Assembly (NCBI GenBank): GCA_029775915.1
Contig: JARVKA010000002.1
Location: forward strand, 62,001-126,000
Direction of reading: 5' to 3'
DNA: 64,000 nucleotides
Source of the DNA: Nitrososphaeria archaeon
GTDB taxonomy: Archaea; Thermoproteota; Nitrososphaeria; Nitrososphaerales; JANXEG01
Below, piece by piece: positions 1 to 64,000 of the stretch. Position numbers and translations under genes: made by a program. Position 1 is the first letter of the stretch; each line of letters begins with the position of its first letter. The notes beneath the pieces are model-generated. The model was given only the letters and a program-made list of their open reading frames with translations. It did no database searches and was not told where the DNA came from.

Positions 1-1024
1 TAGCGGTAGGATGATACACTACGATAATTTGTGCAATAAATTCCTTCGCTACTGTAGGTGGATTATCTAGAGGTCCTACCACATCCCCCCTTTTAATATC
101 CTTCTTCGCAACACCTCTTAAGTTAAATCCAATATTATCACCAGCTATGGCTTCTTGTATAGGTACGTGATGTGTCTCAATAGACTTCACTTCAGCAGTA
201 ATCATAGAAGGTGCAATTATAACAGTATCGCCAACTTTCATCCTACCAGTTTCTACTCGACCGACTGGCACCGTTCCAACACCAGTGATAGAGTATACAT
301 CTTGAATAGGAATTCTTAAGGGCTTATTAACTGGTTTTTCAGGTTCTACAACTTGGTCTAAAGCCTCATATAATGTAGGACCTTTATACCAAGGCGTGTT
401 TGGTGAGCGCTTTACGAGATTATCACCTACCCATCCCGATCCCGGTATAAAGTTAATCTTTGCCACATTGTAACCTACCGCTCTTAAAAGCTTCTCCAAC
501 TCAGCCTTGCAATACTCATACCTTTCCTTACTATACTTCACCAATGGATCATCCATTTTATTAATCAATACAATTATTTGATTAACACCAAGTGTGAATA
601 GAAGGAAGGAGTGTTCTCGAGTTTGACCGCCTGGCCCAATGCCCGTTTCAAATTCACCTGGCTTTGCTGAAGCTACAAGTAATGCTACATCAGCTTCACT
701 CGCACCTGTTATCATATTCTTAACGAAATCTCTATGCCCAGGAGCGTCGATGAGTGTATAAAAGTATTTATCAGTTTCGAATTTTTGAAAAGCTAAATCT
801 ATAGTTACACCTCTTTCACGTTCCTCTTTTAATCGATCGAGTACCCATGCAAATTTAAATGTATCACCAGCCCCAGTCTTTTCAGAATCTTTCGCATATT
901 GCTCGATTGTTCGCTCATCTACTACGCCCAATTGATATAGAAAATGCCCCATAGCAGTTGATTTCCCATGATCAACATGCCCAACCACTACTAAGTTTAA
1001 ATGTGGTTTTTGTGGTTTTGCCAT
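1..1024 (-). CDS. tuf: Translation elongation factor 1-alpha (partial, C-terminus off window)
   Basis: This GTPase delivers aminoacyl-tRNA to the ribosomal A site. About 341 residues are visible, against some 430 expected, and the frame runs off the left edge, so roughly 90 C-terminal residues (most of domain III) are missing. The start is ATG at 1022-1024, giving [10 protein letters not shown]. The P-loop GHVDHGKS is at residues 15-22, DAPGH at about 93-97, and an NKMD guanine-specificity motif follows near residue 155. Upstream on the minus strand is a GGGTGG ribosome-binding site about 8 nt before the ATG and AT-rich TATA-like sequence near 1085-1100. It lies downstream of rps7, as in the usual archaeal str cluster. 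Confidence 0.97.
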
Positions 1025-1209
1025 CTTCTTCCCACCCTAACACTTACACAAAAATTAAGTTTCAGCTATATAAGAATTTACCTAAATTTATATTTATACT
1101 TTCATGTTAAAAGTTTCGTTAAATTTAAACATTACTTATAGCTTGTAGATTATAGAAAATATTCCTATGAGAATTTTTGATAAGATTCAATACAATAGTT
1201 AAAATTCAA

Positions 1210-1809
1210 CTATCGAGAAGCCATCGCGATTCGTTCTTGTTCATTCTTCTTCCGAATTGCATAACTATTCGTATCATTATTGGCTGCTAAGATTATCTCA
1301 TCAGCTAAAGCTTCTTCAACACTCTTTGGTGAAGAAAAAGTACTCTCTCTAACACCTTCAGATATAAATCTTAAAGCGAGATCAACACGCCTTAAAGGTG
1401 AAATATCTACTGCAACATGGTACACCACACCACCATAAGCTATACGTGTTGTATCCTCATTAGGTGCAGCATTCTCAATTGCCCTCACCAAGTATTGAAT
1501 AGGGTTCCCGCCAGTTTTTAAGTAAATGATTTCAAATGCGGTTTTTACAATGTTAATCGCTCTTTGCTTCTTACCACCCATTTTACCAGTATTCTTCGCA
1601 TACTTCTTTCCAAAGTGAAGTATTGAATTAACTAATCGCTCAACGATATTCACCTCAGCCTTACCAAACCTCTTATGCTCATGACGGCCACCACTCCAAG
1701 CAATTATAACTGGTTTAAGACAAATCACTCTACGTAACCCAGGATCTGATACAGTAACACTACTCCAATCCCACTTTCTAAAGAGTTTAAAGTTCGGTAC
1801 TTCAGGCAT
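1210..1809 (-). CDS. rps7: 30S ribosomal protein S7
   Basis: Small-subunit head protein that nucleates assembly on 16S rRNA. I chose ATG at 1807-1809, giving [15 protein letters not shown] and 199 residues, normal for archaeal S7. The frame stays open upstream to 1893, but that extension is hydrophobic and unlike the family. Recognisable S7 segments are [20 protein letters not shown], the [12 protein letters not shown] stretch and the basic C-terminus ending [14 protein letters not shown]. It is in the same direction as S12 upstream (270-nt gap) and EF-1alpha downstream (185-nt gap). Those gaps are long for this cluster and may hold separate promoters. Confidence 0.96.
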
Positions 1810-2079
1810 GCGAGCAATAATAGAATAATAACAGTTTATAAGTTTTACACTAATGGAAGAGACTTTCAAGATAAAGCAAATGAGAATTGGCAAATATCAA
1901 TGCCTTTAAAGGAATTTATTTTATTTGTCATTACAATCAGTTGTTAAAGTTCTTGTATCAATTGTGAAGAATCTTTTTAAAAATTTTAAATTTAGCATTG
2001 TTTACAAAAAGATTCAAAATTTGAAAATTAATTAAAATTTTAATTGAGGAAAATTCTTTGTTTGGGACAATATTAATGA

Positions 2080-2520
2080 TTATCTTCTCGGCTTCTCCTT
2101 TCTACCAAGTACCAATTCTTTCAATGATACACCATTAACTTTAAAGACTTTCCATCTTACACCGGGAAGATCACCCATAGTTCTACCCATAGATCCACCA
2201 ATTCCCTCTATCATTACTTCATCATGTTCATCTACATAATTCAAAGCACCATCACCTGGAAGGAAGCATGTAATTTGCTTACCATTCTTCACCAATTGAA
2301 CTCTTACACATTTACGCACAGCAGAGTTTGGTTGCTTCGACTCTACGCCTACTTTTTCCAAAACTATGCCTCTAGCTTGGGGTGCGCCTTCTAATGGATC
2401 AGCTTTTTTATCCAATTGTAACATCCTTCGCTTGTAATATTTATCGGACCAGAGAAAGTGCTTACGCTTGAGTTTTAACTTCCTAGCTGCAAACTCACCT
2501 TTAGGTGATTTCTTCCCCAA
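2080..2520 (-). CDS. rps12: 30S ribosomal protein S12
   Basis: Decoding-centre protein of the small subunit. The most likely start is TTG at 2518-2520, reading (M)[15 protein letters not shown] and 146 residues, the usual archaeal length. The frame is open back to 2655 with unrelated sequence. The decoding-loop region [19 protein letters not shown] is intact, followed by [17 protein letters not shown] and a basic tail KEKPRR. The gene diverges from rpoH across about 200 bp, which must contain promoters for both directions. In most archaea S12 follows nusA on the same strand; here the S12-S7-EF1A block is flipped. The TTG start is inferred from family length and no strong ribosome-binding site was seen. 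Confidence 0.94.
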
Positions 2521-2720
2521 CCCAACTAATAAATTTCCATTTTTATAAATATAAAAGCATATTGCTAGTTTTGGTGAGAGACAATCAGCATGATAAATTG
2601 ATATAAAGGTGAATAAGTTAGAAAAGAAAGAGTTAAATATATCGATTAATCTCACTTTATAGATGCCTCTTCTTTGAACCCTGTTAAGTTTTTAGTTTTT
2701 GCTATTAATGGTGAATAATA

Positions 2721-2978
2721 ATGGTAGAAAATGAATTTAAAAATCGAATAAGAATAATGGATCATGTATACGTCCCTAAGCATATATTATTAACCCATGA
2801 AGAAGCAGAACAAGTTTTAAAAAAGTATAATGCAAAGCCTGAACAATTTCCATACATACTCGATACCGATCCCGTAGTTAGAGAATTAGGTGCGAAACCT
2901 GGTGATTTGATAAAGATTATTCGGAAGAGTCAAACTGCTGGTGAGACTGTATATTACAGATATGTGGTGAAGGGATAG
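2721..2978 (+). CDS. rpoH: DNA-directed RNA polymerase subunit H
   Basis: Homologue of the C-terminal domain of eukaryotic Rpb5, part of the jaw of archaeal RNA polymerase. 85 residues. The family core is clear: DHVYVPKHILLTHEEAEQVL, then QFPYILDTDPVVRELGAKPGD and a C-terminal YYRYVVKG. The ATG at 2721 has GGTGA about 8 nt upstream; a second ATG 12 codons in (MDHVYVPK) is the alternative. It is the first gene of the rpoH-rpoB-rpoA-L30e-nusA operon, 3 nt before rpoB. Confidence 0.95.
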   Translation: MVENEFKNRIRIMDHVYVPKHILLTHEEAEQVLKKYNAKPEQFPYILDTDPVVRELGAKPGDLIKIIRKSQTAGETVYYRYVVKG

Positions 2979-2981
2979 AGC

Positions 2982-5900
2982 ATGGTTAAGAAAGTAAATT
3001 ACGAGTCTTGGGTAGTTCTTAGGGATTTATTAGAGCGGGAGGGTATAGCTCGCCAACACCTAAATTCATACAATGAGTTCATTGAAAGAGGAATACAAAG
3101 CATTATAGATGAAGTTGGTGGTATTGAAATCGAAACTTTAAGTGGTTCATACACGGTTAAGTTTGGGAAAGTGAAGATTTTAAGACCTCGAGTAATAGAG
3201 ATTGATGGTTCAGTAAGTAACATTTATCCTCTTGAGGCACGCCTTCGTAACCTTACATATGCAGCACCAATTTATGTGGATATGGCAATTAAGGAAGGTG
3301 GGATAGTTAAAGAGGTTCAACCCCAACATATTGGTGATATTCCCGTTATGGTGAAGTCTGAATTATGTGTTCTTCATTCATTAAATGAAGAACAACTTAT
3401 AGAAGTTGGAGAAGATCCAAAGGACCCCGGCGGATACTTTATAATTAATGGTTCGGAGCGTGTGATAGTCGGCCTCGAAGATTTATCTCCAAACAAGATT
3501 TTAGTAGATTATGAGAAGTCTGGTACAAGTACAATATATAAAGCAAAGATTTATTCATCTATAATTGGTTATCGTGCAAAGGTTGAATTAACCTTAAAGC
3601 CTGATGGTTCTTTAACTGTAAAATTGCCCAATTTACCTGTAGAGTTGCCTTTTGTTATATTGATGAGAAGTCTTGGTTTGAAAACTGATAAAGAGATCGC
3701 TGATGCTGTCTCTCCAAGACCTGAAATACAAGAACTTCTTGATGTATCTTTTGAAAATGCAAGTGAAGCACCTACACCAGAAGCTGCTTTAATGTACATA
3801 GGAAATAGAGCGGCTCCTGGAATGGTAGATGAATTGCGATTAAAGAAGGCTGAAGCTATTTTAGATTGGGGCCTTCTTCCACATTTAGGAAGAACTCCTG
3901 CAGACAGATATGATAAAGCGATGTTTCTTGGCGAAGCTGCTTGTAAAGTTCTTGAGTTAAAGTTGGGTTGGATTGATCCAGATGATAAAGATCATTATGG
4001 GAATAAAATGATAAAGTTTGCTGGACAATTACTTGCTGACATATTTAGAACTGCATTTAGGAATTTAATTAAAGATATGAAGTATCAATTAGAAAGGAGT
4101 GGGCAAAAGCGTGGTATGAGTGTAATTGCAGCAGCAATAAGGCCGGGTATTATTACTGATAAATTAAATAATGCTATAGCTACGGGAAATTGGGGCAGAG
4201 GGAGAGTTGGCATTACACAACTTCTCGATAGAACCAATTACTTATCTACCATTAGCCATTTAAGGCGTATTCAATCCCCTCTTAGCAGAAGTCAACCGAA
4301 TTTTGAAGCTAGGGATTTGCATGCCACTCACTTTGGTAGAGTATGTCCCAATGAAACACCTGAGGGCTCCAATAGTGGATTGGTGAAGAATCTAGCACTC
4401 TCAGCCATAATCTCTTTAAGCGTTCCAGCATCTGAGATTATAGACATACTCTATGAATTGGGTGTTCGCCCGATCAGAGAAGTAAACTCAGAGATTAAGG
4501 AGAAAAGTTGCAAGGTTTTTGTCGATGGTCGTCTCATAGGTTATGCAGAAGATGGTGAACGCCTTGTTGATTCTTTTAAAAAGCTCAGAAGGAAGGGGAG
4601 AATTCATCCACACGTTAGTATATCTATTTACTCGGGCAAGGATCCTAGGGCTGCTCGTAGAATATACGTTACTACAAGTTCAGGTCGTGTTTTAAGGCCG
4701 CTTATCGTAGTTGAGAATGGTCAACCATTACTTACCCCAGAGATTATTAAACGCGTTGCAAATGGTGAGTTAAGTTGGCAAGACCTTGTACGAATGGGTA
4801 TTTTAGAACTCATTGATGCGAATGAAGAGGAGAATTGTTATATCGCTATCGATCCTAACTCAATAACTCCTCAACATACTCATCTCGAAATTTATCCTCC
4901 AGCTATATTGGGTGTAGCTGCCTCTATAATCCCATACCCTGAGCATAACCAATCCCCACGCAACACGTATGAATCAGCAATGGCGAAACAATCCTTAGGT
5001 TTCTCAACACCAATATTATTCTCAAGCGTGAATGTAAGAGAGCATTTCTTAGTTTATCCTCAAATGCCGTTAGTAACTACAAATATAATTCCTCTCCTAA
5101 ATTTGAATTTAAGACCTATCGGTCAAAATTGTGTAGTCGCCGTTCTGCCTTTTGAATGTTATAACATCGAAGATGCTATTGTAATTAATAAATCAGCGAT
5201 AGAGAGAGGGCTTGGTAGAAGTTTCTTCTACCGATTGTATGAAGCTGAAGCTAAGCAATACTTGGGTGGTATGAAAGATAAATTTGAAATTCCATCACCA
5301 GATTCAAATATTCGAGGTTATAGAGGTGAGAAGTATTATCGTTTATTAGAGTCGGATGGTGTGGTAATGCAAGAGGCTATTGTGAATGGTGGTGATGTGA
5401 TTATCGGTAAAACTAGTCCTCCAAGATTCATGGAGGAGTATAAAGAGTTTGAGGTTAAAGGGCCTTATCGCAGAGATACATCGATAAGCGTACGCCCATC
5501 CGAATCTGGAGTTGTAGACACTGTACTCCTTACAGAGAATGTTGAGGGTGAGAAAATGTATAAAGTAAGAGTGAGGGATATGCGCATACCAGAGATTGGA
5601 GATAAATTCGCTTCTCGTCATGGTCAAAAAGGTGTAATCGGTTTAATAGTAAATCAAGAGGATATGCCTTATACAAAAGACGGCCTCGTTCCAGATATAA
5701 TTATCAATCCACATGCCTTCCCATCAAGAATGACTGTAGGCCAACTTATCGAATCGATCGCTGGCAAGGCTGCTGCGTTGAGAGGTGAAGTCGTAAATGG
5801 TACCGCATTTTCAGGTGAAGATGTATACGATTTATCCAATATATTAAAAGAATATGGTTTTGAGTACAGTGGTGAAGAAGTTTTATACGATGGTAAGACT

Positions 5901-6335
5901 GGGAAGAAGTATAATGCTAAGGTTTTCATTGGAATTGTGTATTATCAAAAGCTTCACCATATGGTGGCTGATAAGATTCACGCTCGAGCTCGAGGGCAAG
6001 TACAAATGCTTACTAAGCAACCTACAGAAGGAAGGGCGAGAGGTGGTGGGCTTAGATTTGGAGAGATGGAGCGTGATTGTTTAATTGCTTATGGCGCATC
6101 TATGATGTTGAAGGATAGACTTCTTGATGAATCGGATAAGACTGAAATTTACGTGTGTGAAAAGTGTGGATTGATAGCGTATTATGATTTAAAGCAAAGG
6201 AAGTATGTTTGTAGAGTTTGTGGTGAAGCATCCAAAATCTCTAAAATATCTATTGCATATGCTTTTAAACTCTTACTTCAAGAGATGATGAGTCTCAATA
6301 TCGCTCCTAGATTGCGATTGAGGGATAAAGTATAA
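2982..6335 (+). CDS. rpoB: DNA-directed RNA polymerase subunit B (intact, B''+B')
   Basis: Second-largest polymerase subunit, forming one side of the active-site cleft. The single chain of 1117 residues joins the parts that are separate B'' and B' genes in many euryarchaea. Conserved blocks visible are FIINGSERVIVG, NETPEGSNSGLVKNLAL, the SRHGQKGVIG motif, and TKQPTEGRARGGGLRFGEME near the C-terminus. A zinc site CEKCG...CRVCG lies about 45-75 residues from the end. It starts 3 nt after rpoH and is followed 12 nt later by rpoA, with GAGGTGATAAG as ribosome-binding site for the latter. No frameshift or intein was seen. Confidence 0.98.
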   Translation: MVKKVNYESWVVLRDLLEREGIARQHLNSYNEFIERGIQSIIDEVGGIEIETLSGSYTVKFGKVKILRPRVIEIDGSVSNIYPLEARLRNLTYAAPIYVDMAIKEGGIVKEVQPQHIGDIPVMVKSELCVLHSLNEEQLIEVGEDPKDPGGYFIINGSERVIVGLEDLSPNKILVDYEKSGTSTIYKAKIYSSIIGYRAKVELTLKPDGSLTVKLPNLPVELPFVILMRSLGLKTDKEIADAVSPRPEIQELLDVSFENASEAPTPEAALMYIGNRAAPGMVDELRLKKAEAILDWGLLPHLGRTPADRYDKAMFLGEAACKVLELKLGWIDPDDKDHYGNKMIKFAGQLLADIFRTAFRNLIKDMKYQLERSGQKRGMSVIAAAIRPGIITDKLNNAIATGNWGRGRVGITQLLDRTNYLSTISHLRRIQSPLSRSQPNFEARDLHATHFGRVCPNETPEGSNSGLVKNLALSAIISLSVPASEIIDILYELGVRPIREVNSEIKEKSCKVFVDGRLIGYAEDGERLVDSFKKLRRKGRIHPHVSISIYSGKDPRAARRIYVTTSSGRVLRPLIVVENGQPLLTPEIIKRVANGELSWQDLVRMGILELIDANEEENCYIAIDPNSITPQHTHLEIYPPAILGVAASIIPYPEHNQSPRNTYESAMAKQSLGFSTPILFSSVNVREHFLVYPQMPLVTTNIIPLLNLNLRPIGQNCVVAVLPFECYNIEDAIVINKSAIERGLGRSFFYRLYEAEAKQYLGGMKDKFEIPSPDSNIRGYRGEKYYRLLESDGVVMQEAIVNGGDVIIGKTSPPRFMEEYKEFEVKGPYRRDTSISVRPSESGVVDTVLLTENVEGEKMYKVRVRDMRIPEIGDKFASRHGQKGVIGLIVNQEDMPYTKDGLVPDIIINPHAFPSRMTVGQLIESIAGKAAALRGEVVNGTAFSGEDVYDLSNILKEYGFEYSGEEVLYDGKTGKKYNAKVFIGIVYYQKLHHMVADKIHARARGQVQMLTKQPTEGRARGGGLRFGEMERDCLIAYGASMMLKDRLLDESDKTEIYVCEKCGLIAYYDLKQRKYVCRVCGEASKISKISIAYAFKLLLQEMMSLNIAPRLRLRDKV

Positions 6336-6347
6336 TGAGGTGATAAG

Positions 6348-10136
<3,789 letters not shown>

Positions 10137-10141
10137 TAAAA

Positions 10142-10450
10142 ATGGTAGATGAAAAGGAGTTAAGTCGTGTATTAAGATTGGCTATAAAAACGGGCAAGTG
10201 TGTTATTGGTATTAAACAAGTTTCCCAATCTGTAAAAGGAGCTAGGCTTATTATCTTATCATCCTTACAATCATCATCAAAAATACTTGAATTGTGTAAA
10301 TTAAACGCTGTACCCTTAATTGTTTATAAAGGTTCATCAATTAAACTCGGTCAGTTATGTGGTAAACCATTCAAAATCTCAGCGATTGCGATTAAATCAC
10401 CAGGTGAGGCTGATTTAACAAATCTTTTGAAAGATTCTACAATATCATAG
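10142..10450 (+). CDS. rpl30e: 50S ribosomal protein L30e
   Basis: Small RNA-binding protein of the L7Ae/L30e/S12e family, 102 residues. Family features are ELSRVLRLAIKTGKCVIGIKQ at the N-terminus and a conserved VPLIVYKGSSIKLGQLCGKPF segment. The ATG lies 5 nt after the rpoA stop, so translation is probably coupled. The rpoA-L30e-nusA order is standard in archaea. Confidence 0.92.
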   Translation: MVDEKELSRVLRLAIKTGKCVIGIKQVSQSVKGARLIILSSLQSSSKILELCKLNAVPLIVYKGSSIKLGQLCGKPFKISAIAIKSPGEADLTNLLKDSTIS

Positions 10451-10552
10451 ATTAATCGATAAGTTAAAGAATGTGCTATAACATAATATACTCGATATAC
10501 CCGGTTAAGCTTAAATTCCTCCTTTACAATACGGGAGGTTGAATAGTGAGGT

Positions 10553-10996
10553 ATGCCAGAGAAGATTAGATTTACTCCAGAGGAACTTAGTTTAATGCAC
10601 TTATTCCAAAGTATAAGTGGTGCTACTGTACGTGATTGTATAATTGATTCCAAAATGAATCGAGTGATATTTGTAATAAATAAAGGTGAAATGGGTTTGG
10701 CGATTGGGCGAAATGGTGTAATTATTAAGAACTTACAAAAACTTGTAGGTAAATCTGTTGATCTTGTAGAGTTTTCAGATGACCCAAAAGAGTTGATAAG
10801 GAATTCATTAAATAATCGATATATCACGGATATTCGATTAACAGAGAGAGTTGATGGGTCAAAAATCGCTGTTGTTGTAGTTGATCAAAAGGGTAAAAGT
10901 GCTGTGATTGGTAAGGGGGGTAGGAATGCAGAGAAAGCTAGATTGTTAGCGAAGAGATACTTTAATATATCTAATGTTCATATCGTTTCCCAATAA
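10553..10996 (+). CDS. nusA: NusA-like transcription termination/antitermination factor
   Basis: Archaeal NusA is a short protein of two KH RNA-binding domains without the bacterial N- and C-terminal extensions; 147 residues fits. KH signatures are GEMGLAIGRNGVIIKNLQKL around residues 43-62 and GKSAVIGKGGRNAEKARLLA around 112-131. GTGAGGT directly precedes the ATG, and an earlier GGGAGG lies about 20 nt upstream. It closes the rpoH operon, about 100 nt after L30e. S12, the usual next gene, is instead far upstream on the other strand. Confidence 0.92.
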   Translation: MPEKIRFTPEELSLMHLFQSISGATVRDCIIDSKMNRVIFVINKGEMGLAIGRNGVIIKNLQKLVGKSVDLVEFSDDPKELIRNSLNNRYITDIRLTERVDGSKIAVVVVDQKGKSAVIGKGGRNAEKARLLAKRYFNISNVHIVSQ

Positions 10997-11011
10997 TTGA
11001 TTCAATAAAAT

Positions 11012-11182
11012 TTATCTTTCTAAAATATCTACAACACGAATTGTGTGAAGCTTCCAATTCCAACTTAACTTTTCTATCGGAATAAGTTTTTTTATCCATT
11101 CTTCTTGAGCTTTATTATCCAAATGGCAAGGATTTTCATCACATTGATGTATAAGTGTGATAATAGCTATTTTTCTTCCCAA
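11012..11182 (-). CDS. Small hypothetical protein (about 56 aa)
   Basis: An isolated short frame on the minus strand between nusA and the zinc-ribbon gene. A GGAGG at 11194-11198 lies 11 nt upstream of a TTG at 11180-11182, giving (M)GRKIAIITLIHQCDENPCHL and ending IRVVDILER. A TTG at 11198-11200 would overlap the ribosome-binding site and add six residues. Composition is protein-like: balanced charge, two Cys in CDENPC, and regular aliphatic spacing. I do not recognise a family. The long spacing and weak start leave room for it being chance. Confidence 0.42.
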   Translation of the reverse strand: MGRKIAIITLIHQCDENPCHLDNKAQEEWIKKLIPIEKLSWNWKLHTIRVVDILER

Positions 11183-11553
11183 ATTATTATCATCCTCCAA
11201 ATAACAAAAGGTTGTTGCGTCTTAAAAACATAAATATGTGATTTAGTTAAAAATTAGCTCAAATCATATTAAATAACGCACCTTTAAGGCGTTTTGATAA
11301 TCTTACAGTTGGTTAAAGTTTTGAAAAATTACTTCAAAAATATTTGACTCATGCAGTGGTATTGAGAATTAAAATTATTTTAAAATTCGAAGCGTAATAT
11401 AAATTTCTTTTTCCATTTCATTTAAATAACAAATAAGATCTAGTAAATAATTTTAAAATTCAACATGGAATATGGCTTTGTTAATATAATCTTCCCGTAG
11501 ATGTTAGGGAAAAGATAATATGTAAATAAGGTGAGCTTATTATTAGTGGGAAA

Positions 11554-11835
11554 ATGTTTAAGCATTGTCCAGGAATTAATAGCCTTGTTAGGCCTACAAT
11601 AATTATAAGGAATTGCCCATTTTGTGGCGAAGAAGTTGAATTTTTTGAATATGAAACTCAACAAGAATGCAGTAAATGTGGTAAGATAGTGTATAGAGAA
11701 GCTTCTGAATCTTGTATATTATGGTGCTCCTATAGTGAAAAATGCGTTGATGATTTAGAAAGTAAAAGAGTTATCACAAAAGAAAGAGCTGAAGAATTAA
11801 GAAAAATTGCACAACAACGTATGCATAAAACTTAA
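11554..11835 (+). CDS. Small zinc-ribbon protein
   Basis: 93 residues with two CxxC pairs: CPFCGEEVEFF at about residues 21-31 and CSKCGKIVYRE at about 39-49. A third cysteine-rich stretch, SCILWCSYSEKCVDDL, follows. The pattern resembles a widespread family of short zinc-ribbon proteins in anaerobic archaea and bacteria, often labelled phosphohydrolase without support; no catalytic motif is visible. A GTGGG precedes the ATG by about 4 nt. It is next to an HTH_10 regulator read in the opposite direction and a group of redox-type genes, so a role in metal or redox response is plausible but inferred. Confidence 0.7.
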   Translation: MFKHCPGINSLVRPTIIIRNCPFCGEEVEFFEYETQQECSKCGKIVYREASESCILWCSYSEKCVDDLESKRVITKERAEELRKIAQQRMHKT

Positions 11836-11877
11836 TCATTATCAAATCTTAAGGATTGTAAAGATATAAATACAATC

Positions 11878-12507
11878 TTATTGAGTTTTAAAATATTGTT
11901 GCAATAATCTTTGCAATCCTCTTCTAATGATTTCTGATAATGTTGATGGGCGAATCCCTAACTTACGTGAAAGTTCAATAGTATTAATCCTTTTAGGATA
12001 TTCAAAGAAGCCTGTTTTTAATGCGAGCCACAATATCATTTCTTGCTTCTCAGTCAAAATCTTCCTCCTTATCTCATACTTCTCTACTTTTAATATTTTT
12101 AATTTAAAACTACTCTCTAAAGCTGATATTATATCTTTAAAAGCATCAAAATTTGGTGATATGAAACTGTATATAAGTGATGAATCTTTAGTACTCCCTC
12201 CTGAGATTAAGAATGCACCATGGGAGATTATTGTATTACAAAGATCACAACCTTCACTCTCGAACCATATGAGTTTTCTATTTCCAATTTTACTATATTT
12301 TGCTCTTATAGGAAACTTTTTTGGCAGTTTATCGATTTGTTCAAAAGGCAATTCTATCAAATGTCGAATCGAGCCACCACTAAACCCTCTAATATCATCA
12401 ATCTTAAATTGCTCAATCCCTAAGCTTGTGAGAATCTCCATCACTTTACATCGTTTATTATCTACCTCAATAACTATGTGATAAGGCTCATACCATTGTG
12501 TGATCAT
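11878..12507 (-). CDS. HTH_10-family transcriptional regulator with CxxC sensor-like motif
   Basis: 209 residues. The C-terminal about 55 residues match the bacterio-opsin-activator type helix-turn-helix (HTH_10): LTEKQEMILWLALKTGFFEY, then TIELSRKLGIRPSTLSEIIR. The N-terminal two thirds is an uncharacterised domain with CDLC at about residues 87-90 and two other cysteines, which could bind metal or sense redox; that is inference. Its ATG (12505-12507) is only 4 nt from a 26-bp element that recurs upstream of the ferredoxin-system gene at 13133. The element also lies before the gene at 12568, which runs away from this one. This placement suggests autoregulation and control of both neighbours. 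Confidence 0.85.
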   Translation of the reverse strand: MITQWYEPYHIVIEVDNKRCKVMEILTSLGIEQFKIDDIRGFSGGSIRHLIELPFEQIDKLPKKFPIRAKYSKIGNRKLIWFESEGCDLCNTIISHGAFLISGGSTKDSSLIYSFISPNFDAFKDIISALESSFKLKILKVEKYEIRRKILTEKQEMILWLALKTGFFEYPKRINTIELSRKLGIRPSTLSEIIRRGLQRLLQQYFKTQ

Positions 12508-12511
12508 AACC

Positions 12512-12537
12512 CCTAATATTTTCGTGATATTTTTAAA
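12512..12537 (+). promoter_or_regulatory. Shared 26-bp control element, copy 1
   Basis: Identical over 26 bp to 13072-13097. It contains two near-identical half units, TAATATTTT and TGATATTTT, offset by 11 bp, about one helical turn, and ends in TTTTTAAA, which can serve as a TATA box for the gene starting near 12568. It ends 30 bp before that start and begins 4 bp from the start of the HTH_10 regulator read in the opposite direction. A protein bound here would cover the regulator's own transcription start. The identity is seen directly; the regulatory role is inferred. Confidence 0.75.
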
Positions 12538-12567
12538 TAAGGGTTTTGAAGTAAAAAATGAGAGGAA

Positions 12568-12942
12568 TTGTGTGATTTATGTGGATGTATAAAATATATT
12601 AACGAAGGTAAGGAGGCTATCTTAAAGAGGGCACAAGAGATTATCACAAAACTTAATCTTTCGCGTAATAATGTGGAGCTTTTTGAAGATTGTGAAAGAA
12701 TAGCACATGAGGTTGTTGCATTTTCATATCCATCGATTAAAGATAATGAAATACTCGCCATATCTAAATGGATACGTAATTTACATGAACCGATCTTTAA
12801 GAAAAGATTACAAAATTATCTTGATGCTGCTAAAGATGTATTTAGTAAATTACCGATTAACATAAACACAAAAGAAGCGATAACGATGTATCATCAATTG
12901 GAGCAACTTGTAAAAGAGATTGATGATGATCTAAATCATTAA
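12568..12942 (+). CDS. Uncharacterised protein with N-terminal CxxCGC motif
   Basis: 124 residues beginning (M)CDLCGCIKYI if the TTG at 12568 is the start. The N-terminal CxxCGC resembles metal-binding tails such as that of the hydrogenase maturation factor HypB, but nothing else matches HypB. The rest is charged and predicted alpha-helical, with histidines scattered (IAHEVV, LHEPIF, MYHQLE, C-terminal NH). I could not fit it to hemerythrin or ferritin signatures. A GAGG sits only 2 nt before the TTG and the TATA-like part of the 26-bp element is about 35 nt upstream, so the mRNA leader must be short. Function unknown; co-regulation with the genes at 13133-13859 is likely. Confidence 0.65.
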   Translation: MCDLCGCIKYINEGKEAILKRAQEIITKLNLSRNNVELFEDCERIAHEVVAFSYPSIKDNEILAISKWIRNLHEPIFKKRLQNYLDAAKDVFSKLPININTKEAITMYHQLEQLVKEIDDDLNH

Positions 12943-13071
12943 AGAATACACATTTAAGAGAGACTTTAATAGCAGTTAAGAATACTCACAATAATAATTT
13001 GATTAAAAGAATGAAGCTTAAAGAGCGTTATGGTTTGGTCGATTAAGAACTATTAAAATATCTTTAACGGT

Positions 13072-13097
13072 CCTAATATTTTCGTGATATTTTTAAA
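13072..13097 (+). promoter_or_regulatory. Shared 26-bp control element, copy 2
   Basis: Exact second copy of the element at 12512-12537, same strand, ending 35 bp before the TTG start at 13133. It has the same 11-bp-offset half units and the same terminal TTTTTAAA. Flanking sequences diverge immediately on the 5' side and are only loosely similar on the 3' side, so this is a conserved site rather than a large recent duplication. It probably drives the two-gene ferredoxin unit 13133-13859. Confidence 0.75.
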
Positions 13098-13132
13098 AGA
13101 AGGCTTTAATTAAGAGGTTGGGGTGAAATCAT

Positions 13133-13567
13133 TTGATTACTCAATGGCCAGTTAAAATACTATTGGTGTACCCGAAGGCGCCATTTCTCCAACGTGAAAA
13201 AATAACCATTGCGGCGGATTGTTCAATACTCATAAATGAGAGTTTTCATGATAAATTTAAGAAAGGTGAGACTTTGATTATAGGATGCCCATTACTAGAG
13301 AATCCCGATAGGATTATGAATAAAATCACTCAAATAATAAAGGATACTACAGCTAGTAAGATTGATGTTTATACTATGGAAGTACCTTGTTGCCATGCTA
13401 TACATATGATGGTTAAAAAAGCTGTAAAGGAGCTTAGAAAGGAGGATGTAGATATCAAGCATTATATCGTTAGAGTAGCCTCTGGAAATGTTGAACTCTA
13501 CAAACATGGAGTTATTGACGAATCTATGATTGAGGCTGAAAGGAAGGCGCATGAACACACCCTTTAA
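13133..13567 (+). CDS. C-terminal half of HCP-associated ferredoxin-type protein, as a separate gene
   Basis: 144 residues. The sequence ITQWPVKILLVYPKAPFL, TIAADCSI, LIIGCPLLEN and METH-like MEVPCCHAIH matches the domain that normally follows a 2x[4Fe-4S] module in Fe-S proteins found next to the hybrid cluster protein in anaerobes. The conserved AADC, IGCP and VPCC cysteines are all present, so it may hold a metal cluster. The TTG start at 13133 is supported by GGGTGA 6 nt upstream. The stop overlaps the next gene, which encodes the missing ferredoxin half. Exact reaction unknown; electron transfer or nitrosative/oxygen stress defence is inferred from relatives. Confidence 0.75.
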   Translation: MITQWPVKILLVYPKAPFLQREKITIAADCSILINESFHDKFKKGETLIIGCPLLENPDRIMNKITQIIKDTTASKIDVYTMEVPCCHAIHMMVKKAVKELRKEDVDIKHYIVRVASGNVELYKHGVIDESMIEAERKAHEHTL

Positions 13568-13859
13568 TGTAAAGAAGAAACGGCTTATAGTAATTATATG
13601 CAAAAATAAGTGTACTGGTTGTGGGAATTGTGTGAAAGCATGTTTAACTGGTGCTCTTCAAATCATCAATGGTAAATCAAAGTTAGTTAATGAAAGATTA
13701 TGTGATGGCTTCGGCTCATGTATAGCCGTTTGCCCAAATAATGCTATTAAGCTTGAGTATAAATTTGCTGAAGATTTTGATTGGTCGATATTAAACTCGA
13801 TAAGTTTTGATAGTCTTATGCAAAAGTTAAGAATGGGTAGCGAAAGATTAAGTACTTAA
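13551..13859 (+). CDS. 2x[4Fe-4S] ferredoxin
   Basis: About 102 residues from ATG 13551 (AGGAAGG about 5 nt upstream); an in-frame start at 13530 is possible. The two cluster motifs are CTGCGNCVKAC and CDGFGSCIAVCP, the second with the characteristic CDGxGxCxxxCP form seen in hybrid-cluster-protein-associated ferredoxins. The 17-nt overlap with the preceding gene implies coupled translation. In most relatives this module is N-terminal to the preceding protein's domain in one polypeptide; here the halves are separate and in swapped order. A cytoplasmic electron carrier for its partner is likely. Confidence 0.85.
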   Translation: MNTPFNVKKKRLIVIICKNKCTGCGNCVKACLTGALQIINGKSKLVNERLCDGFGSCIAVCPNNAIKLEYKFAEDFDWSILNSISFDSLMQKLRMGSERLST

Positions 13860-13996
13860 AAATAAGGAAATGAAATAAAAAGAAAGTGTGATATTAGTGA
13901 TAAAAACAATTTTGAGTTTTGAATTAAATTTACCAATTATCTTTTTCATAGTTAAATATAAATAATTAATTGAATTCATATATTACTGATCCTATA

Positions 13997-14521
13997 ATGA
14001 GTGAAGAGGGTAAGAAAAAAGTTCCTGTGAAGAAGGAAGAAATCACACCCGAGAGACCAATCTTTACTCCTGATATATTTGAAGCTTTTGATAACATGCT
14101 TGAAGATTTTCGAAGAACCTTTAGATTATTCTTAAGGCCTTGGGGACTTTGGAGATGGGGTCTTTTCGAACAACGCTTACCAGAACTCCCTGTTAGAGAA
14201 GTATGTACTGATATTATTGATACAGGTAAAGAGTTTTTAGTGTGTGCTGAAGTACCAGGTATTCCTAAAGATAAGATAGATGTAACAGTTACAGAGGATG
14301 GGATAGAGATTTCAGCTGAAACTGAAGCGAAAAAAGAGGAGAAGGAAAAGAGTTTCATTTATAGAGAAAGAAGTTACTCAAGAATTTACAAAAAATTATC
14401 ATTCCCGGAAGAAGTAATTCCTGAGAAAGCTGAGGCTACATTAAAGGATGGTTTACTTGAAGTTAAAGTTCCAAAGAAAACACCTAAAGAAGTTAAAAAG
14501 CGCAAAATAGAGGTTAAGTAA
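13997..14521 (+). CDS. hsp20: Small heat shock protein Hsp20/alpha-crystallin
   Basis: ATP-independent holdase chaperone, 174 residues from ATG 13997. The alpha-crystallin domain runs from about residue 75: EFLVCAEVPGIPKDKIDVTV, then SFIYRERSYSRIYKKLSFPE and the GLLEVKVPKK motif near the C-terminus. The N-terminal arm contains FRRTFRLFLRPWGLWRWGLF, rich in aromatics as in oligomerising Hsp20 arms. No ribosome-binding site precedes the ATG, while a TATA-like TAAATATAAATAAT lies about 30-45 nt upstream, suggesting a nearly leaderless mRNA. An in-frame TTG at 13970 is the alternative start. Confidence 0.93.
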   Translation: MSEEGKKKVPVKKEEITPERPIFTPDIFEAFDNMLEDFRRTFRLFLRPWGLWRWGLFEQRLPELPVREVCTDIIDTGKEFLVCAEVPGIPKDKIDVTVTEDGIEISAETEAKKEEKEKSFIYRERSYSRIYKKLSFPEEVIPEKAEATLKDGLLEVKVPKKTPKEVKKRKIEVK

Positions 14522-14791
14522 ATTTATCCTTTCTTTTTTTATTATATCTTTTATATTCGTGGGCTGTTATAAAATTATTTAGTGTAAGTGAGAAAGGAAA
14601 AAATTATTTTTCTAAAAAAATCTAACACTAAAAATGTTCAAAAAATTTAAGAAATTTTTAACACTTACATAACACGCTTATGTTTATTCTGAATGAGTTC
14701 AAAATAATGATAAATTTATTATCTTTAAAATCGTTGGACTATTGTTAAGTATTTATAATTTTAAATCTCTAAATAAAGAACAGAAAGGGTA

Positions 14792-15730
14792 ATGGTGGAA
14801 TTAGAACAAATAAGTTGCAAAGGCATTACATGGATAAATATTGAAAAACCTACACGTGAACATATTACATTACTGGCTCAACGTTATCCATTTCATCGAT
14901 TGGATTTGGAAGATTGCCTTTCAAAAATTCAATTAAGTAAGGTTGATGAGTATGAGAATTATTTATTCATTATACTTCATTTCCCAATTTTAAATGAAAG
15001 TGGAATGATTCAATCGAGCCAAGTATCAATTTTTTTAGGTGAAGATTATTTAATTACCATTCATCAAGGAGATCTTAAACCTTTAGTAGAGTTTTTTCAA
15101 TCGTGTAAGAATGAAGAGAATCGACGCGAAAAATTGATTAATAAAGGATCTGCCTTTCTACTTTATCACATAATAGATAGTTTAGTGGATAACATTTTCC
15201 CCATTTTGGACAAGCTTGTGGGCGAGTTAAATGAAGTTGAAGATAAGGTTTTTGATGAGAAAATTGAGGCAGTTCGTGAGGTTACTTTATTAAGGCGAAA
15301 GATTGCAGATTTGAGAAGAATAACCTTCCCTTTAAGAAGAGTTACAAAAGATTTAGCAACTAAGGTACAAAGATTTTCCAACCAAGATATCTTAAATTAC
15401 TTCGATGATGTGAATGATCATATTGAGAAAGTTTGGGATATACTTGAGGAATGCAAAGAGACTATAGAGATTTATAAAGATACAGATTTTATGCTTAGCA
15501 CGGAAAAAACTAATAAAATTCTTGCCATTCTCACAATAGTCTTCACTCTCTCTATACCAGCTACGGTAATAGCTGCTTTTTATGGAATGAATATACCTTT
15601 GCCAGGAGGTATTGAGACCGGGCCTTGGACCTTTCTCGGCCCTTACACAACGCTAATTGTAATTATCATTATGGCAGCAATTCCCGCTCTTTTAATGTTG
15701 ATAATCTTTTACCGTTTAGGTTGGATTTAA
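14792..15730 (+). CDS. corA: CorA-like magnesium/divalent cation transporter
   Basis: 312 residues. A long soluble N-terminal domain rich in charged helices is followed by two C-terminal membrane segments (about residues 246-268 and 282-305) flanking YGMNIPLPG, the signature GMN loop of the CorA pore. The intracellular stalk helix region VREVTLLRRKIADLRRI is typical. ATG start with AAAGGGT upstream. It stands alone, after a 270-nt AT-rich gap that contains an imperfect inverted repeat (GTAAGTG near 14583 and CACTTAC near 14662) but no gene. Substrate could also be cobalt or nickel. Confidence 0.92.
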   Translation: MVELEQISCKGITWINIEKPTREHITLLAQRYPFHRLDLEDCLSKIQLSKVDEYENYLFIILHFPILNESGMIQSSQVSIFLGEDYLITIHQGDLKPLVEFFQSCKNEENRREKLINKGSAFLLYHIIDSLVDNIFPILDKLVGELNEVEDKVFDEKIEAVREVTLLRRKIADLRRITFPLRRVTKDLATKVQRFSNQDILNYFDDVNDHIEKVWDILEECKETIEIYKDTDFMLSTEKTNKILAILTIVFTLSIPATVIAAFYGMNIPLPGGIETGPWTFLGPYTTLIVIIIMAAIPALLMLIIFYRLGWI

Positions 15731-15813
15731 ACCAATATGAATACTAATCTATTAATTCCTCAAAACGAAAAATTATTAAATCATTATATAGATGATTTTT
15801 AAAGTGATTTGAT

Positions 15814-16716
15814 TTGAAGGTTTTAGTAACTGGTGCGAATGGCTTTATTGGTAAACATTTAGTGAGATATTTGAGAGAGCGTGGTTTTAATGTTATAGAT
15901 TTAGATTTAAAATCATCAACGATAATTGGTGATATAAGTGATTGGAACTTTGTATCATCTTTAGAGCATTTAAATTTTGACGCTATAGTCCATCTTGCAG
16001 CCATGGTTGAGATTAAAGATAGTTTAGATGATACGCATAGATGCTATCAAGTGAATAGTTTTGGCACACTTAATCTTCTTGAATTAGCATTTAAGAAAAA
16101 GGTTGATAGATTTGTGTATTCTAGTAGCGCGAATGTGTATGGATTACCATTAGAACTTCCAGTAAAGGAGACAACACCTTTCAATCCAAGAACCCCTTAT
16201 GATTATTCAAAGGTGGTGAGTGAGTATTTGATTCAAAGCTATTATACTAATAGGGGATTGCCCATTGTTATATTAAGGAGTTGGAAGTTATTTGGAGAGT
16301 ATGAGAGTGAGAATAAAGTGATTCCGCGCTTTATAAAGTCTTGTTTATTAAATCAACCTATACCTCTTTATAATGGTGGTAGGGATACTACAGATCCATA
16401 CTACATTTTAAATTATTGTTATGCTGTGGAGTTAGCCCTCACAAAGAATGAGGCGATAGGTGAAGCTTTTAATGTAGGAACGGGTAGTGAGCTATCTGTA
16501 AGAGAAATTGCTGAAACTATTAAAAAAATGACTGATTCAAAATCAGAGCTTCAATTTTTACCACCTAGAAGCCCAAGAGAGGCAACTCCTATGAGAAGTT
16601 ATCCATCGATTGAGAAGATTCAATCGAGATTGGGTTATAAGCCTATAGTGAGTTTCACAGAAGGATTGGAAAGAACGATTAAGTGGATGATTGAGCGATT
16701 AAATCGACCTTCTTAA
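15814..16716 (+). CDS. NAD-dependent epimerase/dehydratase (SDR, sugar-nucleotide type)
   Basis: Extended short-chain dehydrogenase of 300 residues. The NAD-binding motif TGANGFIGKH is at residues 6-15, HLAAMVEI at about 59-66, and the catalytic YxxxK is YDYSK; SSSANVYG precedes it as usual. The C-terminus has the GEAFNVGTGSELSVRE block and a SYPSIEKIQSRLGYKP ending typical of UDP-glucose/GalNAc 4-epimerase relatives. The start is a TTG at 15814 immediately before the Rossmann strand KVLVTGANG, without a clear ribosome-binding site. It probably makes nucleotide sugars for glycosylation; the substrate cannot be read from sequence. It lies 44 nt before the ferredoxin gene, perhaps co-transcribed. 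Confidence 0.9.
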   Translation: MKVLVTGANGFIGKHLVRYLRERGFNVIDLDLKSSTIIGDISDWNFVSSLEHLNFDAIVHLAAMVEIKDSLDDTHRCYQVNSFGTLNLLELAFKKKVDRFVYSSSANVYGLPLELPVKETTPFNPRTPYDYSKVVSEYLIQSYYTNRGLPIVILRSWKLFGEYESENKVIPRFIKSCLLNQPIPLYNGGRDTTDPYYILNYCYAVELALTKNEAIGEAFNVGTGSELSVREIAETIKKMTDSKSELQFLPPRSPREATPMRSYPSIEKIQSRLGYKPIVSFTEGLERTIKWMIERLNRPS

Positions 16717-16760
16717 AATTCAGTTTCACTTATAAGCAAGCTGGTTTAAACCATTTATTA

Positions 16761-17174
16761 ATGAGCTTATCAAGACTTTCGGTTGTAGATGTGGATTTAT
16801 GTGTAGGTTGTCAAAGTTGCATGTTTGCATGCACAAGGAGGTTTGGAGAAGGAGGTTTAAGTAAATCTGCTATTCATGTAAAGTCTGCTGGTGGTTTTGA
16901 AAGAGGGTTTGTAGTTATAGTGTGTAGAGCGTGTGAAGATCCACCTTGTGCTAGAGTTTGCCCAACCGATGCTCTTAGATTAAGAGTGGGTGGTGGAGTA
17001 GTATTAAGAAAGGAGAAATGCATTGGATGTGGGAATTGTGTAAATGCTTGCGTAGTTGGTGCAATATTTTGGGATGATGAATCTAATAAGCCAGTTATTT
17101 GCATACATTGTGGTTATTGCGCTTCATTCTGCCCTTATGGTGTTATAAAATTAGAGCGACAAGAGAGGTGGTAA
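16761..17174 (+). CDS. 4Fe-4S ferredoxin subunit, DMSO-reductase/AOR-associated type
   Basis: 137 residues packed with cysteine motifs: CVGCQSCMFAC (about 14-24), CRACEDPPCARVCP (about 54-67), CIGCGNCVNAC (about 83-93) and CIHCGYCASFCP (about 112-123). That is enough for about four [4Fe-4S] clusters, as in the electron-transfer subunits of complex molybdenum and tungsten enzymes. It ends 3 nt before the predicted start of the aldehyde:ferredoxin oxidoreductase gene and presumably is its dedicated electron acceptor. GAGGTG near its end serves the next gene. Confidence 0.92.
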   Translation: MSLSRLSVVDVDLCVGCQSCMFACTRRFGEGGLSKSAIHVKSAGGFERGFVVIVCRACEDPPCARVCPTDALRLRVGGGVVLRKEKCIGCGNCVNACVVGAIFWDDESNKPVICIHCGYCASFCPYGVIKLERQERW

Positions 17175-17177
17175 GGC

Positions 17178-18944
17178 ATAAGTTTAGAGCCTATACCGAG
17201 CAAAATTTTATACATAGATTTATCATCCAAAAGCTTTTGGGTAAGAGATAGGCATGAACTTTTTCAAAAGTATTTAGGAGGGAGCGGTGTAGCGATAAAA
17301 ATCTTACATGAAGAAATTAAACCAAATATAAATCCTCTTAGTGCTGATAATGTGATAGTGTTTACTGTAGGTCCATTAACTGGAATGTATCCTTTAGCCT
17401 CTAAGACTGTAGTTATGTTCAAATCACCTTTAACAGGCAATCTTGGCGAGAGCCATGCGGGTGGTAGAAGCGCTATAGCCATACGTATGGCTGGATATGG
17501 TGGAATAGTGATTAAAGGTGCAAGTGATACTCCAGTTTATATCGCTGTGCATGGTGATAAAGTCGCTTTTCGTGATGCATCAACATTATGGGGAATGAGA
17601 AGTAGTTATACAGTTGGGAGAGTATTGAGAGAAGTTGAAACTGGTGCGGGTATAAGGAGCATTATGAGAATAGGAAGGGCTGGTGAGAAACTTGTCTCTT
17701 ATGCTTGCGTGGTTACAGAGACTTATCGCCACTTTGGTAGATTAGGCTTGGGAGCTGTATGGGGTAGTAAAAAACTTAAAGCTTTAGTAATATCAGGTAG
17801 GCGCTCAATCAAGCCTAGGGATACTAAGCTTTATCGTGAAGTTTATGATTCCATCTTTACCACTATTACGAAATCCCCCATTATGAAAAAATATCATGAT
17901 ATTGGCACAGCAATGAATGTAACTCCATTAAATAAATTAAAAGCTTTACCAACGAAGAATTTGAAAGAAGCATCATTTGATAATGCGGATAAAATTTCAG
18001 GAGAGGCTATCGCTGAGAAGTTTTTAGGTAGAAGGGTTGCTTGTTCTCACTGTCCAGTGAGTTGTATTCATCTCGCTATACTTAAAGAGCCTTATGCTAC
18101 AGAACCTTACTTTTATAAAACTATAATGATTAGTTATGATTACGAGTTAATTTATGCATTAGGCTCAATGCTTCAAATTTCATCGCCTGAAGGATTACTC
18201 AAATTAATTGATAAAGTTGAGAAAGAGGGTTTAGATGCGATGAGTTGTGGTGTAGCATTAGCATGGGCTACAGAAATGCTTGAAAAAGGTTTAATCGATA
18301 AGGAGATTTTAAATGGTATTGTACTTAAATGGGGTGATTTTGATAATTATATTAGAGCTGTAGATCAACTTGTAGAGCAATCTACAGAGTTTTATAAAGC
18401 TTTAGCAAAAGGTGTTGAATACGCATCAAAGATTTACGGTGGTGAAGAATTCGCTTTAAGCTTTGGAGGTAATGAAATGCCAGGTTATCATACAGGTCCA
18501 GCTGCACATATTGGCTATCTTACGGGTGCGAGGCATAGCCATTTGAATGGAGCTGGCTATAGTATTGATGAAAAATTTTTAAAATCTAACGTAAAGCCCA
18601 ATGTAGAGCAAATAGTTGACGATTTGATTAAAGAGGAGAGTTGGAGGCAAATCCTTAGTAGCCTCGTAGTATGTTACTTTGGTAGAGGTATTTACAAGCC
18701 CGATGTAGTAGTGAAAGTGTTGAAAACAGTTGATTATAATCTTAATGAAGAAGATTTAAATAAACTCGGTATGGAAATTTTACAAGAAAAATATCGATTT
18801 AAGCTTAGAGAAGGCTTTGATATTAAAAAATTAAGATTGCCGAAAAGGGTGAGTGAGACACTTACACCATTGGGCATAGTTACACCAGAATTTGTAATGG
18901 AGAGTGTGAATTTATACATAAAGAAGCTACACTTAATTGAATAA
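17178..18944 (+). CDS. aor: Aldehyde:ferredoxin oxidoreductase family tungstoenzyme (ATA start)
   Basis: Oxidises aldehydes to acids with reduction of ferredoxin, using tungsten bound to pterin. The family N-terminus (SKILYIDLSSKSFWV, then KYLGGSGVAIKIL) is in frame upstream of the first GTG at 17352. The frame opens only after a TAA at 17172-17174 and contains no ATG, GTG or TTG before that homology. GAGGTG at 17165-17170 lies 7 nt before an ATA at 17178, so ATA is the best start and gives 588 residues, close to the usual length of about 600. CSHCPVSC matches the Fe-S binding CxxCxxxC and VVCYFGRG supplies the distal cysteine. It directly follows its ferredoxin partner. The exact aldehyde substrate is unknown. 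Confidence 0.9.
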   Translation: MSLEPIPSKILYIDLSSKSFWVRDRHELFQKYLGGSGVAIKILHEEIKPNINPLSADNVIVFTVGPLTGMYPLASKTVVMFKSPLTGNLGESHAGGRSAIAIRMAGYGGIVIKGASDTPVYIAVHGDKVAFRDASTLWGMRSSYTVGRVLREVETGAGIRSIMRIGRAGEKLVSYACVVTETYRHFGRLGLGAVWGSKKLKALVISGRRSIKPRDTKLYREVYDSIFTTITKSPIMKKYHDIGTAMNVTPLNKLKALPTKNLKEASFDNADKISGEAIAEKFLGRRVACSHCPVSCIHLAILKEPYATEPYFYKTIMISYDYELIYALGSMLQISSPEGLLKLIDKVEKEGLDAMSCGVALAWATEMLEKGLIDKEILNGIVLKWGDFDNYIRAVDQLVEQSTEFYKALAKGVEYASKIYGGEEFALSFGGNEMPGYHTGPAAHIGYLTGARHSHLNGAGYSIDEKFLKSNVKPNVEQIVDDLIKEESWRQILSSLVVCYFGRGIYKPDVVVKVLKTVDYNLNEEDLNKLGMEILQEKYRFKLREGFDIKKLRLPKRVSETLTPLGIVTPEFVMESVNLYIKKLHLIE

Positions 18945-19243
18945 ATTACTTGAAATATGAAAATATTATAAACGCGCTCATAAAGCACCATTATTTTATT
19001 AATTGTGATTAAACCTAATTAGGCTATAATCTAAATTCATATAAATTAATGATCATTTCATAACCTTATTGATAACTTTTATAATAATTCAAAATCTTCA
19101 TATTCAATATATTCAATTAATATCTCTTTAACTCCTAAAGTATTATTTTAATTCAGTCATATTTTGCCATTTTATTCACATTAAAGTTTCAATTCTTTTG
19201 ATATGAAAATGCACAGATTTATGATTTGAGGATGGGAAAAATA

Positions 19244-19687
19244 TTAAAACTTCTCTACATTTCTCTTTATATTTCCAAATATCTCATCAACAATTTTTTT
19301 GATTACAGGTTCTATTACTCTTTGTCCTAGTGATGCAATCATTCCAGATATTTTCAAATCAACCTCCCACTTCATTAAACAACTTCCATTTTTGCTTATT
19401 AAATTCACTTTTATATTTGCATCTACCATACTTTGGAGACCACTACCATGCGCATAAAGGCTTATAAACTCTGGCTCCCTTTTCTCTTTTACTGTAAAAT
19501 CAGTTGTAAATCTACCTTTTAAAAATGAGATACCGAGCTTAGCAATAACTCTAAATGAATCTTGAGATTTTACACTTATTTCCTCTATATCGGGTATTCC
19601 TTTTGAAAAGTTTTCAGGATTTGTAATAAACTCAAAGACCTTTTTTAAAGGTGCTTTTATCTCCTCACTACCTTCAAATTGTGGCAT
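19244..19687 (-). CDS. SRPBCC/CoxG-family protein
   Basis: 147 residues from ATG 19685-19687; a GTG immediately upstream is the alternative. The sequence begins PQFEGSEEIKAPLKKVFEFI, then SKGIPDIEEI, typical of the START/SRPBCC fold of carbon monoxide dehydrogenase subunit G relatives, with KWEVDLKISGMIASLGQRVI near the C-terminus. CoxG proteins assist molybdenum hydroxylases, but no such enzyme is encoded here and many members are of unknown function. It stands alone between two AT-rich gaps (18945-19243 and 19688-19857) in which I see no other gene. Confidence 0.75.
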   Translation of the reverse strand: MPQFEGSEEIKAPLKKVFEFITNPENFSKGIPDIEEISVKSQDSFRVIAKLGISFLKGRFTTDFTVKEKREPEFISLYAHGSGLQSMVDANIKVNLISKNGSCLMKWEVDLKISGMIASLGQRVIEPVIKKIVDEIFGNIKRNVEKF

Positions 19688-19857
19688 CACATTCCATAAA
19701 GAATTAATATTTATTAATTTTTTCGACCTAAGCTTTTTTACCTTTATAAAGGGCTTAATTTTAAAATAACATCGTTATTTTCAAGATCGAATCGATTTAT
19801 TTTGACATATTAGAATATTAAAAATTAAATAGTAGTGAAATGCCTATTAATCTTTAA

Positions 19858-20730
19858 ATGAGTGTACAAAAAGTTTCAAAAAATGTTTATGCAATCAAGT
19901 TAAATTCTTCAGAATTTTCCAATTTACCATTAATAAATCTTTATCTTGTATGTGATGAGAAAAATATGATTATCGATGCTGGTTACGATGCTATTAATAA
20001 GGATCTTCTAAGAATTCTAAAAGAGCTTGGAATAAATATTGATTATATTGCTATAACCCACATTCATTTGGATCATGCGAGTGGGGCTGGCTTATTATTA
20101 AAGAGTTTTCCAAATGCTAAAGTAATAGTTCATGAAAGGGGAGTGCAACACTTATTAAATCCCAATAAACTTTGGGAGAGTGCATTATTAGTACTTGGTG
20201 AATACGCAAAAGGATATAGTAAACCAATATCAATACCTATTGATAATATTATTATTGGAAAAGATGGGGTTGTATTTAACTTAGGAAATATTGAGATAAA
20301 AGTGTTAGAAACTCTTGGTCATGCATCACACCATTTATGCTTCTTTAATGGCTCTCACATATTTCTTGGTGATACCGCTGGTATATACGATAATGGTATA
20401 GTAATACCAAATACACCACCTCCCAATTTTGATTACAATGAGAATATTAAGAGCATAAATAGAATTATAAGCTTAAATCCAAAAATATTGTGCTACTCTC
20501 ATTATGATTTTTCGAATAATCCTCAAAACCTTATCATATATAAAGAGAGGCTAAAACTTTGGTTAAAGGTAATAGCGAATAATTTAAACGATAAAGAATT
20601 GATAAATAAGATTTTAGAAGTGGATAAAGAGGTAGAGTTGATAGTAAATAAAAGAAGATTTGAAATTAATCTTAGTATTCAAGGTATTTTGCATTACTTG
20701 GAAAGGATTGGTAAAAAGATTGAAATTTAA
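19858..20730 (+). CDS. Metallo-beta-lactamase fold hydrolase
   Basis: 290 residues. The zinc-binding signature THIHLDHASG is at about residues 62-71, with further metal ligands likely in LGHASHHLCF (about 152-161), GDTAGIY and the distal CYSHYDFS. The C-terminal third is a helical extension of the kind found in thiolesterase/glyoxalase-II-like archaeal proteins. ATG start with no ribosome-binding site. It is monocistronic, followed 61 nt later by the tRNA-Ser gene on the opposite strand. Substrate unknown. Confidence 0.88.
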   Translation: MSVQKVSKNVYAIKLNSSEFSNLPLINLYLVCDEKNMIIDAGYDAINKDLLRILKELGINIDYIAITHIHLDHASGAGLLLKSFPNAKVIVHERGVQHLLNPNKLWESALLVLGEYAKGYSKPISIPIDNIIIGKDGVVFNLGNIEIKVLETLGHASHHLCFFNGSHIFLGDTAGIYDNGIVIPNTPPPNFDYNENIKSINRIISLNPKILCYSHYDFSNNPQNLIIYKERLKLWLKVIANNLNDKELINKILEVDKEVELIVNKRRFEINLSIQGILHYLERIGKKIEI

Positions 20731-20837
20731 AATTAAGTATACCTTCAAGAAGAGATGAAAACAAATACGATAAGTTAATTCTTAGAAAAGGCGCCGGGGG
20801 TGGGATTTGAACCCACGAGACTCTTACGAGTCACAGG

Positions 20838-20869
20838 CTATCGAGCCTCAACTCCAGGCATGAGCTTGT
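20838..20869 (-). other. tRNA-Ser intron 2 (canonical position 37/38)
   Basis: A 32-nt archaeal tRNA intron. On the RNA, exon nucleotides ATTG (positions 32-35) can pair with CGAT at the intron end, forming the 4-bp central helix. The 5' bulge AA^A and 3' bulge AG^C flank it, and exon stem CAG/CTG closes it. Both cuts fall after the second bulge nucleotide, as the archaeal splicing endonuclease requires. The inner helix (AGCTC with GAGGCT, or CAA-CTC with GAG-TTG) is imperfect, so this is a relaxed bulge-helix-bulge. Confidence 0.75.
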
Positions 20870-20900
20870 TTCAATCTGCCCCCTACCAGGCTAGGGAACC

Positions 20901-20922
20901 TTTGCCAAGGATTTTTTCCTTT
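20901..20922 (-). other. tRNA-Ser intron 1 (acceptor stem, position 5/6)
   Basis: A 22-nt intron inside the acceptor stem. The motif is a strict bulge-helix-bulge: central helix TGCC/GGCA, 5' bulge GG^A, 3' bulge AA^G, inner helix AAGGA/TCCTT with a 5-nt A loop. Cutting after the second nucleotide of each bulge joins GCCGG to GG and creates the acceptor strand GCCGGGG, which matches the 3' strand CCCCGGC at all seven positions. The motif prediction and the acceptor pairing agree although they were derived independently. Confidence 0.82.
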
Positions 20923-20930
20923 CCGGCAGC

Positions 20931-20941
20931 TTCCCTAGCCT
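20931..20941 (-). other. tRNA-Ser 5' leader complementary to the D-arm
   Basis: The leader AGGCTAGGGAA just upstream of the mature 5' end is perfectly complementary over 11 nt to TTCCCTAGCCT (20888-20898), which covers positions 8-9 and the 5' half of the D-arm. In the precursor this long helix would close the bulge-helix-bulge of intron 1, standing in for the acceptor stem that cannot yet form. It must be undone or removed by RNase P after splicing. Confidence 0.75.
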
Positions 20942-21411
20942 ATTAAAGTATTCTTAAAGTCATTCTTAAATACTTCCTCTTAAGTTTTACATCAATCTCC
21001 TAAAGCATTAATATATGGGGGCTTTAATATTCCACATCGATATAGCTATCATTATTGAGTTATAAAGCATTTTTTGCTATATTGCAAATTAACAAAATCT
21101 ATTGAGAATATTAAAATTGCGAGTCAGGAGAAAGTTGAAGCTCTTCCTGAAAAGGATATAAAATTGATGAAAAGTTAGAAGTAAAAAGAGCAAAAGGTTC
21201 AAGAATTTAAAAATATTCAAGAGAAAAATGAAGAATCAACGATACTTAATTACAATCTATCTTGATTGAAGCAAATAAGTTAAAAACCATTTTAAAAATT
21301 TTTAGAAAAAGTTCAAGAATTTAAAAAAGTTCAAACCCTTAAGGCTGTTAAAACAAAGGAGAAAAAGATTACGAAATATTAATAATGTAGTGTGGGTGAA
21401 TCAAAAGTAAT
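20942..21411. other. Intergenic stretch with decayed Lys/Glu-rich coding sequence
   Basis: No intact gene. Between about 21105 and 21385 the plus strand reads in pieces as Lys/Glu/Val/Gln-rich coils (EKVEALPEKDIKL, VQEFKNIQEKNEE, KVQEFKKVQTLKAVK), broken by stops and lacking a start. A 17-bp direct repeat occurs at 21197-21213 and 21311-21327, inside the two VQEFK copies. It looks like a degenerated coiled-coil or stalk-like gene. Low-complexity AT-rich sequence could mimic this by chance. Confidence 0.35.
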
Positions 21412-22221
21412 ATGCTTAAAACAAGTGTGCTTTATGAATGTGCTGAAAGGATTGAAAAGCAGATAAGGGTAAAGACATATCCATTAGCTATAAAATTACT
21501 TAAGAGTGAAGATGAGATTCCTAAGGAAGCTAAGAGGCCTAAAAGAGATTTTGGATATTGCTTATCCTTATGCCAAGCCTTTAGTATCTCAAGAAGGGAA
21601 GGAATAACAATAGCTATGATGAAAGAGGATATGTGGTGCCCTGAGCCTGTAATAGGTTATGGGCTTGCAGAACCCCCTCAATACTTTCTAGATGGATACA
21701 ATCGATTTCCAGATAATGTAGAGAGTTTAGAGGCTGGTGCAAGATGGGCGCGTGAATTTCCTCGTTTTAAAGTTGGAGAGTATATAGGGATAGTATCAAC
21801 TCCATTAATGAAAGTGGAATTTGAGCCTGATGTAGTAATAGTTTATTGTGATTCAGCTCAATTAACGAGGCTAATGTTAGCAGCAGCTTATAGAGATGGT
21901 CGTGACTTTTTATGTAGACTCTCGCCCCATGCTGCTTGTGTTTACTCTGTTGTAATAGCGGTTCAAAATGGGGATTATCAAATTACCGTACCTTGCATGG
22001 GCGATCGTAGAAGGGCAATAGCTCAAGATGATGAAATGATTTTCTCTATCCCGAAGAAGAAGTTAAATGATTTTATTATAGGATTGAGAGCTGCTCATAA
22101 ACTCAATATGAATATTCCATTCGGCTTTACTATGATGCCTCAATACAAGATGCCAGAGAGTTATGCAAAGATAGCGAGATTGATGGGTATGAAGAAGGCA
22201 GATGAAAGTGAGATTGATTGA
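21412..22221 (+). CDS. DUF169 family protein
   Basis: 269 residues. Recognised by the family layout: an N-terminal helix with YPLAIKLLKSEDEIP, then FGYCLSLCQAF, MMKEDMWCPEP, and C-terminal VPCMGDRRRAIAQDDEMIFSIP. Conserved cysteines at about 47, 51, 76 and in VPCMGD suggest metal or Fe-S binding; DUF169 has no established function and occurs mainly in anaerobes. ATG start at 21412 without a strong ribosome-binding site. It is flanked on both sides by gene-poor, partly decayed DNA and is not in an operon. Confidence 0.88.
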   Translation: MLKTSVLYECAERIEKQIRVKTYPLAIKLLKSEDEIPKEAKRPKRDFGYCLSLCQAFSISRREGITIAMMKEDMWCPEPVIGYGLAEPPQYFLDGYNRFPDNVESLEAGARWAREFPRFKVGEYIGIVSTPLMKVEFEPDVVIVYCDSAQLTRLMLAAAYRDGRDFLCRLSPHAACVYSVVIAVQNGDYQITVPCMGDRRRAIAQDDEMIFSIPKKKLNDFIIGLRAAHKLNMNIPFGFTMMPQYKMPESYAKIARLMGMKKADESEID

Positions 22222-22906
22222 AACGAGTTTAGATAGAAAACCTTTTTAAATACAAATAATGAGAAGGAATGTAGCTTAAGTTAGATAATCTAAATTACGT
22301 TTAAAAGATATTTGAATAAATGTTTTAAAATTGCTCGAGTTAATTTTAACTTACTATATTGTAAGAATAAGATTATCATACCTAAAATTATGCCTATGAA
22401 GTTATATGTTAATAATCTCTTCTTGATACTTTACTTTCTGAAGACATCACAACAACAATATTGTGTTATTATAACGCGATATTTAAATTTATTCCAAAAT
22501 TTCATTATGTCCCAAAAGGTTGTTTCATCATTTCATCAAGCATTTTAGCGTTGATGAGTTTTTAGCAGTAATATCTGTAGGGAGATGAAGGAAAGGAATT
22601 AGAGAGGTTTGCGATAAGAAGATAGAGGTTTCTGCCTTTCTTGAATTGGTTAAAGAGATCATCTACAATATGTATCATATTTGATGCTCAAAGAGAGCTA
22701 GCTATCGATATGAAAACCATACTACTATGGCGTATAAGTAGTTCAAATATATGATTATAAAGGCTTTGGTTTCCCATCCGATGCTCATAAGACCCATTAA
22801 GGTTGATGGACTTAATTCATTAAGCTCCATTCATAGAGTCATAGCTAAGTTGCTTATAAAACATACATTTTAAGACTGTTACTACATTCAATAATAACCT
22901 TTTATC
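22222..22906. other. 685-bp gene-poor region, possible remnant of a mobile gene
   Basis: No gene that I can support. A 78-codon frame at 22312-22548 (plus) is hydrophobic, repetitive and unlike a real protein. From about 22640 to 22750 the plus strand reads FDAQRELAIDMKTILLWRI before a stop. This faintly resembles the DVKT core of IS4/IS5-type transposases, and further short coding-like pieces follow (YDYKGFGFPSDAHKTH). Stops and frame changes are frequent, and no terminal inverted repeats or target duplication were seen. Confidence 0.25.
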
Positions 22907-23890
22907 TCATTTCCACATACGTGGATACGTTCCAGCCCTCATTATCACCCTCCTTGTTAAAAATGCTATACCTTTATCCGCATTTAAAATCTCATCAGTA
23001 GACATAACCGCCTCACTAAGAGCGACTAATTCCCCCTTTAATGTGTGAATAGCTACTAAATCACCTTTCGATATATTCTTAGATAACTTTACAATACCTG
23101 GTATAGCAAGTTGAGCACCATGACAAATCGCGTCTACAGCTGAATCTCGAATAAACACTTTTTTCAAGTTTAAAACCACATATTCTACAGGTTTAATCAA
23201 TTTTCTCAAATATTCCTCATCACCTTTTTCTTTCCATGTTTGATAAGCATCAAGAAGTTCATGCAATCTAACTAAACCATCCTTTTCATCTATGTGGCTA
23301 ACTTTAGTACGCCTTAACTCTATCATCGTTGCACCAGGTCCCAAAACTTCCCCTATATCGTAAATCAATTTTCTCACATAAGTTCCAGCTTGACATACTA
23401 CTCTCAATAGAAGTAAGCGACCTATTTGCTCAACTATTTCTAAGTCATAAATCACGCGTGTTCTAATAGTTCTTTTAACAGAAGATCTTTGCGGGGGTCT
23501 TTGATAAATCTCACCAACGAATTCAGAAATTACTCTATTAAGCTTATCTCGATCTACAGGGCTATGTAAACGAGCTACAGCATAATACTCTTTAGGACCC
23601 ATTAAAAGAACTCCTAAGACTTTTGTAGCTTCACCTATACCGATTGGTAATAAACCAGTAACTGGTGGATCGAGTGTACCACTATGACCAGCTTTCTCAA
23701 CATTTAATATTCTCCGAACCCAAGCTACAACCTCATGACTTGTTGGTCCTGATGGTTTATCGAGGGGTATGAAACCATAATTTAAAAGTTGATTTATCGG
23801 CCGATTGTAAGGTTGAAAACCATAAGCTTCATTAGTTACATCATCACTAATTGTTATTAATTCTTCAGATTTGTTAATCATAACTTTCAC
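22907..23890 (-). CDS. cbf5: H/ACA RNP pseudouridine synthase Cbf5
   Basis: Catalytic subunit of the guide-RNA-directed enzyme converting uridine to pseudouridine in rRNA and tRNA. 327 residues. The TruB catalytic motif is GHSGTLDPPVTGLLPIGIG with the nucleophilic Asp in TLD. LDKPSGPTSHEVVAWV precedes it, RVVCQAGTYVRKLIYDIG follows, and a C-terminal PUA domain starts around residue 245. The GTG start overlaps the stop of cmk (ATGTGA), so translation is coupled. It is the last gene of the spc-type superoperon, a position common in archaea. Confidence 0.96.
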   Translation of the reverse strand: MKVMINKSEELITISDDVTNEAYGFQPYNRPINQLLNYGFIPLDKPSGPTSHEVVAWVRRILNVEKAGHSGTLDPPVTGLLPIGIGEATKVLGVLLMGPKEYYAVARLHSPVDRDKLNRVISEFVGEIYQRPPQRSSVKRTIRTRVIYDLEIVEQIGRLLLLRVVCQAGTYVRKLIYDIGEVLGPGATMIELRRTKVSHIDEKDGLVRLHELLDAYQTWKEKGDEEYLRKLIKPVEYVVLNLKKVFIRDSAVDAICHGAQLAIPGIVKLSKNISKGDLVAIHTLKGELVALSEAVMSTDEILNADKGIAFLTRRVIMRAGTYPRMWK

Positions 23891-24444
23891 ATAAAATGCT
23901 TAACAATATTGCAAACTATATCTATCACTTGCTCCTTTGATAAATTGTTAGTATTAATAACGAAGTCAAAGACTGATAAATCATCACCAAAATTAATTTT
24001 ATAAAGCTGATTATACAACCGTTTATTTTCATCATCCCTTATACGAATAACCTTTATAGCTTCTTCAATCGATATATTATCCCTTTGAACCATTCTCATC
24101 GCTCTCTTCTCCATCGAACCTTTCAACCATATTTTTATACCCTCATCAATGAGCCATGGAAGAGGGTAACTGGATATTACTACACCACCTTTTCGAGCAA
24201 ATTCTATCAATCTCTTATCAACTTTTTTATCAAAATTCAAATCCTTCTTTCTTTCATTAAGGAATTTTATACCATCCTTTGTATCCCACCAATCATCGCC
24301 TGAAGGTTGATAACCCATTTCCATAGCCATTTCTTTTAACATATCGCCGCCAGAAAGGTATTTTAAATTAAACCTTTCAGCTAAAGCTTTAGCCACAGTA
24401 GTCTTACCAACACAAGACATTCCAGATATAATTATCGTAATCAT
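23887..24444 (-). CDS. cmk: Cytidylate kinase, archaeal type
   Basis: Phosphorylates CMP and dCMP with ATP. 185 residues; P-loop SGMSCVGKTTVAKALAERF at about 7-25, then LSGGDMLKEMAMEMG, which is the NMP-binding region of archaeal CMP kinase. The VISSYPLPWLID strand and an RMVQRDNISIEEA lid region follow. Located between the DUF106 protein and cbf5, the usual place. In many archaea L34e and L14e lie on either side of cmk; here they are absent. Confidence 0.92.
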   Translation of the reverse strand: MITIIISGMSCVGKTTVAKALAERFNLKYLSGGDMLKEMAMEMGYQPSGDDWWDTKDGIKFLNERKKDLNFDKKVDKRLIEFARKGGVVISSYPLPWLIDEGIKIWLKGSMEKRAMRMVQRDNISIEEAIKVIRIRDDENKRLYNQLYKINFGDDLSVFDFVINTNNLSKEQVIDIVCNIVKHFM

Positions 24445-24477
24445 ATTTACCTATAATTTGAAATGTTTTACTCACTT

Positions 24478-24969
24478 TTAAGTTATACTTGTACCTATCA
24501 ACTTGCTTATAATAGTGCTGAATGAGATGGATGAGATAAAGTACCACCAAAATAGATTAAGTGAAGGAATCGTTATACTATCTATAGTTACCATCATTGT
24601 AATGAAAGGTATGTAAATAGGTGAAATTGCCACAGGTACGCCCATCCCACCCACATAATTGACAAGAAGATAATACACAATGATGAATGGTATCCAAAAG
24701 ATCAACATTACCTTCATCCTCCCAAAAGAGACCTTCATTTGTAAATCTCTCATTTGCTTCTCTTTCCTTTTTAATTTAGCTAACTTTGCTTCATCACCAC
24801 TCATAATCGCTTGTCTCATAGCCTTTTGATACTCCATAACCTCTTTTCTCACCCTTCTTTCACGTTCAATATCAACAAAGAGTCTAGTAACGATATTTGA
24901 GATTAGAACTAAACTTATCGCTACACTTGTAATGAGTAAAGTGTGTATGATATTAATAAGATGGAGCAT
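24478..24969 (-). CDS. DUF106 / Oxa1-superfamily membrane insertase-like protein
   Basis: 163 residues with three or four membrane segments (about 5-28, 86-107, 111-129 and 139-160) and a cytosolic charged coiled coil between the first two: VDIERERRVRKEVMEY, then EAKLAKLKRKEKQMRDLQMK. This is the archaeal DUF106 layout related to YidC/Oxa1, EMC3 and TMCO1, which assist membrane-protein insertion. It sits 4 nt after secY, fitting a role beside the translocon. Confidence 0.88.
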   Translation of the reverse strand: MLHLINIIHTLLITSVAISLVLISNIVTRLFVDIERERRVRKEVMEYQKAMRQAIMSGDEAKLAKLKRKEKQMRDLQMKVSFGRMKVMLIFWIPFIIVYYLLVNYVGGMGVPVAISPIYIPFITMMVTIDSITIPSLNLFWWYFISSISFSTIISKLIGTSIT

Positions 24970-24973
24970 AATC

Positions 24974-26383
24974 TCACTTTATTCCGAGTAAAGCACCCAA
25001 TCTAGGCATCATCGTTTCTAATTGCTCCCTTAGTAACAATTGATAGTATTGTATAATTATACCGATCATTAAGAGTATTCCTATTCCTGAGCCAAATACA
25101 CCTAATATTTCTGATGTAGCTGCGATTAAGCCTATAATGATACCTGAGATGATTGTGATAGTTGGTATGTAGCGTGAAAGCATTGACTCCAAAGATACAT
25201 CAACCCTTCTAAAGCCTGGCACTTGTAATTGAGCATCAACTAAACTCTTCGCAGCAGCTTTTGGTGATAAACCACCAATATCTACCCAAAGTTTAGCAAA
25301 TATTACAGAGAAAAACACAACGAAGAGTGCGTAAGTTATTGCACGTAAAGGCTCTGCCATCATTCGATCAAGTCCATGAACAGGGGTTAAAAAATATACT
25401 AAACCGCCAATCGGTCCCGCTTGTATATTAGTTCGATTATACATAACAAGCCAATTGAGAAATTGATTATTATTTAATGGATTGTAACGAGCCCAAATTT
25501 GTTGTGAGAAAAATGTAATATTTGTGAGTAATGCAGATACTAAAATAATTGGGACGTTAGATGTGTAAAGAAGTTTAATTGGATAAACACCAGAGAATCC
25601 TCTAAATTTGATAGAAGTGATTGGTATTTCAATCCTCATACCTTCAATATAAATGATGATAAACATAACTAATAATGTTAAAGCAAATGTGGAGAGGCTG
25701 GGCAATCCACCAGCTCTAATGATAGTTGCGTGCAATCGATTATGAATTGTAGAGTTTATTAAAAATGGGATCAATCCGAATGGTTCATTACCAGCGGGTA
25801 ATGGGCTAAAAATATCCCACATAATCCTTTGCGCTACACCAGCGAGTATAAATAAGCTAATACCACTACCAATACCCCAACCCTTTTGAACCATCTCATC
25901 CAATAGCATTACTACAATCGTCCCAGCTAAAAGTTGCATCGTTATAATAAATCCAGCGGTTGGGCTGAGCGTTGAGCCAAAAAATCCACCAACAATGTAT
26001 GCGGATGATTCGATTAAAGCTACAATAATTGTGAGAAGTTTCGTTGCTGAAGTGAATAAAGCTCTATCTTCAGGCTTCTTGAAGTCAATCTTAATAATTT
26101 CAGCACCTTTGAGTAATTGAAGAATTAAGCCAGCGGTTACTATTGGTCCTATGCCAAGCTCCATTAAAGTGCCTTGAGCTGAGGCAAAGATAATTCGTGT
26201 ATAAGCTAATGGATCAGCCCCACCTGTAGGAACTCCATACAAAGGGGTTTGAGCCATAATGAGATAGAGAGCTAGAGCAATGCCTGTCCAAAATAGTTTC
26301 TCATTTAAAGAGAGTTTTTTAATCGGTTTTGGAACTTCAGGTAGTACTGTAGCCATAGATTGAATGAAGTTACTGAATGACAT
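24974..26383 (-). CDS. secY: Preprotein translocase subunit SecY
   Basis: Central channel of the Sec translocon, 469 residues with ten membrane segments expected. Family landmarks are the N-terminal amphipathic VPKPIKKLSLNEKLFWTG and QTPLYGVPTGGADPLAY, then the TM2-TM3 block ELGIGPIVTAGLILQLLKGA, QKGWGIGSGISLFI, and the C-terminal GALLGIK. It lies 2 nt after L15, standard spc-operon order. Adenylate kinase, often adjacent, is not here. Confidence 0.97.
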   Translation of the reverse strand: MSFSNFIQSMATVLPEVPKPIKKLSLNEKLFWTGIALALYLIMAQTPLYGVPTGGADPLAYTRIIFASAQGTLMELGIGPIVTAGLILQLLKGAEIIKIDFKKPEDRALFTSATKLLTIIVALIESSAYIVGGFFGSTLSPTAGFIITMQLLAGTIVVMLLDEMVQKGWGIGSGISLFILAGVAQRIMWDIFSPLPAGNEPFGLIPFLINSTIHNRLHATIIRAGGLPSLSTFALTLLVMFIIIYIEGMRIEIPITSIKFRGFSGVYPIKLLYTSNVPIILVSALLTNITFFSQQIWARYNPLNNNQFLNWLVMYNRTNIQAGPIGGLVYFLTPVHGLDRMMAEPLRAITYALFVVFFSVIFAKLWVDIGGLSPKAAAKSLVDAQLQVPGFRRVDVSLESMLSRYIPTITIISGIIIGLIAATSEILGVFGSGIGILLMIGIIIQYYQLLLREQLETMMPRLGALLGIK

Positions 26384-26385
26384 TC

Positions 26386-26820
26386 TTACTTCACTTGAAT
26401 AATTTCTCCTCCAGCAGCTTCTACTTTAGCCTTCGCACTTTCCGTAAATGATCTCACTTTAATTATATACGCTCCATTTACTTGACCTTCTCCAAGAAGT
26501 TTCTCATAACCGAGTTGCGTGAGATCTATGAGTGGTTTTTCACCCTCTTTTTTAACTTGATTACCATACAACATTTGATATATATGGTCTAATTGATCAA
26601 CATTTAACCATCTCTTTACATGTGAATCTTTAGATGGCTTTAAGGAATCTTTACTGAAATGATTTGGAGCATACTTTACTGCCCAACTCCATTTATGTTT
26701 ATGAAGTCCAGCTTTACCCGTACCTCCTCTCATCCCCTTTTTCCTATGTTGACCTACTTGCCCCCATCCACAAGTTCTTGAGCCTCTGAGTTTACGAATC
26801 TTTCTTAAACGAGTTGGCAT
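26386..26820 (-). CDS. rpl15: 50S ribosomal protein L15
   Basis: 144 residues from ATG 26818-26820 (PTRLRKIRKLRGSRTCGWGQ); the frame is open to 26844 but the shorter start matches the family. The glycine-rich GQHRKKGMRGGTGKAGLHKH stretch threads into 23S rRNA. C-terminal KVEAAGGEIIQVK is typical. Immediately precedes secY. Confidence 0.95.
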   Translation of the reverse strand: MPTRLRKIRKLRGSRTCGWGQVGQHRKKGMRGGTGKAGLHKHKWSWAVKYAPNHFSKDSLKPSKDSHVKRWLNVDQLDHIYQMLYGNQVKKEGEKPLIDLTQLGYEKLLGEGQVNGAYIIKVRSFTESAKAKVEAAGGEIIQVK

Positions 26821-26912
26821 ATTATCGCCCTTACGAAAAACCATTTTCTATTAAGTGGAATTTACATATAGAGTTTATGCAATTAAGTCTCATAACGATC
26901 ATTCCTTAAGTA

Positions 26913-27389
26913 TTACAACATTCTCTCTACCAATTTTGGTAATTCAGGATTGTATCCCAATAAACCGCCTTGATTGTAACTTTTTTTAAGTGAACGCTTA
27001 AAACCACCTCTTGGAGGAGTGAGAGGAAAGGAAGGCTTTACACCATTGAGCTTATTTAATCTCACTTTACCATCTGCTATTGCTTTAGCCAAATCTCCTA
27101 TACTCTCATAACCCAATTCCTTCAAAAACTCATTAGTTAAAGGGTAATTACCATCTCTTCTACCCCTTTTTATAAGAATCATTTCAATGAATGATGAATC
27201 AATTGGGCACCATGCAACGTAATCCTTAACCTTTTTTAACATACCATTATAACTGGGCGTGTTTGGTATAATCGTAGCTCTAAAGCGCTTGCAAAGATTT
27301 AATTGCTCCAAAGTACGCTCAATAGGATGAGGGATATTTATCGTTCCTTTAAGGCGCACAACTAAAAGGGCATTGCTCAAAGTGATCAA
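26913..27389 (-). CDS. rpl30: 50S ribosomal protein L30
   Basis: 158 residues, the long archaeal form of bacterial L30 (eukaryotic uL30/L7). Start MITLSNALLVVRLKGTINIP, then RFRATIIPNTPSYNGMLKKV, and the C-terminal extension FPLTPPRGGFKRSLKKSYNQ. It overlaps the S5 stop by 4 nt; a 92-nt gap separates it from L15. Confidence 0.95.
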   Translation of the reverse strand: MITLSNALLVVRLKGTINIPHPIERTLEQLNLCKRFRATIIPNTPSYNGMLKKVKDYVAWCPIDSSFIEMILIKRGRRDGNYPLTNEFLKELGYESIGDLAKAIADGKVRLNKLNGVKPSFPLTPPRGGFKRSLKKSYNQGGLLGYNPELPKLVERML

Positions 27390-28021
27390 CTCGTAATGAT
27401 ACCATAACGATAAGTTTGTCTTAAAGCATCGTATACCGCGCCAGTAATGGATGACATAGTGCTAGTGGAGCCATAAGTTCTACTCCAAGCATCTTTTACA
27501 CCAGCTAATTTGAGTAAAGTCTTTACAGTCTCTCCAGCAACTAAACCTAAACCTTTAGGACCAGGTATAATTACTACTTTAACACTACCACTCTTTCCCT
27601 CTACTTTATATGGTATTGAATGAGGAGTACCACATCTACACTCCCAACTACCACACCCTAGTCTAATTGGAATGATATTCAACAATGCATCATTGGTAGC
27701 TTTTTCAATGGCGTTACGCATATGTGCTGCTTTGCCTCTACCAACGCCTAACCATCCATTCTCATTTCCAACCGCTACTATTGCATTAAATTTAGTTACT
27801 TCACCAGCATCGGTTTGCTTTTGCACAATCCCAACACTCACAACACTCGTTTTCAAATCTGGAAGAAGTGTTTTAACAATCATAGGCTCTTTAATCTTCC
27901 ATCCATTTTCAAATATTTGTTCCAATGAAGTTATTTTACCTTCAGCAACCATCATACCTAACTTGGTTTTTGGTACCCAAGTTGGTTGTTCAACACTTTT
28001 TGCACTTTCCATATCTCTCAC
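27386..28021 (-). CDS. rps5: 30S ribosomal protein S5
   Basis: 211 residues. The S5 N-terminal RNA-binding domain is visible: AIVAVGNENGWLGVGRGKAA, then RLGCGSWECRCGTPHSIPYK; the C-terminal domain contains GPKGLGLVAGETVKTLLKLA. The start overlaps the L18 stop by 4 nt. Involved in decoding accuracy and mRNA entry. Confidence 0.96.
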   Translation of the reverse strand: MRDMESAKSVEQPTWVPKTKLGMMVAEGKITSLEQIFENGWKIKEPMIVKTLLPDLKTSVVSVGIVQKQTDAGEVTKFNAIVAVGNENGWLGVGRGKAAHMRNAIEKATNDALLNIIPIRLGCGSWECRCGTPHSIPYKVEGKSGSVKVVIIPGPKGLGLVAGETVKTLLKLAGVKDAWSRTYGSTSTMSSITGAVYDALRQTYRYGIITS

Positions 28022-28590
28022 CTCATCTCATTAATGATTAAACTTCGAACCCTATCAAAATGTTTTGGATAATCTTCTGGTTTAAATCCTTCTGCTAATA
28101 AACGTGAGAAGATTGTATGATAACGATTGGGGTCATTCTCAATTAAGTATTTTGCATACTTAGCAATATGCTCACCTCTAATCCTCTCTTCAGAAGGTAA
28201 ACTCTTTTCATCAGCGGGTATTTTAATACCAGCATCAATCGCGCCTTTAATTGCGGCACCAAATCGAGAGCTGTAAGGGCTCACGCCAGTATATAAAATT
28301 GCATCTTTCACACCAGCCTTCAATGCTTTATAACTTGCTAACAAGCTTGTAAGATATACCGCTGGCGAATTATTTCTAGAACCCTTCCAATTATACTTCA
28401 ATAATTGACGGGAATGTGCAGAAGCTAACACTTTATCACCACCCAAACTTGGCAATATGTATTGAATGATTGTATTCTCATTACTAATTCGAACACAAAG
28501 AATGGGTTTACGGCTTAATACCGCTGCTTTTCTCTTTTTATAATTCGTTTTCCTTCTTAACTTAGGGATATAACGTGCTTTACTCACCAA
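28018..28590 (-). CDS. rpl18: 50S ribosomal protein L18
   Basis: 5S rRNA-binding protein, 190 residues, archaeal/eukaryotic uL18 length. RRKTNYKKRKAAVLSRKPIL at the N-terminus, then VLASAHSRQLLKYNWKGSRN and YSSRFGAAIKGAIDAGIKIP. Overlaps the L19e stop by 11 nt. Confidence 0.95.
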   Translation of the reverse strand: MVSKARYIPKLRRKTNYKKRKAAVLSRKPILCVRISNENTIIQYILPSLGGDKVLASAHSRQLLKYNWKGSRNNSPAVYLTSLLASYKALKAGVKDAILYTGVSPYSSRFGAAIKGAIDAGIKIPADEKSLPSEERIRGEHIAKYAKYLIENDPNRYHTIFSRLLAEGFKPEDYPKHFDRVRSLIINEMR

Positions 28591-29014
28591 TCTTACCCTC
28601 TTGCTTTATAACTTCTTTCAATTGCTTTAAAGTTTTGATTCTACCACCCTTTATGTGAGTATAAAGTTTATCAAATAAATCTCCACTAATCTCTCCCCGT
28701 TCCTTTGCCAATTTTAAATATCTCCGTAAAGCCCTTACTTTTATCACCCAACGCCTCTTCTTACCTTGCCTAGCACCTTTAGCACCTTTTCTCGAGCCTA
28801 CATTTTGGCGCTTACCAGCTCTTGCCCTTACTCGTGCTCTTGAAATACCTTTTATAGGTTCTGCCCATATTACTCCACTTTTAATTAAATTGCGAATACT
28901 CTCTCTTGTAATTGCCTCACTAATACGATCTAAACTTTCTGGATCGAACTTTACTCGATTCACACCAACTTTTAAAATCTTTGCAGCTATTTGTTTTTGA
29001 GCGGTTAAATTCAC
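28580..29014 (-). CDS. rpl19e: 50S ribosomal protein L19e
   Basis: 144 residues, archaeal/eukaryotic-specific. N-terminal AQKQIAAKILKVGVNRVKFD and the very basic loop KGISRARVRARAGKRQNVGS are diagnostic. The start is 2 nt after the L32e stop. Confidence 0.95.
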   Translation of the reverse strand: MNLTAQKQIAAKILKVGVNRVKFDPESLDRISEAITRESIRNLIKSGVIWAEPIKGISRARVRARAGKRQNVGSRKGAKGARQGKKRRWVIKVRALRRYLKLAKERGEISGDLFDKLYTHIKGGRIKTLKQLKEVIKQEGKIGE

Positions 29015-29016
29015 TC

Positions 29017-29514
29017 TTAATCACCCTTTTTTAAATTAGGATTAAACACTCTAATACCTAACTCTTTAGCCCTTTGAATAATTTGCACTCTCTTTTTTGA
29101 ACCTACTGAAGAAGCAATGCGAATACCATCAGTTTCGGGATTTAAACCTTCCAATTCCTTAACATTGTGTATAAGAACTTCTCTCAATCCAGATGGGTGC
29201 AACCCACGTGCAATAGCTGGCCCACCATAACCTATTGAAACGATTTTTGGCCATCCTTTAACTCTTTTTCTCATTTTATTATCAATGCCTTTAGGCTTTC
29301 TCCACGATTCTTTAATTCTTTTATATCGCCATGATTCTTGCCTAACAAATTCAGGTTTTGAATCTTTAATGAGCTTTCTTAACTTCAAAGCTTCTTTTAT
29401 TTGCTCCTTTAATGAAGATTTTGATAAAGTATTCTTTAATTGAGCTTCCTCATTTTTTATAGAATGCTCAATCTCTTTGCTCGTATCACTCTTTTGCATA
29501 AATGTAGATTCCAT
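29017..29514 (-). CDS. rpl32e: 50S ribosomal protein L32e
   Basis: 165 residues. C-terminal core RQESWRYKRIKESWRKPKGI and GYGGPAIARGLHPSGLREVL is typical; the first about 50 residues are a lineage-specific charged extension. ATG at 29514 is supported by GGGTG 7 nt upstream, making a 29-nt overlap with the L6 coding end; an in-frame ATG at 29499 would shorten the overlap. Confidence 0.93.
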   Translation of the reverse strand: MESTFMQKSDTSKEIEHSIKNEEAQLKNTLSKSSLKEQIKEALKLRKLIKDSKPEFVRQESWRYKRIKESWRKPKGIDNKMRKRVKGWPKIVSIGYGGPAIARGLHPSGLREVLIHNVKELEGLNPETDGIRIASSVGSKKRVQIIQRAKELGIRVFNPNLKKGD

Positions 29515-30028
29515 CTAAAAACACCCTTTGATCCTTTCTCTTAACCTTTGTTGCTAACTCTATATTTGCAGCTGTTTGACCCACATCTTCTTTAGAAACC
29601 CCTTTTACCACTATATCATCACCCTCTACAAAGACTTGACAATCACCTACAATTTTTGCTATTCTAGGCGATCTTTCTCCATAAAAATTTTCTATATAAA
29701 CCTCTTTGCCTTTAACCTTTACCGATACTGGAAAGTGAGCGTAAACGATCTTTAATCTATATGTATATCCTTTTGTTACACCTTTAATCATATTTTTTAT
29801 ATGTGATTGAACGGTATTAAATATTGCATAATCCCGTTTTTTTCGCTTATACGATTGAATGATTAATTGATTATCCGTTTTAAATATTCTAATCGGGATT
29901 TTTGAGAAATCTTTGCTACACTTACCTAAAGGCCCTTTAATCGTTAATAAACTACCATCTAATTGTGCAATCACACCATTTGGAATGGTAATTTTAGTTT
30001 CGAATGGTGAGAATTTATCAATAGACAT
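29486..30028 (-). CDS. rpl6: 50S ribosomal protein L6
   Basis: 180 residues from ATG 30026-30028 ([20 protein letters not shown]); an upstream in-frame start at 30061 lies deep in S8 and is unlikely. The L6 repeats are visible as [16 protein letters not shown] and [20 protein letters not shown]. It binds helix 97 of 23S rRNA near the factor site. Overlaps S8 by 11 nt. Confidence 0.95.
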
Positions 30029-30410
30029 AAGCGAGAAGTCTACCTCCCAAACCTTTTTCACGAGCTTCAGTATGTGCCATCACACCAACTGGTGTAGAAA
30101 CGATTAAAATACCAAAATTTACCGCAGGTAAAAGTTTCTTCTCCCATTCCTCATATTCATCTTTTTTAACGCTAAAGCGGGGTGAAATTACGCCACATTT
30201 ATTAATTCTACCCAATAATTGTATTCTGAATTTACCTGCACGACCATCATCGATAAACTCAAATTCACCAATATACTTATGCCTTTGCATTACTCTCAAA
30301 ACTTCACTTGCAAGCTTCGAGGCTGGAATTACTAAACATTCCTTTTTATTTCTAAGCTCATTATTTTGAATCGTTGTTAAAAGGTTAGCAAGAACATTTT
30401 GTGCAGGCAT
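30018..30410 (-). CDS. rps8: 30S ribosomal protein S8
   Basis: 130 residues, archaeal length. [20 protein letters not shown] at the N-terminus and the C-terminal RNA-binding [20 protein letters not shown] are conserved. Starts 9 nt after S14. Confidence 0.96.
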
Positions 30411-30419
30411 TACTCATCA

Positions 30420-30590
30420 CTACTCATATTTTTTAAAGCCTAACTTCTCAGCTACCTCTCTAAAGCAACATCTACATAACATCAAACCATATTTTTGAAT
30501 CATTGCATTATAATTCCCACACCTTCGGCAAAAGCGTGAACCTTTACCAAAATTCCTTTGCTTACCATGCCTCTCCTTCATTTTAACCAT
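30420..30590 (-). CDS. rps14: 30S ribosomal protein S14 (zinc-binding)
   Basis: 56 residues from ATG 30588-30590; an ATG at 30581 giving 53 residues is equally possible. Two CxxC pairs, CRRCG and CRCCF, form the zinc site of the short archaeal S14. [20 protein letters not shown] is the conserved C-terminus. It overlaps no neighbour and begins right at the L5 stop. Confidence 0.95.
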
Positions 30591-30591
30591 T

Positions 30592-31125
30592 TTAAAACAC
30601 CTCCACACCCAATTGCTCTTTAAAGAAATTAATCGCTTCCTCCCGACTTACACGATGCTTTTTCCCTACACGTGAAGGGGCTCTCCTTCTATACATCACT
30701 CTATAACCCGGTCTATCAAGAAAAACTGAGACATCCATACCAAAAATCCCAATGTTTGGATCATACTTCACACCAGGAATTTCAATATGCTCTTTAATCC
30801 CAAAGGAACAACTACCATATTGATCAAACGATCGTGCAGGCAATCTCATACCTTTCGTTGCTAAAAGCCTCTTTAAAATCTCAACCTTTCCCTTTCTCAA
30901 GGTAACCATAACCGCTATTGGTTCACCCCTATGAATACCAAAGTCTCGTATAGTTTTTCTTGCTTTTCTCACCACTGGTGTTTGGCCTGTAAGATCTAAA
31001 AGAACCTTTTTTGCTCTTTCCAAAGCTTCTCCAGATTTTCCAACACCTATATTTAAAACAACCTTATTTATTCTAATCCTCCTCATTGGATTTTCTGTTG
31101 CAAGAGTAGTTGTGGTTGTTGACAT
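30592..31125 (-). CDS. rpl5: 50S ribosomal protein L5
   Basis: 5S rRNA-binding protein, 177 residues. Conserved blocks are [40 protein letters not shown] and a C-terminal [15 protein letters not shown]. The first 13 residues are Thr-rich and an internal Met at residue 14 (MRRIRINKV) may be the true start. Confidence 0.95.
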
Positions 31126-31127
31126 TT

Positions 31128-31856
31128 TTAACCCCTTTGCAATGTTAAAGCTGGTTCACCCTTTCCAATTACAAAAATGGTATCAATTGGTAATTCTTTA
31201 TTTGTACCATTAAAATCTATTGTAGCCATTCGAGGGCGTGTAATCGTACCTGGCTTAATCTCCAATACCTTCCCAATTAATCCAACCATCTTCCCATGAG
31301 TAACTAAAATTAAAGCATCAGGCTCCATCTTAAAAGATTTGATAATTTTTTGTGAGGGGATTTCGATTAAGCATGAATCACTAGGTTTTAATCCTATATC
31401 ACTCTCCATCTTTATCGTTCTTCCATCATGAAAACCATATTGTATCGCACCACCCTTTACTGTAGTCTTATTTTTTACTTTACACAATTTAAGATTCTTC
31501 TCACTTTCTGGAATCTCTATAGGCATTAATGGATTTTTTGGTGTGGGTATTAATCTAAAAACTTTATTGAGTATGGGTATATCTAAAACATCCATCAAGC
31601 CTACGGGAAAATTGGGAGATTTTCTCACAACACCATCAATTAAAAAATTACCCTCTTTAATGGATGCTTTCGCCTCTCTATAAGTTTTAACCAATTTTAA
31701 AACGTCTCTAATTAAAACTGCGAGAGGATAACTCCATTCTTTCGGATGAGGACCTGGTGAAGTTGTTATAGTAAATTGATGGGTCTTTCTTGGAATGGGC
31801 CAATAAGCTGGTGCTGCATGCCTTTTTGTTCTTCTTTGCCCTCCCATATGCCCCAT
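31128..31856 (-). CDS. rps4e: 30S ribosomal protein S4e
   Basis: 242 residues, archaeal/eukaryotic-specific. GGQRRTKRHAAPAYWPIPRK at the start, an S4-like RNA-binding segment AKASIKEGNFLIDGVVRKSP, and a C-terminal KOW-like domain VTHGKMVGLIGKVLEIKPGT. It follows L24 directly, the standard archaeal spc order. Confidence 0.95.
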   Translation of the reverse strand: MGHMGGQRRTKRHAAPAYWPIPRKTHQFTITTSPGPHPKEWSYPLAVLIRDVLKLVKTYREAKASIKEGNFLIDGVVRKSPNFPVGLMDVLDIPILNKVFRLIPTPKNPLMPIEIPESEKNLKLCKVKNKTTVKGGAIQYGFHDGRTIKMESDIGLKPSDSCLIEIPSQKIIKSFKMEPDALILVTHGKMVGLIGKVLEIKPGTITRPRMATIDFNGTNKELPIDTIFVIGKGEPALTLQRG

Positions 31857-32225
31857 TTATTCACTCACCTTTGGAGCGGTCTTTTCTAATTTCATCCTCC
31901 TCCATTTATCATCCAAATTAAGGTTTGTAACCATTACTTTGGAAGCATGGATCATAACTGGAACAGTTCCACCACCAATCTTCTCACGTGTAATGCCTTC
32001 TATACTAACTCTACCTGACTTAACATCCACACTTATAATCTTACCTTCAACGCCTTTATATGCACCTCTCATTACTTTAACTATATCACCTTTTCTCACC
32101 CTTACAGATCTCACACCATACTTTTCCCTAAGTTCCTTTATAAGGGGGGAGCGTAATTGTGATGATTTAATGTGATGAGGAGCTTCATACATTTTTTTTC
32201 TTACTTTACGAGGTTTTGAAGACAT
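31857..32225 (-). CDS. rpl24: 50S ribosomal protein L24
   Basis: 122 residues. The KOW motif KGDIVKVMRGAYKGVEGKII is centred near residue 50. KPRKVRKKMYEAPHHIKSSQ at the N-terminus is the archaeal/eukaryotic (L26) extension. Initiator of 50S assembly. Ten nt after L14. Confidence 0.95.
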   Translation of the reverse strand: MSSKPRKVRKKMYEAPHHIKSSQLRSPLIKELREKYGVRSVRVRKGDIVKVMRGAYKGVEGKIISVDVKSGRVSIEGITREKIGGGTVPVMIHASKVMVTNLNLDDKWRRMKLEKTAPKVSE

Positions 32226-32235
32226 GAAAATTCAC

Positions 32236-32667
32236 CTACACTATAATTGTTGCTAAATTCGCTATTCTCGACCAACGTTCAGCCGCTTCCGCAGCTACTG
32301 GTCCCTTAATTTCAGTACCTTTCAATTCACCTTCAGGAGTTATAATTACAGCAGCGTTATCCTCAAACATAATACGCATACCATTCAACCTTCTTACTGG
32401 ATACTTTTGCCTCACAATAACTGCATCAAAAGTTTGTTTTCTCAATTCTGGAGGGCCTTTTTTAACAACTACAGTTACATGATCTCCTACACAAGCAGCT
32501 GGAATGCGCTTTAATCTTCCTTTATACCCAACCACTTGAACTATCTTTAATGTTTTAGCTCCCGTATTATCAGCGCAATTAATTATAGAGTTTACTGGTA
32601 AAGCTCTTGTGATATAAGGCTTAAACTCTTCTATACCTTTGGCTGAAACTGCACGGGATTTTGACAT
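32236..32667 (-). CDS. rpl14: 50S ribosomal protein L14
   Basis: 143 residues. SIINCADNTGAKTLKIVQVV is the uL14 signature, followed by KKGPPELRKQTFDAVIVRQK and the C-terminal WSRIANLATIIV. The start overlaps the S17 stop by one base. Confidence 0.96.
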   Translation of the reverse strand: MSKSRAVSAKGIEEFKPYITRALPVNSIINCADNTGAKTLKIVQVVGYKGRLKRIPAACVGDHVTVVVKKGPPELRKQTFDAVIVRQKYPVRRLNGMRIMFEDNAAVIITPEGELKGTEIKGPVAAEAAERWSRIANLATIIV

Positions 32668-32999
32668 TAACTCTCCACCTTCCCTAATACCACAAAGGAT
32701 ACCGTTTTAGCTAAGGGTCTACACTCTCCAATCATCACTTTATCACCCTTCGTAACCTCTATACAAGGGGGTAAATGAGCATGTATTTTACTCCTCCTCC
32801 TTTCATACCTCATATACTTCTTTACATAATGCAAATACTCTCTTTCAATCACTACCATCTTCTTAGCAAGATTATTTACTACTTTACCTTCGAGAATTTT
32901 TCCTCTTACGCTTAAAGATCCATGGAAAGGGCATTCAGGATCATTACATGTTTTACTTGGAGGTTTTATATCTATACCTATATTCCTCAAAATCTCCAC
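32667..32999 (-). CDS. rps17: 30S ribosomal protein S17
   Basis: 110 residues, archaeal form with N-terminal extension IGIDIKPPSKTCNDPECPFH, containing CNDPEC, and the OB-fold core VVIEREYLHYVKKYMRYERR, then GDKVMIGECRPLAKTVSFVV. Overlaps the Rpp29 gene by 13 nt. Confidence 0.95.
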   Translation of the reverse strand: MEILRNIGIDIKPPSKTCNDPECPFHGSLSVRGKILEGKVVNNLAKKMVVIEREYLHYVKKYMRYERRRSKIHAHLPPCIEVTKGDKVMIGECRPLAKTVSFVVLGKVES

Positions 33000-33268
33000 C
33001 TCAACTTTTTCACACGATCTTCAGGTCTTCCCACAATTCTCTCACCCTTAATCACACAATTACTCCCATTAGGCAACCAAAATCTTAAAGTAACAATAGA
33101 TTTAGGTATAGATTTAATCTTGCCATTAACTTCCATTCTTAACATATTTTTAGTTTCATTAACAATAAAGCCGATTAAACCATTTAAAGTTGGATCTTTA
33201 CTTTCCTCAACACATGCTTTAAGTCCAATTAACTCATGAGCGATTAAATTTTTTTCATTAATCTCCAT
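32987..33268 (-). CDS. rnp1: RNase P protein component 1 (Rpp29/Pop4)
   Basis: Protein subunit of archaeal RNase P, which removes tRNA 5' leaders. 93 residues with the Sm-like fold pattern: HELIGLKACVEESKDPTLNG, GFIVNETKNMLRM, and a C-terminal VIKGERIVGRPEDRVKKLRW. Its place between L29 and S17 is conserved in archaea. No SUI1-like gene, often adjacent, is present. Confidence 0.93.
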   Translation of the reverse strand: MEINEKNLIAHELIGLKACVEESKDPTLNGLIGFIVNETKNMLRMEVNGKIKSIPKSIVTLRFWLPNGSNCVIKGERIVGRPEDRVKKLRWRF

Positions 33269-33474
33269 TAACCAACCCTCTTTATCTCACTTAAAATAGT
33301 TTTTATTCTTGCTATATCCCTTCTCAAATATTTAATCTTACCAGATTCCTTTCTTAAAGTACCTCGAGCGGATGAACTTTTTAACTTCATTAACTCGGTA
33401 GTTAACTCTAAAAGCTTCTTATTCAACTCTTCTTCACTCATCTTTCTTAATTCACTTACTTTGAGGCTGACCAT
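33268..33474 (-). CDS. rpl29: 50S ribosomal protein L29
   Basis: 68 residues from ATG 33472-33474, with GGAG upstream; a GTG at 33483 is in frame. Two-helix protein: VSELRKMSEEELNKKLLELT, then RGTLRKESGKIKYLRRDIAR. Near the exit tunnel, part of the SRP docking site. The start lies inside the end of the S3 gene. Confidence 0.93.
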   Translation of the reverse strand: MVSLKVSELRKMSEEELNKKLLELTTELMKLKSSSARGTLRKESGKIKYLRRDIARIKTILSEIKRVG

Positions 33475-34117
33475 GCTCTTCACTCTCCTTAATAATCTCC
33501 TCAGCCTTCACATCCAAAATTTTAACTTCAGGCTCAAGGGCTTCCTTACGAGCAATCTTAACCTTCACGCCATACAAACCCATTTTCAATAAAACATCTG
33601 CAGTAGCTTCCTCAACGACTTTATCCGCAGTCTCACCACTTTTTGGTACAATACCTGCACGATACTTTTCAAAATGGGCTCTTTCACTTCTTAACTTGCC
33701 TGAGATTATAATTTCAGCACCCAATGCACCAGCGCTCATAATGGTATTTAAAGCCCAAACCGCAACCCTTCTAAATGGTGTACCTCGTGTAACCGCTTGC
33801 ACAATTCGATTACACATAATTCGAGGGTTTAACTCAGGAACCTCAACCTCCATTACTGAGATTTGCGGATTCGGTAAATTAAACTTCTTCTCCAATTTCT
33901 CAGTTAATTCACGTATCCCTTCACCACGCCTACCTATAACCAATCCAGGTCTAGTTACATATACTGTGATACGCGTACCTATGGGCGTTCTTAAAATATC
34001 CACACCACCATACCCAGCATCAGCCAATTCACTCTGTAAAAATTCATCAATCTCAGTATTTCTCACATGTCTTTTTAAAACGCTCTTAATTGCATATCTT
34101 TCTTCATATGTTGACAT
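33452..34117 (-). CDS. rps3: 30S ribosomal protein S3
   Basis: 221 residues. The KH type II motif is GLVIGRRGEGIRELTEKLEK at about residues 54-73; the C-terminal domain has IISGKLRSERAHFEKYRAGI. GAGGTG precedes the ATG. It lines the mRNA entry channel and has helicase-like function in other organisms. Confidence 0.96.
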   Translation of the reverse strand: MSTYEERYAIKSVLKRHVRNTEIDEFLQSELADAGYGGVDILRTPIGTRITVYVTRPGLVIGRRGEGIRELTEKLEKKFNLPNPQISVMEVEVPELNPRIMCNRIVQAVTRGTPFRRVAVWALNTIMSAGALGAEIIISGKLRSERAHFEKYRAGIVPKSGETADKVVEEATADVLLKMGLYGVKVKIARKEALEPEVKILDVKAEEIIKESEEHGQPQSK

Positions 34118-34124
34118 TATTCAC

Positions 34125-34586
34125 TCACACCTCTTTAGCAACAAATTCTAAATGAACTAGTGTGTTAAAATGGGGTGATGAACGCCCAAAGGCTCTTGGA
34201 ATATAAGTTTTTATCTTTCTACCTCTCATCGCTGCAGCATGTATAATTACCAAGCGATCTATATCCATACCTTTATAATCCGCATTTGCCTCCAAATTAT
34301 TCAATACCTCTAAAATCTTTTTAGCTGCCTTTACTGGATAACGTCCAGTATAAAAACCTTGAATACCACCTCTATGCCCAATCTCCTTTTTATACCTTTT
34401 AAAAGGTACTGGCTGCTTCAACTTAATAACATTCTCTAAGAAGTTTTTTGCTTGAGTTAAACTCATACCCTTTATTGTTGCACAAATTTCTCTAGCAGCC
34501 TTTGGGCTAATATCAACCTCTCTACCACTCGCCCGTACATGGATGAGCGGGTCATATTCTTGAAAGCTATACTTGAATTCAGGCAT
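34125..34586 (-). CDS. rpl22: 50S ribosomal protein L22
   Basis: 153 residues, archaeal length. ISPKAAREICATIKGMSLTQ at the N-terminal domain and the exit-tunnel hairpin region RGRKIKTYIPRAFGRSSPHF near the C-terminus. A 157-nt gap to S19 upstream is unusual, since these genes normally abut, and may hold an internal promoter. Confidence 0.95.
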   Translation of the reverse strand: MPEFKYSFQEYDPLIHVRASGREVDISPKAAREICATIKGMSLTQAKNFLENVIKLKQPVPFKRYKKEIGHRGGIQGFYTGRYPVKAAKKILEVLNNLEANADYKGMDIDRLVIIHAAAMRGRKIKTYIPRAFGRSSPHFNTLVHLEFVAKEV

Positions 34587-34743
34587 ATTCGAGCTTCCAA
34601 CTCGTTCTGTTTACTTTTAAAAAAACTGATATTAAAAACTTTCCACAATGGAGTGAGAATTATTAAGATAAAATCATCAAATGTATTAAGATTTAACTAT
34701 AAGTTGTGAAGAAATCTTCTCGCTATTATGAATATATTGCTTA

Positions 34744-35139
34744 TTACTTTAAGGGTACATAAAGGCTTGAGCGTGATGCACCTATTCCTGGCGTACCATG
34801 AACCACTTTTTTATTCGTAATTACGTATTCGCCTAAATAATGGCCGATCATCTCAGGCTTTATCTCTACTGGTACAAACTCCTTACCATTATGCACAAAG
34901 ATCGTTAACCCTACCATATAGGGCAGGATAATCATATCCCGCTCATGGGTTTCTATCTTGCCTTTAAATTGACCATTACATGCTTTTCTTATCTTCTCTA
35001 ATAATTTTCTCTTACCTTCTGATATCCCTTTATTTAATGATCTTCTTTGCCTCGATGGTAATAATGATAAAAAAGTCTCTAAAGACATATTCCGCAATTG
35101 ATCCAACGTATATCCACGATATCTAAACTCTCTAACCAT
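34744..35139 (-). CDS. rps19: 30S ribosomal protein S19
   Basis: 131 residues from ATG 35137-35139; GGGGTGAT 4 nt upstream decides against the GTG at 35148, which lies inside that site. [20 protein letters not shown] is the archaeal N-terminal extension; [20 protein letters not shown] is the rRNA-binding core. Head protein contacting S13. Confidence 0.95.
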
Positions 35140-35166
35140 TACTATCACCCCATTTAATTATTAACT

Positions 35167-35904
35167 TTATGATAAAGTTTCCCTTCTGGCTTTTGCTTTA
35201 CGACCTGTTCTTCTTGGAGCTATATGCCCCACTTTACTACCTGGAGGTGCATATCTTGATACGGATTTTGGTGCTTTATGAGCATGCCTACCTCCCCCAT
35301 GTGGATGATGCACAGCTGCCATAGCAACAGCTCTTACTCTTGGGAATACCTTTCCCTTACCTTTCAACGCATGATATTTCGCACCAGCTTTTAAAAATGG
35401 TTTTTCCAATCTACCACCACCAGCGATTACTCCAATCATCGCTCTGCAATTTTCATTTAAAATCATAGTCTTACCTGAGGGCATTTTTACAACAGCACCT
35501 TCAGGTGTATGAGAGAAGAGAATTGCTGAGCTTCCTGAAGCTCGAACTAACTTACCTCCATCTCCAAAATTCTTCTCAATATTACAAATAATCGTCCCTT
35601 CTGGAATTCTACTTAATGGTAAAATATTGCCTCTCTTTACAGAAGCGTCATAACCGATTTCGATATGCTCTCCAACTCTCATACCATCAACTGCAGGTAC
35701 ATAAAAAACCCTATTATCATTCATTACTAATTGAGCCAATGGTGCGCTCCTACCACGCTCATGCAAAATATCCATTACGTAAGCAGATTGAGTTTCCCCA
35801 ATATTTTGAAATGGATATGCAACTGGAGCGATCTTCCCCTTCTCAGCCACTCTATATTGAGGAGCACCATGCCCTCTTTTTTGCTGAATGATTCTTCTAC
35901 CCAT
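35167..35904 (-). CDS. rpl2: 50S ribosomal protein L2
   Basis: 245 residues from ATG 35902-35904 (GRRIIQQKRGHGAPQYRVAE); GGTGTGAT lies just upstream. The conserved HHPHGGGRHAHKAPKSVSRY near the C-terminus includes the histidine implicated in peptidyl transfer, and VGHIAPRRTGRKAKAR ends the protein. Confidence 0.97.
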   Translation of the reverse strand: MGRRIIQQKRGHGAPQYRVAEKGKIAPVAYPFQNIGETQSAYVMDILHERGRSAPLAQLVMNDNRVFYVPAVDGMRVGEHIEIGYDASVKRGNILPLSRIPEGTIICNIEKNFGDGGKLVRASGSSAILFSHTPEGAVVKMPSGKTMILNENCRAMIGVIAGGGRLEKPFLKAGAKYHALKGKGKVFPRVRAVAMAAVHHPHGGGRHAHKAPKSVSRYAPPGSKVGHIAPRRTGRKAKARRETLS

Positions 35905-35909
35905 ATTTA

Positions 35910-36176
35910 TCACACCAAACCGAGTTTTGAGGCCAAATCTATCGCTGAACTCTCTTTAGAAAGTCTTACATAAGCTTTTTTACCATAAATGGTACGAGCG
36001 GTATTGACTGATAGAACTTTCACATTGTAAAGAGTCTCAATAGCGTTTTTTATCTCTCTCTTATCAGCTTTATCATCAACAATAAAGACTAACTTATTCT
36101 CTCTTTCAATCATTCCAAAAGTCTTTTCAGTAATATAAGGCCTTTTAATAATATTTAATGCTTCATCAAGCCGCAA
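35910..36176 (-). CDS. rpl23: 50S ribosomal protein L23
   Basis: 88 residues. [20 protein letters not shown] at the N-terminus and [20 protein letters not shown] at the exit-tunnel docking side. Overlaps the L4 stop by 11 nt. Confidence 0.95.
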
Positions 36177-36969
36177 CTACCTCACCTATCCTCAAAACTG
36201 GTTTAACGATATTCTTTAAAGCGGATTTTGACCAAATTGTAAGCCTACCCGGATTTGCACCAGGAGCTAAATCGAGAATGCTCAAATCCTTTGCTAATAC
36301 ACACTTTATACCTATTAAATTCTTAACCGCATTTTTAATACCTTTATCTTGAGATACTATAATTAAGGGACCTTGAGCACTCCTTGTAACTCTACCTCTC
36401 ATTCTCGGTTTACCAGATCGTTTCTTTCTACTCTTTTCTAATCTTTTAAGCTCTTCTTTTAAACCTATCTTCTCTAAAAACTCGATAATTTGCTTGGCTT
36501 TCTTCACCTTTTCTATACTATCTGAAACTACGATTGGAAATGTATTCAATTCACCAACCTTATGGCCGCGGAGTATTATTAATTCTCGATTAGCAGTTGC
36601 AGCGATTGCTGAAGCTAAAGCTAAGCGCTTCTCCTTTTTATTCACTCTTTTCCAAATGATTTTTTCTGATTTAGGTGGATGTGCAACTCTACCTTTAACT
36701 ACACCAGCAATTCCAGCTGCTTGTCCAGCTCTCGGGTGGCGCTCACCCTTTACTCGAGCTACACGTGCAACGCCACGACCAACACCCCAAGATTCAGCAC
36801 TCGTTCTTTCACCAGCCATCGGGTCAGTACCCTTAGGTTGGTATCTATGTGAATCTAAAGCTACATATACCTTATGAATAACATCTGGTCTGAAAGGTGT
36901 GGAGAATACGGATGGAAGCTCAACACTTCCTACTTTTGTCCCTTTGAGGCTATAAACGGGTACTTTCAT
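36166..36969 (-). CDS. rpl4: 50S ribosomal protein L4
   Basis: 267 residues, archaeal/eukaryotic type (L4e). [20 protein letters not shown], then [20 protein letters not shown], which is the tunnel-constriction loop region, and a C-terminal [18 protein letters not shown]. 7 nt after L3. Confidence 0.96.
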
Positions 36970-36976
36970 GCTTTAA

Positions 36977-37984
36977 TCACCCAACTTTTTGTGTAACACT
37001 TATCTCAATAACCTTTGGCGGTTGAATCTTCTTAACATGCGCTCTTATTGGAAAGCGAAGTCTAATCAATCTTTTCGCTGGACCTGGTACAGAACCACTT
37101 ACCACTATATAATCCCCTTTAACCACACCAAAGTGTGGAAAGCCACCTTTTGGTGTAATTTGCATTTCATTCTCATTACTCATTATTAAGATACGTTTAT
37201 TATACTCAGTCCTTTGGTGGAAGCCCATTTGTCCAGCTCTCGGTACAGTATACATAACAGATGCTGGATGCCATGGACCTAATGTACCAATAGCTCTCAC
37301 ACTCTTTCTAGATTTATGTTGCTTTCTTTTCACACCCATTCTCGTTACAGGGCCTTCAAAACCCTTACCTTTTGTGATTCCAATTACATCTATATACATT
37401 CCCGGCTTAAATATATCTGAAATCTTCACTTCTTTACCTAAGATACTTATTAAATAATCCAATTGTGCCTTTAAATCTCCACCACCAACACGGATCTCAA
37501 AGAGAAAGGGCTTCTTTTGGGAAAGGCCTATATCTTTAGGTCTGAGATAGCATAAAGCGGTAAAATACTTCACTTCTGATAATCGCTCTTCCATAACCTT
37601 CATAAATTCCTCAATAGGCTTAGGTTGAATCCTAACTTTTCTAGCTAAATCTTTTGGAAGATTTTTAGCATGAGCTTCAGTAAGTGGTTGATAATAGCCA
37701 CTCACTTTATGGTAAGCTCTCAAACCATAAATATAAAGAGGTGGGGTGACTAAAACGGTAGCTGCATTAAATAAAGGCTTGCCAAAGTTAGGAGTCCCTT
37801 CTCTATCATCTATAGTAATCACATGAATGCAACCAGCTTTAAATCCTGCATGCCCTAAAAGTGTAGGCTTATCGCTAGGAATTTCAGGCCAAGTGCGTAT
37901 TAAGGGTACGATATGTGATGTTCTAGCTCTTGGCCTGAAGGCAAGCGATCCTCTTCTTGGTGCATTATGCTTCCTATGGCCCAA
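36977..37984 (-). CDS. rpl3: 50S ribosomal protein L3
   Basis: 335 residues, archaeal/eukaryotic length. GHRKHNAPRRGSLAFRPRAR at the N-terminus, the conserved GITKGKGFEGPVTRMGVKRK and GAGQMGFHQRT-type PRAGQMGFHQRTEYNKRIL. First gene of the 15-kb ribosomal superoperon; the 106-nt gap to the upstream methyltransferase gene may hold the promoter. Confidence 0.97.
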   Translation of the reverse strand: MGHRKHNAPRRGSLAFRPRARTSHIVPLIRTWPEIPSDKPTLLGHAGFKAGCIHVITIDDREGTPNFGKPLFNAATVLVTPPLYIYGLRAYHKVSGYYQPLTEAHAKNLPKDLARKVRIQPKPIEEFMKVMEERLSEVKYFTALCYLRPKDIGLSQKKPFLFEIRVGGGDLKAQLDYLISILGKEVKISDIFKPGMYIDVIGITKGKGFEGPVTRMGVKRKQHKSRKSVRAIGTLGPWHPASVMYTVPRAGQMGFHQRTEYNKRILIMSNENEMQITPKGGFPHFGVVKGDYIVVSGSVPGPAKRLIRLRFPIRAHVKKIQPPKVIEISVTQKVG

Positions 37985-38090
37985 ACTCTATCAACCGCTG
38001 AAGAAAGTTTTACATTACTTTTAAATCTTACTAGCTTTTATACATTAACAATCAATATAAATTAATTTATTTCGTTCTTAATTAAACTTA

Positions 38091-38933
38091 TTACCTATTG
38101 CTTATTATTGCGAGATTAATTAAAGCAAGTGTTCCGAGTAATGCCTCCTCCGTTCTAACAGTCTCAGTACCTTGATTTGGAAACATATTTATAATAAAGC
38201 GGGTAAAATCCTCAGGTTTAAATCCTTCATCAGCTAAAATCTCTTTAATACCTCTTTTTGGTGAACCAAAAGCTATAAGAATACTTTTTGATTTTTTTAT
38301 TTCTCTAACCAATTCATCCCATAACTCATTAATATTTTTACCCCATCTTGAAGTTATAATAAAGAGATTTGGCTTCACAATCTTTATTAATTTTGATAAA
38401 ACTGGACCTCTTTTCACTTCATAACCCCAATATTCATTAATAATCGATTTATCCACAATTTCACATTTGAGATTTGGATATGATTGTGTGAAGCGTATAG
38501 TTACCCTACTACCTTCATTAGCTGAACCATTAAGGGGGATTAATGATGATAAACCAACATCAACCATTAATCGCTCTTTAACTTTTACCACTAACCCTTC
38601 TCTAAATTCACCTACTTTTATTTGGGATAAAGGTTTTAATAATTTATGATGAGGGGTTCTTAATGGCGGTAAAATACCAACAAATTTCAATTCCTCCTTT
38701 TTTGGGAATAATTTCTTTCTCAAATATTGAGGTGTCTCCATATACTCTAATAAACTTTTAATTATTTGAAAATCCCTTTCATAATCACCATGATCTTTGT
38801 AAATGTATATTTTTTGAACTTTGAATATAGCACAAGCTCTGCCTACCATACCCACCTTTACCGTTTTTTCTCTTAAATCTTTATCTTCTGAGATTAAAGA
38901 ATCTGGTATAGCGATTGATAATTCCAAATTCAT
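38091..38933 (-). CDS. SPOUT-superfamily RNA methyltransferase-like protein (DUF171)
   Basis: 280 residues from ATG 38931-38933 (NLELSIAIPDSLISEDKDLR); a GTG at 38954 is in frame. The core ACAIFKVQKIYIYKDHGDYE and the central OB-like insert resemble archaeal/eukaryotic SPOUT methyltransferases of the MTH1/C9orf114 group. The C-terminal knot region is ILIAFGSPKRGIKEILADEG, then NMFPNQGTETVRTEEALLGT. The RNA target is not established from sequence; an rRNA or tRNA uridine is likely. Adjacency to L3 is conserved in many archaea. Confidence 0.85.
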   Translation of the reverse strand: MNLELSIAIPDSLISEDKDLREKTVKVGMVGRACAIFKVQKIYIYKDHGDYERDFQIIKSLLEYMETPQYLRKKLFPKKEELKFVGILPPLRTPHHKLLKPLSQIKVGEFREGLVVKVKERLMVDVGLSSLIPLNGSANEGSRVTIRFTQSYPNLKCEIVDKSIINEYWGYEVKRGPVLSKLIKIVKPNLFIITSRWGKNINELWDELVREIKKSKSILIAFGSPKRGIKEILADEGFKPEDFTRFIINMFPNQGTETVRTEEALLGTLALINLAIISNR

Positions 38934-39008
38934 TAAGATAATTAATTCTTCCACTCAATAAGTCTTTATCTCCTCGCAATATTCGGTAATAGTTATTTAC
39001 TACCAAAT

Positions 39009-39386
39009 TTGAAAATTTTATTGATGGAAGGAGATCGAGATTTAGAGCTTCTTACAACAAAGAAGCTTTTAGAGCTTAGAAAGAAGCTTATTCGAAAGAC
39101 TCAAGAAAGAAGCCCTAGAGAGATTTTAATTAGTAAATTAGTTGATAGAGGTGTTGAGGTTTTAGAGGCTGCAGAAAGAGCGTATCCAGATATAGTACCA
39201 TTAATTGTAAAGAAACTTGCTAATTTAATAGAGAAAGGTATAATTACAGATTATATATCTGGTGGTGAGCTTTTACAACTCTTTAGAATTTTGGGACTCG
39301 ATGTGCGTATTGAAACGAAGATAAAAATTAAAGAGAGTGGTAAATTAATTCCACTTAGTGAAAAGTTAAGAGCTAAAGATGAATAA
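39009..39386 (+). CDS. PDCD5-like putative nucleic-acid-binding protein
   Basis: 125 residues, mostly helical and charged. TTKKLLELRKKLIRKTQERS followed by PDIVPLIVKKLANLIEKGII and ISGGELLQLFRIL resembles the archaeal PDCD5/TFAR19 layout: an N-terminal basic helix, then a three-helix bundle ending in a beta-like basic tail, here RIETKIKIKESGK. The match is to pattern rather than strong identity, so the family call is tentative. ATG could instead be at residue 6 (MEGDRDLEL). Divergent from the SPOUT gene. Confidence 0.5.
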   Translation: MKILLMEGDRDLELLTTKKLLELRKKLIRKTQERSPREILISKLVDRGVEVLEAAERAYPDIVPLIVKKLANLIEKGIITDYISGGELLQLFRILGLDVRIETKIKIKESGKLIPLSEKLRAKDE

Positions 39387-39410
39387 TTCTTTAAAATTAT
39401 GCGAATTGAA

Positions 39411-40865
39411 TTAGCCTTTTATATTGCCCAAAGGCCTTAATGCAACGACTTTTTTAGAAATTCCAGCTATATATGTTGCTTCCACAACTTCTGAAATATC
39501 TTTGTAAGCTAAACCCGCTTCTTCAGCCAATCCAGACATGGAAACTGCTCTCACATAAATTCCTCTTCTCTCCAAATCTCTTTGTAATTCATGACCACTT
39601 ACTCTCTTCTTTGCAGCCTCTCTCGACATAGTTCTACCTGAGCCATGTGCAGTAGAGCCAAAAGTTTCAGTCATCGCTTTCGTTGTACCAACCAATAAGT
39701 AAGAGCCAGTCTCCATAGAACCTCCTATTATTACTGGTTGGCCTATATGTCTATAAACTTGAGGAACTTCATTCTCTCCAGGTCCAAAGCTTCTAGTAGC
39801 ACCTTTTCTATGGACAATTACATCCATTACCTCACCATTAACTTTATGCCTCTCAATCTTCGCAATATTGTGAGCTACATCATAAACTAAATGTATACCC
39901 AATTTCTCAGGGTCTGCATGAAAGACTTTACTGAAAGCTTCACGTATTCTATGTGTAATCACTTGTCTATTTGCAAAAGCCATATTGGCTGCGCAAGCCA
40001 TCGCTTTATAGTAATCTTGCCCTTCTGGAGATTCGAAAGGTGCACAAGCCAACTCACGATCACGAACCGTTATACCATACTTTTTCATAGCTCTCTCAAA
40101 TATTCTTAAATAATCTGTACCGATTTGATGGCCAAAGCCTCTTGAACCGCAATGAATCATTACTAAAATTTGATCATCCATAGTAATTCCAAAATGTTTA
40201 GCAAGCTCTCTATCAAAGTATCTATTGGGATCAACCACTTGAACCTCAAGATAATGATTACCAGAGCCTAAAGTACCGACTTGATCAAAACCTCTTTGAA
40301 TGGCCATAGAGCTCACTTTCGATGGATCTGCACCTTTAATCTTGCCATTATCCTCAGTCCGCTCCAAATCCTCTTTCCAACCAAATCCCTTTTCAACAGA
40401 CCACTCAGCCCCCCTCTCTAAAACTTCTTTAAACTCACTATGAGTTACTCTTACAAAGCCTCTTGCACCCACACCAGCTGGAACGATTTGAAATATTGTA
40501 TCAATAAGCTCTTTTAATTTTGGTTTAACATCCTTTAATGTGAGATCAGTTCGTATTAATCTTACACCACAATTAATATCGAAGCCAATTCCACCTGGTG
40601 ATATTACACCTTCTTTTAAAGAGAATGCAGCTACACCTCCAATTGGGAATCCATAACCCCAATGAGCATCAGGCATAACATAAGCGTATTTTTGTATACC
40701 GGGTAAGCATGCTACATTGGTGATTTGTTCAAATACACCACGATCCATACTTCTCATTAAAGCATCTGTAGCATAAATTCTAGCCGGTACGCGCATACCC
40801 TCTTTATAACTTTGGGGTATTTCCCACACAACATCTGAGATTCGCTTAAGAGGAGGGCTCGCCAT
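39411..40865 (-). CDS. rtcB: tRNA-splicing ligase RtcB
   Basis: Joins tRNA halves (2',3'-cyclic phosphate to 5'-OH) with GTP and manganese after archaeal intron excision. 484 residues from ATG 40863-40865. Metal and guanylate site motifs are visible: MPDAHWGYGFPIGGVAAF, GGIGFDINCGVRL (with the Asp and Cys ligands), LGSGNHYLEVQ, MIHCGSRGFGHQIG and YDVAHNIAKIERH. The C-terminal GSTAHGSGRTMSREAAKKR holds the nucleotidylated histidine region. No intein interrupts it, although RtcB often hosts one. Downstream of archease in the same operon; its substrate would include the two-intron tRNA-Ser at 20792. Confidence 0.97.
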   Translation of the reverse strand: MASPPLKRISDVVWEIPQSYKEGMRVPARIYATDALMRSMDRGVFEQITNVACLPGIQKYAYVMPDAHWGYGFPIGGVAAFSLKEGVISPGGIGFDINCGVRLIRTDLTLKDVKPKLKELIDTIFQIVPAGVGARGFVRVTHSEFKEVLERGAEWSVEKGFGWKEDLERTEDNGKIKGADPSKVSSMAIQRGFDQVGTLGSGNHYLEVQVVDPNRYFDRELAKHFGITMDDQILVMIHCGSRGFGHQIGTDYLRIFERAMKKYGITVRDRELACAPFESPEGQDYYKAMACAANMAFANRQVITHRIREAFSKVFHADPEKLGIHLVYDVAHNIAKIERHKVNGEVMDVIVHRKGATRSFGPGENEVPQVYRHIGQPVIIGGSMETGSYLLVGTTKAMTETFGSTAHGSGRTMSREAAKKRVSGHELQRDLERRGIYVRAVSMSGLAEEAGLAYKDISEVVEATYIAGISKKVVALRPLGNIKG

Positions 40866-40938
40866 ACAATTCACCAATATTAATAGGGTAAAATAGTCCT
40901 TTATAAACCAAATGATTCACGTAAATTTAAGGATTTAA

Positions 40939-41388
40939 TTATACATCTACTACAATCATCGCAACCCATTTATCATCAATCTTTTTCACTTCAAATAAGT
41001 GATATGTAATTGCTTTTACATCAACTCTTAATTCATGCTTCTTAATATCGATTTGCTCACCATAAACACGAGCTAAAAGTCGATAAACTTCATTTTTATC
41101 AATCTTTATCTCAAAACGGCTTAAAAAAAGCTTCTCTGTATCCTTCAAAAAGATTAGGTAAGATAAAAAATCATATAATAATTCATCTATACTCTCACTC
41201 TTTAACTCAAAATTCTTTACAACCCCAAACTTTACACTCTTTGTATTAACCATAACTTCAAAGAGCGCTATAGCTGCTGATTCAAATAGCTCCTCCAAAC
41301 TTGAACCCCATGCTTTAAAAGCTACATCAGCTATCGCTACATCTCCTAAAAATTCATAACCAGATTTTTGCATACTCGTAATCACCAC
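40939..41388 (-). CDS. Archease
   Basis: Activator of RtcB that promotes its guanylation and multiple turnover. 149 residues with family landmarks FLGDVAIADVAFKAWGSSLE, containing the conserved Asp residues, LYDFLSYLIFLKDTEKLFLS and KKHELRVDVKAITYHLFEVK, ending VAMIVVDV. It lies 73 nt before rtcB and 4 nt after the asparagine-synthetase-like gene, so they are very likely co-transcribed. Confidence 0.95.
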   Translation of the reverse strand: MVITSMQKSGYEFLGDVAIADVAFKAWGSSLEELFESAAIALFEVMVNTKSVKFGVVKNFELKSESIDELLYDFLSYLIFLKDTEKLFLSRFEIKIDKNEVYRLLARVYGEQIDIKKHELRVDVKAITYHLFEVKKIDDKWVAMIVVDV

Positions 41389-41392
41389 CCAA

Positions 41393-42718
41393 TCAATAAT
41401 CGATCAATTTATTAATCAATTTTTGAATACCTGAGCTGTATTGCATCGCTTTCTTTTGTTTAAAAGCTAAATCTTCTGGCAATCCAGCAGCTATTGCCAC
41501 TTTTCTTAATAATTGCTTACGTACATCATTAATTGGATTTAACTTCATATCGATTGGAAGAGAAGCCACATACTCAACCAAATCGATTTGTGCATAAGGT
41601 AAAATCAATTCAACAAATGGTGATGATGCTTTTTCATCACGTGGAAAACTTTTCTCATGAGCATTTAAAATATCATACCTCATTACAGCATCTACCACCT
41701 CTTTACCATGCTCTTTAAATAATTTAAGATATTTCATATACCCTCCGAAGAGTTCATCTGCAAATTGGCCGAGTATGAGTGTATCATAACCAAGTTCTTT
41801 CGCTCTTTTCGCTGTGAGATAAATTATTGCACCTATACTCAAATCCATAATTTTATTACACTCAATTAAATTTTGAAGGTATTTCAAAATTCCCATTAAA
41901 ATATCTTTTGTGATAAATATATGGTGCAATTCAATCCCTAACTCTCTCGCTGCATTTAAAGCATCGATCTCATCTCTTGAACCTTTCGTTGATATAGTGA
42001 TTAATTCAACATCACAAAGCTTAGAGATGAGAAGTGCTAAAAGTGAGCTATCTAAACCTCCTGAAAAACCCAATATCGCTTTATTATTAACTCTACATTC
42101 TAAAGATTTACAAATAAGTTTCAAAGTGTTTTCAATAGCATTTTCAAAACTCTCATTTATTGAGTGAAATTTTATCTCTTTAATAATAAATGATTTTTGT
42201 GAATCGAATGATTCTTTAAATAAATACCCAGGCTTTACTAACTCGATTTGTGTTAAGCCAGATGCTTGAAGAGCTTTAATCTCTGAAGCTACACCTATAA
42301 TATTACTAGCTCTTCCTATGTAAAGTGGCTTTAAACCTAATGGATCACGTCCATAGATTAAAGAATTATCATTGTAAAGAACGAATGCGTAAGCTCCATC
42401 CAATTTTGAGAGTATTTTTGAAGCTCCTTCATAATCATTTTGATTAATCAATTCAGAAAATTTTGATAAAAATCCTTCTTCAAATTTGTAAAATGATCCA
42501 TGGAATAAAAAATTTTCAAATCGATCTCTAATACAATAACCTAAAGCAATATTCGATTTTAACTCATTTAATGAATTAATATCTACTTCTTTCATATCTT
42601 CGATAAGAATTTTAAAGCCTTTAAATGCTCTATGAGTAAGAAGTTTAAGTGCCTTCATTAAATAAGATGAAGAATCTTTACCTAAAAATCCAGCCAATCC
42701 ACCAGCTTGTAAAATCAT
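41393..42718 (-). CDS. Asparagine synthetase-like protein lacking the glutaminase cysteine
   Basis: 441 residues. An N-terminal class II glutaminase-like domain begins ILQAGGLAGFLGKDSSSY: the catalytic Cys that normally follows the initiator Met (CGI...) is absent. Other elements of the domain remain (DGAYAFVLY, YGRDPLGLKPLYIG). The synthetase domain has the PP-loop FSGGLDSSLLALLISKL and GQFADELFGGYMKY. Known AsnB needs the Cys to take ammonia from glutamine, so this one is probably ammonia-dependent or makes a different amide or adenylate. Its ATG overlaps the Hel308 stop (ATGA), tying it to the replication/repair operon. Confidence 0.88.
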   Translation of the reverse strand: MILQAGGLAGFLGKDSSSYLMKALKLLTHRAFKGFKILIEDMKEVDINSLNELKSNIALGYCIRDRFENFLFHGSFYKFEEGFLSKFSELINQNDYEGASKILSKLDGAYAFVLYNDNSLIYGRDPLGLKPLYIGRASNIIGVASEIKALQASGLTQIELVKPGYLFKESFDSQKSFIIKEIKFHSINESFENAIENTLKLICKSLECRVNNKAILGFSGGLDSSLLALLISKLCDVELITISTKGSRDEIDALNAARELGIELHHIFITKDILMGILKYLQNLIECNKIMDLSIGAIIYLTAKRAKELGYDTLILGQFADELFGGYMKYLKLFKEHGKEVVDAVMRYDILNAHEKSFPRDEKASSPFVELILPYAQIDLVEYVASLPIDMKLNPINDVRKQLLRKVAIAAGLPEDLAFKQKKAMQYSSGIQKLINKLIDY

Positions 42719-45700
42719 TTTTCTCGAACAAGCTCGATTTGATCCTTAATCCTCTTTGCCAATGTATATCCTATCTTTGGTACTGATGCTATTTTATCAA
42801 TAGATGCAGATGCTAACTTTTCGAGTGATGTAAAGCCAAAGTTGTAAAGTGATCGCGCTCTAATTCTACCTATACCTTCTAAACTAACTAATGGTATTAA
42901 TTCTGGCTTTATACCATACTTTACCCTTTGCCTCAACTCATAAATTTCATTTAAAAGATTTGTATAGCCTAGTAATTTAGAAATCTCCGATAAAGAGTAA
43001 AGAAGCCAATCTGCACTCTCAACCGCTCTATGTAAATCACCAGGCTCCACACCATACGTTGTGAGAAGTTTATCCTCACTCCATTCATCAATCCATCCAA
43101 GCATAACCATTAATGATCTCATATTCGATAAGAATGATTCATACTCATTATAATCTCTTTCATTAGGAATTGGTATGATGAATTTATCTTTAAATTCATT
43201 TACGAATGATATAGCTAATTCCCAATCTTTACTCCTCAATGGGAATTTTGGTGTAAAATCTTGAGAGATAACTATTAAATGCAATAACCCTATTGGATGA
43301 GTTTTATCTTTAACGAATCTTAACGCATCTCTAAACATAACACCAGTTTCAGGATCGATATAAAGTAAAGAAATCCTTTTACCAAATTCCGTCGCAATAT
43401 ACCTTTTAGCTTTTCGCTCTATAAGCTTATTATCAATTAAATACTCTATCGCTTCTTTTATCTTTTTATGAAATGTTACTTTACGATATTGTTTTGAGAA
43501 AAGCGTTTTTGAGAATAACTCAAAGATTTCTATATCATCAATCCCTGGTAATGTTGATACAGTAGCTAATGTATGGGTTCGTAAAGCTCCACCTTGTGAT
43601 AATCGAGATTGAATAGGTTCAGGTGTACCCTTTATATAATGGTGAATAATTTCATCAGCCTCACTCGATGAATGAGCGATTAATACAGTCTCACCAATTG
43701 AATCATATTGAGGGCGACCTGCTCTTCCACAATTGTGGACAACGTAGTTTTCTGCAACATAATTTTCAGTCCCTTCTATTGAAATATTGTAGACTTTATA
43801 CTTACCATTTAATCTTCTTACACTTTTAACACAAAGCCACTCTACAGATTCACTTTTAAGGTAATAATCGCTCAAATTGTGATACCTATTGTAGTTAATT
43901 GTGGAAATTTTGTACTTTACAGGAGTGAGATATTTAGTAAACTTTTCAATGTCACTTAACTTTCTGAAAATAATGTTATAAACAGGCCTTTTAAATTCAG
44001 CCTTCTTACTAGCTATCACAGTTATTTTCGGTTGATTTACTTTGATTGATGAAACTATTCCAAGCCTGAGTAGTAAATCATGAAGCCCATAGGCAAATTT
44101 ACGACTCACAGTAGGTATTAGCACCTTTCGCACCGATGATCTTAATTTACTTTCTGAATAATCCCCATCACCATCAAACACACCGATCAGATAAGCATTA
44201 ATTAGGTTCGGTGGAAATGAGAAGATAACATCACCAACTTTCACATGTATTTTACGACCAAAAGGAATTCCAAATTTATTCATAACTTTAGCTAAAAGTG
44301 TAGAGCCAACTTCAAGTGATACATATCCATTCTTCTCATAAACATATGGCTTAAAGCCGAGTTTACAAAAGATACGAGTAGCTTTTTCAATCACATTCTT
44401 ATTTTTATTAAACACCCTTACCTTATAATAAAATGATCCACTTCTTTTATCTTTAATCTTTTGGATATAACCATTTGTTACGACTAGCCCTAATATCCAC
44501 ATGAAATCCTCATCTATATACTTTGGAATATTCATCGGAGTACCGTAAGCCGTCTTAACAATTCTTAGCCTTTCAGCAATCTCATCATCATTAAGGCTGA
44601 GCAAATCACAAATCTTCAAGATTATTCGAAGAGGTATAGCTTTTCTTCCTTCTGCATACTCTTTAATACTCTTTAAATCTACCCCTAACCAATCGGCTAA
44701 TTCTCTTAGTTTGTATTTCGCTTTAATCAACTCAAAAAGATCGGTTTGATTCTTAAGATAAGTGCCATTAAGAGGTAGATATTTAAAAAAGTAGAGGAGG
44801 TTTTTATTAACCTCATACTCAAATTCTTTCACGTATGCTATTTTATCATTATTTTTTAAATCGCCAGCAGGTACCCAAGAATTTTTTGTCATAATTGGAT
44901 GTTCTGGAGTGAGTAAAAGCTTTCGACCATTATTCGTTCTTATTTCTACCAATTGGGTCGCATCTCTGGAGAACCAATTGACGATTCTTTTTTGTACAAA
45001 TCGCTTTAACCTTTCATCATATGTTATGACATTACCACAAATCCTCTTCTTTACGATTTCTCCTATTGGTAAAGTGCTTCCATCCCCCATTAAAATCCTT
45101 GTATTGTAGGGTAGGCACATTTGTTTATACTCTAAAATACTTATAGGCATTTGTCCTCCATATTCAGAATCATACCTCATAAAACTACTTATCACAACCC
45201 TTCTCGCAGGTAGATTAACACCAGCAGCTAAAGTTGGTGTAGCGATTAACAACTTTATTAAGCCGTCTCTAAATCCAGATTCAACAATCCTTCTATGTTG
45301 AGCATCAAGACCCGCATGATGAAAAGCGACACCATTACTAACCACTTTAGCTAAAGTTCTACTTAACTCAGTCTCCTCACCAGTATTGAGAATCTCCTCA
45401 GAGAGATTTTTTAATTTATCAATCTCATCTTTGGTAAGAAAATGCTTAGTAATCTCGGCAGATTTTAATGAGAGGCTCATAGCTCTTTTTCTCGTTTCTA
45501 CAAAGATTAATGATTGCCCATTTTCTGAAATTGTATCAATCGCTACATCTATAACAGCACCTTTACCTGTAGGTTTAATTTCTCTTATTGAACCATCAAT
45601 AAACTTGATTTTACCATATTCATAAACACCCTCAATCAATTTTACAGGTCTCCAATTTATATTAACCAATTTTGCACCTAACCAATCTGCAAGCTCTTTT

Positions 45701-46272
45701 GCATTTGTGATTGTAGCACTTAAAGCCAATAATTGGGATTGAGATGCGTAAGTTAATATTTTAGCTATAATCGTCTCAATAGTTGGTCCACGATCGGGAC
45801 TATCTACTAAATGAATCTCATCTATCACAAAGAGCTTTACAAAATTTAACCAATCAGCACCATGCCTAAGAATAGAATCAAATTTCTCATTCGTTAATAT
45901 TAAAATATCACCTTCACTTAAATACTCGCTACGCGAGTCATAATCGCCCGTTGAAATTAATACTTTTACTCTTTCCCCATTGGATTTTTGAAGTGTGCTT
46001 AAAGTATTAAATTCTTCAAACTTTTCATTAGCGAGAGCTCTTAATGGTGCAAGATAAACGACTTTCCCCTCATTATTAATTACAATCTTTGCAGCTGCCA
46101 TTAAAGCGATAAGAGTTTTACCACTAGCGGTAGGTGATGTGATAAGTAAATTAGCACCATTTAATACACCCGATTTAATAGCTTCAATTTGAGGAGGATA
46201 AAGCTCTTTATAACCTTGAGATTCAAATAATGATATTACATTTGGTGGTAAGGGTAATGATGAGATTCTCAA
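42715..46272 (-). CDS. hel308: Hel308-type Ski2-family DNA helicase containing an intein
   Basis: ATP-dependent 3'-5' helicase acting at stalled forks. The precursor has 1185 residues, of which 386-847 are an intein; the host protein has 723, normal for Hel308. Motif I is TSPTASGKTLIALMAAAK, motif II DEIH, and ATPTLAAGVNLPARRVVISS lies before the intein. Motif VI is split: YKQM, then CGRAGRPQYD after the intein. The C-terminus has a winged helix and a helix-hairpin-helix region, GIGRIRARSLYNFGFTSLEK. It starts 16 nt after the MCM stop and overlaps the next gene by 4 nt. Confidence 0.95.
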   Translation of the reverse strand: MRISSLPLPPNVISLFESQGYKELYPPQIEAIKSGVLNGANLLITSPTASGKTLIALMAAAKIVINNEGKVVYLAPLRALANEKFEEFNTLSTLQKSNGERVKVLISTGDYDSRSEYLSEGDILILTNEKFDSILRHGADWLNFVKLFVIDEIHLVDSPDRGPTIETIIAKILTYASQSQLLALSATITNAKELADWLGAKLVNINWRPVKLIEGVYEYGKIKFIDGSIREIKPTGKGAVIDVAIDTISENGQSLIFVETRKRAMSLSLKSAEITKHFLTKDEIDKLKNLSEEILNTGEETELSRTLAKVVSNGVAFHHAGLDAQHRRIVESGFRDGLIKLLIATPTLAAGVNLPARRVVISSFMRYDSEYGGQMPISILEYKQMCLPYNTRILMGDGSTLPIGEIVKKRICGNVITYDERLKRFVQKRIVNWFSRDATQLVEIRTNNGRKLLLTPEHPIMTKNSWVPAGDLKNNDKIAYVKEFEYEVNKNLLYFFKYLPLNGTYLKNQTDLFELIKAKYKLRELADWLGVDLKSIKEYAEGRKAIPLRIILKICDLLSLNDDEIAERLRIVKTAYGTPMNIPKYIDEDFMWILGLVVTNGYIQKIKDKRSGSFYYKVRVFNKNKNVIEKATRIFCKLGFKPYVYEKNGYVSLEVGSTLLAKVMNKFGIPFGRKIHVKVGDVIFSFPPNLINAYLIGVFDGDGDYSESKLRSSVRKVLIPTVSRKFAYGLHDLLLRLGIVSSIKVNQPKITVIASKKAEFKRPVYNIIFRKLSDIEKFTKYLTPVKYKISTINYNRYHNLSDYYLKSESVEWLCVKSVRRLNGKYKVYNISIEGTENYVAENYVVHNCGRAGRPQYDSIGETVLIAHSSSEADEIIHHYIKGTPEPIQSRLSQGGALRTHTLATVSTLPGIDDIEIFELFSKTLFSKQYRKVTFHKKIKEAIEYLIDNKLIERKAKRYIATEFGKRISLLYIDPETGVMFRDALRFVKDKTHPIGLLHLIVISQDFTPKFPLRSKDWELAISFVNEFKDKFIIPIPNERDYNEYESFLSNMRSLMVMLGWIDEWSEDKLLTTYGVEPGDLHRAVESADWLLYSLSEISKLLGYTNLLNEIYELRQRVKYGIKPELIPLVSLEGIGRIRARSLYNFGFTSLEKLASASIDKIASVPKIGYTLAKRIKDQIELVREK
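43732..45117 (-). mobile_element. Intein in Hel308 motif VI (LAGLIDADG type, endonuclease probably impaired)
   Basis: 462 residues from Cys386 (CLPYNTRILMGDGSTLPIGE) to Asn847 (NYVVHN), followed by host Cys848 as +1 nucleophile. Block A, block B (TPEHPIMTKNSWVPAGD) and the C-terminal YVAENYVVHN, with its penultimate His, are all intact, so splicing should work. A central domain carries two LAGLIDADG-like motifs: WILGLVVTNGYIQ, where the usual acidic residue is Asn, and LIGVFDGDGDYSE, which looks functional. A small helix-turn-helix-like segment (LRELADWLGVDLKSIKEYAE) lies between block B and the first motif. Confidence 0.93.
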
Positions 46273-46288
46273 GGTTGTGCATTAAAAA

Positions 46289-48331
46289 CTATAATTTACG
46301 ATAAAATCCAGGCTTAACCTCATATATCTGCCCACTTCTATTCAAAGTTTGTAACATTCTTTGAGCCTCCTCTTGAGTGAATTTCTTCGTTTTTACTAGC
46401 TCTTCTATGAATCTTTTACCCTCTACAGGATTCTTCTCAGGCCCTTCTAAAGATTTGAAAACATCTATAGCGGTTTCTAAAAGGCTTCTTTCACTTAAGG
46501 GCTTGCCATGTATAACTCCTAAATCGATTTTACCCGTTCTTACATCCACACCTACCGTCTCCAACATTTTTCTCATTAATGCGATAGCTCTTAAAGCATC
46601 CTCCTCAGTAACTTTATCTCTTAACATAAGCCTTGCTCTTGCAGTAGCTAATCTAATTAAAGCTTCCAATTGCCTCGGTGTTACAGTAATCATAAATTCA
46701 GAACCCATACTTCTCAATTGCAAATAATACTCCAATAATCTATCCTCTGCCTCTTTTGTTAATTTTGGTTCTATTCTTTTTGCATAAATCAAGTATTTTC
46801 TTAATAACTCAAAGTCTATTGGTGGTGCTGTAGCATATCCACCCTTTCTATGTATAGTTAAAACATGTTTAGCGAGTGCTTCATCCTTAGCTCTATCTGG
46901 AATATCTCTAAGTACAAATATTAAATCGAAGCGTGTAAGAAGCGGTATTGGTAAATTCACATTATCTGAAATATTTCGATATGGATCGTACTTACCGAGT
47001 ATTGGATTAGCAGCAGCAATTATTGATGTTCTTGCATTTAATGTAGCCACTATTCCACCTTTAGCCACACTTACAGTTTGTTGCTCCATAACTTCATGTA
47101 AAGCATTTCGATCCTCGGTTCTCATTTTATCAAACTCATCAATAGCTGCTACACCTTGATCTGCCAAAACTACAGCGCCAGCCTCAAGCATCATCATACC
47201 ACTTCTATCTCTCACTACAGCTGCAGTTAAACCAGCAGCTGTAGAACCTCTACCTGAAGTATATAATCCACGAGGTGCAGCTCTTGCTGCATACTTTAAA
47301 AGCTCACTTTTAGCAGTTCCAGGATCGCCTATAAGTAAGATGTTAATATCGCCACGAATAGTGGTACCATCTGGAAGGATTTTTTGAGGAGCACCTAATA
47401 ATGAGAGCAATATTGCTTCCTTTTGGGTTTGATAACCATAAATCGTAGGGCATACGGATTCTATAAGCCTTTCATATGCATTTTCTTCTTTAGCAATACT
47501 TTTAATTAACTCCTCATCCTCTTTTGTAATTTGTATATCCTCAGGACTTTTTGCTAAAGGCTCGATATAATTACTTTGAATTTTTGTTTTAAATATTCGA
47601 AGCTTACCAGCGGTTGAATATTCTTGTTCAACAGTTACAATTCCTGTTACAATAACACGATCACCAGGTCGAGCGGTATTCACAATATCACCAGTTAAAT
47701 TCACATCTATGTATTGAGGAAGTTGGCCTGGTGGAAGCTCTTCAGGTAATTCTTGCAATCTTATTAATTGATAATCAATAAACTCAGTATTCTTTTCATC
47801 AATCTCAAAATTCTTTGTTTCAGTACATCGTTCACACTTTGTAGGTTTTTTAAGTGTGATTCCAATTTGCTCAATGTGTGTTATATTACCACACTTTTTG
47901 CACTTGAAAGCGACTCTCATAGCTAAAGGCTTCAATTCTGAAGCTCGAATTACCATGCCAGATACCGCTACCAATCTTCCTAAATGCTCTGTTGTTAACT
48001 TTCTCAAAGAGAGTTTATCTGGAAGATTTCTAATTCTAACTCTCAAATCTTTTCGAATTTTATCTGCATAACTTGGATTCTCCCATCTTAATGCTTCATA
48101 AGCAGCTTTATCAAAGCTATTCAAAGTTTCGATAGGCTCAGTTAATAATTTTAGCCCTAAATCTATATCATAAGAGTTTAAATCATCAAAATCCACAATG
48201 AGTGACTTTCCTCCACGAGACGGGAGTTGTGAGAGTCTCTCTCGATATTTAAAACTGCCATCTTTCGATTTAAAGCTCTTTAAGAAGAGAGTTAAGAGTT
48301 CAGTAAGCTTCGCAGTTGTGGCTTCGCTCAT
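46289..48331 (-). CDS. mcm: Replicative DNA helicase MCM
   Basis: Hexameric 3'-5' helicase of the archaeal replisome. 680 residues from ATG 48329-48331, chosen because GGAGGT lies 9 nt upstream; the open frame extends to 48364. The N-terminal domain has a zinc ribbon (CKKCGN...CERCTE). The AAA+ domain has Walker A LIGDPGTAKSELLKYAARAA, Walker B ADQGVAAIDEFDKM, and the arginine finger region LTRFDLIFVL. A C-terminal winged helix (TQEEAQRMLQTLNRSGQIYE) closes it. Follows GINS by 2 nt and precedes hel308. Confidence 0.97.
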   Translation of the reverse strand: MSEATTAKLTELLTLFLKSFKSKDGSFKYRERLSQLPSRGGKSLIVDFDDLNSYDIDLGLKLLTEPIETLNSFDKAAYEALRWENPSYADKIRKDLRVRIRNLPDKLSLRKLTTEHLGRLVAVSGMVIRASELKPLAMRVAFKCKKCGNITHIEQIGITLKKPTKCERCTETKNFEIDEKNTEFIDYQLIRLQELPEELPPGQLPQYIDVNLTGDIVNTARPGDRVIVTGIVTVEQEYSTAGKLRIFKTKIQSNYIEPLAKSPEDIQITKEDEELIKSIAKEENAYERLIESVCPTIYGYQTQKEAILLSLLGAPQKILPDGTTIRGDINILLIGDPGTAKSELLKYAARAAPRGLYTSGRGSTAAGLTAAVVRDRSGMMMLEAGAVVLADQGVAAIDEFDKMRTEDRNALHEVMEQQTVSVAKGGIVATLNARTSIIAAANPILGKYDPYRNISDNVNLPIPLLTRFDLIFVLRDIPDRAKDEALAKHVLTIHRKGGYATAPPIDFELLRKYLIYAKRIEPKLTKEAEDRLLEYYLQLRSMGSEFMITVTPRQLEALIRLATARARLMLRDKVTEEDALRAIALMRKMLETVGVDVRTGKIDLGVIHGKPLSERSLLETAIDVFKSLEGPEKNPVEGKRFIEELVKTKKFTQEEAQRMLQTLNRSGQIYEVKPGFYRKL

Positions 48332-48333
48332 TT

Positions 48334-48900
48334 TTAAAATACCTCCAAAATATTCTTTTTCCAATCCTCAATAATCTCACGCACACGCTCAAGAAGTATC
48401 TTCTCCTCAAATGTTATCTTCCCCAAAAGTTCCGTAGGTATTGATGAACTACATGCATTGTATAGAAGTTTACACACGCGAATATTAATGAGGTCTCTGC
48501 ATAAAATTGAAATTTTATCATATTCCACTTTATGTGCGCTATCCTTCTCACTACGAGCCTTAAGCTCATTTAAATAATTTTTCATTCTCAAATAAAATTC
48601 ATTCTTTAATGTGGAGAGTTGTAATGAATTTTGTATTTTTTCCCTATTCAATGCTCTAAATAATTCCACATCAAAACTCTCCTCTTGTATCTCTACAAAC
48701 CCTAATTCACTTAAAACTTCAGCTACCCATCGGGGTAACTCTAACAAATCCCTCTCTTTAACCCTTTCGATTTGAACAGAACCTACTTCAATCTTTGGCA
48801 ACTCTTTCTTCACGAGAACTTTAACTAAAGATAGTGAATAACTTAACCTATGATCCTTTAATAATTGCAAAGTATCCGTCGATCTTTTATCTAATTCCAT
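48334..48900 (-). CDS. GINS complex subunit (Gins51/Gins15 type)
   Basis: 188 residues. Helical N-terminal part, the central KIEVGSVQIERVKERDLLEL with an LPRWVAEVLSELGF helix, and a C-terminal helical bundle. It fits the archaeal GINS family (Psf1/Sld5-like) that links MCM to primase and polymerase. The call relies on pattern and on its position directly upstream of mcm, a conserved archaeal pairing. It heads the run GINS-MCM-Hel308-Asn-archease-RtcB. Confidence 0.8.
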   Translation of the reverse strand: MELDKRSTDTLQLLKDHRLSYSLSLVKVLVKKELPKIEVGSVQIERVKERDLLELPRWVAEVLSELGFVEIQEESFDVELFRALNREKIQNSLQLSTLKNEFYLRMKNYLNELKARSEKDSAHKVEYDKISILCRDLINIRVCKLLYNACSSSIPTELLGKITFEEKILLERVREIIEDWKKNILEVF

Positions 48901-49075
48901 AACTAAAAAAGATTAATCATTCGCTACTCTTTAATCTTGCGATAAATCTATCTGGACAATTTACTAATTATTTGAATACTCCTTAAGTTGAGAGGAAAGT
49001 TCAAAATAATAAGTTTTTACAATATGAGAATATTCATGTTGAATAATTTATTGCAAAATATAACTCTCTTTAAGA

Positions 49076-49570
49076 TTAAGGCTCGCTATACTTATTTAAG
49101 CTACGTAATTGGTAAGCTATTCTTAATAACGGTTTATAGTTAAGTGATTTAATACTCCCAGATACAACGGAGGTTGATAAACCAGCTGTTAATGGTTCTA
49201 AAGGTGTAGCTACTCGCTCTCTAAAATCTTGTAAATCGATACACATAGCCTTGAGAACGTATTCATAAGCTCCAACTGTGGAGTTAACGTGAACGATTCT
49301 AGGCTCTTCATTAAAGAAATCAAAAAGCTTCTTCCTTACAACTTCATCAACAGTAGTTCTTGTACATACGTAAGCTACCATGTTTAATCCAAGTTTTTTC
49401 CAATCAATTTCAATAGTGAATTTCTTAATAATCCCCATTTTAACCAATTTATTTATTCTCCTAGAAATCTTTCTCTCATCAGTATGAAGAGCTTTTGCTA
49501 AATGTTTAAATTTGATTCTACCATCATCTATTAATGCTTCAAGTATTTTGAAATCTAAATCATCTAACAT
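49076..49570 (-). CDS. Lrp/AsnC-family transcriptional regulator
   Basis: 164 residues. The N-terminal winged helix-turn-helix reads LDDLDFKILEALIDDGRIKF, then LAKALHTDERKISRRINKLV; it is followed by a RAM-like ligand domain (HVNSTVGAYEYVLKAMCIDL). The C-terminus is about 15 residues longer than usual. Monocistronic, facing away from the small protein gene at 49785. Ligand unknown. Confidence 0.9.
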   Translation of the reverse strand: MLDDLDFKILEALIDDGRIKFKHLAKALHTDERKISRRINKLVKMGIIKKFTIEIDWKKLGLNMVAYVCTRTTVDEVVRKKLFDFFNEEPRIVHVNSTVGAYEYVLKAMCIDLQDFRERVATPLEPLTAGLSTSVVSGSIKSLNYKPLLRIAYQLRSLNKYSEP

Positions 49571-49784
49571 ATTATCCCCAATTGAATTTTATGACCTTTT
49601 ACTTAAGTTTTCTTGCTATAAAAATCATAAAATGTAAATGGTAAGTATTTCGGTTTGAATTTTCCGACATTTATGAATTTTTTACAATAATTTTCTGACA
49701 AATTTGTACTTTTATTTTGAATTTATCAAGAAAACAGTAAATTTTATAAAATACTTTCCCATTAAACACCATAGAGGTGGTAAT

Positions 49785-50090
49785 ATGCCATTCTTTAAAC
49801 GTGCCTTAAAAGATATACCAGCATACATATACCCAAAGTTGATTGTTGAGTTTGGTTTAACACATGAATATGCACAAACTCTCAAATATATTGAGCAAGA
49901 TACAGTTATTGAAGGAAGAAAAGGTAAGTTATTCAGAATTATAGACCCAAAGGTTATCCCAAAGGATATTGTTTTAAAGGAGTATAAGGATCTTGATAAT
50001 CATCCTGAATGGATTATTTTTGAAGGCTTTACACTTGAACCAACAACACGTGAAGATCGTTATATTGAAATCAAGAAGAAGCAACCTTAA
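49785..50090 (+). CDS. Uncharacterised 101-aa protein
   Basis: ATG at 49785 has an excellent GAGGTGGT ribosome-binding site 5 nt upstream; the frame extends back to 49704 but that part is not protein-like. Sequence PFFKRALKDIPAYIYPKLIV and a C-terminal PEWIIFEGFTLEPTTREDRY. Acidic/basic balance and aromatic content suggest a small folded domain. I do not recognise a family. It stands alone between the Lrp regulator and RFC small subunit. Confidence 0.75.
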   Translation: MPFFKRALKDIPAYIYPKLIVEFGLTHEYAQTLKYIEQDTVIEGRKGKLFRIIDPKVIPKDIVLKEYKDLDNHPEWIIFEGFTLEPTTREDRYIEIKKKQP

Positions 50091-50268
50091 TTAATTATTC
50101 AATGCATTTACTAAAATTTTTTACCTTTGAGAATTATCAATACCTTTATAGTTAGTGATTATGATACGTGATAAAAAGAATCAATAATAAAATAATAATA
50201 TGTAATTGTATCATGGTAACACCTTTATTAATCACTCTATAACATCATATTGAGAGGTTATTTAAAGA

Positions 50269-51252
50269 ATGTCAACTATTCAAAATTTAATGTGGGTGGA
50301 AAAGTATAGACCGTTGAAGTTAGAGGATATGGTAAATCAAAAGCCCGTTGTAGAAAGGTTAAGCTCGATGTTAAAATCTCCCAATGAAATGCCTCATTTA
50401 CTCTTTACTGGTCCACCCGGTGTTGGTAAAACTACTGCTGCTTTGTGCATAGCTAGAGCGATAATGAATGATTATTGGAGAGATTATACTTTGGAGTTAA
50501 ATGCATCTGATGAGAGGGGCATTAATACAATAAGAGAAAGGGTGAAGACATTTGCTCGATACGCTGATAGGCGTGTAGATATCCCATTTAGGATTATCAT
50601 TCTCGATGAAGTCGATGCGATGACGAGTGATGCTCAAACCGCATTAAGAAGGATTATGGAAACAAGCTCGAATGTATGTAGATTTATATTAATAGCGAAT
50701 TATAGCTCAGCGATTATCGAGCCTATTCAAAGTAGATGTGCAATATTAAGATTCTCACCACTCGAAGAAAAGGATGTTGTTGAGTATTTGGAAAAGATAT
50801 GTAAATTGGAGAATTTAAGGTATGAGAAGCAAGCTTTATCACTTATATATGAAGTATCGGAGGGGGATTTGAGACATGCTATTAATATACTTCAAGCAGC
50901 TGCTACAATAGGTAAAATCGATTTAGATAATGTAAAGAAGACTACAGGTATTTCAGCAAAGTTTAAGGTAAATGAAGTTGTAAATCTTGCTTTTAAAGGT
51001 CGATTTAATGAGGCAAGAAGTGAGTTAATAAAATTGATTAGAGTTTATGGAATGTTAGAGCGTGACTTTCTCAAATATGCGCATGATGCTATATTAAAAA
51101 TGAAATTACCAAATGCTCATGAAGCTGCAGAAGTTATGGCGAAGTATGATTATCGATTGATTATGGGTGCTCATCCAGAGATACAATTATCAGCATTATT
51201 AGCAGAATTAGGTAAAATTGGTAAAGAGGCTGGATTGAATAAAGAAGAGTAA
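50269..51252 (+). CDS. rfcS: Replication factor C small subunit
   Basis: Clamp-loader ATPase that opens PCNA rings. 327 residues. MWVEKYRPLKLEDMVNQKPV at the N-terminus, Walker A GPPGVGKTT at residues 48-56, IIILDEVDAMTSDAQTALRR (Walker B DEVD), the SRC motif QSRCAILRFSPL, and SEGDLRHAINILQAAATIGK in the lid domain. No intein is present, although RfcS is a common host. It precedes hisS by 19 nt. Confidence 0.97.
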   Translation: MSTIQNLMWVEKYRPLKLEDMVNQKPVVERLSSMLKSPNEMPHLLFTGPPGVGKTTAALCIARAIMNDYWRDYTLELNASDERGINTIRERVKTFARYADRRVDIPFRIIILDEVDAMTSDAQTALRRIMETSSNVCRFILIANYSSAIIEPIQSRCAILRFSPLEEKDVVEYLEKICKLENLRYEKQALSLIYEVSEGDLRHAINILQAAATIGKIDLDNVKKTTGISAKFKVNEVVNLAFKGRFNEARSELIKLIRVYGMLERDFLKYAHDAILKMKLPNAHEAAEVMAKYDYRLIMGAHPEIQLSALLAELGKIGKEAGLNKEE

Positions 51253-51271
51253 TAATTGAGGTAAGTGATTC

Positions 51272-52543
51272 ATGAAGTTAAGTTTACCTCGCGGTATGCG
51301 TGATTTTGAGCCTGAAAGTTACTCATTATTTGAGAAGATTCGAAGTGTATTTTTAGATGTTTGTAGGTTATATGATTTTAAAATTATGGAGCCATCCCCA
51401 ATTGAGTTAATCTCAACTTTAAAGATGAAGAGCGGTCCAGCAATTTTAAATGAGATATACCATTTTAAGGATAAAAGTGGTAGAGAGGTTGGATTAAGAT
51501 TCGATCTTACCGTAGGATTAACTCGATATGTGGTATCACATCGTGAACTTTCTCTCCCAATAAAGTTGGGTTCATTTGGAAGTATGTGGAGATATGATGA
51601 GCCTCAATATGGTCGTTACAGATGGTTTCATCAATGGAATGTTGAGATTTTCGGCTCAAAGAGTATTGAGGCTGATGCTGAAGTAATAGACTTTACTTCA
51701 ACTATAATGAGTAAATTGGGAATTAATAGCGCTTCGATAGAGATTGGGGATAGAAGTGTGGTTGAAGAGTTTATTAAATCAGAGTTAAAGATTGAGGATA
51801 AATCAAAAATTTTGGAAATGTTAAGAGCTCTTGATAAAGTTGGAAGAAAAAGTGTGAATGAGGTTCTTAATGAGTATAGTGATAAAATTGAAAGGGAGAG
51901 TCTTGAACGATTGATTCAATTTGGTGGTATTAAGGGAAGTGCTGAAGAGGTATTAAATCGATTAAAAGAATTAAATTTAAAATCCCAAGTTAATCTTGAG
52001 AAACTTATAGATTCATTAAACTCAAGAGGAGTAAAAAATGTGTTATTGAATATGGGTGTAGTTAGAGGGCTTGATTATTATACGGGAATTGTGTTTGAAG
52101 TTTTTGATAGAGAGTGTGTTGAATTAGGTGCACTTGCTGGTGGGGGAAGGTATGATGCATTACCTGAAGTGTTTGGTAGAGCAGATATGGGCGCTACAGG
52201 AGTGGCTGGTGGTGTAGAAAGAATTATACTCGCTTTAAAAAAGGTTGGTGGTGTAGGTAAAATTAATGGTGCAAAGGTTTACGTAGCTTATGCAAAGCCT
52301 GATATGATTATTCATGCTGGTAAAATCACATCTATGCTAAGGCGTAATGGTATACCTACAGATATGGATATTTCTGGTAGAAGTTTAAAACGCCAAATGG
52401 AAGTAGCATCTTCAAAATCTGTTAAGTATGTGGTTTTAATCGCTCCAAGAGAATATTCAGAAGGAAAAGTGATTTTAAGGGATATGGGCTCAGGAGAAGA
52501 GAGAGTAATAAAGGTGGATGAACTAATACCTTATGTAAAATGA
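51272..52543 (+). CDS. hisS: Histidyl-tRNA synthetase
   Basis: Class II aminoacyl-tRNA synthetase, 423 residues. LPRGMRDFEPESYSLFEKIR at the start, motif 2 SFGSMWRYDEPQYGRYRWFH, histidine-specific VVRGLDYYTGIVFEVFDREC and motif 3 GATGVAGGVERIILAL. The C-terminal anticodon-binding domain includes VYVAYAKPDMIIHAGKITSM. Co-directional with rfcS and with the broken sua5 downstream. Confidence 0.97.
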   Translation: MKLSLPRGMRDFEPESYSLFEKIRSVFLDVCRLYDFKIMEPSPIELISTLKMKSGPAILNEIYHFKDKSGREVGLRFDLTVGLTRYVVSHRELSLPIKLGSFGSMWRYDEPQYGRYRWFHQWNVEIFGSKSIEADAEVIDFTSTIMSKLGINSASIEIGDRSVVEEFIKSELKIEDKSKILEMLRALDKVGRKSVNEVLNEYSDKIERESLERLIQFGGIKGSAEEVLNRLKELNLKSQVNLEKLIDSLNSRGVKNVLLNMGVVRGLDYYTGIVFEVFDRECVELGALAGGGRYDALPEVFGRADMGATGVAGGVERIILALKKVGGVGKINGAKVYVAYAKPDMIIHAGKITSMLRRNGIPTDMDISGRSLKRQMEVASSKSVKYVVLIAPREYSEGKVILRDMGSGEERVIKVDELIPYVK

Positions 52544-52555
52544 ATATGGATATTT

Positions 52556-53588
<1,033 letters not shown>

Positions 53589-53614
53589 GGTTTTTAGCAA
53601 TTATATTCTGTTAT

Positions 53615-55105
53615 TTAAGATTTAGCACGTCCAAAAATTTCAGTTAATTCTTTAAATCTTTGAAGTTTATTAGATATTAATTGTTCAATAGTTAATCTCC
53701 ACTCCCAATTGTTTGATAATGATGATGGTTTATTCATTCTCGCTTCAGAACCTAAAGAGAGTATATCTTGCATTGGTGTAATACTCAAATTCGCTACAGA
53801 GATCATTGAAAGTCTAATAAATTCCCAACTAACCGTTCTTTCTGATAATTTTTTACCCACATATTTAAAGAGCCTATCCTTCTCCTCTTGAGTCGCCTCA
53901 TTTAAAAACCATCCCTTTACTGTATTGGTATCATGAGTGCTTGTAAAAACTACGGAATTTTTTGAATGATTATGAGGTAAATGTGAGCTATTTGAATTAC
54001 TAAATGCGAATAAAAGAACTTTCATATTAGGGATTCCAAGCTTACTAATAGCCTCTTCCACATCGAGTGTTATAAAACCTAAATCTTCAGCGATAAATGG
54101 TAAGTTTGGGAATTGCTTAATAAGCTTGCTAAAGAATTCTTCCGATGGCGTCTTAATCCATTTACCTTTCTCCGCTGTATCACAATATGCTGGAACTTCC
54201 CAATAAGCAAGAAAGCCTCTAAAATGATCGAGGCGTAATAAATCAAAAAGTTTTAAATTATGTTTTATACGCTCTATCCACCACTCAAAATTTCTTCTCT
54301 CCAATTCATCCCAATTATATACGGGAGTTCCCCACAATTGGCCTTTATTACTAAAATAATCTGGCGGTACACCACTTAAAAATAAAGGCATTTTATTCTT
54401 ATCCAATTTGAATATTTCAGGATTTACCCATACATCTGCACTATCATGACTAACATAAAAAGGAATATCTCCTATAATCTTCAATCCTTTTTCATTACAA
54501 TATTTTTTCAAAGAGAACCATTGTTTAAAGAATAAAAATTGAGTAAATTTCTCAAAATCTATAAAATCTTTAAGAGCTTTTCTTTCTTCATTCAATGCGC
54601 TTTTATCTCTATCACGTAAATCGCTCGGCCATAAATACCAAGGTTTATTAAACTTTCTCTTTAAAGCTTTGTAAAGAGCATAATCGTCTAACCATTTTGA
54701 ATTTTCAATGGAGAATTTTTCAAATCCATTATAATCTTTCCTATCTTTAAAGAATTTATACGCTTTCATTAAAATCATCCCTTTAATTTTTGATACTGCT
54801 TTATAATCCACATATTTAGATGGTAAGTTTATCGATTTTTTATCAAATGAATTGGGAAGGAGTTTCTCATTTATTAATAAATCTGGACTTATAAGTAATG
54901 GATTGCCAGCAAAACCTGAATTTGAAAAGTATGGTGAGTTCCCATGCTCTATGCTAGTAGGATTTAATGGTAAAATTTGCCAATAACTTTGCTTAATCTC
55001 TAATAATAAATTTGAAAATTTATATGCCCATTTTCCTAAATCGCCTATACCAAAATTCGATGGTAAAGAAGTTATGTGAAGAAGAATACCACTAGCTCTT
55101 CTCAC
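53615..55105 (-). CDS. malQ: 4-alpha-glucanotransferase (GH77, MalQ)
   Basis: Transfers alpha-1,4-glucan segments in glycogen or maltodextrin metabolism; cytoplasmic. 496 residues. RRASGILLHITSLPSNFGIG at the start, SYWQILPLNPTSIEHGNSPY, GDIPFYVSHDSADVWVNPEI, then LFDLLRLDHFRGFLAYWEVP with the nucleophile Asp, PFIAEDLGFITLDVEEAISK with the acid/base Glu, and VFTSTHDTNTVKGWFLNE. It follows the GH57 gene by 42 nt on the same strand, forming a glycan-processing pair. Confidence 0.96.
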   Translation of the reverse strand: MRRASGILLHITSLPSNFGIGDLGKWAYKFSNLLLEIKQSYWQILPLNPTSIEHGNSPYFSNSGFAGNPLLISPDLLINEKLLPNSFDKKSINLPSKYVDYKAVSKIKGMILMKAYKFFKDRKDYNGFEKFSIENSKWLDDYALYKALKRKFNKPWYLWPSDLRDRDKSALNEERKALKDFIDFEKFTQFLFFKQWFSLKKYCNEKGLKIIGDIPFYVSHDSADVWVNPEIFKLDKNKMPLFLSGVPPDYFSNKGQLWGTPVYNWDELERRNFEWWIERIKHNLKLFDLLRLDHFRGFLAYWEVPAYCDTAEKGKWIKTPSEEFFSKLIKQFPNLPFIAEDLGFITLDVEEAISKLGIPNMKVLLFAFSNSNSSHLPHNHSKNSVVFTSTHDTNTVKGWFLNEATQEEKDRLFKYVGKKLSERTVSWEFIRLSMISVANLSITPMQDILSLGSEARMNKPSSLSNNWEWRLTIEQLISNKLQRFKELTEIFGRAKS

Positions 55106-55147
55106 ATTATCCCACCTTTATTTAAAATGGTGTTAAAGGGATTATCA

Positions 55148-57574
55148 TTAAGATCCTAAAATTTTAACTTTTAATAATTCACATAATTTATCAAAAGTAA
55201 CTAACCATTCAATCACACTTTTATCACCACTTTTACTCCTCTCTTTCATAAATTTGTAATATTGTTTGCAAAGTGAGAAAATTATATTTTGAGCGTACCA
55301 TAAATCGAGTTGTATAGGTAACTCATTTAATAACTCTACCAATCTCTTAATCCTCTTAAGATTCTCTAAATCTTCTGGATTACTCATTAATTTCTTCAAT
55401 TCAATAACTATTCTTGAGCTTGCTTCGAGACCGATTAAGCTTTTATCTATATCTATTGATAATTCTTTTGTATAATCCACCAATTTCTTTAATAAATCTA
55501 AATTTATCTCCTTAGATGTTAGAGTATCGAGTATTTTTGAACTTATTACTATATCTGCAGCTACCTTTAATGCTTTCGGTGGGTTAATGCCAATCTCTTT
55601 TAAAAACTTCATTGTTGGATAATTATCCTCAAATATTCTTTTATAATAAGACTCAGCATCGGTTATTGATAATCGCATTATTTTTTGTATAATCCTCCTT
55701 TGCTCATCTTTAAAAAGATTCTTAAGCGAGTAAATATTCATTCCAAAATACTTATCAATTAATGTGATAATCTTTTGTATTTCAGCTTTCTCGAAACTTG
55801 ATTTAATCTCATCACACATACTTATAAACTCCTCATTATTCATATGCTCTTTAATCCCTCCAATTACATTATGATCGCCAAACCATAATATTGAATAACT
55901 AACTACGGTTTTGCTCCAAGTGATATTCGAGAATACTTTAAACTTACCTATTATTAACTTAAATCTTCCCAATTTATACTCCTCATAAACCTCATCATCA
56001 ATCTCATAGCAATAAACATTTGACGGTCTTAATTCTGTAAAGAGTGAAGATATAGTGTAATGCATACCAACTTTCACAAGGTCTACAATATGTGGTATCA
56101 CAAATGCTTTAAATACCTCTGCGCCATTCTTAAAATTTGGATTATTACTAGGAGCTTTTTCAAGCATATTCACATATTCGGATGTTAAATCAATACCAAA
56201 CACTCTACGTACAAGTTGCATAGCTCTTGCTGCATATCTCATTACTTGTATGGTTTCTATATCTGATATCTCATCAAAAAACCATCCACAACTTGTATAC
56301 ATTAACAATGAGTTTCTTTGCATTTCAAGAAGTTTTAAAACTATCCCCTTTTCTTCCTCACTCAAATCCCTTTTAGCATGTTTAGCGAGAAATTCCTCAA
56401 TACTTTGCTTAGACCTATTGAGAATGATTTTTATATAATCATCTCTAGCCCTCCAAGGATCTTTAAGATACTTTAACCCTTCATACTCAAAGATTTTAGC
56501 CAAATTATCCCTTAACCAATCCATAGCTAATCTCAAAGGTTTACGCCAAGCTTGATTCCAACCTCTCCCTCTTCCAGCATTACAACCACAATCACTCTTC
56601 CATCGCTCCACACCATGTGCACATGACCAAGATGTATTCTCAATTATTTGAACTTCATATTGGGGTGGAAATTTCTCAAGATATTCTCCATAATTCGTGA
56701 TTTTTGCTAAATTATTAGCCTCTATGTAATGAATACAATAAGCTAGAGCCATATCACCAAATCGATGATGATGACCATAAGTCTCACCATCCGTAGCTAT
56801 ATGAACGAGTTGTGGATAATTCTCATTTGTAAATGCATTTATAAGCCTCTTTGCAAAAAATTCTCCATTACTTAAAAGATTACCAAAAGCCACATCATTT
56901 GATATCATTTCATCATAGAAAAATAGGTTTATACTATTACCCGATGGTAAGTGGCAAATATACGCTCTTTTTGGATCGATTCTCCCTCCTTTCACATCTA
57001 ACCACTCTTTACCATCAATTCTTTTAATCCTCTCAGCTTGGCGTGGTGATAATATTGTGAATTTTATACCAAATTCAGCAAGTATCTCAAGCGTTTCTAT
57101 ATCTACTGCAGTCTCAGGTAGCCACATACCTTCTGGATATCTTTTGAAGCGCTTCTTAAAATCTTCAATACCCCATATTACTTGTGTATATTTATCCCTT
57201 TTATTCGCTAAAGGCATTATAATGTGATTGTAGGGTTGAGCTATAGCTGAGCCATGATTTGAAAATCTTTCCATACTTATTTTATCTGCCTCAAGAATTG
57301 CATCATAAACCTCTGGATTATGCCTCTCTAACCAATAAAGAAGTGTAGGTCCGAAATCAAAACTGATTTTTGAATAGTTATTGATAATATTGATGATTAT
57401 ACCATTTGGATCTACAATACGGGAAGCGGTATTTGGAGCATAACATTCAGCTGTGATTTTCTCATTCCAATCATGATAAGGATATGCATCTTCTTGAAGC
57501 TCAACTTCTTCAAGCCATGGATTCTCTCTAGGCGGTTGATAAAAATGTCCATGAATACATACGAATCTATTCAT
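55148..57574 (-). CDS. Glycoside hydrolase family 57 protein with C-terminal DUF3536-type region
   Basis: 808 residues. An N-terminal GH57 domain begins CIHGHFYQPPRENPWLEEVE; RYPEGMWLPETAVDIETLEI contains the probable nucleophile Glu and HIATDGETYGHHHRFGDMAL the probable acid/base Asp. A conserved SWSCAHGVERWKSDCGCNAG follows, then a long helical C-terminal half of the kind annotated DUF3536. No signal peptide, so it acts in the cytoplasm, probably as an alpha-amylase-like or branching-type enzyme on glycogen. Family members differ in specificity, so the substrate is not fixed. Upstream (57575-57900) no gene is visible. Confidence 0.93.
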   Translation of the reverse strand: MNRFVCIHGHFYQPPRENPWLEEVELQEDAYPYHDWNEKITAECYAPNTASRIVDPNGIIINIINNYSKISFDFGPTLLYWLERHNPEVYDAILEADKISMERFSNHGSAIAQPYNHIIMPLANKRDKYTQVIWGIEDFKKRFKRYPEGMWLPETAVDIETLEILAEFGIKFTILSPRQAERIKRIDGKEWLDVKGGRIDPKRAYICHLPSGNSINLFFYDEMISNDVAFGNLLSNGEFFAKRLINAFTNENYPQLVHIATDGETYGHHHRFGDMALAYCIHYIEANNLAKITNYGEYLEKFPPQYEVQIIENTSWSCAHGVERWKSDCGCNAGRGRGWNQAWRKPLRLAMDWLRDNLAKIFEYEGLKYLKDPWRARDDYIKIILNRSKQSIEEFLAKHAKRDLSEEEKGIVLKLLEMQRNSLLMYTSCGWFFDEISDIETIQVMRYAARAMQLVRRVFGIDLTSEYVNMLEKAPSNNPNFKNGAEVFKAFVIPHIVDLVKVGMHYTISSLFTELRPSNVYCYEIDDEVYEEYKLGRFKLIIGKFKVFSNITWSKTVVSYSILWFGDHNVIGGIKEHMNNEEFISMCDEIKSSFEKAEIQKIITLIDKYFGMNIYSLKNLFKDEQRRIIQKIMRLSITDAESYYKRIFEDNYPTMKFLKEIGINPPKALKVAADIVISSKILDTLTSKEINLDLLKKLVDYTKELSIDIDKSLIGLEASSRIVIELKKLMSNPEDLENLKRIKRLVELLNELPIQLDLWYAQNIIFSLCKQYYKFMKERSKSGDKSVIEWLVTFDKLCELLKVKILGS

Positions 57575-57900
57575 CCATCACACCATTCCCATCAGCATTA
57601 TCATTTTTACATTTAAATAAATTAGACTAAATCAAGCTTATGAATCTAACTTGCCTTTTTAAATGTATGCAGTAATTATTTTATCTGATATGATTAAGTA
57701 AATTATTTCATAAACCATTATTAAATTAACATGATTTAATAAGATGATACCAGTCAGCCTTTATAAATAAGATACATGATCAGAGGTTGACCAGTTTTCC
57801 GAGAAGTAAATAAATTAAGATTATAAAAATAATTTGAATCGGACTATATTAAGTCTTAACATCCATAGAAAGTGAGTATTATCTTTAAAATTAAATAACA
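57575..57900. other. 326-bp intergenic region without a gene
   Basis: Lies between the GH57 start and the FEN1 stop, both on the minus strand. AT-rich, with a less AT-rich patch at about 57748-57812 that contains the palindrome GGTTGACC and is unlike its surroundings. It could hold the malQ/GH57 promoter or a small RNA; I could not fit C/D or H/ACA box motifs. Confidence 0.3.
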
Positions 57901-58935
57901 CTATAATGTTGAATAACTATTCAAACTAGTTTGTTGAAGCTTTAAATGGGATTGCCTCATTCTTTCAACAATCTTTCTCATACGATCCCTTGAAAAACCT
58001 CTTTCTTCACAAAGAAACTCATACAATCGATCCTCATCCACAATTCCAAACTCTATTTTGTAATTATTCGTGACTTGAGGATTTAGAAAGATTTTTCTTA
58101 CATCTTCATAATTTTCATCCACATTGGATTTAATATAATTGGGTAATCTTTCAATCGAGCCATACTTTTTAATAAGTTTTAAAGCTTTTTTTGGCCCTAT
58201 ACCTTTAACACCTTTATTAAAATCAGTTCCGATAAGAATAGCTATATCAATTAATTGCTCTCTAGTAATTCCAATACCCCTTAAGAAATTATCCAATTCT
58301 ATAACTTCTGGTTTAAGAGGCCTTACAATTCTTTTACTTGGTAAATACTCAGTCCCAGATATAGTTAAGTAACGAATAAGCCTTGGTGTACCAAAGAGTA
58401 AGGAATCGTAATCACGGCTACTAGATGCCCAAACATCCCCCTTTTTAGCCATATAAGCTGCTTGCGCTTCAGCATCACTAGGCGCTTGTACATAAGGTAA
58501 ACCAAGGAGTTTAAGTAAATACTTTGCATCCTCTATCATATCTTTTGTAAGCTTACTACTTACAACCGCTTTAGAGTATGCAGTATCATAATTACCAATC
58601 ATTCTAGCAAATTCCCACTCTTTAATCGCTCTTTCCCTTACCCTACTTCTCTTCTCAATTTCATCTTTCTTTAAGATGGGTGGTGAACCATCAAAAACGA
58701 AAATCGGTTTAATACCATATTCATAAATCAAATGGGTTGAGCGGAATATAAGGCCATTTAAGTGTGATGTAATTCTACCTTCCTTATCCATTAATGGCGT
58801 CCCATTTCTCATACGTATAAGTGAGAGAAATTGATAAAGCTCATTATTTGCATCGATAGCTAAAGTCTTAAATGAGAGATCTTTTATTTTAATAATCTTC
58901 TTATTAACGATAATTGGTGTTAAATTTACGCCCAA
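57901..58935 (-). CDS. fen: Flap endonuclease 1
   Basis: Structure-specific nuclease removing 5' flaps in Okazaki fragment processing and repair. 344 residues. N-terminal nuclease domain begins GVNLTPII; LAIDANNELYQFLSLIR and IFVFDGSPPILKKDE hold metal-binding Asp residues, YVQAPSDAEAQAAYMAKKGD the Glu/Asp cluster, and VWASSSRDYDSLLFGTPRLI and IGTDFNKGVKGIGPKKALKL the rest plus helix-hairpin-helix. The C-terminal QTSLNSYS looks like a degenerate PCNA-interacting peptide, with Tyr-Ser where Phe-Phe is usual. Divergent from the orphan at 59088. Confidence 0.96.
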   Translation of the reverse strand: MGVNLTPIIVNKKIIKIKDLSFKTLAIDANNELYQFLSLIRMRNGTPLMDKEGRITSHLNGLIFRSTHLIYEYGIKPIFVFDGSPPILKKDEIEKRSRVRERAIKEWEFARMIGNYDTAYSKAVVSSKLTKDMIEDAKYLLKLLGLPYVQAPSDAEAQAAYMAKKGDVWASSSRDYDSLLFGTPRLIRYLTISGTEYLPSKRIVRPLKPEVIELDNFLRGIGITREQLIDIAILIGTDFNKGVKGIGPKKALKLIKKYGSIERLPNYIKSNVDENYEDVRKIFLNPQVTNNYKIEFGIVDEDRLYEFLCEERGFSRDRMRKIVERMRQSHLKLQQTSLNSYSTL

Positions 58936-59087
58936 TTAAGCCCATTATTCAATATTAGTATTAGTAAAATTAAAGTTTATGAAAATTTGGAAATAATTTT
59001 AGATATTGCTTCTCTCATAATGGAATAATTTGAAAAACTAAAAAATAAGTAAAAGCATAAATTATGGTTTTTGTATCGATTTAAGTG

Positions 59088-59600
59088 ATGGAGTCTGCGA
59101 GTGAATTAAAGCGTAAAATATTCAAGAGATATGAGGAGGAGCCTACGGGATGGCAAGTTTATACTGCAAAGGATCAGTATGGCCATATTAATACTATCTT
59201 TATACATGGTAAGGATGTTTGGTTCTTAAAGGAGGAATTTATCAATCCTTATGAGACGATTGGTGTTGGTGTAAAAGATACTTTAAGTGCTTCTAGCATA
59301 CCAATAATTAAGCCTAACTTTGGATTCAGACCTCTTACAAAAAGAATGATGATTGAAATTATAAATGCTTATGAAGGTAAGGGTTCATTGAAAGAGATTA
59401 TAAAAAAGGTGTTAAATACAAATCCATTACCTCTTAGCGATATTAGAACGCCATTAATTATGGAGGGACCTATAATGCATACAATTCAAGGAATTCCATC
59501 AATTGTGAATAAACAAGAAGAATTGGATATGAAATTGAGAATTGAATTAAATAATTTAATTAATAAAAAATATCCTCATCTTACAACGATTTATTATTAA
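59088..59600 (+). CDS. Uncharacterised 170-aa protein
   Basis: From ATG 59088 (a GTG lies just before it) the protein has no recognisable family. Sequence RRYEEEPTG-like KRYEEEPTGWQVYTAKDQYG, then IFIHGKDVWFLKEEFINPYE and a helical C-terminus ending HLTTIYY. Codon use matches the neighbours. It has no membrane segment or signal peptide. It is read divergently from FEN1 with about 150 nt of AT-rich DNA between, so a shared promoter region with a replication gene is the only context clue. Confidence 0.75.
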   Translation: MESASELKRKIFKRYEEEPTGWQVYTAKDQYGHINTIFIHGKDVWFLKEEFINPYETIGVGVKDTLSASSIPIIKPNFGFRPLTKRMMIEIINAYEGKGSLKEIIKKVLNTNPLPLSDIRTPLIMEGPIMHTIQGIPSIVNKQEELDMKLRIELNNLINKKYPHLTTIYY

Positions 59601-59631
59601 TTTATTAAAATTAAATTGGATGATAGTTTTG

Positions 59632-60519
59632 TTAAAGTTGGATAATATCACCAGTTTTTAATTGCTTACAACGCTCTCCGAAAAATTCTGAAAGCATTCT
59701 AATAGCTTTATCGCCTGTACAATGGCATGGGCCGATAAATTCAAGATTGAAATCGGATAAGTCATTTAAAGTTGCTTTAATCCTCTCATCATTAGCTTTA
59801 ATTAAATGAAAGCCTCCTATTACCGCATAAACACGATTCACATTCATTACCTTTTGAGCATGTATTAAAGTATTTATTATACCTGAATGGGCACAACCTA
59901 ATATTACTACCAAACCTTTATTTTCAATATTAATTATAACCGCTTGATCATCAATTAATGGATCTTTTTGAAATTTGTAATCATCTATTACCCATAAGTC
60001 CTCAACCTTTTCATACTCTACTCTTCTCTCTATCTCACCACTCGTTACGATACCATTAGCTATATTGATTGGATTACGAGCACAAATTACAATACCTCCA
60101 GCCTCATCAATACTCGATAATTTGAATGGTATACCTATAAATTTGAGATATGGTTTAAATGTGAATTTTGGCTCGAAGGCTTTAGGATGGGTTAAAATCA
60201 TTATTCTCTTATTGATTTGCTTTAAAACCTCAATTAAACCGCCAGTATGATCATAGTGGCCATGAGTAAGAATTATGTAATCAATTTTATTCAAATCTAC
60301 ATTCAAAAATTTGAGATTATTTTGTATAACCTCTGATGATGGACCAGTATCTACCATTAAATTCACTTGCTTATCATTTAAAATTGCTTCTATTAAAAAG
60401 CATAAACCATGCTTACCCAAAAGATTTGGATTATCTATACTCGTAGAGTCATCAACGATTACGGTTAATTTTAAACCCTTAACCGCGCTGTATTGAGATT
60501 TATTTATAAACGATGTCAT
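59632..60519 (-). CDS. Metallo-beta-lactamase fold protein (MJ0301/DHPS-like)
   Basis: 295 residues. LTVIVDDSTSIDNPNLLGKH, then CFLIEAILNDKQVNLMVDTG, and the zinc motif LTHGHYDHTGGLIEVL at about 84-99, with GCAHSGIINTLIHAQKV and a C-terminal GPCHCTGDKA. This matches the archaeal group containing MJ0301, implicated in methanopterin biosynthesis (RFAP synthase step), though members vary and no other pathway genes are here. The start overlaps the end of the EF-Tu domain 2-like gene by 20 nt, so coupling is likely. Confidence 0.85.
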   Translation of the reverse strand: MTSFINKSQYSAVKGLKLTVIVDDSTSIDNPNLLGKHGLCFLIEAILNDKQVNLMVDTGPSSEVIQNNLKFLNVDLNKIDYIILTHGHYDHTGGLIEVLKQINKRIMILTHPKAFEPKFTFKPYLKFIGIPFKLSSIDEAGGIVICARNPINIANGIVTSGEIERRVEYEKVEDLWVIDDYKFQKDPLIDDQAVIINIENKGLVVILGCAHSGIINTLIHAQKVMNVNRVYAVIGGFHLIKANDERIKATLNDLSDFNLEFIGPCHCTGDKAIRMLSEFFGERCKQLKTGDIIQL

Positions 60520-60745
60520 TCTCTCTAACTCTTTGTATCACTTTTAAACCTATAGACTTTCCAGCTTCAGCAAATTCAACATTCTTATGCTCTATTTGCA
60601 TCGATTCAACGACTTGTTCAAAATTCGTAGTACTACCTTTTATTAAGATTTTATCACCAACCCTTAAAGGAGCGCTTAACTCTATAACAGCTACGCCTAT
60701 TTTGGGATAGTAATGTGTAACTCTACCTACAACTTTTCTTTCCAT
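60500..60745 (-). CDS. EF-Tu domain 2-like (translation elongation factor-like) protein
   Basis: 81 residues forming a single beta-barrel like domain 2 of translation GTPases: VGRVTHYYPKIGVAVIELSA, then RVGDKILIKGSTTNFEQVVE and a C-terminal AEAGKSIGLKVIQRVRENDI. No GTPase domain. Such stand-alone proteins are common in archaea and of unknown function. First gene of a two-gene unit with the metallo-beta-lactamase protein. Confidence 0.85.
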   Translation of the reverse strand: MERKVVGRVTHYYPKIGVAVIELSAPLRVGDKILIKGSTTNFEQVVESMQIEHKNVEFAEAGKSIGLKVIQRVRENDIVYK

Positions 60746-60811
60746 TTACTCACCTCAATATTTAATGCATAACCCACTAATTAATTTATGGGTTAAAAGT
60801 TAATGAATATT

Positions 60812-61846
60812 TTACAATCCAAATTTCGGACAAATATTATTAATTGGACAAATATCACATTTTGGATTGAGTTTTTTACAATAAGCTCTACCATGTAAAT
60901 AAATCAATGTTTGAACCCATCCTCCCAAAAGGCCAAGGTATGATAGCTTAGCCTTTAAGCAAAGATCATTCTTAAATAAAGGGCAAGGTTGAATATCGTA
61001 AATATTAAACTCATCACAAATGAATTTGGAGCAAAAATTACTATTAGGCATTTTAGATTCTCCACTGAAAAAGCCCAATCTCATCGAAACGGATTGGAGA
61101 TGAGTATCACATGGTATAAAATCGGTAGCTTTAAAAGTTGATAAAATTAGAGAATCAACTGTTTTTGGCCCTAAACCCCAACAACCATTAATTAATAAAA
61201 TTCTCGCAACTTTTGGTGGGAGCATTAAAATGTATTCTTCAAATGGGCTTTTTGGATTGCCAAAGACCTTCACTATTTTCTCGGGTAAATGATTTATCAA
61301 TTCAATGAAGCTTTTTAAAGTTTTTTGAAGTTGGAAAATTTGATAACTTGAGCTAATCTCTTTTAATTCATTTATGGATGCTTTGCTCAATTTGTAAATA
61401 TCACCATTATATTTACTCCAAATCCTTTTACACCAATTGAGTACAAATCGTTCATAATCAGCTCTCTTTGATAGAGTAATCGCTATTAATAGATGAGTAA
61501 AATCCAATGGCGCAATGGGTAATCTTACACCAGAATAAGCTTCACTCAACGCTTTAATTTGTGGTTTTATTGAAGATGGTAATTTATTTACCATATCTTC
61601 ATAAGGCCCTTGCCACAACCCAGTCTCAAGCATAACTTTTATTCTCAAATCTTTCTCAGTTAATTTTGCATTACTTTTAACCTCAAGTATATTTGGTTTT
61701 ATTTGCCTTAATTCTAATAAACCTCCTAAATAACCTGTAATCTTTACCCAATGATTAGGCTCTATTTTTTGATAAAGACTTGAAATGAATGATGGTTTAA
61801 AAGTTAGATCGAGATTAAAATTATTAACTTCTATTTGAAATCTCAT
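60812..61846 (-). CDS. HhH-GPD DNA glycosylase with EndoIII-type Fe-S cluster
   Basis: Base-excision repair enzyme, 344 residues. An N-terminal domain of about 100 residues resembles the DNA-binding domain of OGG/AlkA-like glycosylases. The helix-hairpin-helix is LINGCWGLGPKTVDSLILST with the Lys expected for glycosylase/lyase chemistry, and PCDTHLQSVSMRLG supplies the catalytic Asp. The C-terminus has the EndoIII spacing C-x6-C-x2-C-x5-C in YCKKLNPKCDICPINNICP. Between these is an unusual extra cysteine segment (CPLFKNDLC). Base specificity cannot be read. It follows the radical SAM gene by about 10 nt. Confidence 0.88.
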   Translation of the reverse strand: MRFQIEVNNFNLDLTFKPSFISSLYQKIEPNHWVKITGYLGGLLELRQIKPNILEVKSNAKLTEKDLRIKVMLETGLWQGPYEDMVNKLPSSIKPQIKALSEAYSGVRLPIAPLDFTHLLIAITLSKRADYERFVLNWCKRIWSKYNGDIYKLSKASINELKEISSSYQIFQLQKTLKSFIELINHLPEKIVKVFGNPKSPFEEYILMLPPKVARILLINGCWGLGPKTVDSLILSTFKATDFIPCDTHLQSVSMRLGFFSGESKMPNSNFCSKFICDEFNIYDIQPCPLFKNDLCLKAKLSYLGLLGGWVQTLIYLHGRAYCKKLNPKCDICPINNICPKFGL

Positions 61847-61856
61847 ATCACATCAA

Positions 61857-62645
61857 TTAAATCAATTCATTTGGTATTTTATCAGGTTGATAAGAGGTGA
61901 TAGGTTTTAAATTATACTTTTTCAATCTTTCAGCAACTTTACCATAAAGAATAAGCTCTTCAATCTCAATATTATTGGCAAGTTTAGAATCTATTTTCTC
62001 AATGCGCTTTACCAATTCTTTAAAATTATTTTGATGAGAGAATGAAATCATTACAGCTGGATGGCATTTAACATTCATATCAATTAAATTTTTCAAAGCT
62101 CTTAATTGTAATTGAAAACCTTCTGGCTTAGCACCAGTTAAAGTTGTAAATTCCTCCTCATTACAACCCTTTAATGATACCCGCACATGAATAAATCTAT
62201 ACTTTGATAACTCTTTTGCATAATTTGGATCATTACCAATCAATATCCCATTAGTCTCTAAAATGAATGTATAGCCTTCAAATCCTTCCAAAATATTCAA
62301 AAGATTAAGTAAATGGTCTTTACCTATCGTTGGCTCACCACCACTAATGCGAATTTGAGAAAAATTTTTAATTTCAGCAATTTTAATCAATCGAAGAGCT
62401 ACATCTTTTGGTTCATAAAAATCACCTACATCATTTGGTCTATACAATACTTTATCAGATGTCCAACAAAATTTACATAAGAGTCCACAACCTACTGCAT
62501 CAGCAGTTGCTATACCTCCATACCATCGATCAGCACGAAATCGATAATATTTCCTTAATTTTTTAGAAAAGTTTTCCTTTGTAACCAACTTCTCTATAGC
62601 TAAATGCCTCTTAATAGGATCGTATAATTTGCTCACATCGTTCAC
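61857..62645 (-). CDS. Radical SAM protein
   Basis: 262 residues. The [4Fe-4S]-SAM motif is CGLLCKFCW (CxxxCxxC) at about residues 53-61, followed by the SAM-binding RISGGEPTIGKDHLLNLLNI and ILETNGILIGNDP. The C-terminus is short and lacks auxiliary cysteine clusters, closest to pyruvate-formate-lyase-activase-like or molybdopterin-type archaeal members of unknown substrate. In an apparent two-gene operon with the DNA glycosylase. Confidence 0.9.
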   Translation of the reverse strand: MNDVSKLYDPIKRHLAIEKLVTKENFSKKLRKYYRFRADRWYGGIATADAVGCGLLCKFCWTSDKVLYRPNDVGDFYEPKDVALRLIKIAEIKNFSQIRISGGEPTIGKDHLLNLLNILEGFEGYTFILETNGILIGNDPNYAKELSKYRFIHVRVSLKGCNEEEFTTLTGAKPEGFQLQLRALKNLIDMNVKCHPAVMISFSHQNNFKELVKRIEKIDSKLANNIEIEELILYGKVAERLKKYNLKPITSYQPDKIPNELI

Positions 62646-62833
62646 ATTAATAATGATTATAGGCTGATATTAGACTTTTCTTTAAGAGATTTAAAAGAAG
62701 GTAAGAAACTTATTCATTAATCTATTTGGTTAAAAGGCTTTTGCTTTAAAAGCCTTAAGAAATACTTAAGAACTGAGCTCAAGAGAGAGTTAAGAATATA
62801 TGGTAAAAATTAACTAAATCTTAATGATGATTA

Positions 62834-64000
62834 ATGTCGTTTAAACTCGCATCATTTCTACTCATAGCAATAATAAGTATTGGATTTTTGCTAACTATGT
62901 GGACAAACACCCCACTTATCGCCACACCATTGAGTGTGCAAGTGAGCTTTACCAAAACTCAAGAGAAGGTTTACCCTTTGCAACCACTTCTCATATCCCC
63001 ATATGTTGTTACAATCGAAATTCAACGGCTGAGGTCGTTACTGTCGATATTTCAACCCCGCCGTCCCCTCAGAAGATAGAAGCTACCAAGGTTGAAGTTT
63101 TAACTCCACAAAAGGTAGAAGTTGCTAAAGTTGAAGTTTTAACTCCTCAGAAGATAGAAATCGCTATAAACGTAACGAAGGTTTTCGAGGCTAAGGTTGG
63201 CGAGGTTGAGGTCAAGCTCCCATTAGCTACAGCGCCAAGGCTACCCGAGGTTAAAGTGGTAGTCGATAAAGCGTTGCCTGAGAAAGTACCAATAAAGTTC
63301 AACTTAACCCGAGCCTTGGAGGCTGGTAAGGTTGCTAACGATTTGATACTTTCAATCCACGATAAATCCTCAGATGTAAAGGTAAGCTTACAACTACCTA
63401 AAAATGTTGAGATTCTAGCCCCCCAACCGGTGAAATGCTTAAACGTTAAACAATTGTTAAAGTTCCCGGAAACGCCTAAAGGATGGATTAATGTAACCTC
63501 TCCAATCGATATCGGCCCGAGTGGTATTAAGTTTGATAAGGCTATCATTGTAAACTTCACGTACACCGATGAAGCCGTTAAAAAGCTAAATATTGATGAA
63601 AAACGCTTAACGATAGCCTATTACGATGAAAAGGCGGCTAAATGGGTGCCACTAAAAAGCGTGGTTAATGCTGAAGAGAATTACGTGTATGCTAAGGTGG
63701 ATCATTTCACCACTTTCATACTCGTTCAGAAACCCCTACCAGCTGAGTGCAAGGTTTCTAACCTAATCATTAACCCAGTAAGGGTTTTAACCGGCCAAAT
63801 CATTGAAATTAACGTTGATATCGCAAACGTGGGTGAGGAGGTTGGTGAATACAACTTAACTCTCAAGGTGAATGGTAAGGTTGAAGCCTCGAAAGTTGTT
63901 AGCCTTTTAGGAGGGGCTAAGGAGACCATTAAGTTCAATTTGGTGAAGGAGCAACCGGGCGTATATAACGTTGAGATTGATGGTTTAAAATCAACATTTA
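62834..64000 (+). CDS. Secreted/surface protein, partial, with N-terminal frameshift
   Basis: The N-terminus in one frame (start at 62834) has a signal peptide, SFKLASFLLIAIISIGFLLT, then TPLIATPLSVQVSF. The body lies in another frame, open from 62845 to the window edge: TAEVVTVDISTPPSPQKIEA, two copies of KVEVLTPQK(V/I)E, VKLPLATAPRLPEVKVVVDK, then a PGF-like globular part (KAAKWVPLKSVVNAEENYVY, DHFTTFILV). A CARDB-like beta domain follows (LIINPVRVLTGQIIEINVDI). A one-base indel between about 62950 and 63030 would join them. The C-terminus is outside the window. Base use is slightly richer in G and C than the neighbours. Confidence 0.7.

Follow-up and report, generated by a model that had tools for sequence, protein, structure and literature searches.

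Anaerobic bacteria place hcp and frdX under the control of HcpR (PMC1274295, PMC545781), a CRP/FNR-family regulator acting through palindromic operators of the TTGAC/GTAAC type. In Clostridioides difficile, hcp and frdX are induced by NO about 200-fold and are required for NO resistance, with NO induction of the bacterial genes running through HcpR (PMC12915319). NsrR (Rrf2 family) and NorR (sigma54-dependent) likewise control hcp and other small NO-defence genes (PMC1274295). The literature that we searched names no archaeal regulator of hcp; the mapped ones (HcpR, NsrR and NorR) are bacterial. On the archaeal side, the haloarchaeal proteins NarO and DmsR (denitrification and DMSO respiration) belong to the HTH_10 family, lack PAS and GAF domains, and activate their targets (PMC11218638). 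Here we describe a repeated element of a Nitrososphaeria archaeon. It lies beside an archaeal regulator gene, contains a palindromic site and very probably acts as a genuine genetic switch. We put the probability at roughly 70% that it is the operator and core promoter of a self-contained regulon, an archaeal counterpart of HcpR working by the mechanism proposed below.

The window, that is, the whole stretch analysed here, comprises 64,000 nucleotides of contig JARVKA010000002.1 (GCA_029775915.1, forward strand, 62,001–126,000). It contains two identical 26-mers, CCTAATATTTTCGTGATATTTTTAAA, at 12512–12537 and 13072–13097 (both plus strand). Direct reading bears out the identity claimed in an earlier note on this DNA, the difference in the flanks and the distances to three start codons: copy 1 lies 30 bp upstream of a TTG start at 12568, copy 2 lies 35 bp upstream of a TTG start at 13133, and 4 bp separate copy 1 from the ATG of an HTH_10 gene on the minus strand (12507). 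No other exact repeat in the window reaches 18 bp. In an AT-rich genome (34% GC) whose TATA boxes look alike, two unrelated promoters might share such a string by chance, or might carry a dispersed repeat. However, the longest direct repeat stayed below 22 bp in all of 200 order-2 Markov simulations, and a search of the whole 1.47-Mb genome at up to three mismatches returned these two places only (none for the reversed-pattern control); we regard coincidence or dispersal as practically negligible. The absence of scattered copies counts for the regulon reading that the earlier note had put forward.

Two half sites 11 bp apart and a TATA-like end had been described for each copy. This arrangement stands, refined to an 18-bp inverted repeat that begins 2 bp before the 26-mer. 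The repeat, TCCCTAA-N4-TTMGGGA, is common to the hcp and frdX promoters in genomes of regulator orthologues. Each 26-mer holds most of one degenerate copy, followed directly by the TATA-like TTTTTAAA; the half-site centres are 11 bp apart at both 12510–12527 and 13070–13087. Half sites read as ATATTTT direct repeats were rejected because the arms conserved across genomes are CCC/GGG.

We scored the window with a position weight matrix (PWM) trained on 21 sites, all of them from other genomes; the seed consensus that guided their selection had first been derived by visual inspection of promoters. The best place in the window (score 25.2) is O1, TCCCGTAGATGTTAGGGA (11493–11510, plus strand; TCCCTAACATCTACGGGA on the minus strand), 43 bp before a Zn-ribbon gene. 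O1 is a third and better operator copy, absent from the earlier note, and with one mismatch to the consensus pattern it is the best match in its genome. O2, CCCCTAATATTTTCGTGA (12510–12527, plus strand), lies for the most part within copy 1, is common to the divergent regulator and CxxCGC genes, and ranks second (20.4; two mismatches); fewer than one site scoring at least 20.4 is expected by chance in the whole genome. The TATA-like TTTTTAAATA (12530–12539, plus strand) is the putative TATA box of the CxxCGC gene, and its reverse strand, at a distance of about 27 bp from the ATG of the regulator, may serve that gene. O3, GTCCTAATATTTTCGTGA (13070–13087, plus strand), lies for the most part within copy 2, which also holds the TATA box, and precedes an FrdX C-domain gene. 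Its left half is weaker and on its own it is a poor match (8.4); we count it as an operator because the 26-mer is identical to copy 1 and lies where orthologous frdX genes have a site. All four transcription units of the 2.4-kb cluster (regulator, CxxCGC gene, split FrdX-like pair and Zn-ribbon gene) carry an operator.

The 26-mers agree even in a non-consensus T (in CGTGA), closer than independently evolving sites require, as would be seen if one were a mere recent copy of a promoter segment that binds no regulator. Copying could account for this identity but not for the conservation of the operator: other families conserve the palindrome next to their orthologous regulators, and the third operator, at the Zn-ribbon gene, is not identical to the other two. 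We consider simple copying very improbable.

The Zn-ribbon-like protein (11554–11835, plus strand; 93 residues, CxxC...CxxC...WCxYxxxC) is a proposed regulon member, and its homologues lie directly upstream of an FrdX C-domain gene in locus L044 and adjoin the regulator, with an operator of their own, in L098. The CxxCGC protein (12568–12942, plus strand; 124 residues, beginning MCDLCGC) has no significant match in Pfam, NCBIfam or the PDB. One of 60 relatives has a homologue (60%; G012/L038), whose promoter bears only a faint operator resemblance (PWM 3.0) and was left out of the counts. Behind O3 lie a homologue of the FrdX C-terminal domain (13133–13567, plus strand; 144 residues, invariant CP..E and MEVPCCHAIH) and a two-[4Fe-4S] ferredoxin half (13551–13859, plus strand; 102 residues; Pfam Fer4_7, 46 bits), their genes overlapping by 17 bp (13551–13567). 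Both align to a single fused ferredoxin protein in L102, one to each part: the C-domain homologue to residues 127–239 (33% identity, E = 2e-25) and the ferredoxin half to residues 8–74 (48% identity), in swapped order. We call the split pair FrdX-like from gene linkage, domain make-up and this fused archaeal homologue. The structure model of the C-domain protein (pLDDT 64.5) was too poor for use, and PDB sequence searches gave no match. The grouping of regulator, CxxCGC protein and split ferredoxin system proposed earlier holds at the DNA level; the gene at 11554 needs to be added to it.

The regulator (11878–12507, minus strand; 209 residues) carries an HTH_10 domain at residues 151–202 (PF04967; 56.3 bits against a cut-off of 23.1), found in 35 of 35 aligned orthologues. 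A domain search detected no CRP/FNR-type domains (cNMP-binding-like plus HTH_Crp) in it, in contrast to HcpR. In the N-terminal sensor part, each of C20, H49, C87 and C90 is shared by no fewer than 36 of the 37 orthologues, a pattern suggestive of a metal or Fe-S site. The AlphaFold model (mean pLDDT 85.7) predicts that the HTH part is preceded by two alpha/beta units in succession, and places C20 and C87 at helix starts; neither a fold search (TM-score on query <0.3) nor a PDB sequence search gave a convincing solved relative.

NarO and DmsR share the family and the lack of PAS/GAF domains. Weak DmsR_N (PF24277) similarity occurs in 10 of 35 clade members (best E = 0.015) but lies below the Pfam cut-off, as it does in the window regulator (E = 0.13). 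The operators resemble each other in the centre and differ in the arms. The NarO-type motif CGAACATGTTCG (PMC10062603) ranks third of the 4,096 perfect 12-bp palindromes against the inner 12 bp of our operator, and the CGAA-N4-TTCG-like semi-palindrome near DmsR/NarO target promoters is matched by its inner part; the CC/GG arms are an addition. HTH_10 proteins may thus share one recognition code, which the CC/GG arms extend in the present case. The targets differ too, being hcp, frdX and Zn-ribbon genes rather than nar, nir or dms.

We gathered regulator orthologues from 398 genomes of the phylum, relatives and a public genome collection, and read their 5-kb flanks. The regulators form one clade (99/100 support) that occurs across Thermoproteota and stands apart from the remaining HTH_10 proteins in the relatives; hcp linkage is seen at three places in its tree. 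Eighteen of the 36 members outside the window that score above 200 bits have hcp no more than 4.1 kb away, and in 11 of those it lies immediately downstream of the regulator (at most 155 bp). In L086, L098 and L099 the regulator is divergent from the same C-domain and ferredoxin pair as in the window, and in L102 the fused ferredoxin gene is divergent from a regulator–hcp pair. The regulator is present in 35 of the 398 genomes, hcp in 37 and both in 20 (Fisher P = 1e-14, uncorrected for relatedness). Hemerythrin-like genes adjoin the regulator in genome G004 and, at L037:1170–1910 and L113:3971–4753, orthologous regulators whose own promoters are devoid of the canonical site.

The operator follows the regulator. 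The examined hcp promoters in genomes with an intact regulator bear it, even where hcp and the regulator lie apart in the genome (L158, L159 and L161); in L168, where the ORF start reaches too far upstream and covers the operator, the site was identified manually. It is likewise present at frdX in L086, L098 and L099. Seven hcp promoters of regulator-less genomes, from families f40, f49 and f32, are devoid of the operator (L145–L147, L152, L164, L172 and L173). In L170 the regulator match contains a stop codon, and the hcp promoter has no operator. Family f18 provides two exceptions (L162 and L169), where the hcp site occurs without a detected regulator, perhaps owing to missing contigs; a further member, L171, has neither. 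Among 330 control upstream regions, three score as high, and two of these are hcp sites already counted, read from the opposite side. Genome-wide counts of degenerate palindromes do not separate regulator-bearing from regulator-less genomes, so the signal resides in promoter position. Conservation beside orthologous regulators, on which the earlier note had staked its reading, is thus seen: in other families of the phylum the palindrome adjoins the regulator, frdX or hcp.

Several variations on this pattern were seen. The regulators of L036, L037 and the f22 group have no such operator at their own promoters. Five f22 regulators (L107, L108, L109, L112 and L115) share a conserved block of another kind upstream, GTATTTAAAGATAAACTTAAT...GCCAGATAGGTTTTAATATTAAT, which may be a further operator. 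Three f18 genomes have the operator in front of a small cupin protein as well (L210:1538, L211:1663 and L204:12322), and it also precedes flavodoxin-like genes at L204:6608 and L207:1689, which points to a wider regulon in that family. The Sulfolobaceae-like family f35 has, in two genera, a strong palindrome (L218:1617–1634, CCCCTAATATATTCGGGA; L226:1661–1678, TCCCGAATAGTTTAGGGG) between a divergent HTH_10 gene (192–195 residues; Pfam-confirmed in L218) and a zinc-type ferredoxin gene. There the operator seems to be used by a second subfamily of HTH_10 proteins.

At the level of DNA, the regulon is well supported by a conserved operator, co-inheritance with the regulator, position and gene linkage; binding, signal, cofactor, activation and autorepression are what we infer. 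At target genes the operator ends 29–54 bp before the start (70 bp in one case, L102), and in five loci, that of the window among them, just 1–5 bp separate it from the start codon of the regulator's own gene. The hcp promoters have a conserved CTATnTG 6 bp after the operator (GGGA-N6-CTATnTG), which leaves the operator outside the expected BRE. In frdX-type promoters, including those of the window, the TATA-like stretch begins 1–3 bp after the operator, which then overlaps the expected BRE.

We propose that the adjacent HTH_10 regulator binds TCCCTAA-N4-TTMGGGA, probably as a dimer, and that it would sense NO or a related redox signal via a metal or Fe-S site of C20, H49, C87 and C90. The signalled form would bind beside the BRE/TATA of its targets and recruit basal factors, activating the genes for the Zn-ribbon and CxxCGC proteins and for the FrdX-like ferredoxin in its two pieces. 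As O2 lies between the TATA box and the start codon of the regulator gene, binding there would limit synthesis of the regulator itself. The simplest reading, in line with NarO and DmsR, is that the regulator activates its targets and restrains its own gene.

The geometry could also suit a repressor whose apo or reduced form covers the BRE and blocks TFB, to be released by NO, oxygen or a metal. Exclusion of TFB is possible since the operator abuts the BRE: it overlaps the expected element in frdX-type promoters, with TATA-like sequence right behind, and sits almost on the regulator's own start. In hcp promoters, however, the operator stands a few base pairs farther upstream, the usual place of archaeal activators, and the characterized HTH_10 proteins of similar size, NarO and DmsR, activate (PMC11218638). 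Repression is accordingly a reading that we judge unlikely, and we retain activation for the targets.

The regulon in this genome appears compact. Pattern-based scans of the whole genome with up to two mismatches to the consensus recover O1 and O2 only. Three mismatches add O3 and mostly intragenic matches, fewer in all than the reversed-pattern control; those checked, O3 apart, fall within coding sequence or score low. The regulon here therefore probably consists of the Zn-ribbon gene, the regulator, the CxxCGC gene and the split ferredoxin pair, and nothing more. A site at 54309 was rejected as a member, lying within a 496-residue ORF. Downstream of the cluster (16761–18944), a ferredoxin-like gene precedes a large ORF with resemblance to aldehyde ferredoxin oxidoreductase; no operator was found there.

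We found no hcp (TIGR01703) in this genome or its 60 relatives, and hcp was rejected as a target here on that account. The NO link therefore rests on other families. The earlier guess of a redox or metal regulon keeps its redox half and, through the linkage to hcp and frdX, narrows to a probable nitrosative or redox stress. A broader signal (oxygen, zinc or iron rather than NO), with the genes handling ferredoxin-linked electron flow or Fe-S repair, would fit the lack of hcp here, the Cys-rich nature of every target, the cupin and flavodoxin-like genes behind the extra f18 sites, and the hemerythrin-like neighbour in G004. It fits less well with hcp being the commonest neighbour and site-bearing gene across the clade, when bacterial regulators control hcp upon NO. 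We hold a general redox or metal signal to be possible, though on balance not probable, and favour nitrosative stress.

Set beside HcpR, the archaeal system has a similar layout: a regulator beside hcp and/or frdX, a palindromic operator before both and a small core regulon (PMC1274295, PMC545781, PMC12915319). Of the two core targets of such a regulon, frdX is represented here by the split FrdX-like pair behind O3; hcp is missing from this genome and present at orthologous loci elsewhere. The differences are an HTH_10 regulator instead of a CRP/FNR protein, TCCCTAA-N4-TTMGGGA instead of TTGAC/GTAAC-type palindromes, and a FrdX divided into two genes in swapped order. NsrR and NorR share the control of hcp, but their families and operators are unrelated to those described here. 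With its operator conserved over much of the phylum at genes by which bacteria counter NO, the archaeal circuit seems equivalent to one known from bacterial nitrosative stress, though its regulator is of an unrelated type.

A bolder extension, which we think rather improbable, is that the Cys3His HTH_10 protein is an NO-responsive master switch in much of Thermoproteota, with the CxxCGC protein and the two-piece FrdX replacing Hcp in hcp-less genomes. If true, these proteins would constitute a previously undescribed system for handling NO or nitrosative damage. The Zn-ribbon and CxxCGC proteins are suggested partners for the still unexplained FrdX, and the similarity of the operators ties the system to NarO-type control in haloarchaea. 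For Bathyarchaeia-like and other uncultured lineages, the locus yields a regulator, a searchable operator and a set of target genes, so that NO defence in archaea can be tested by means of short DNA probes.
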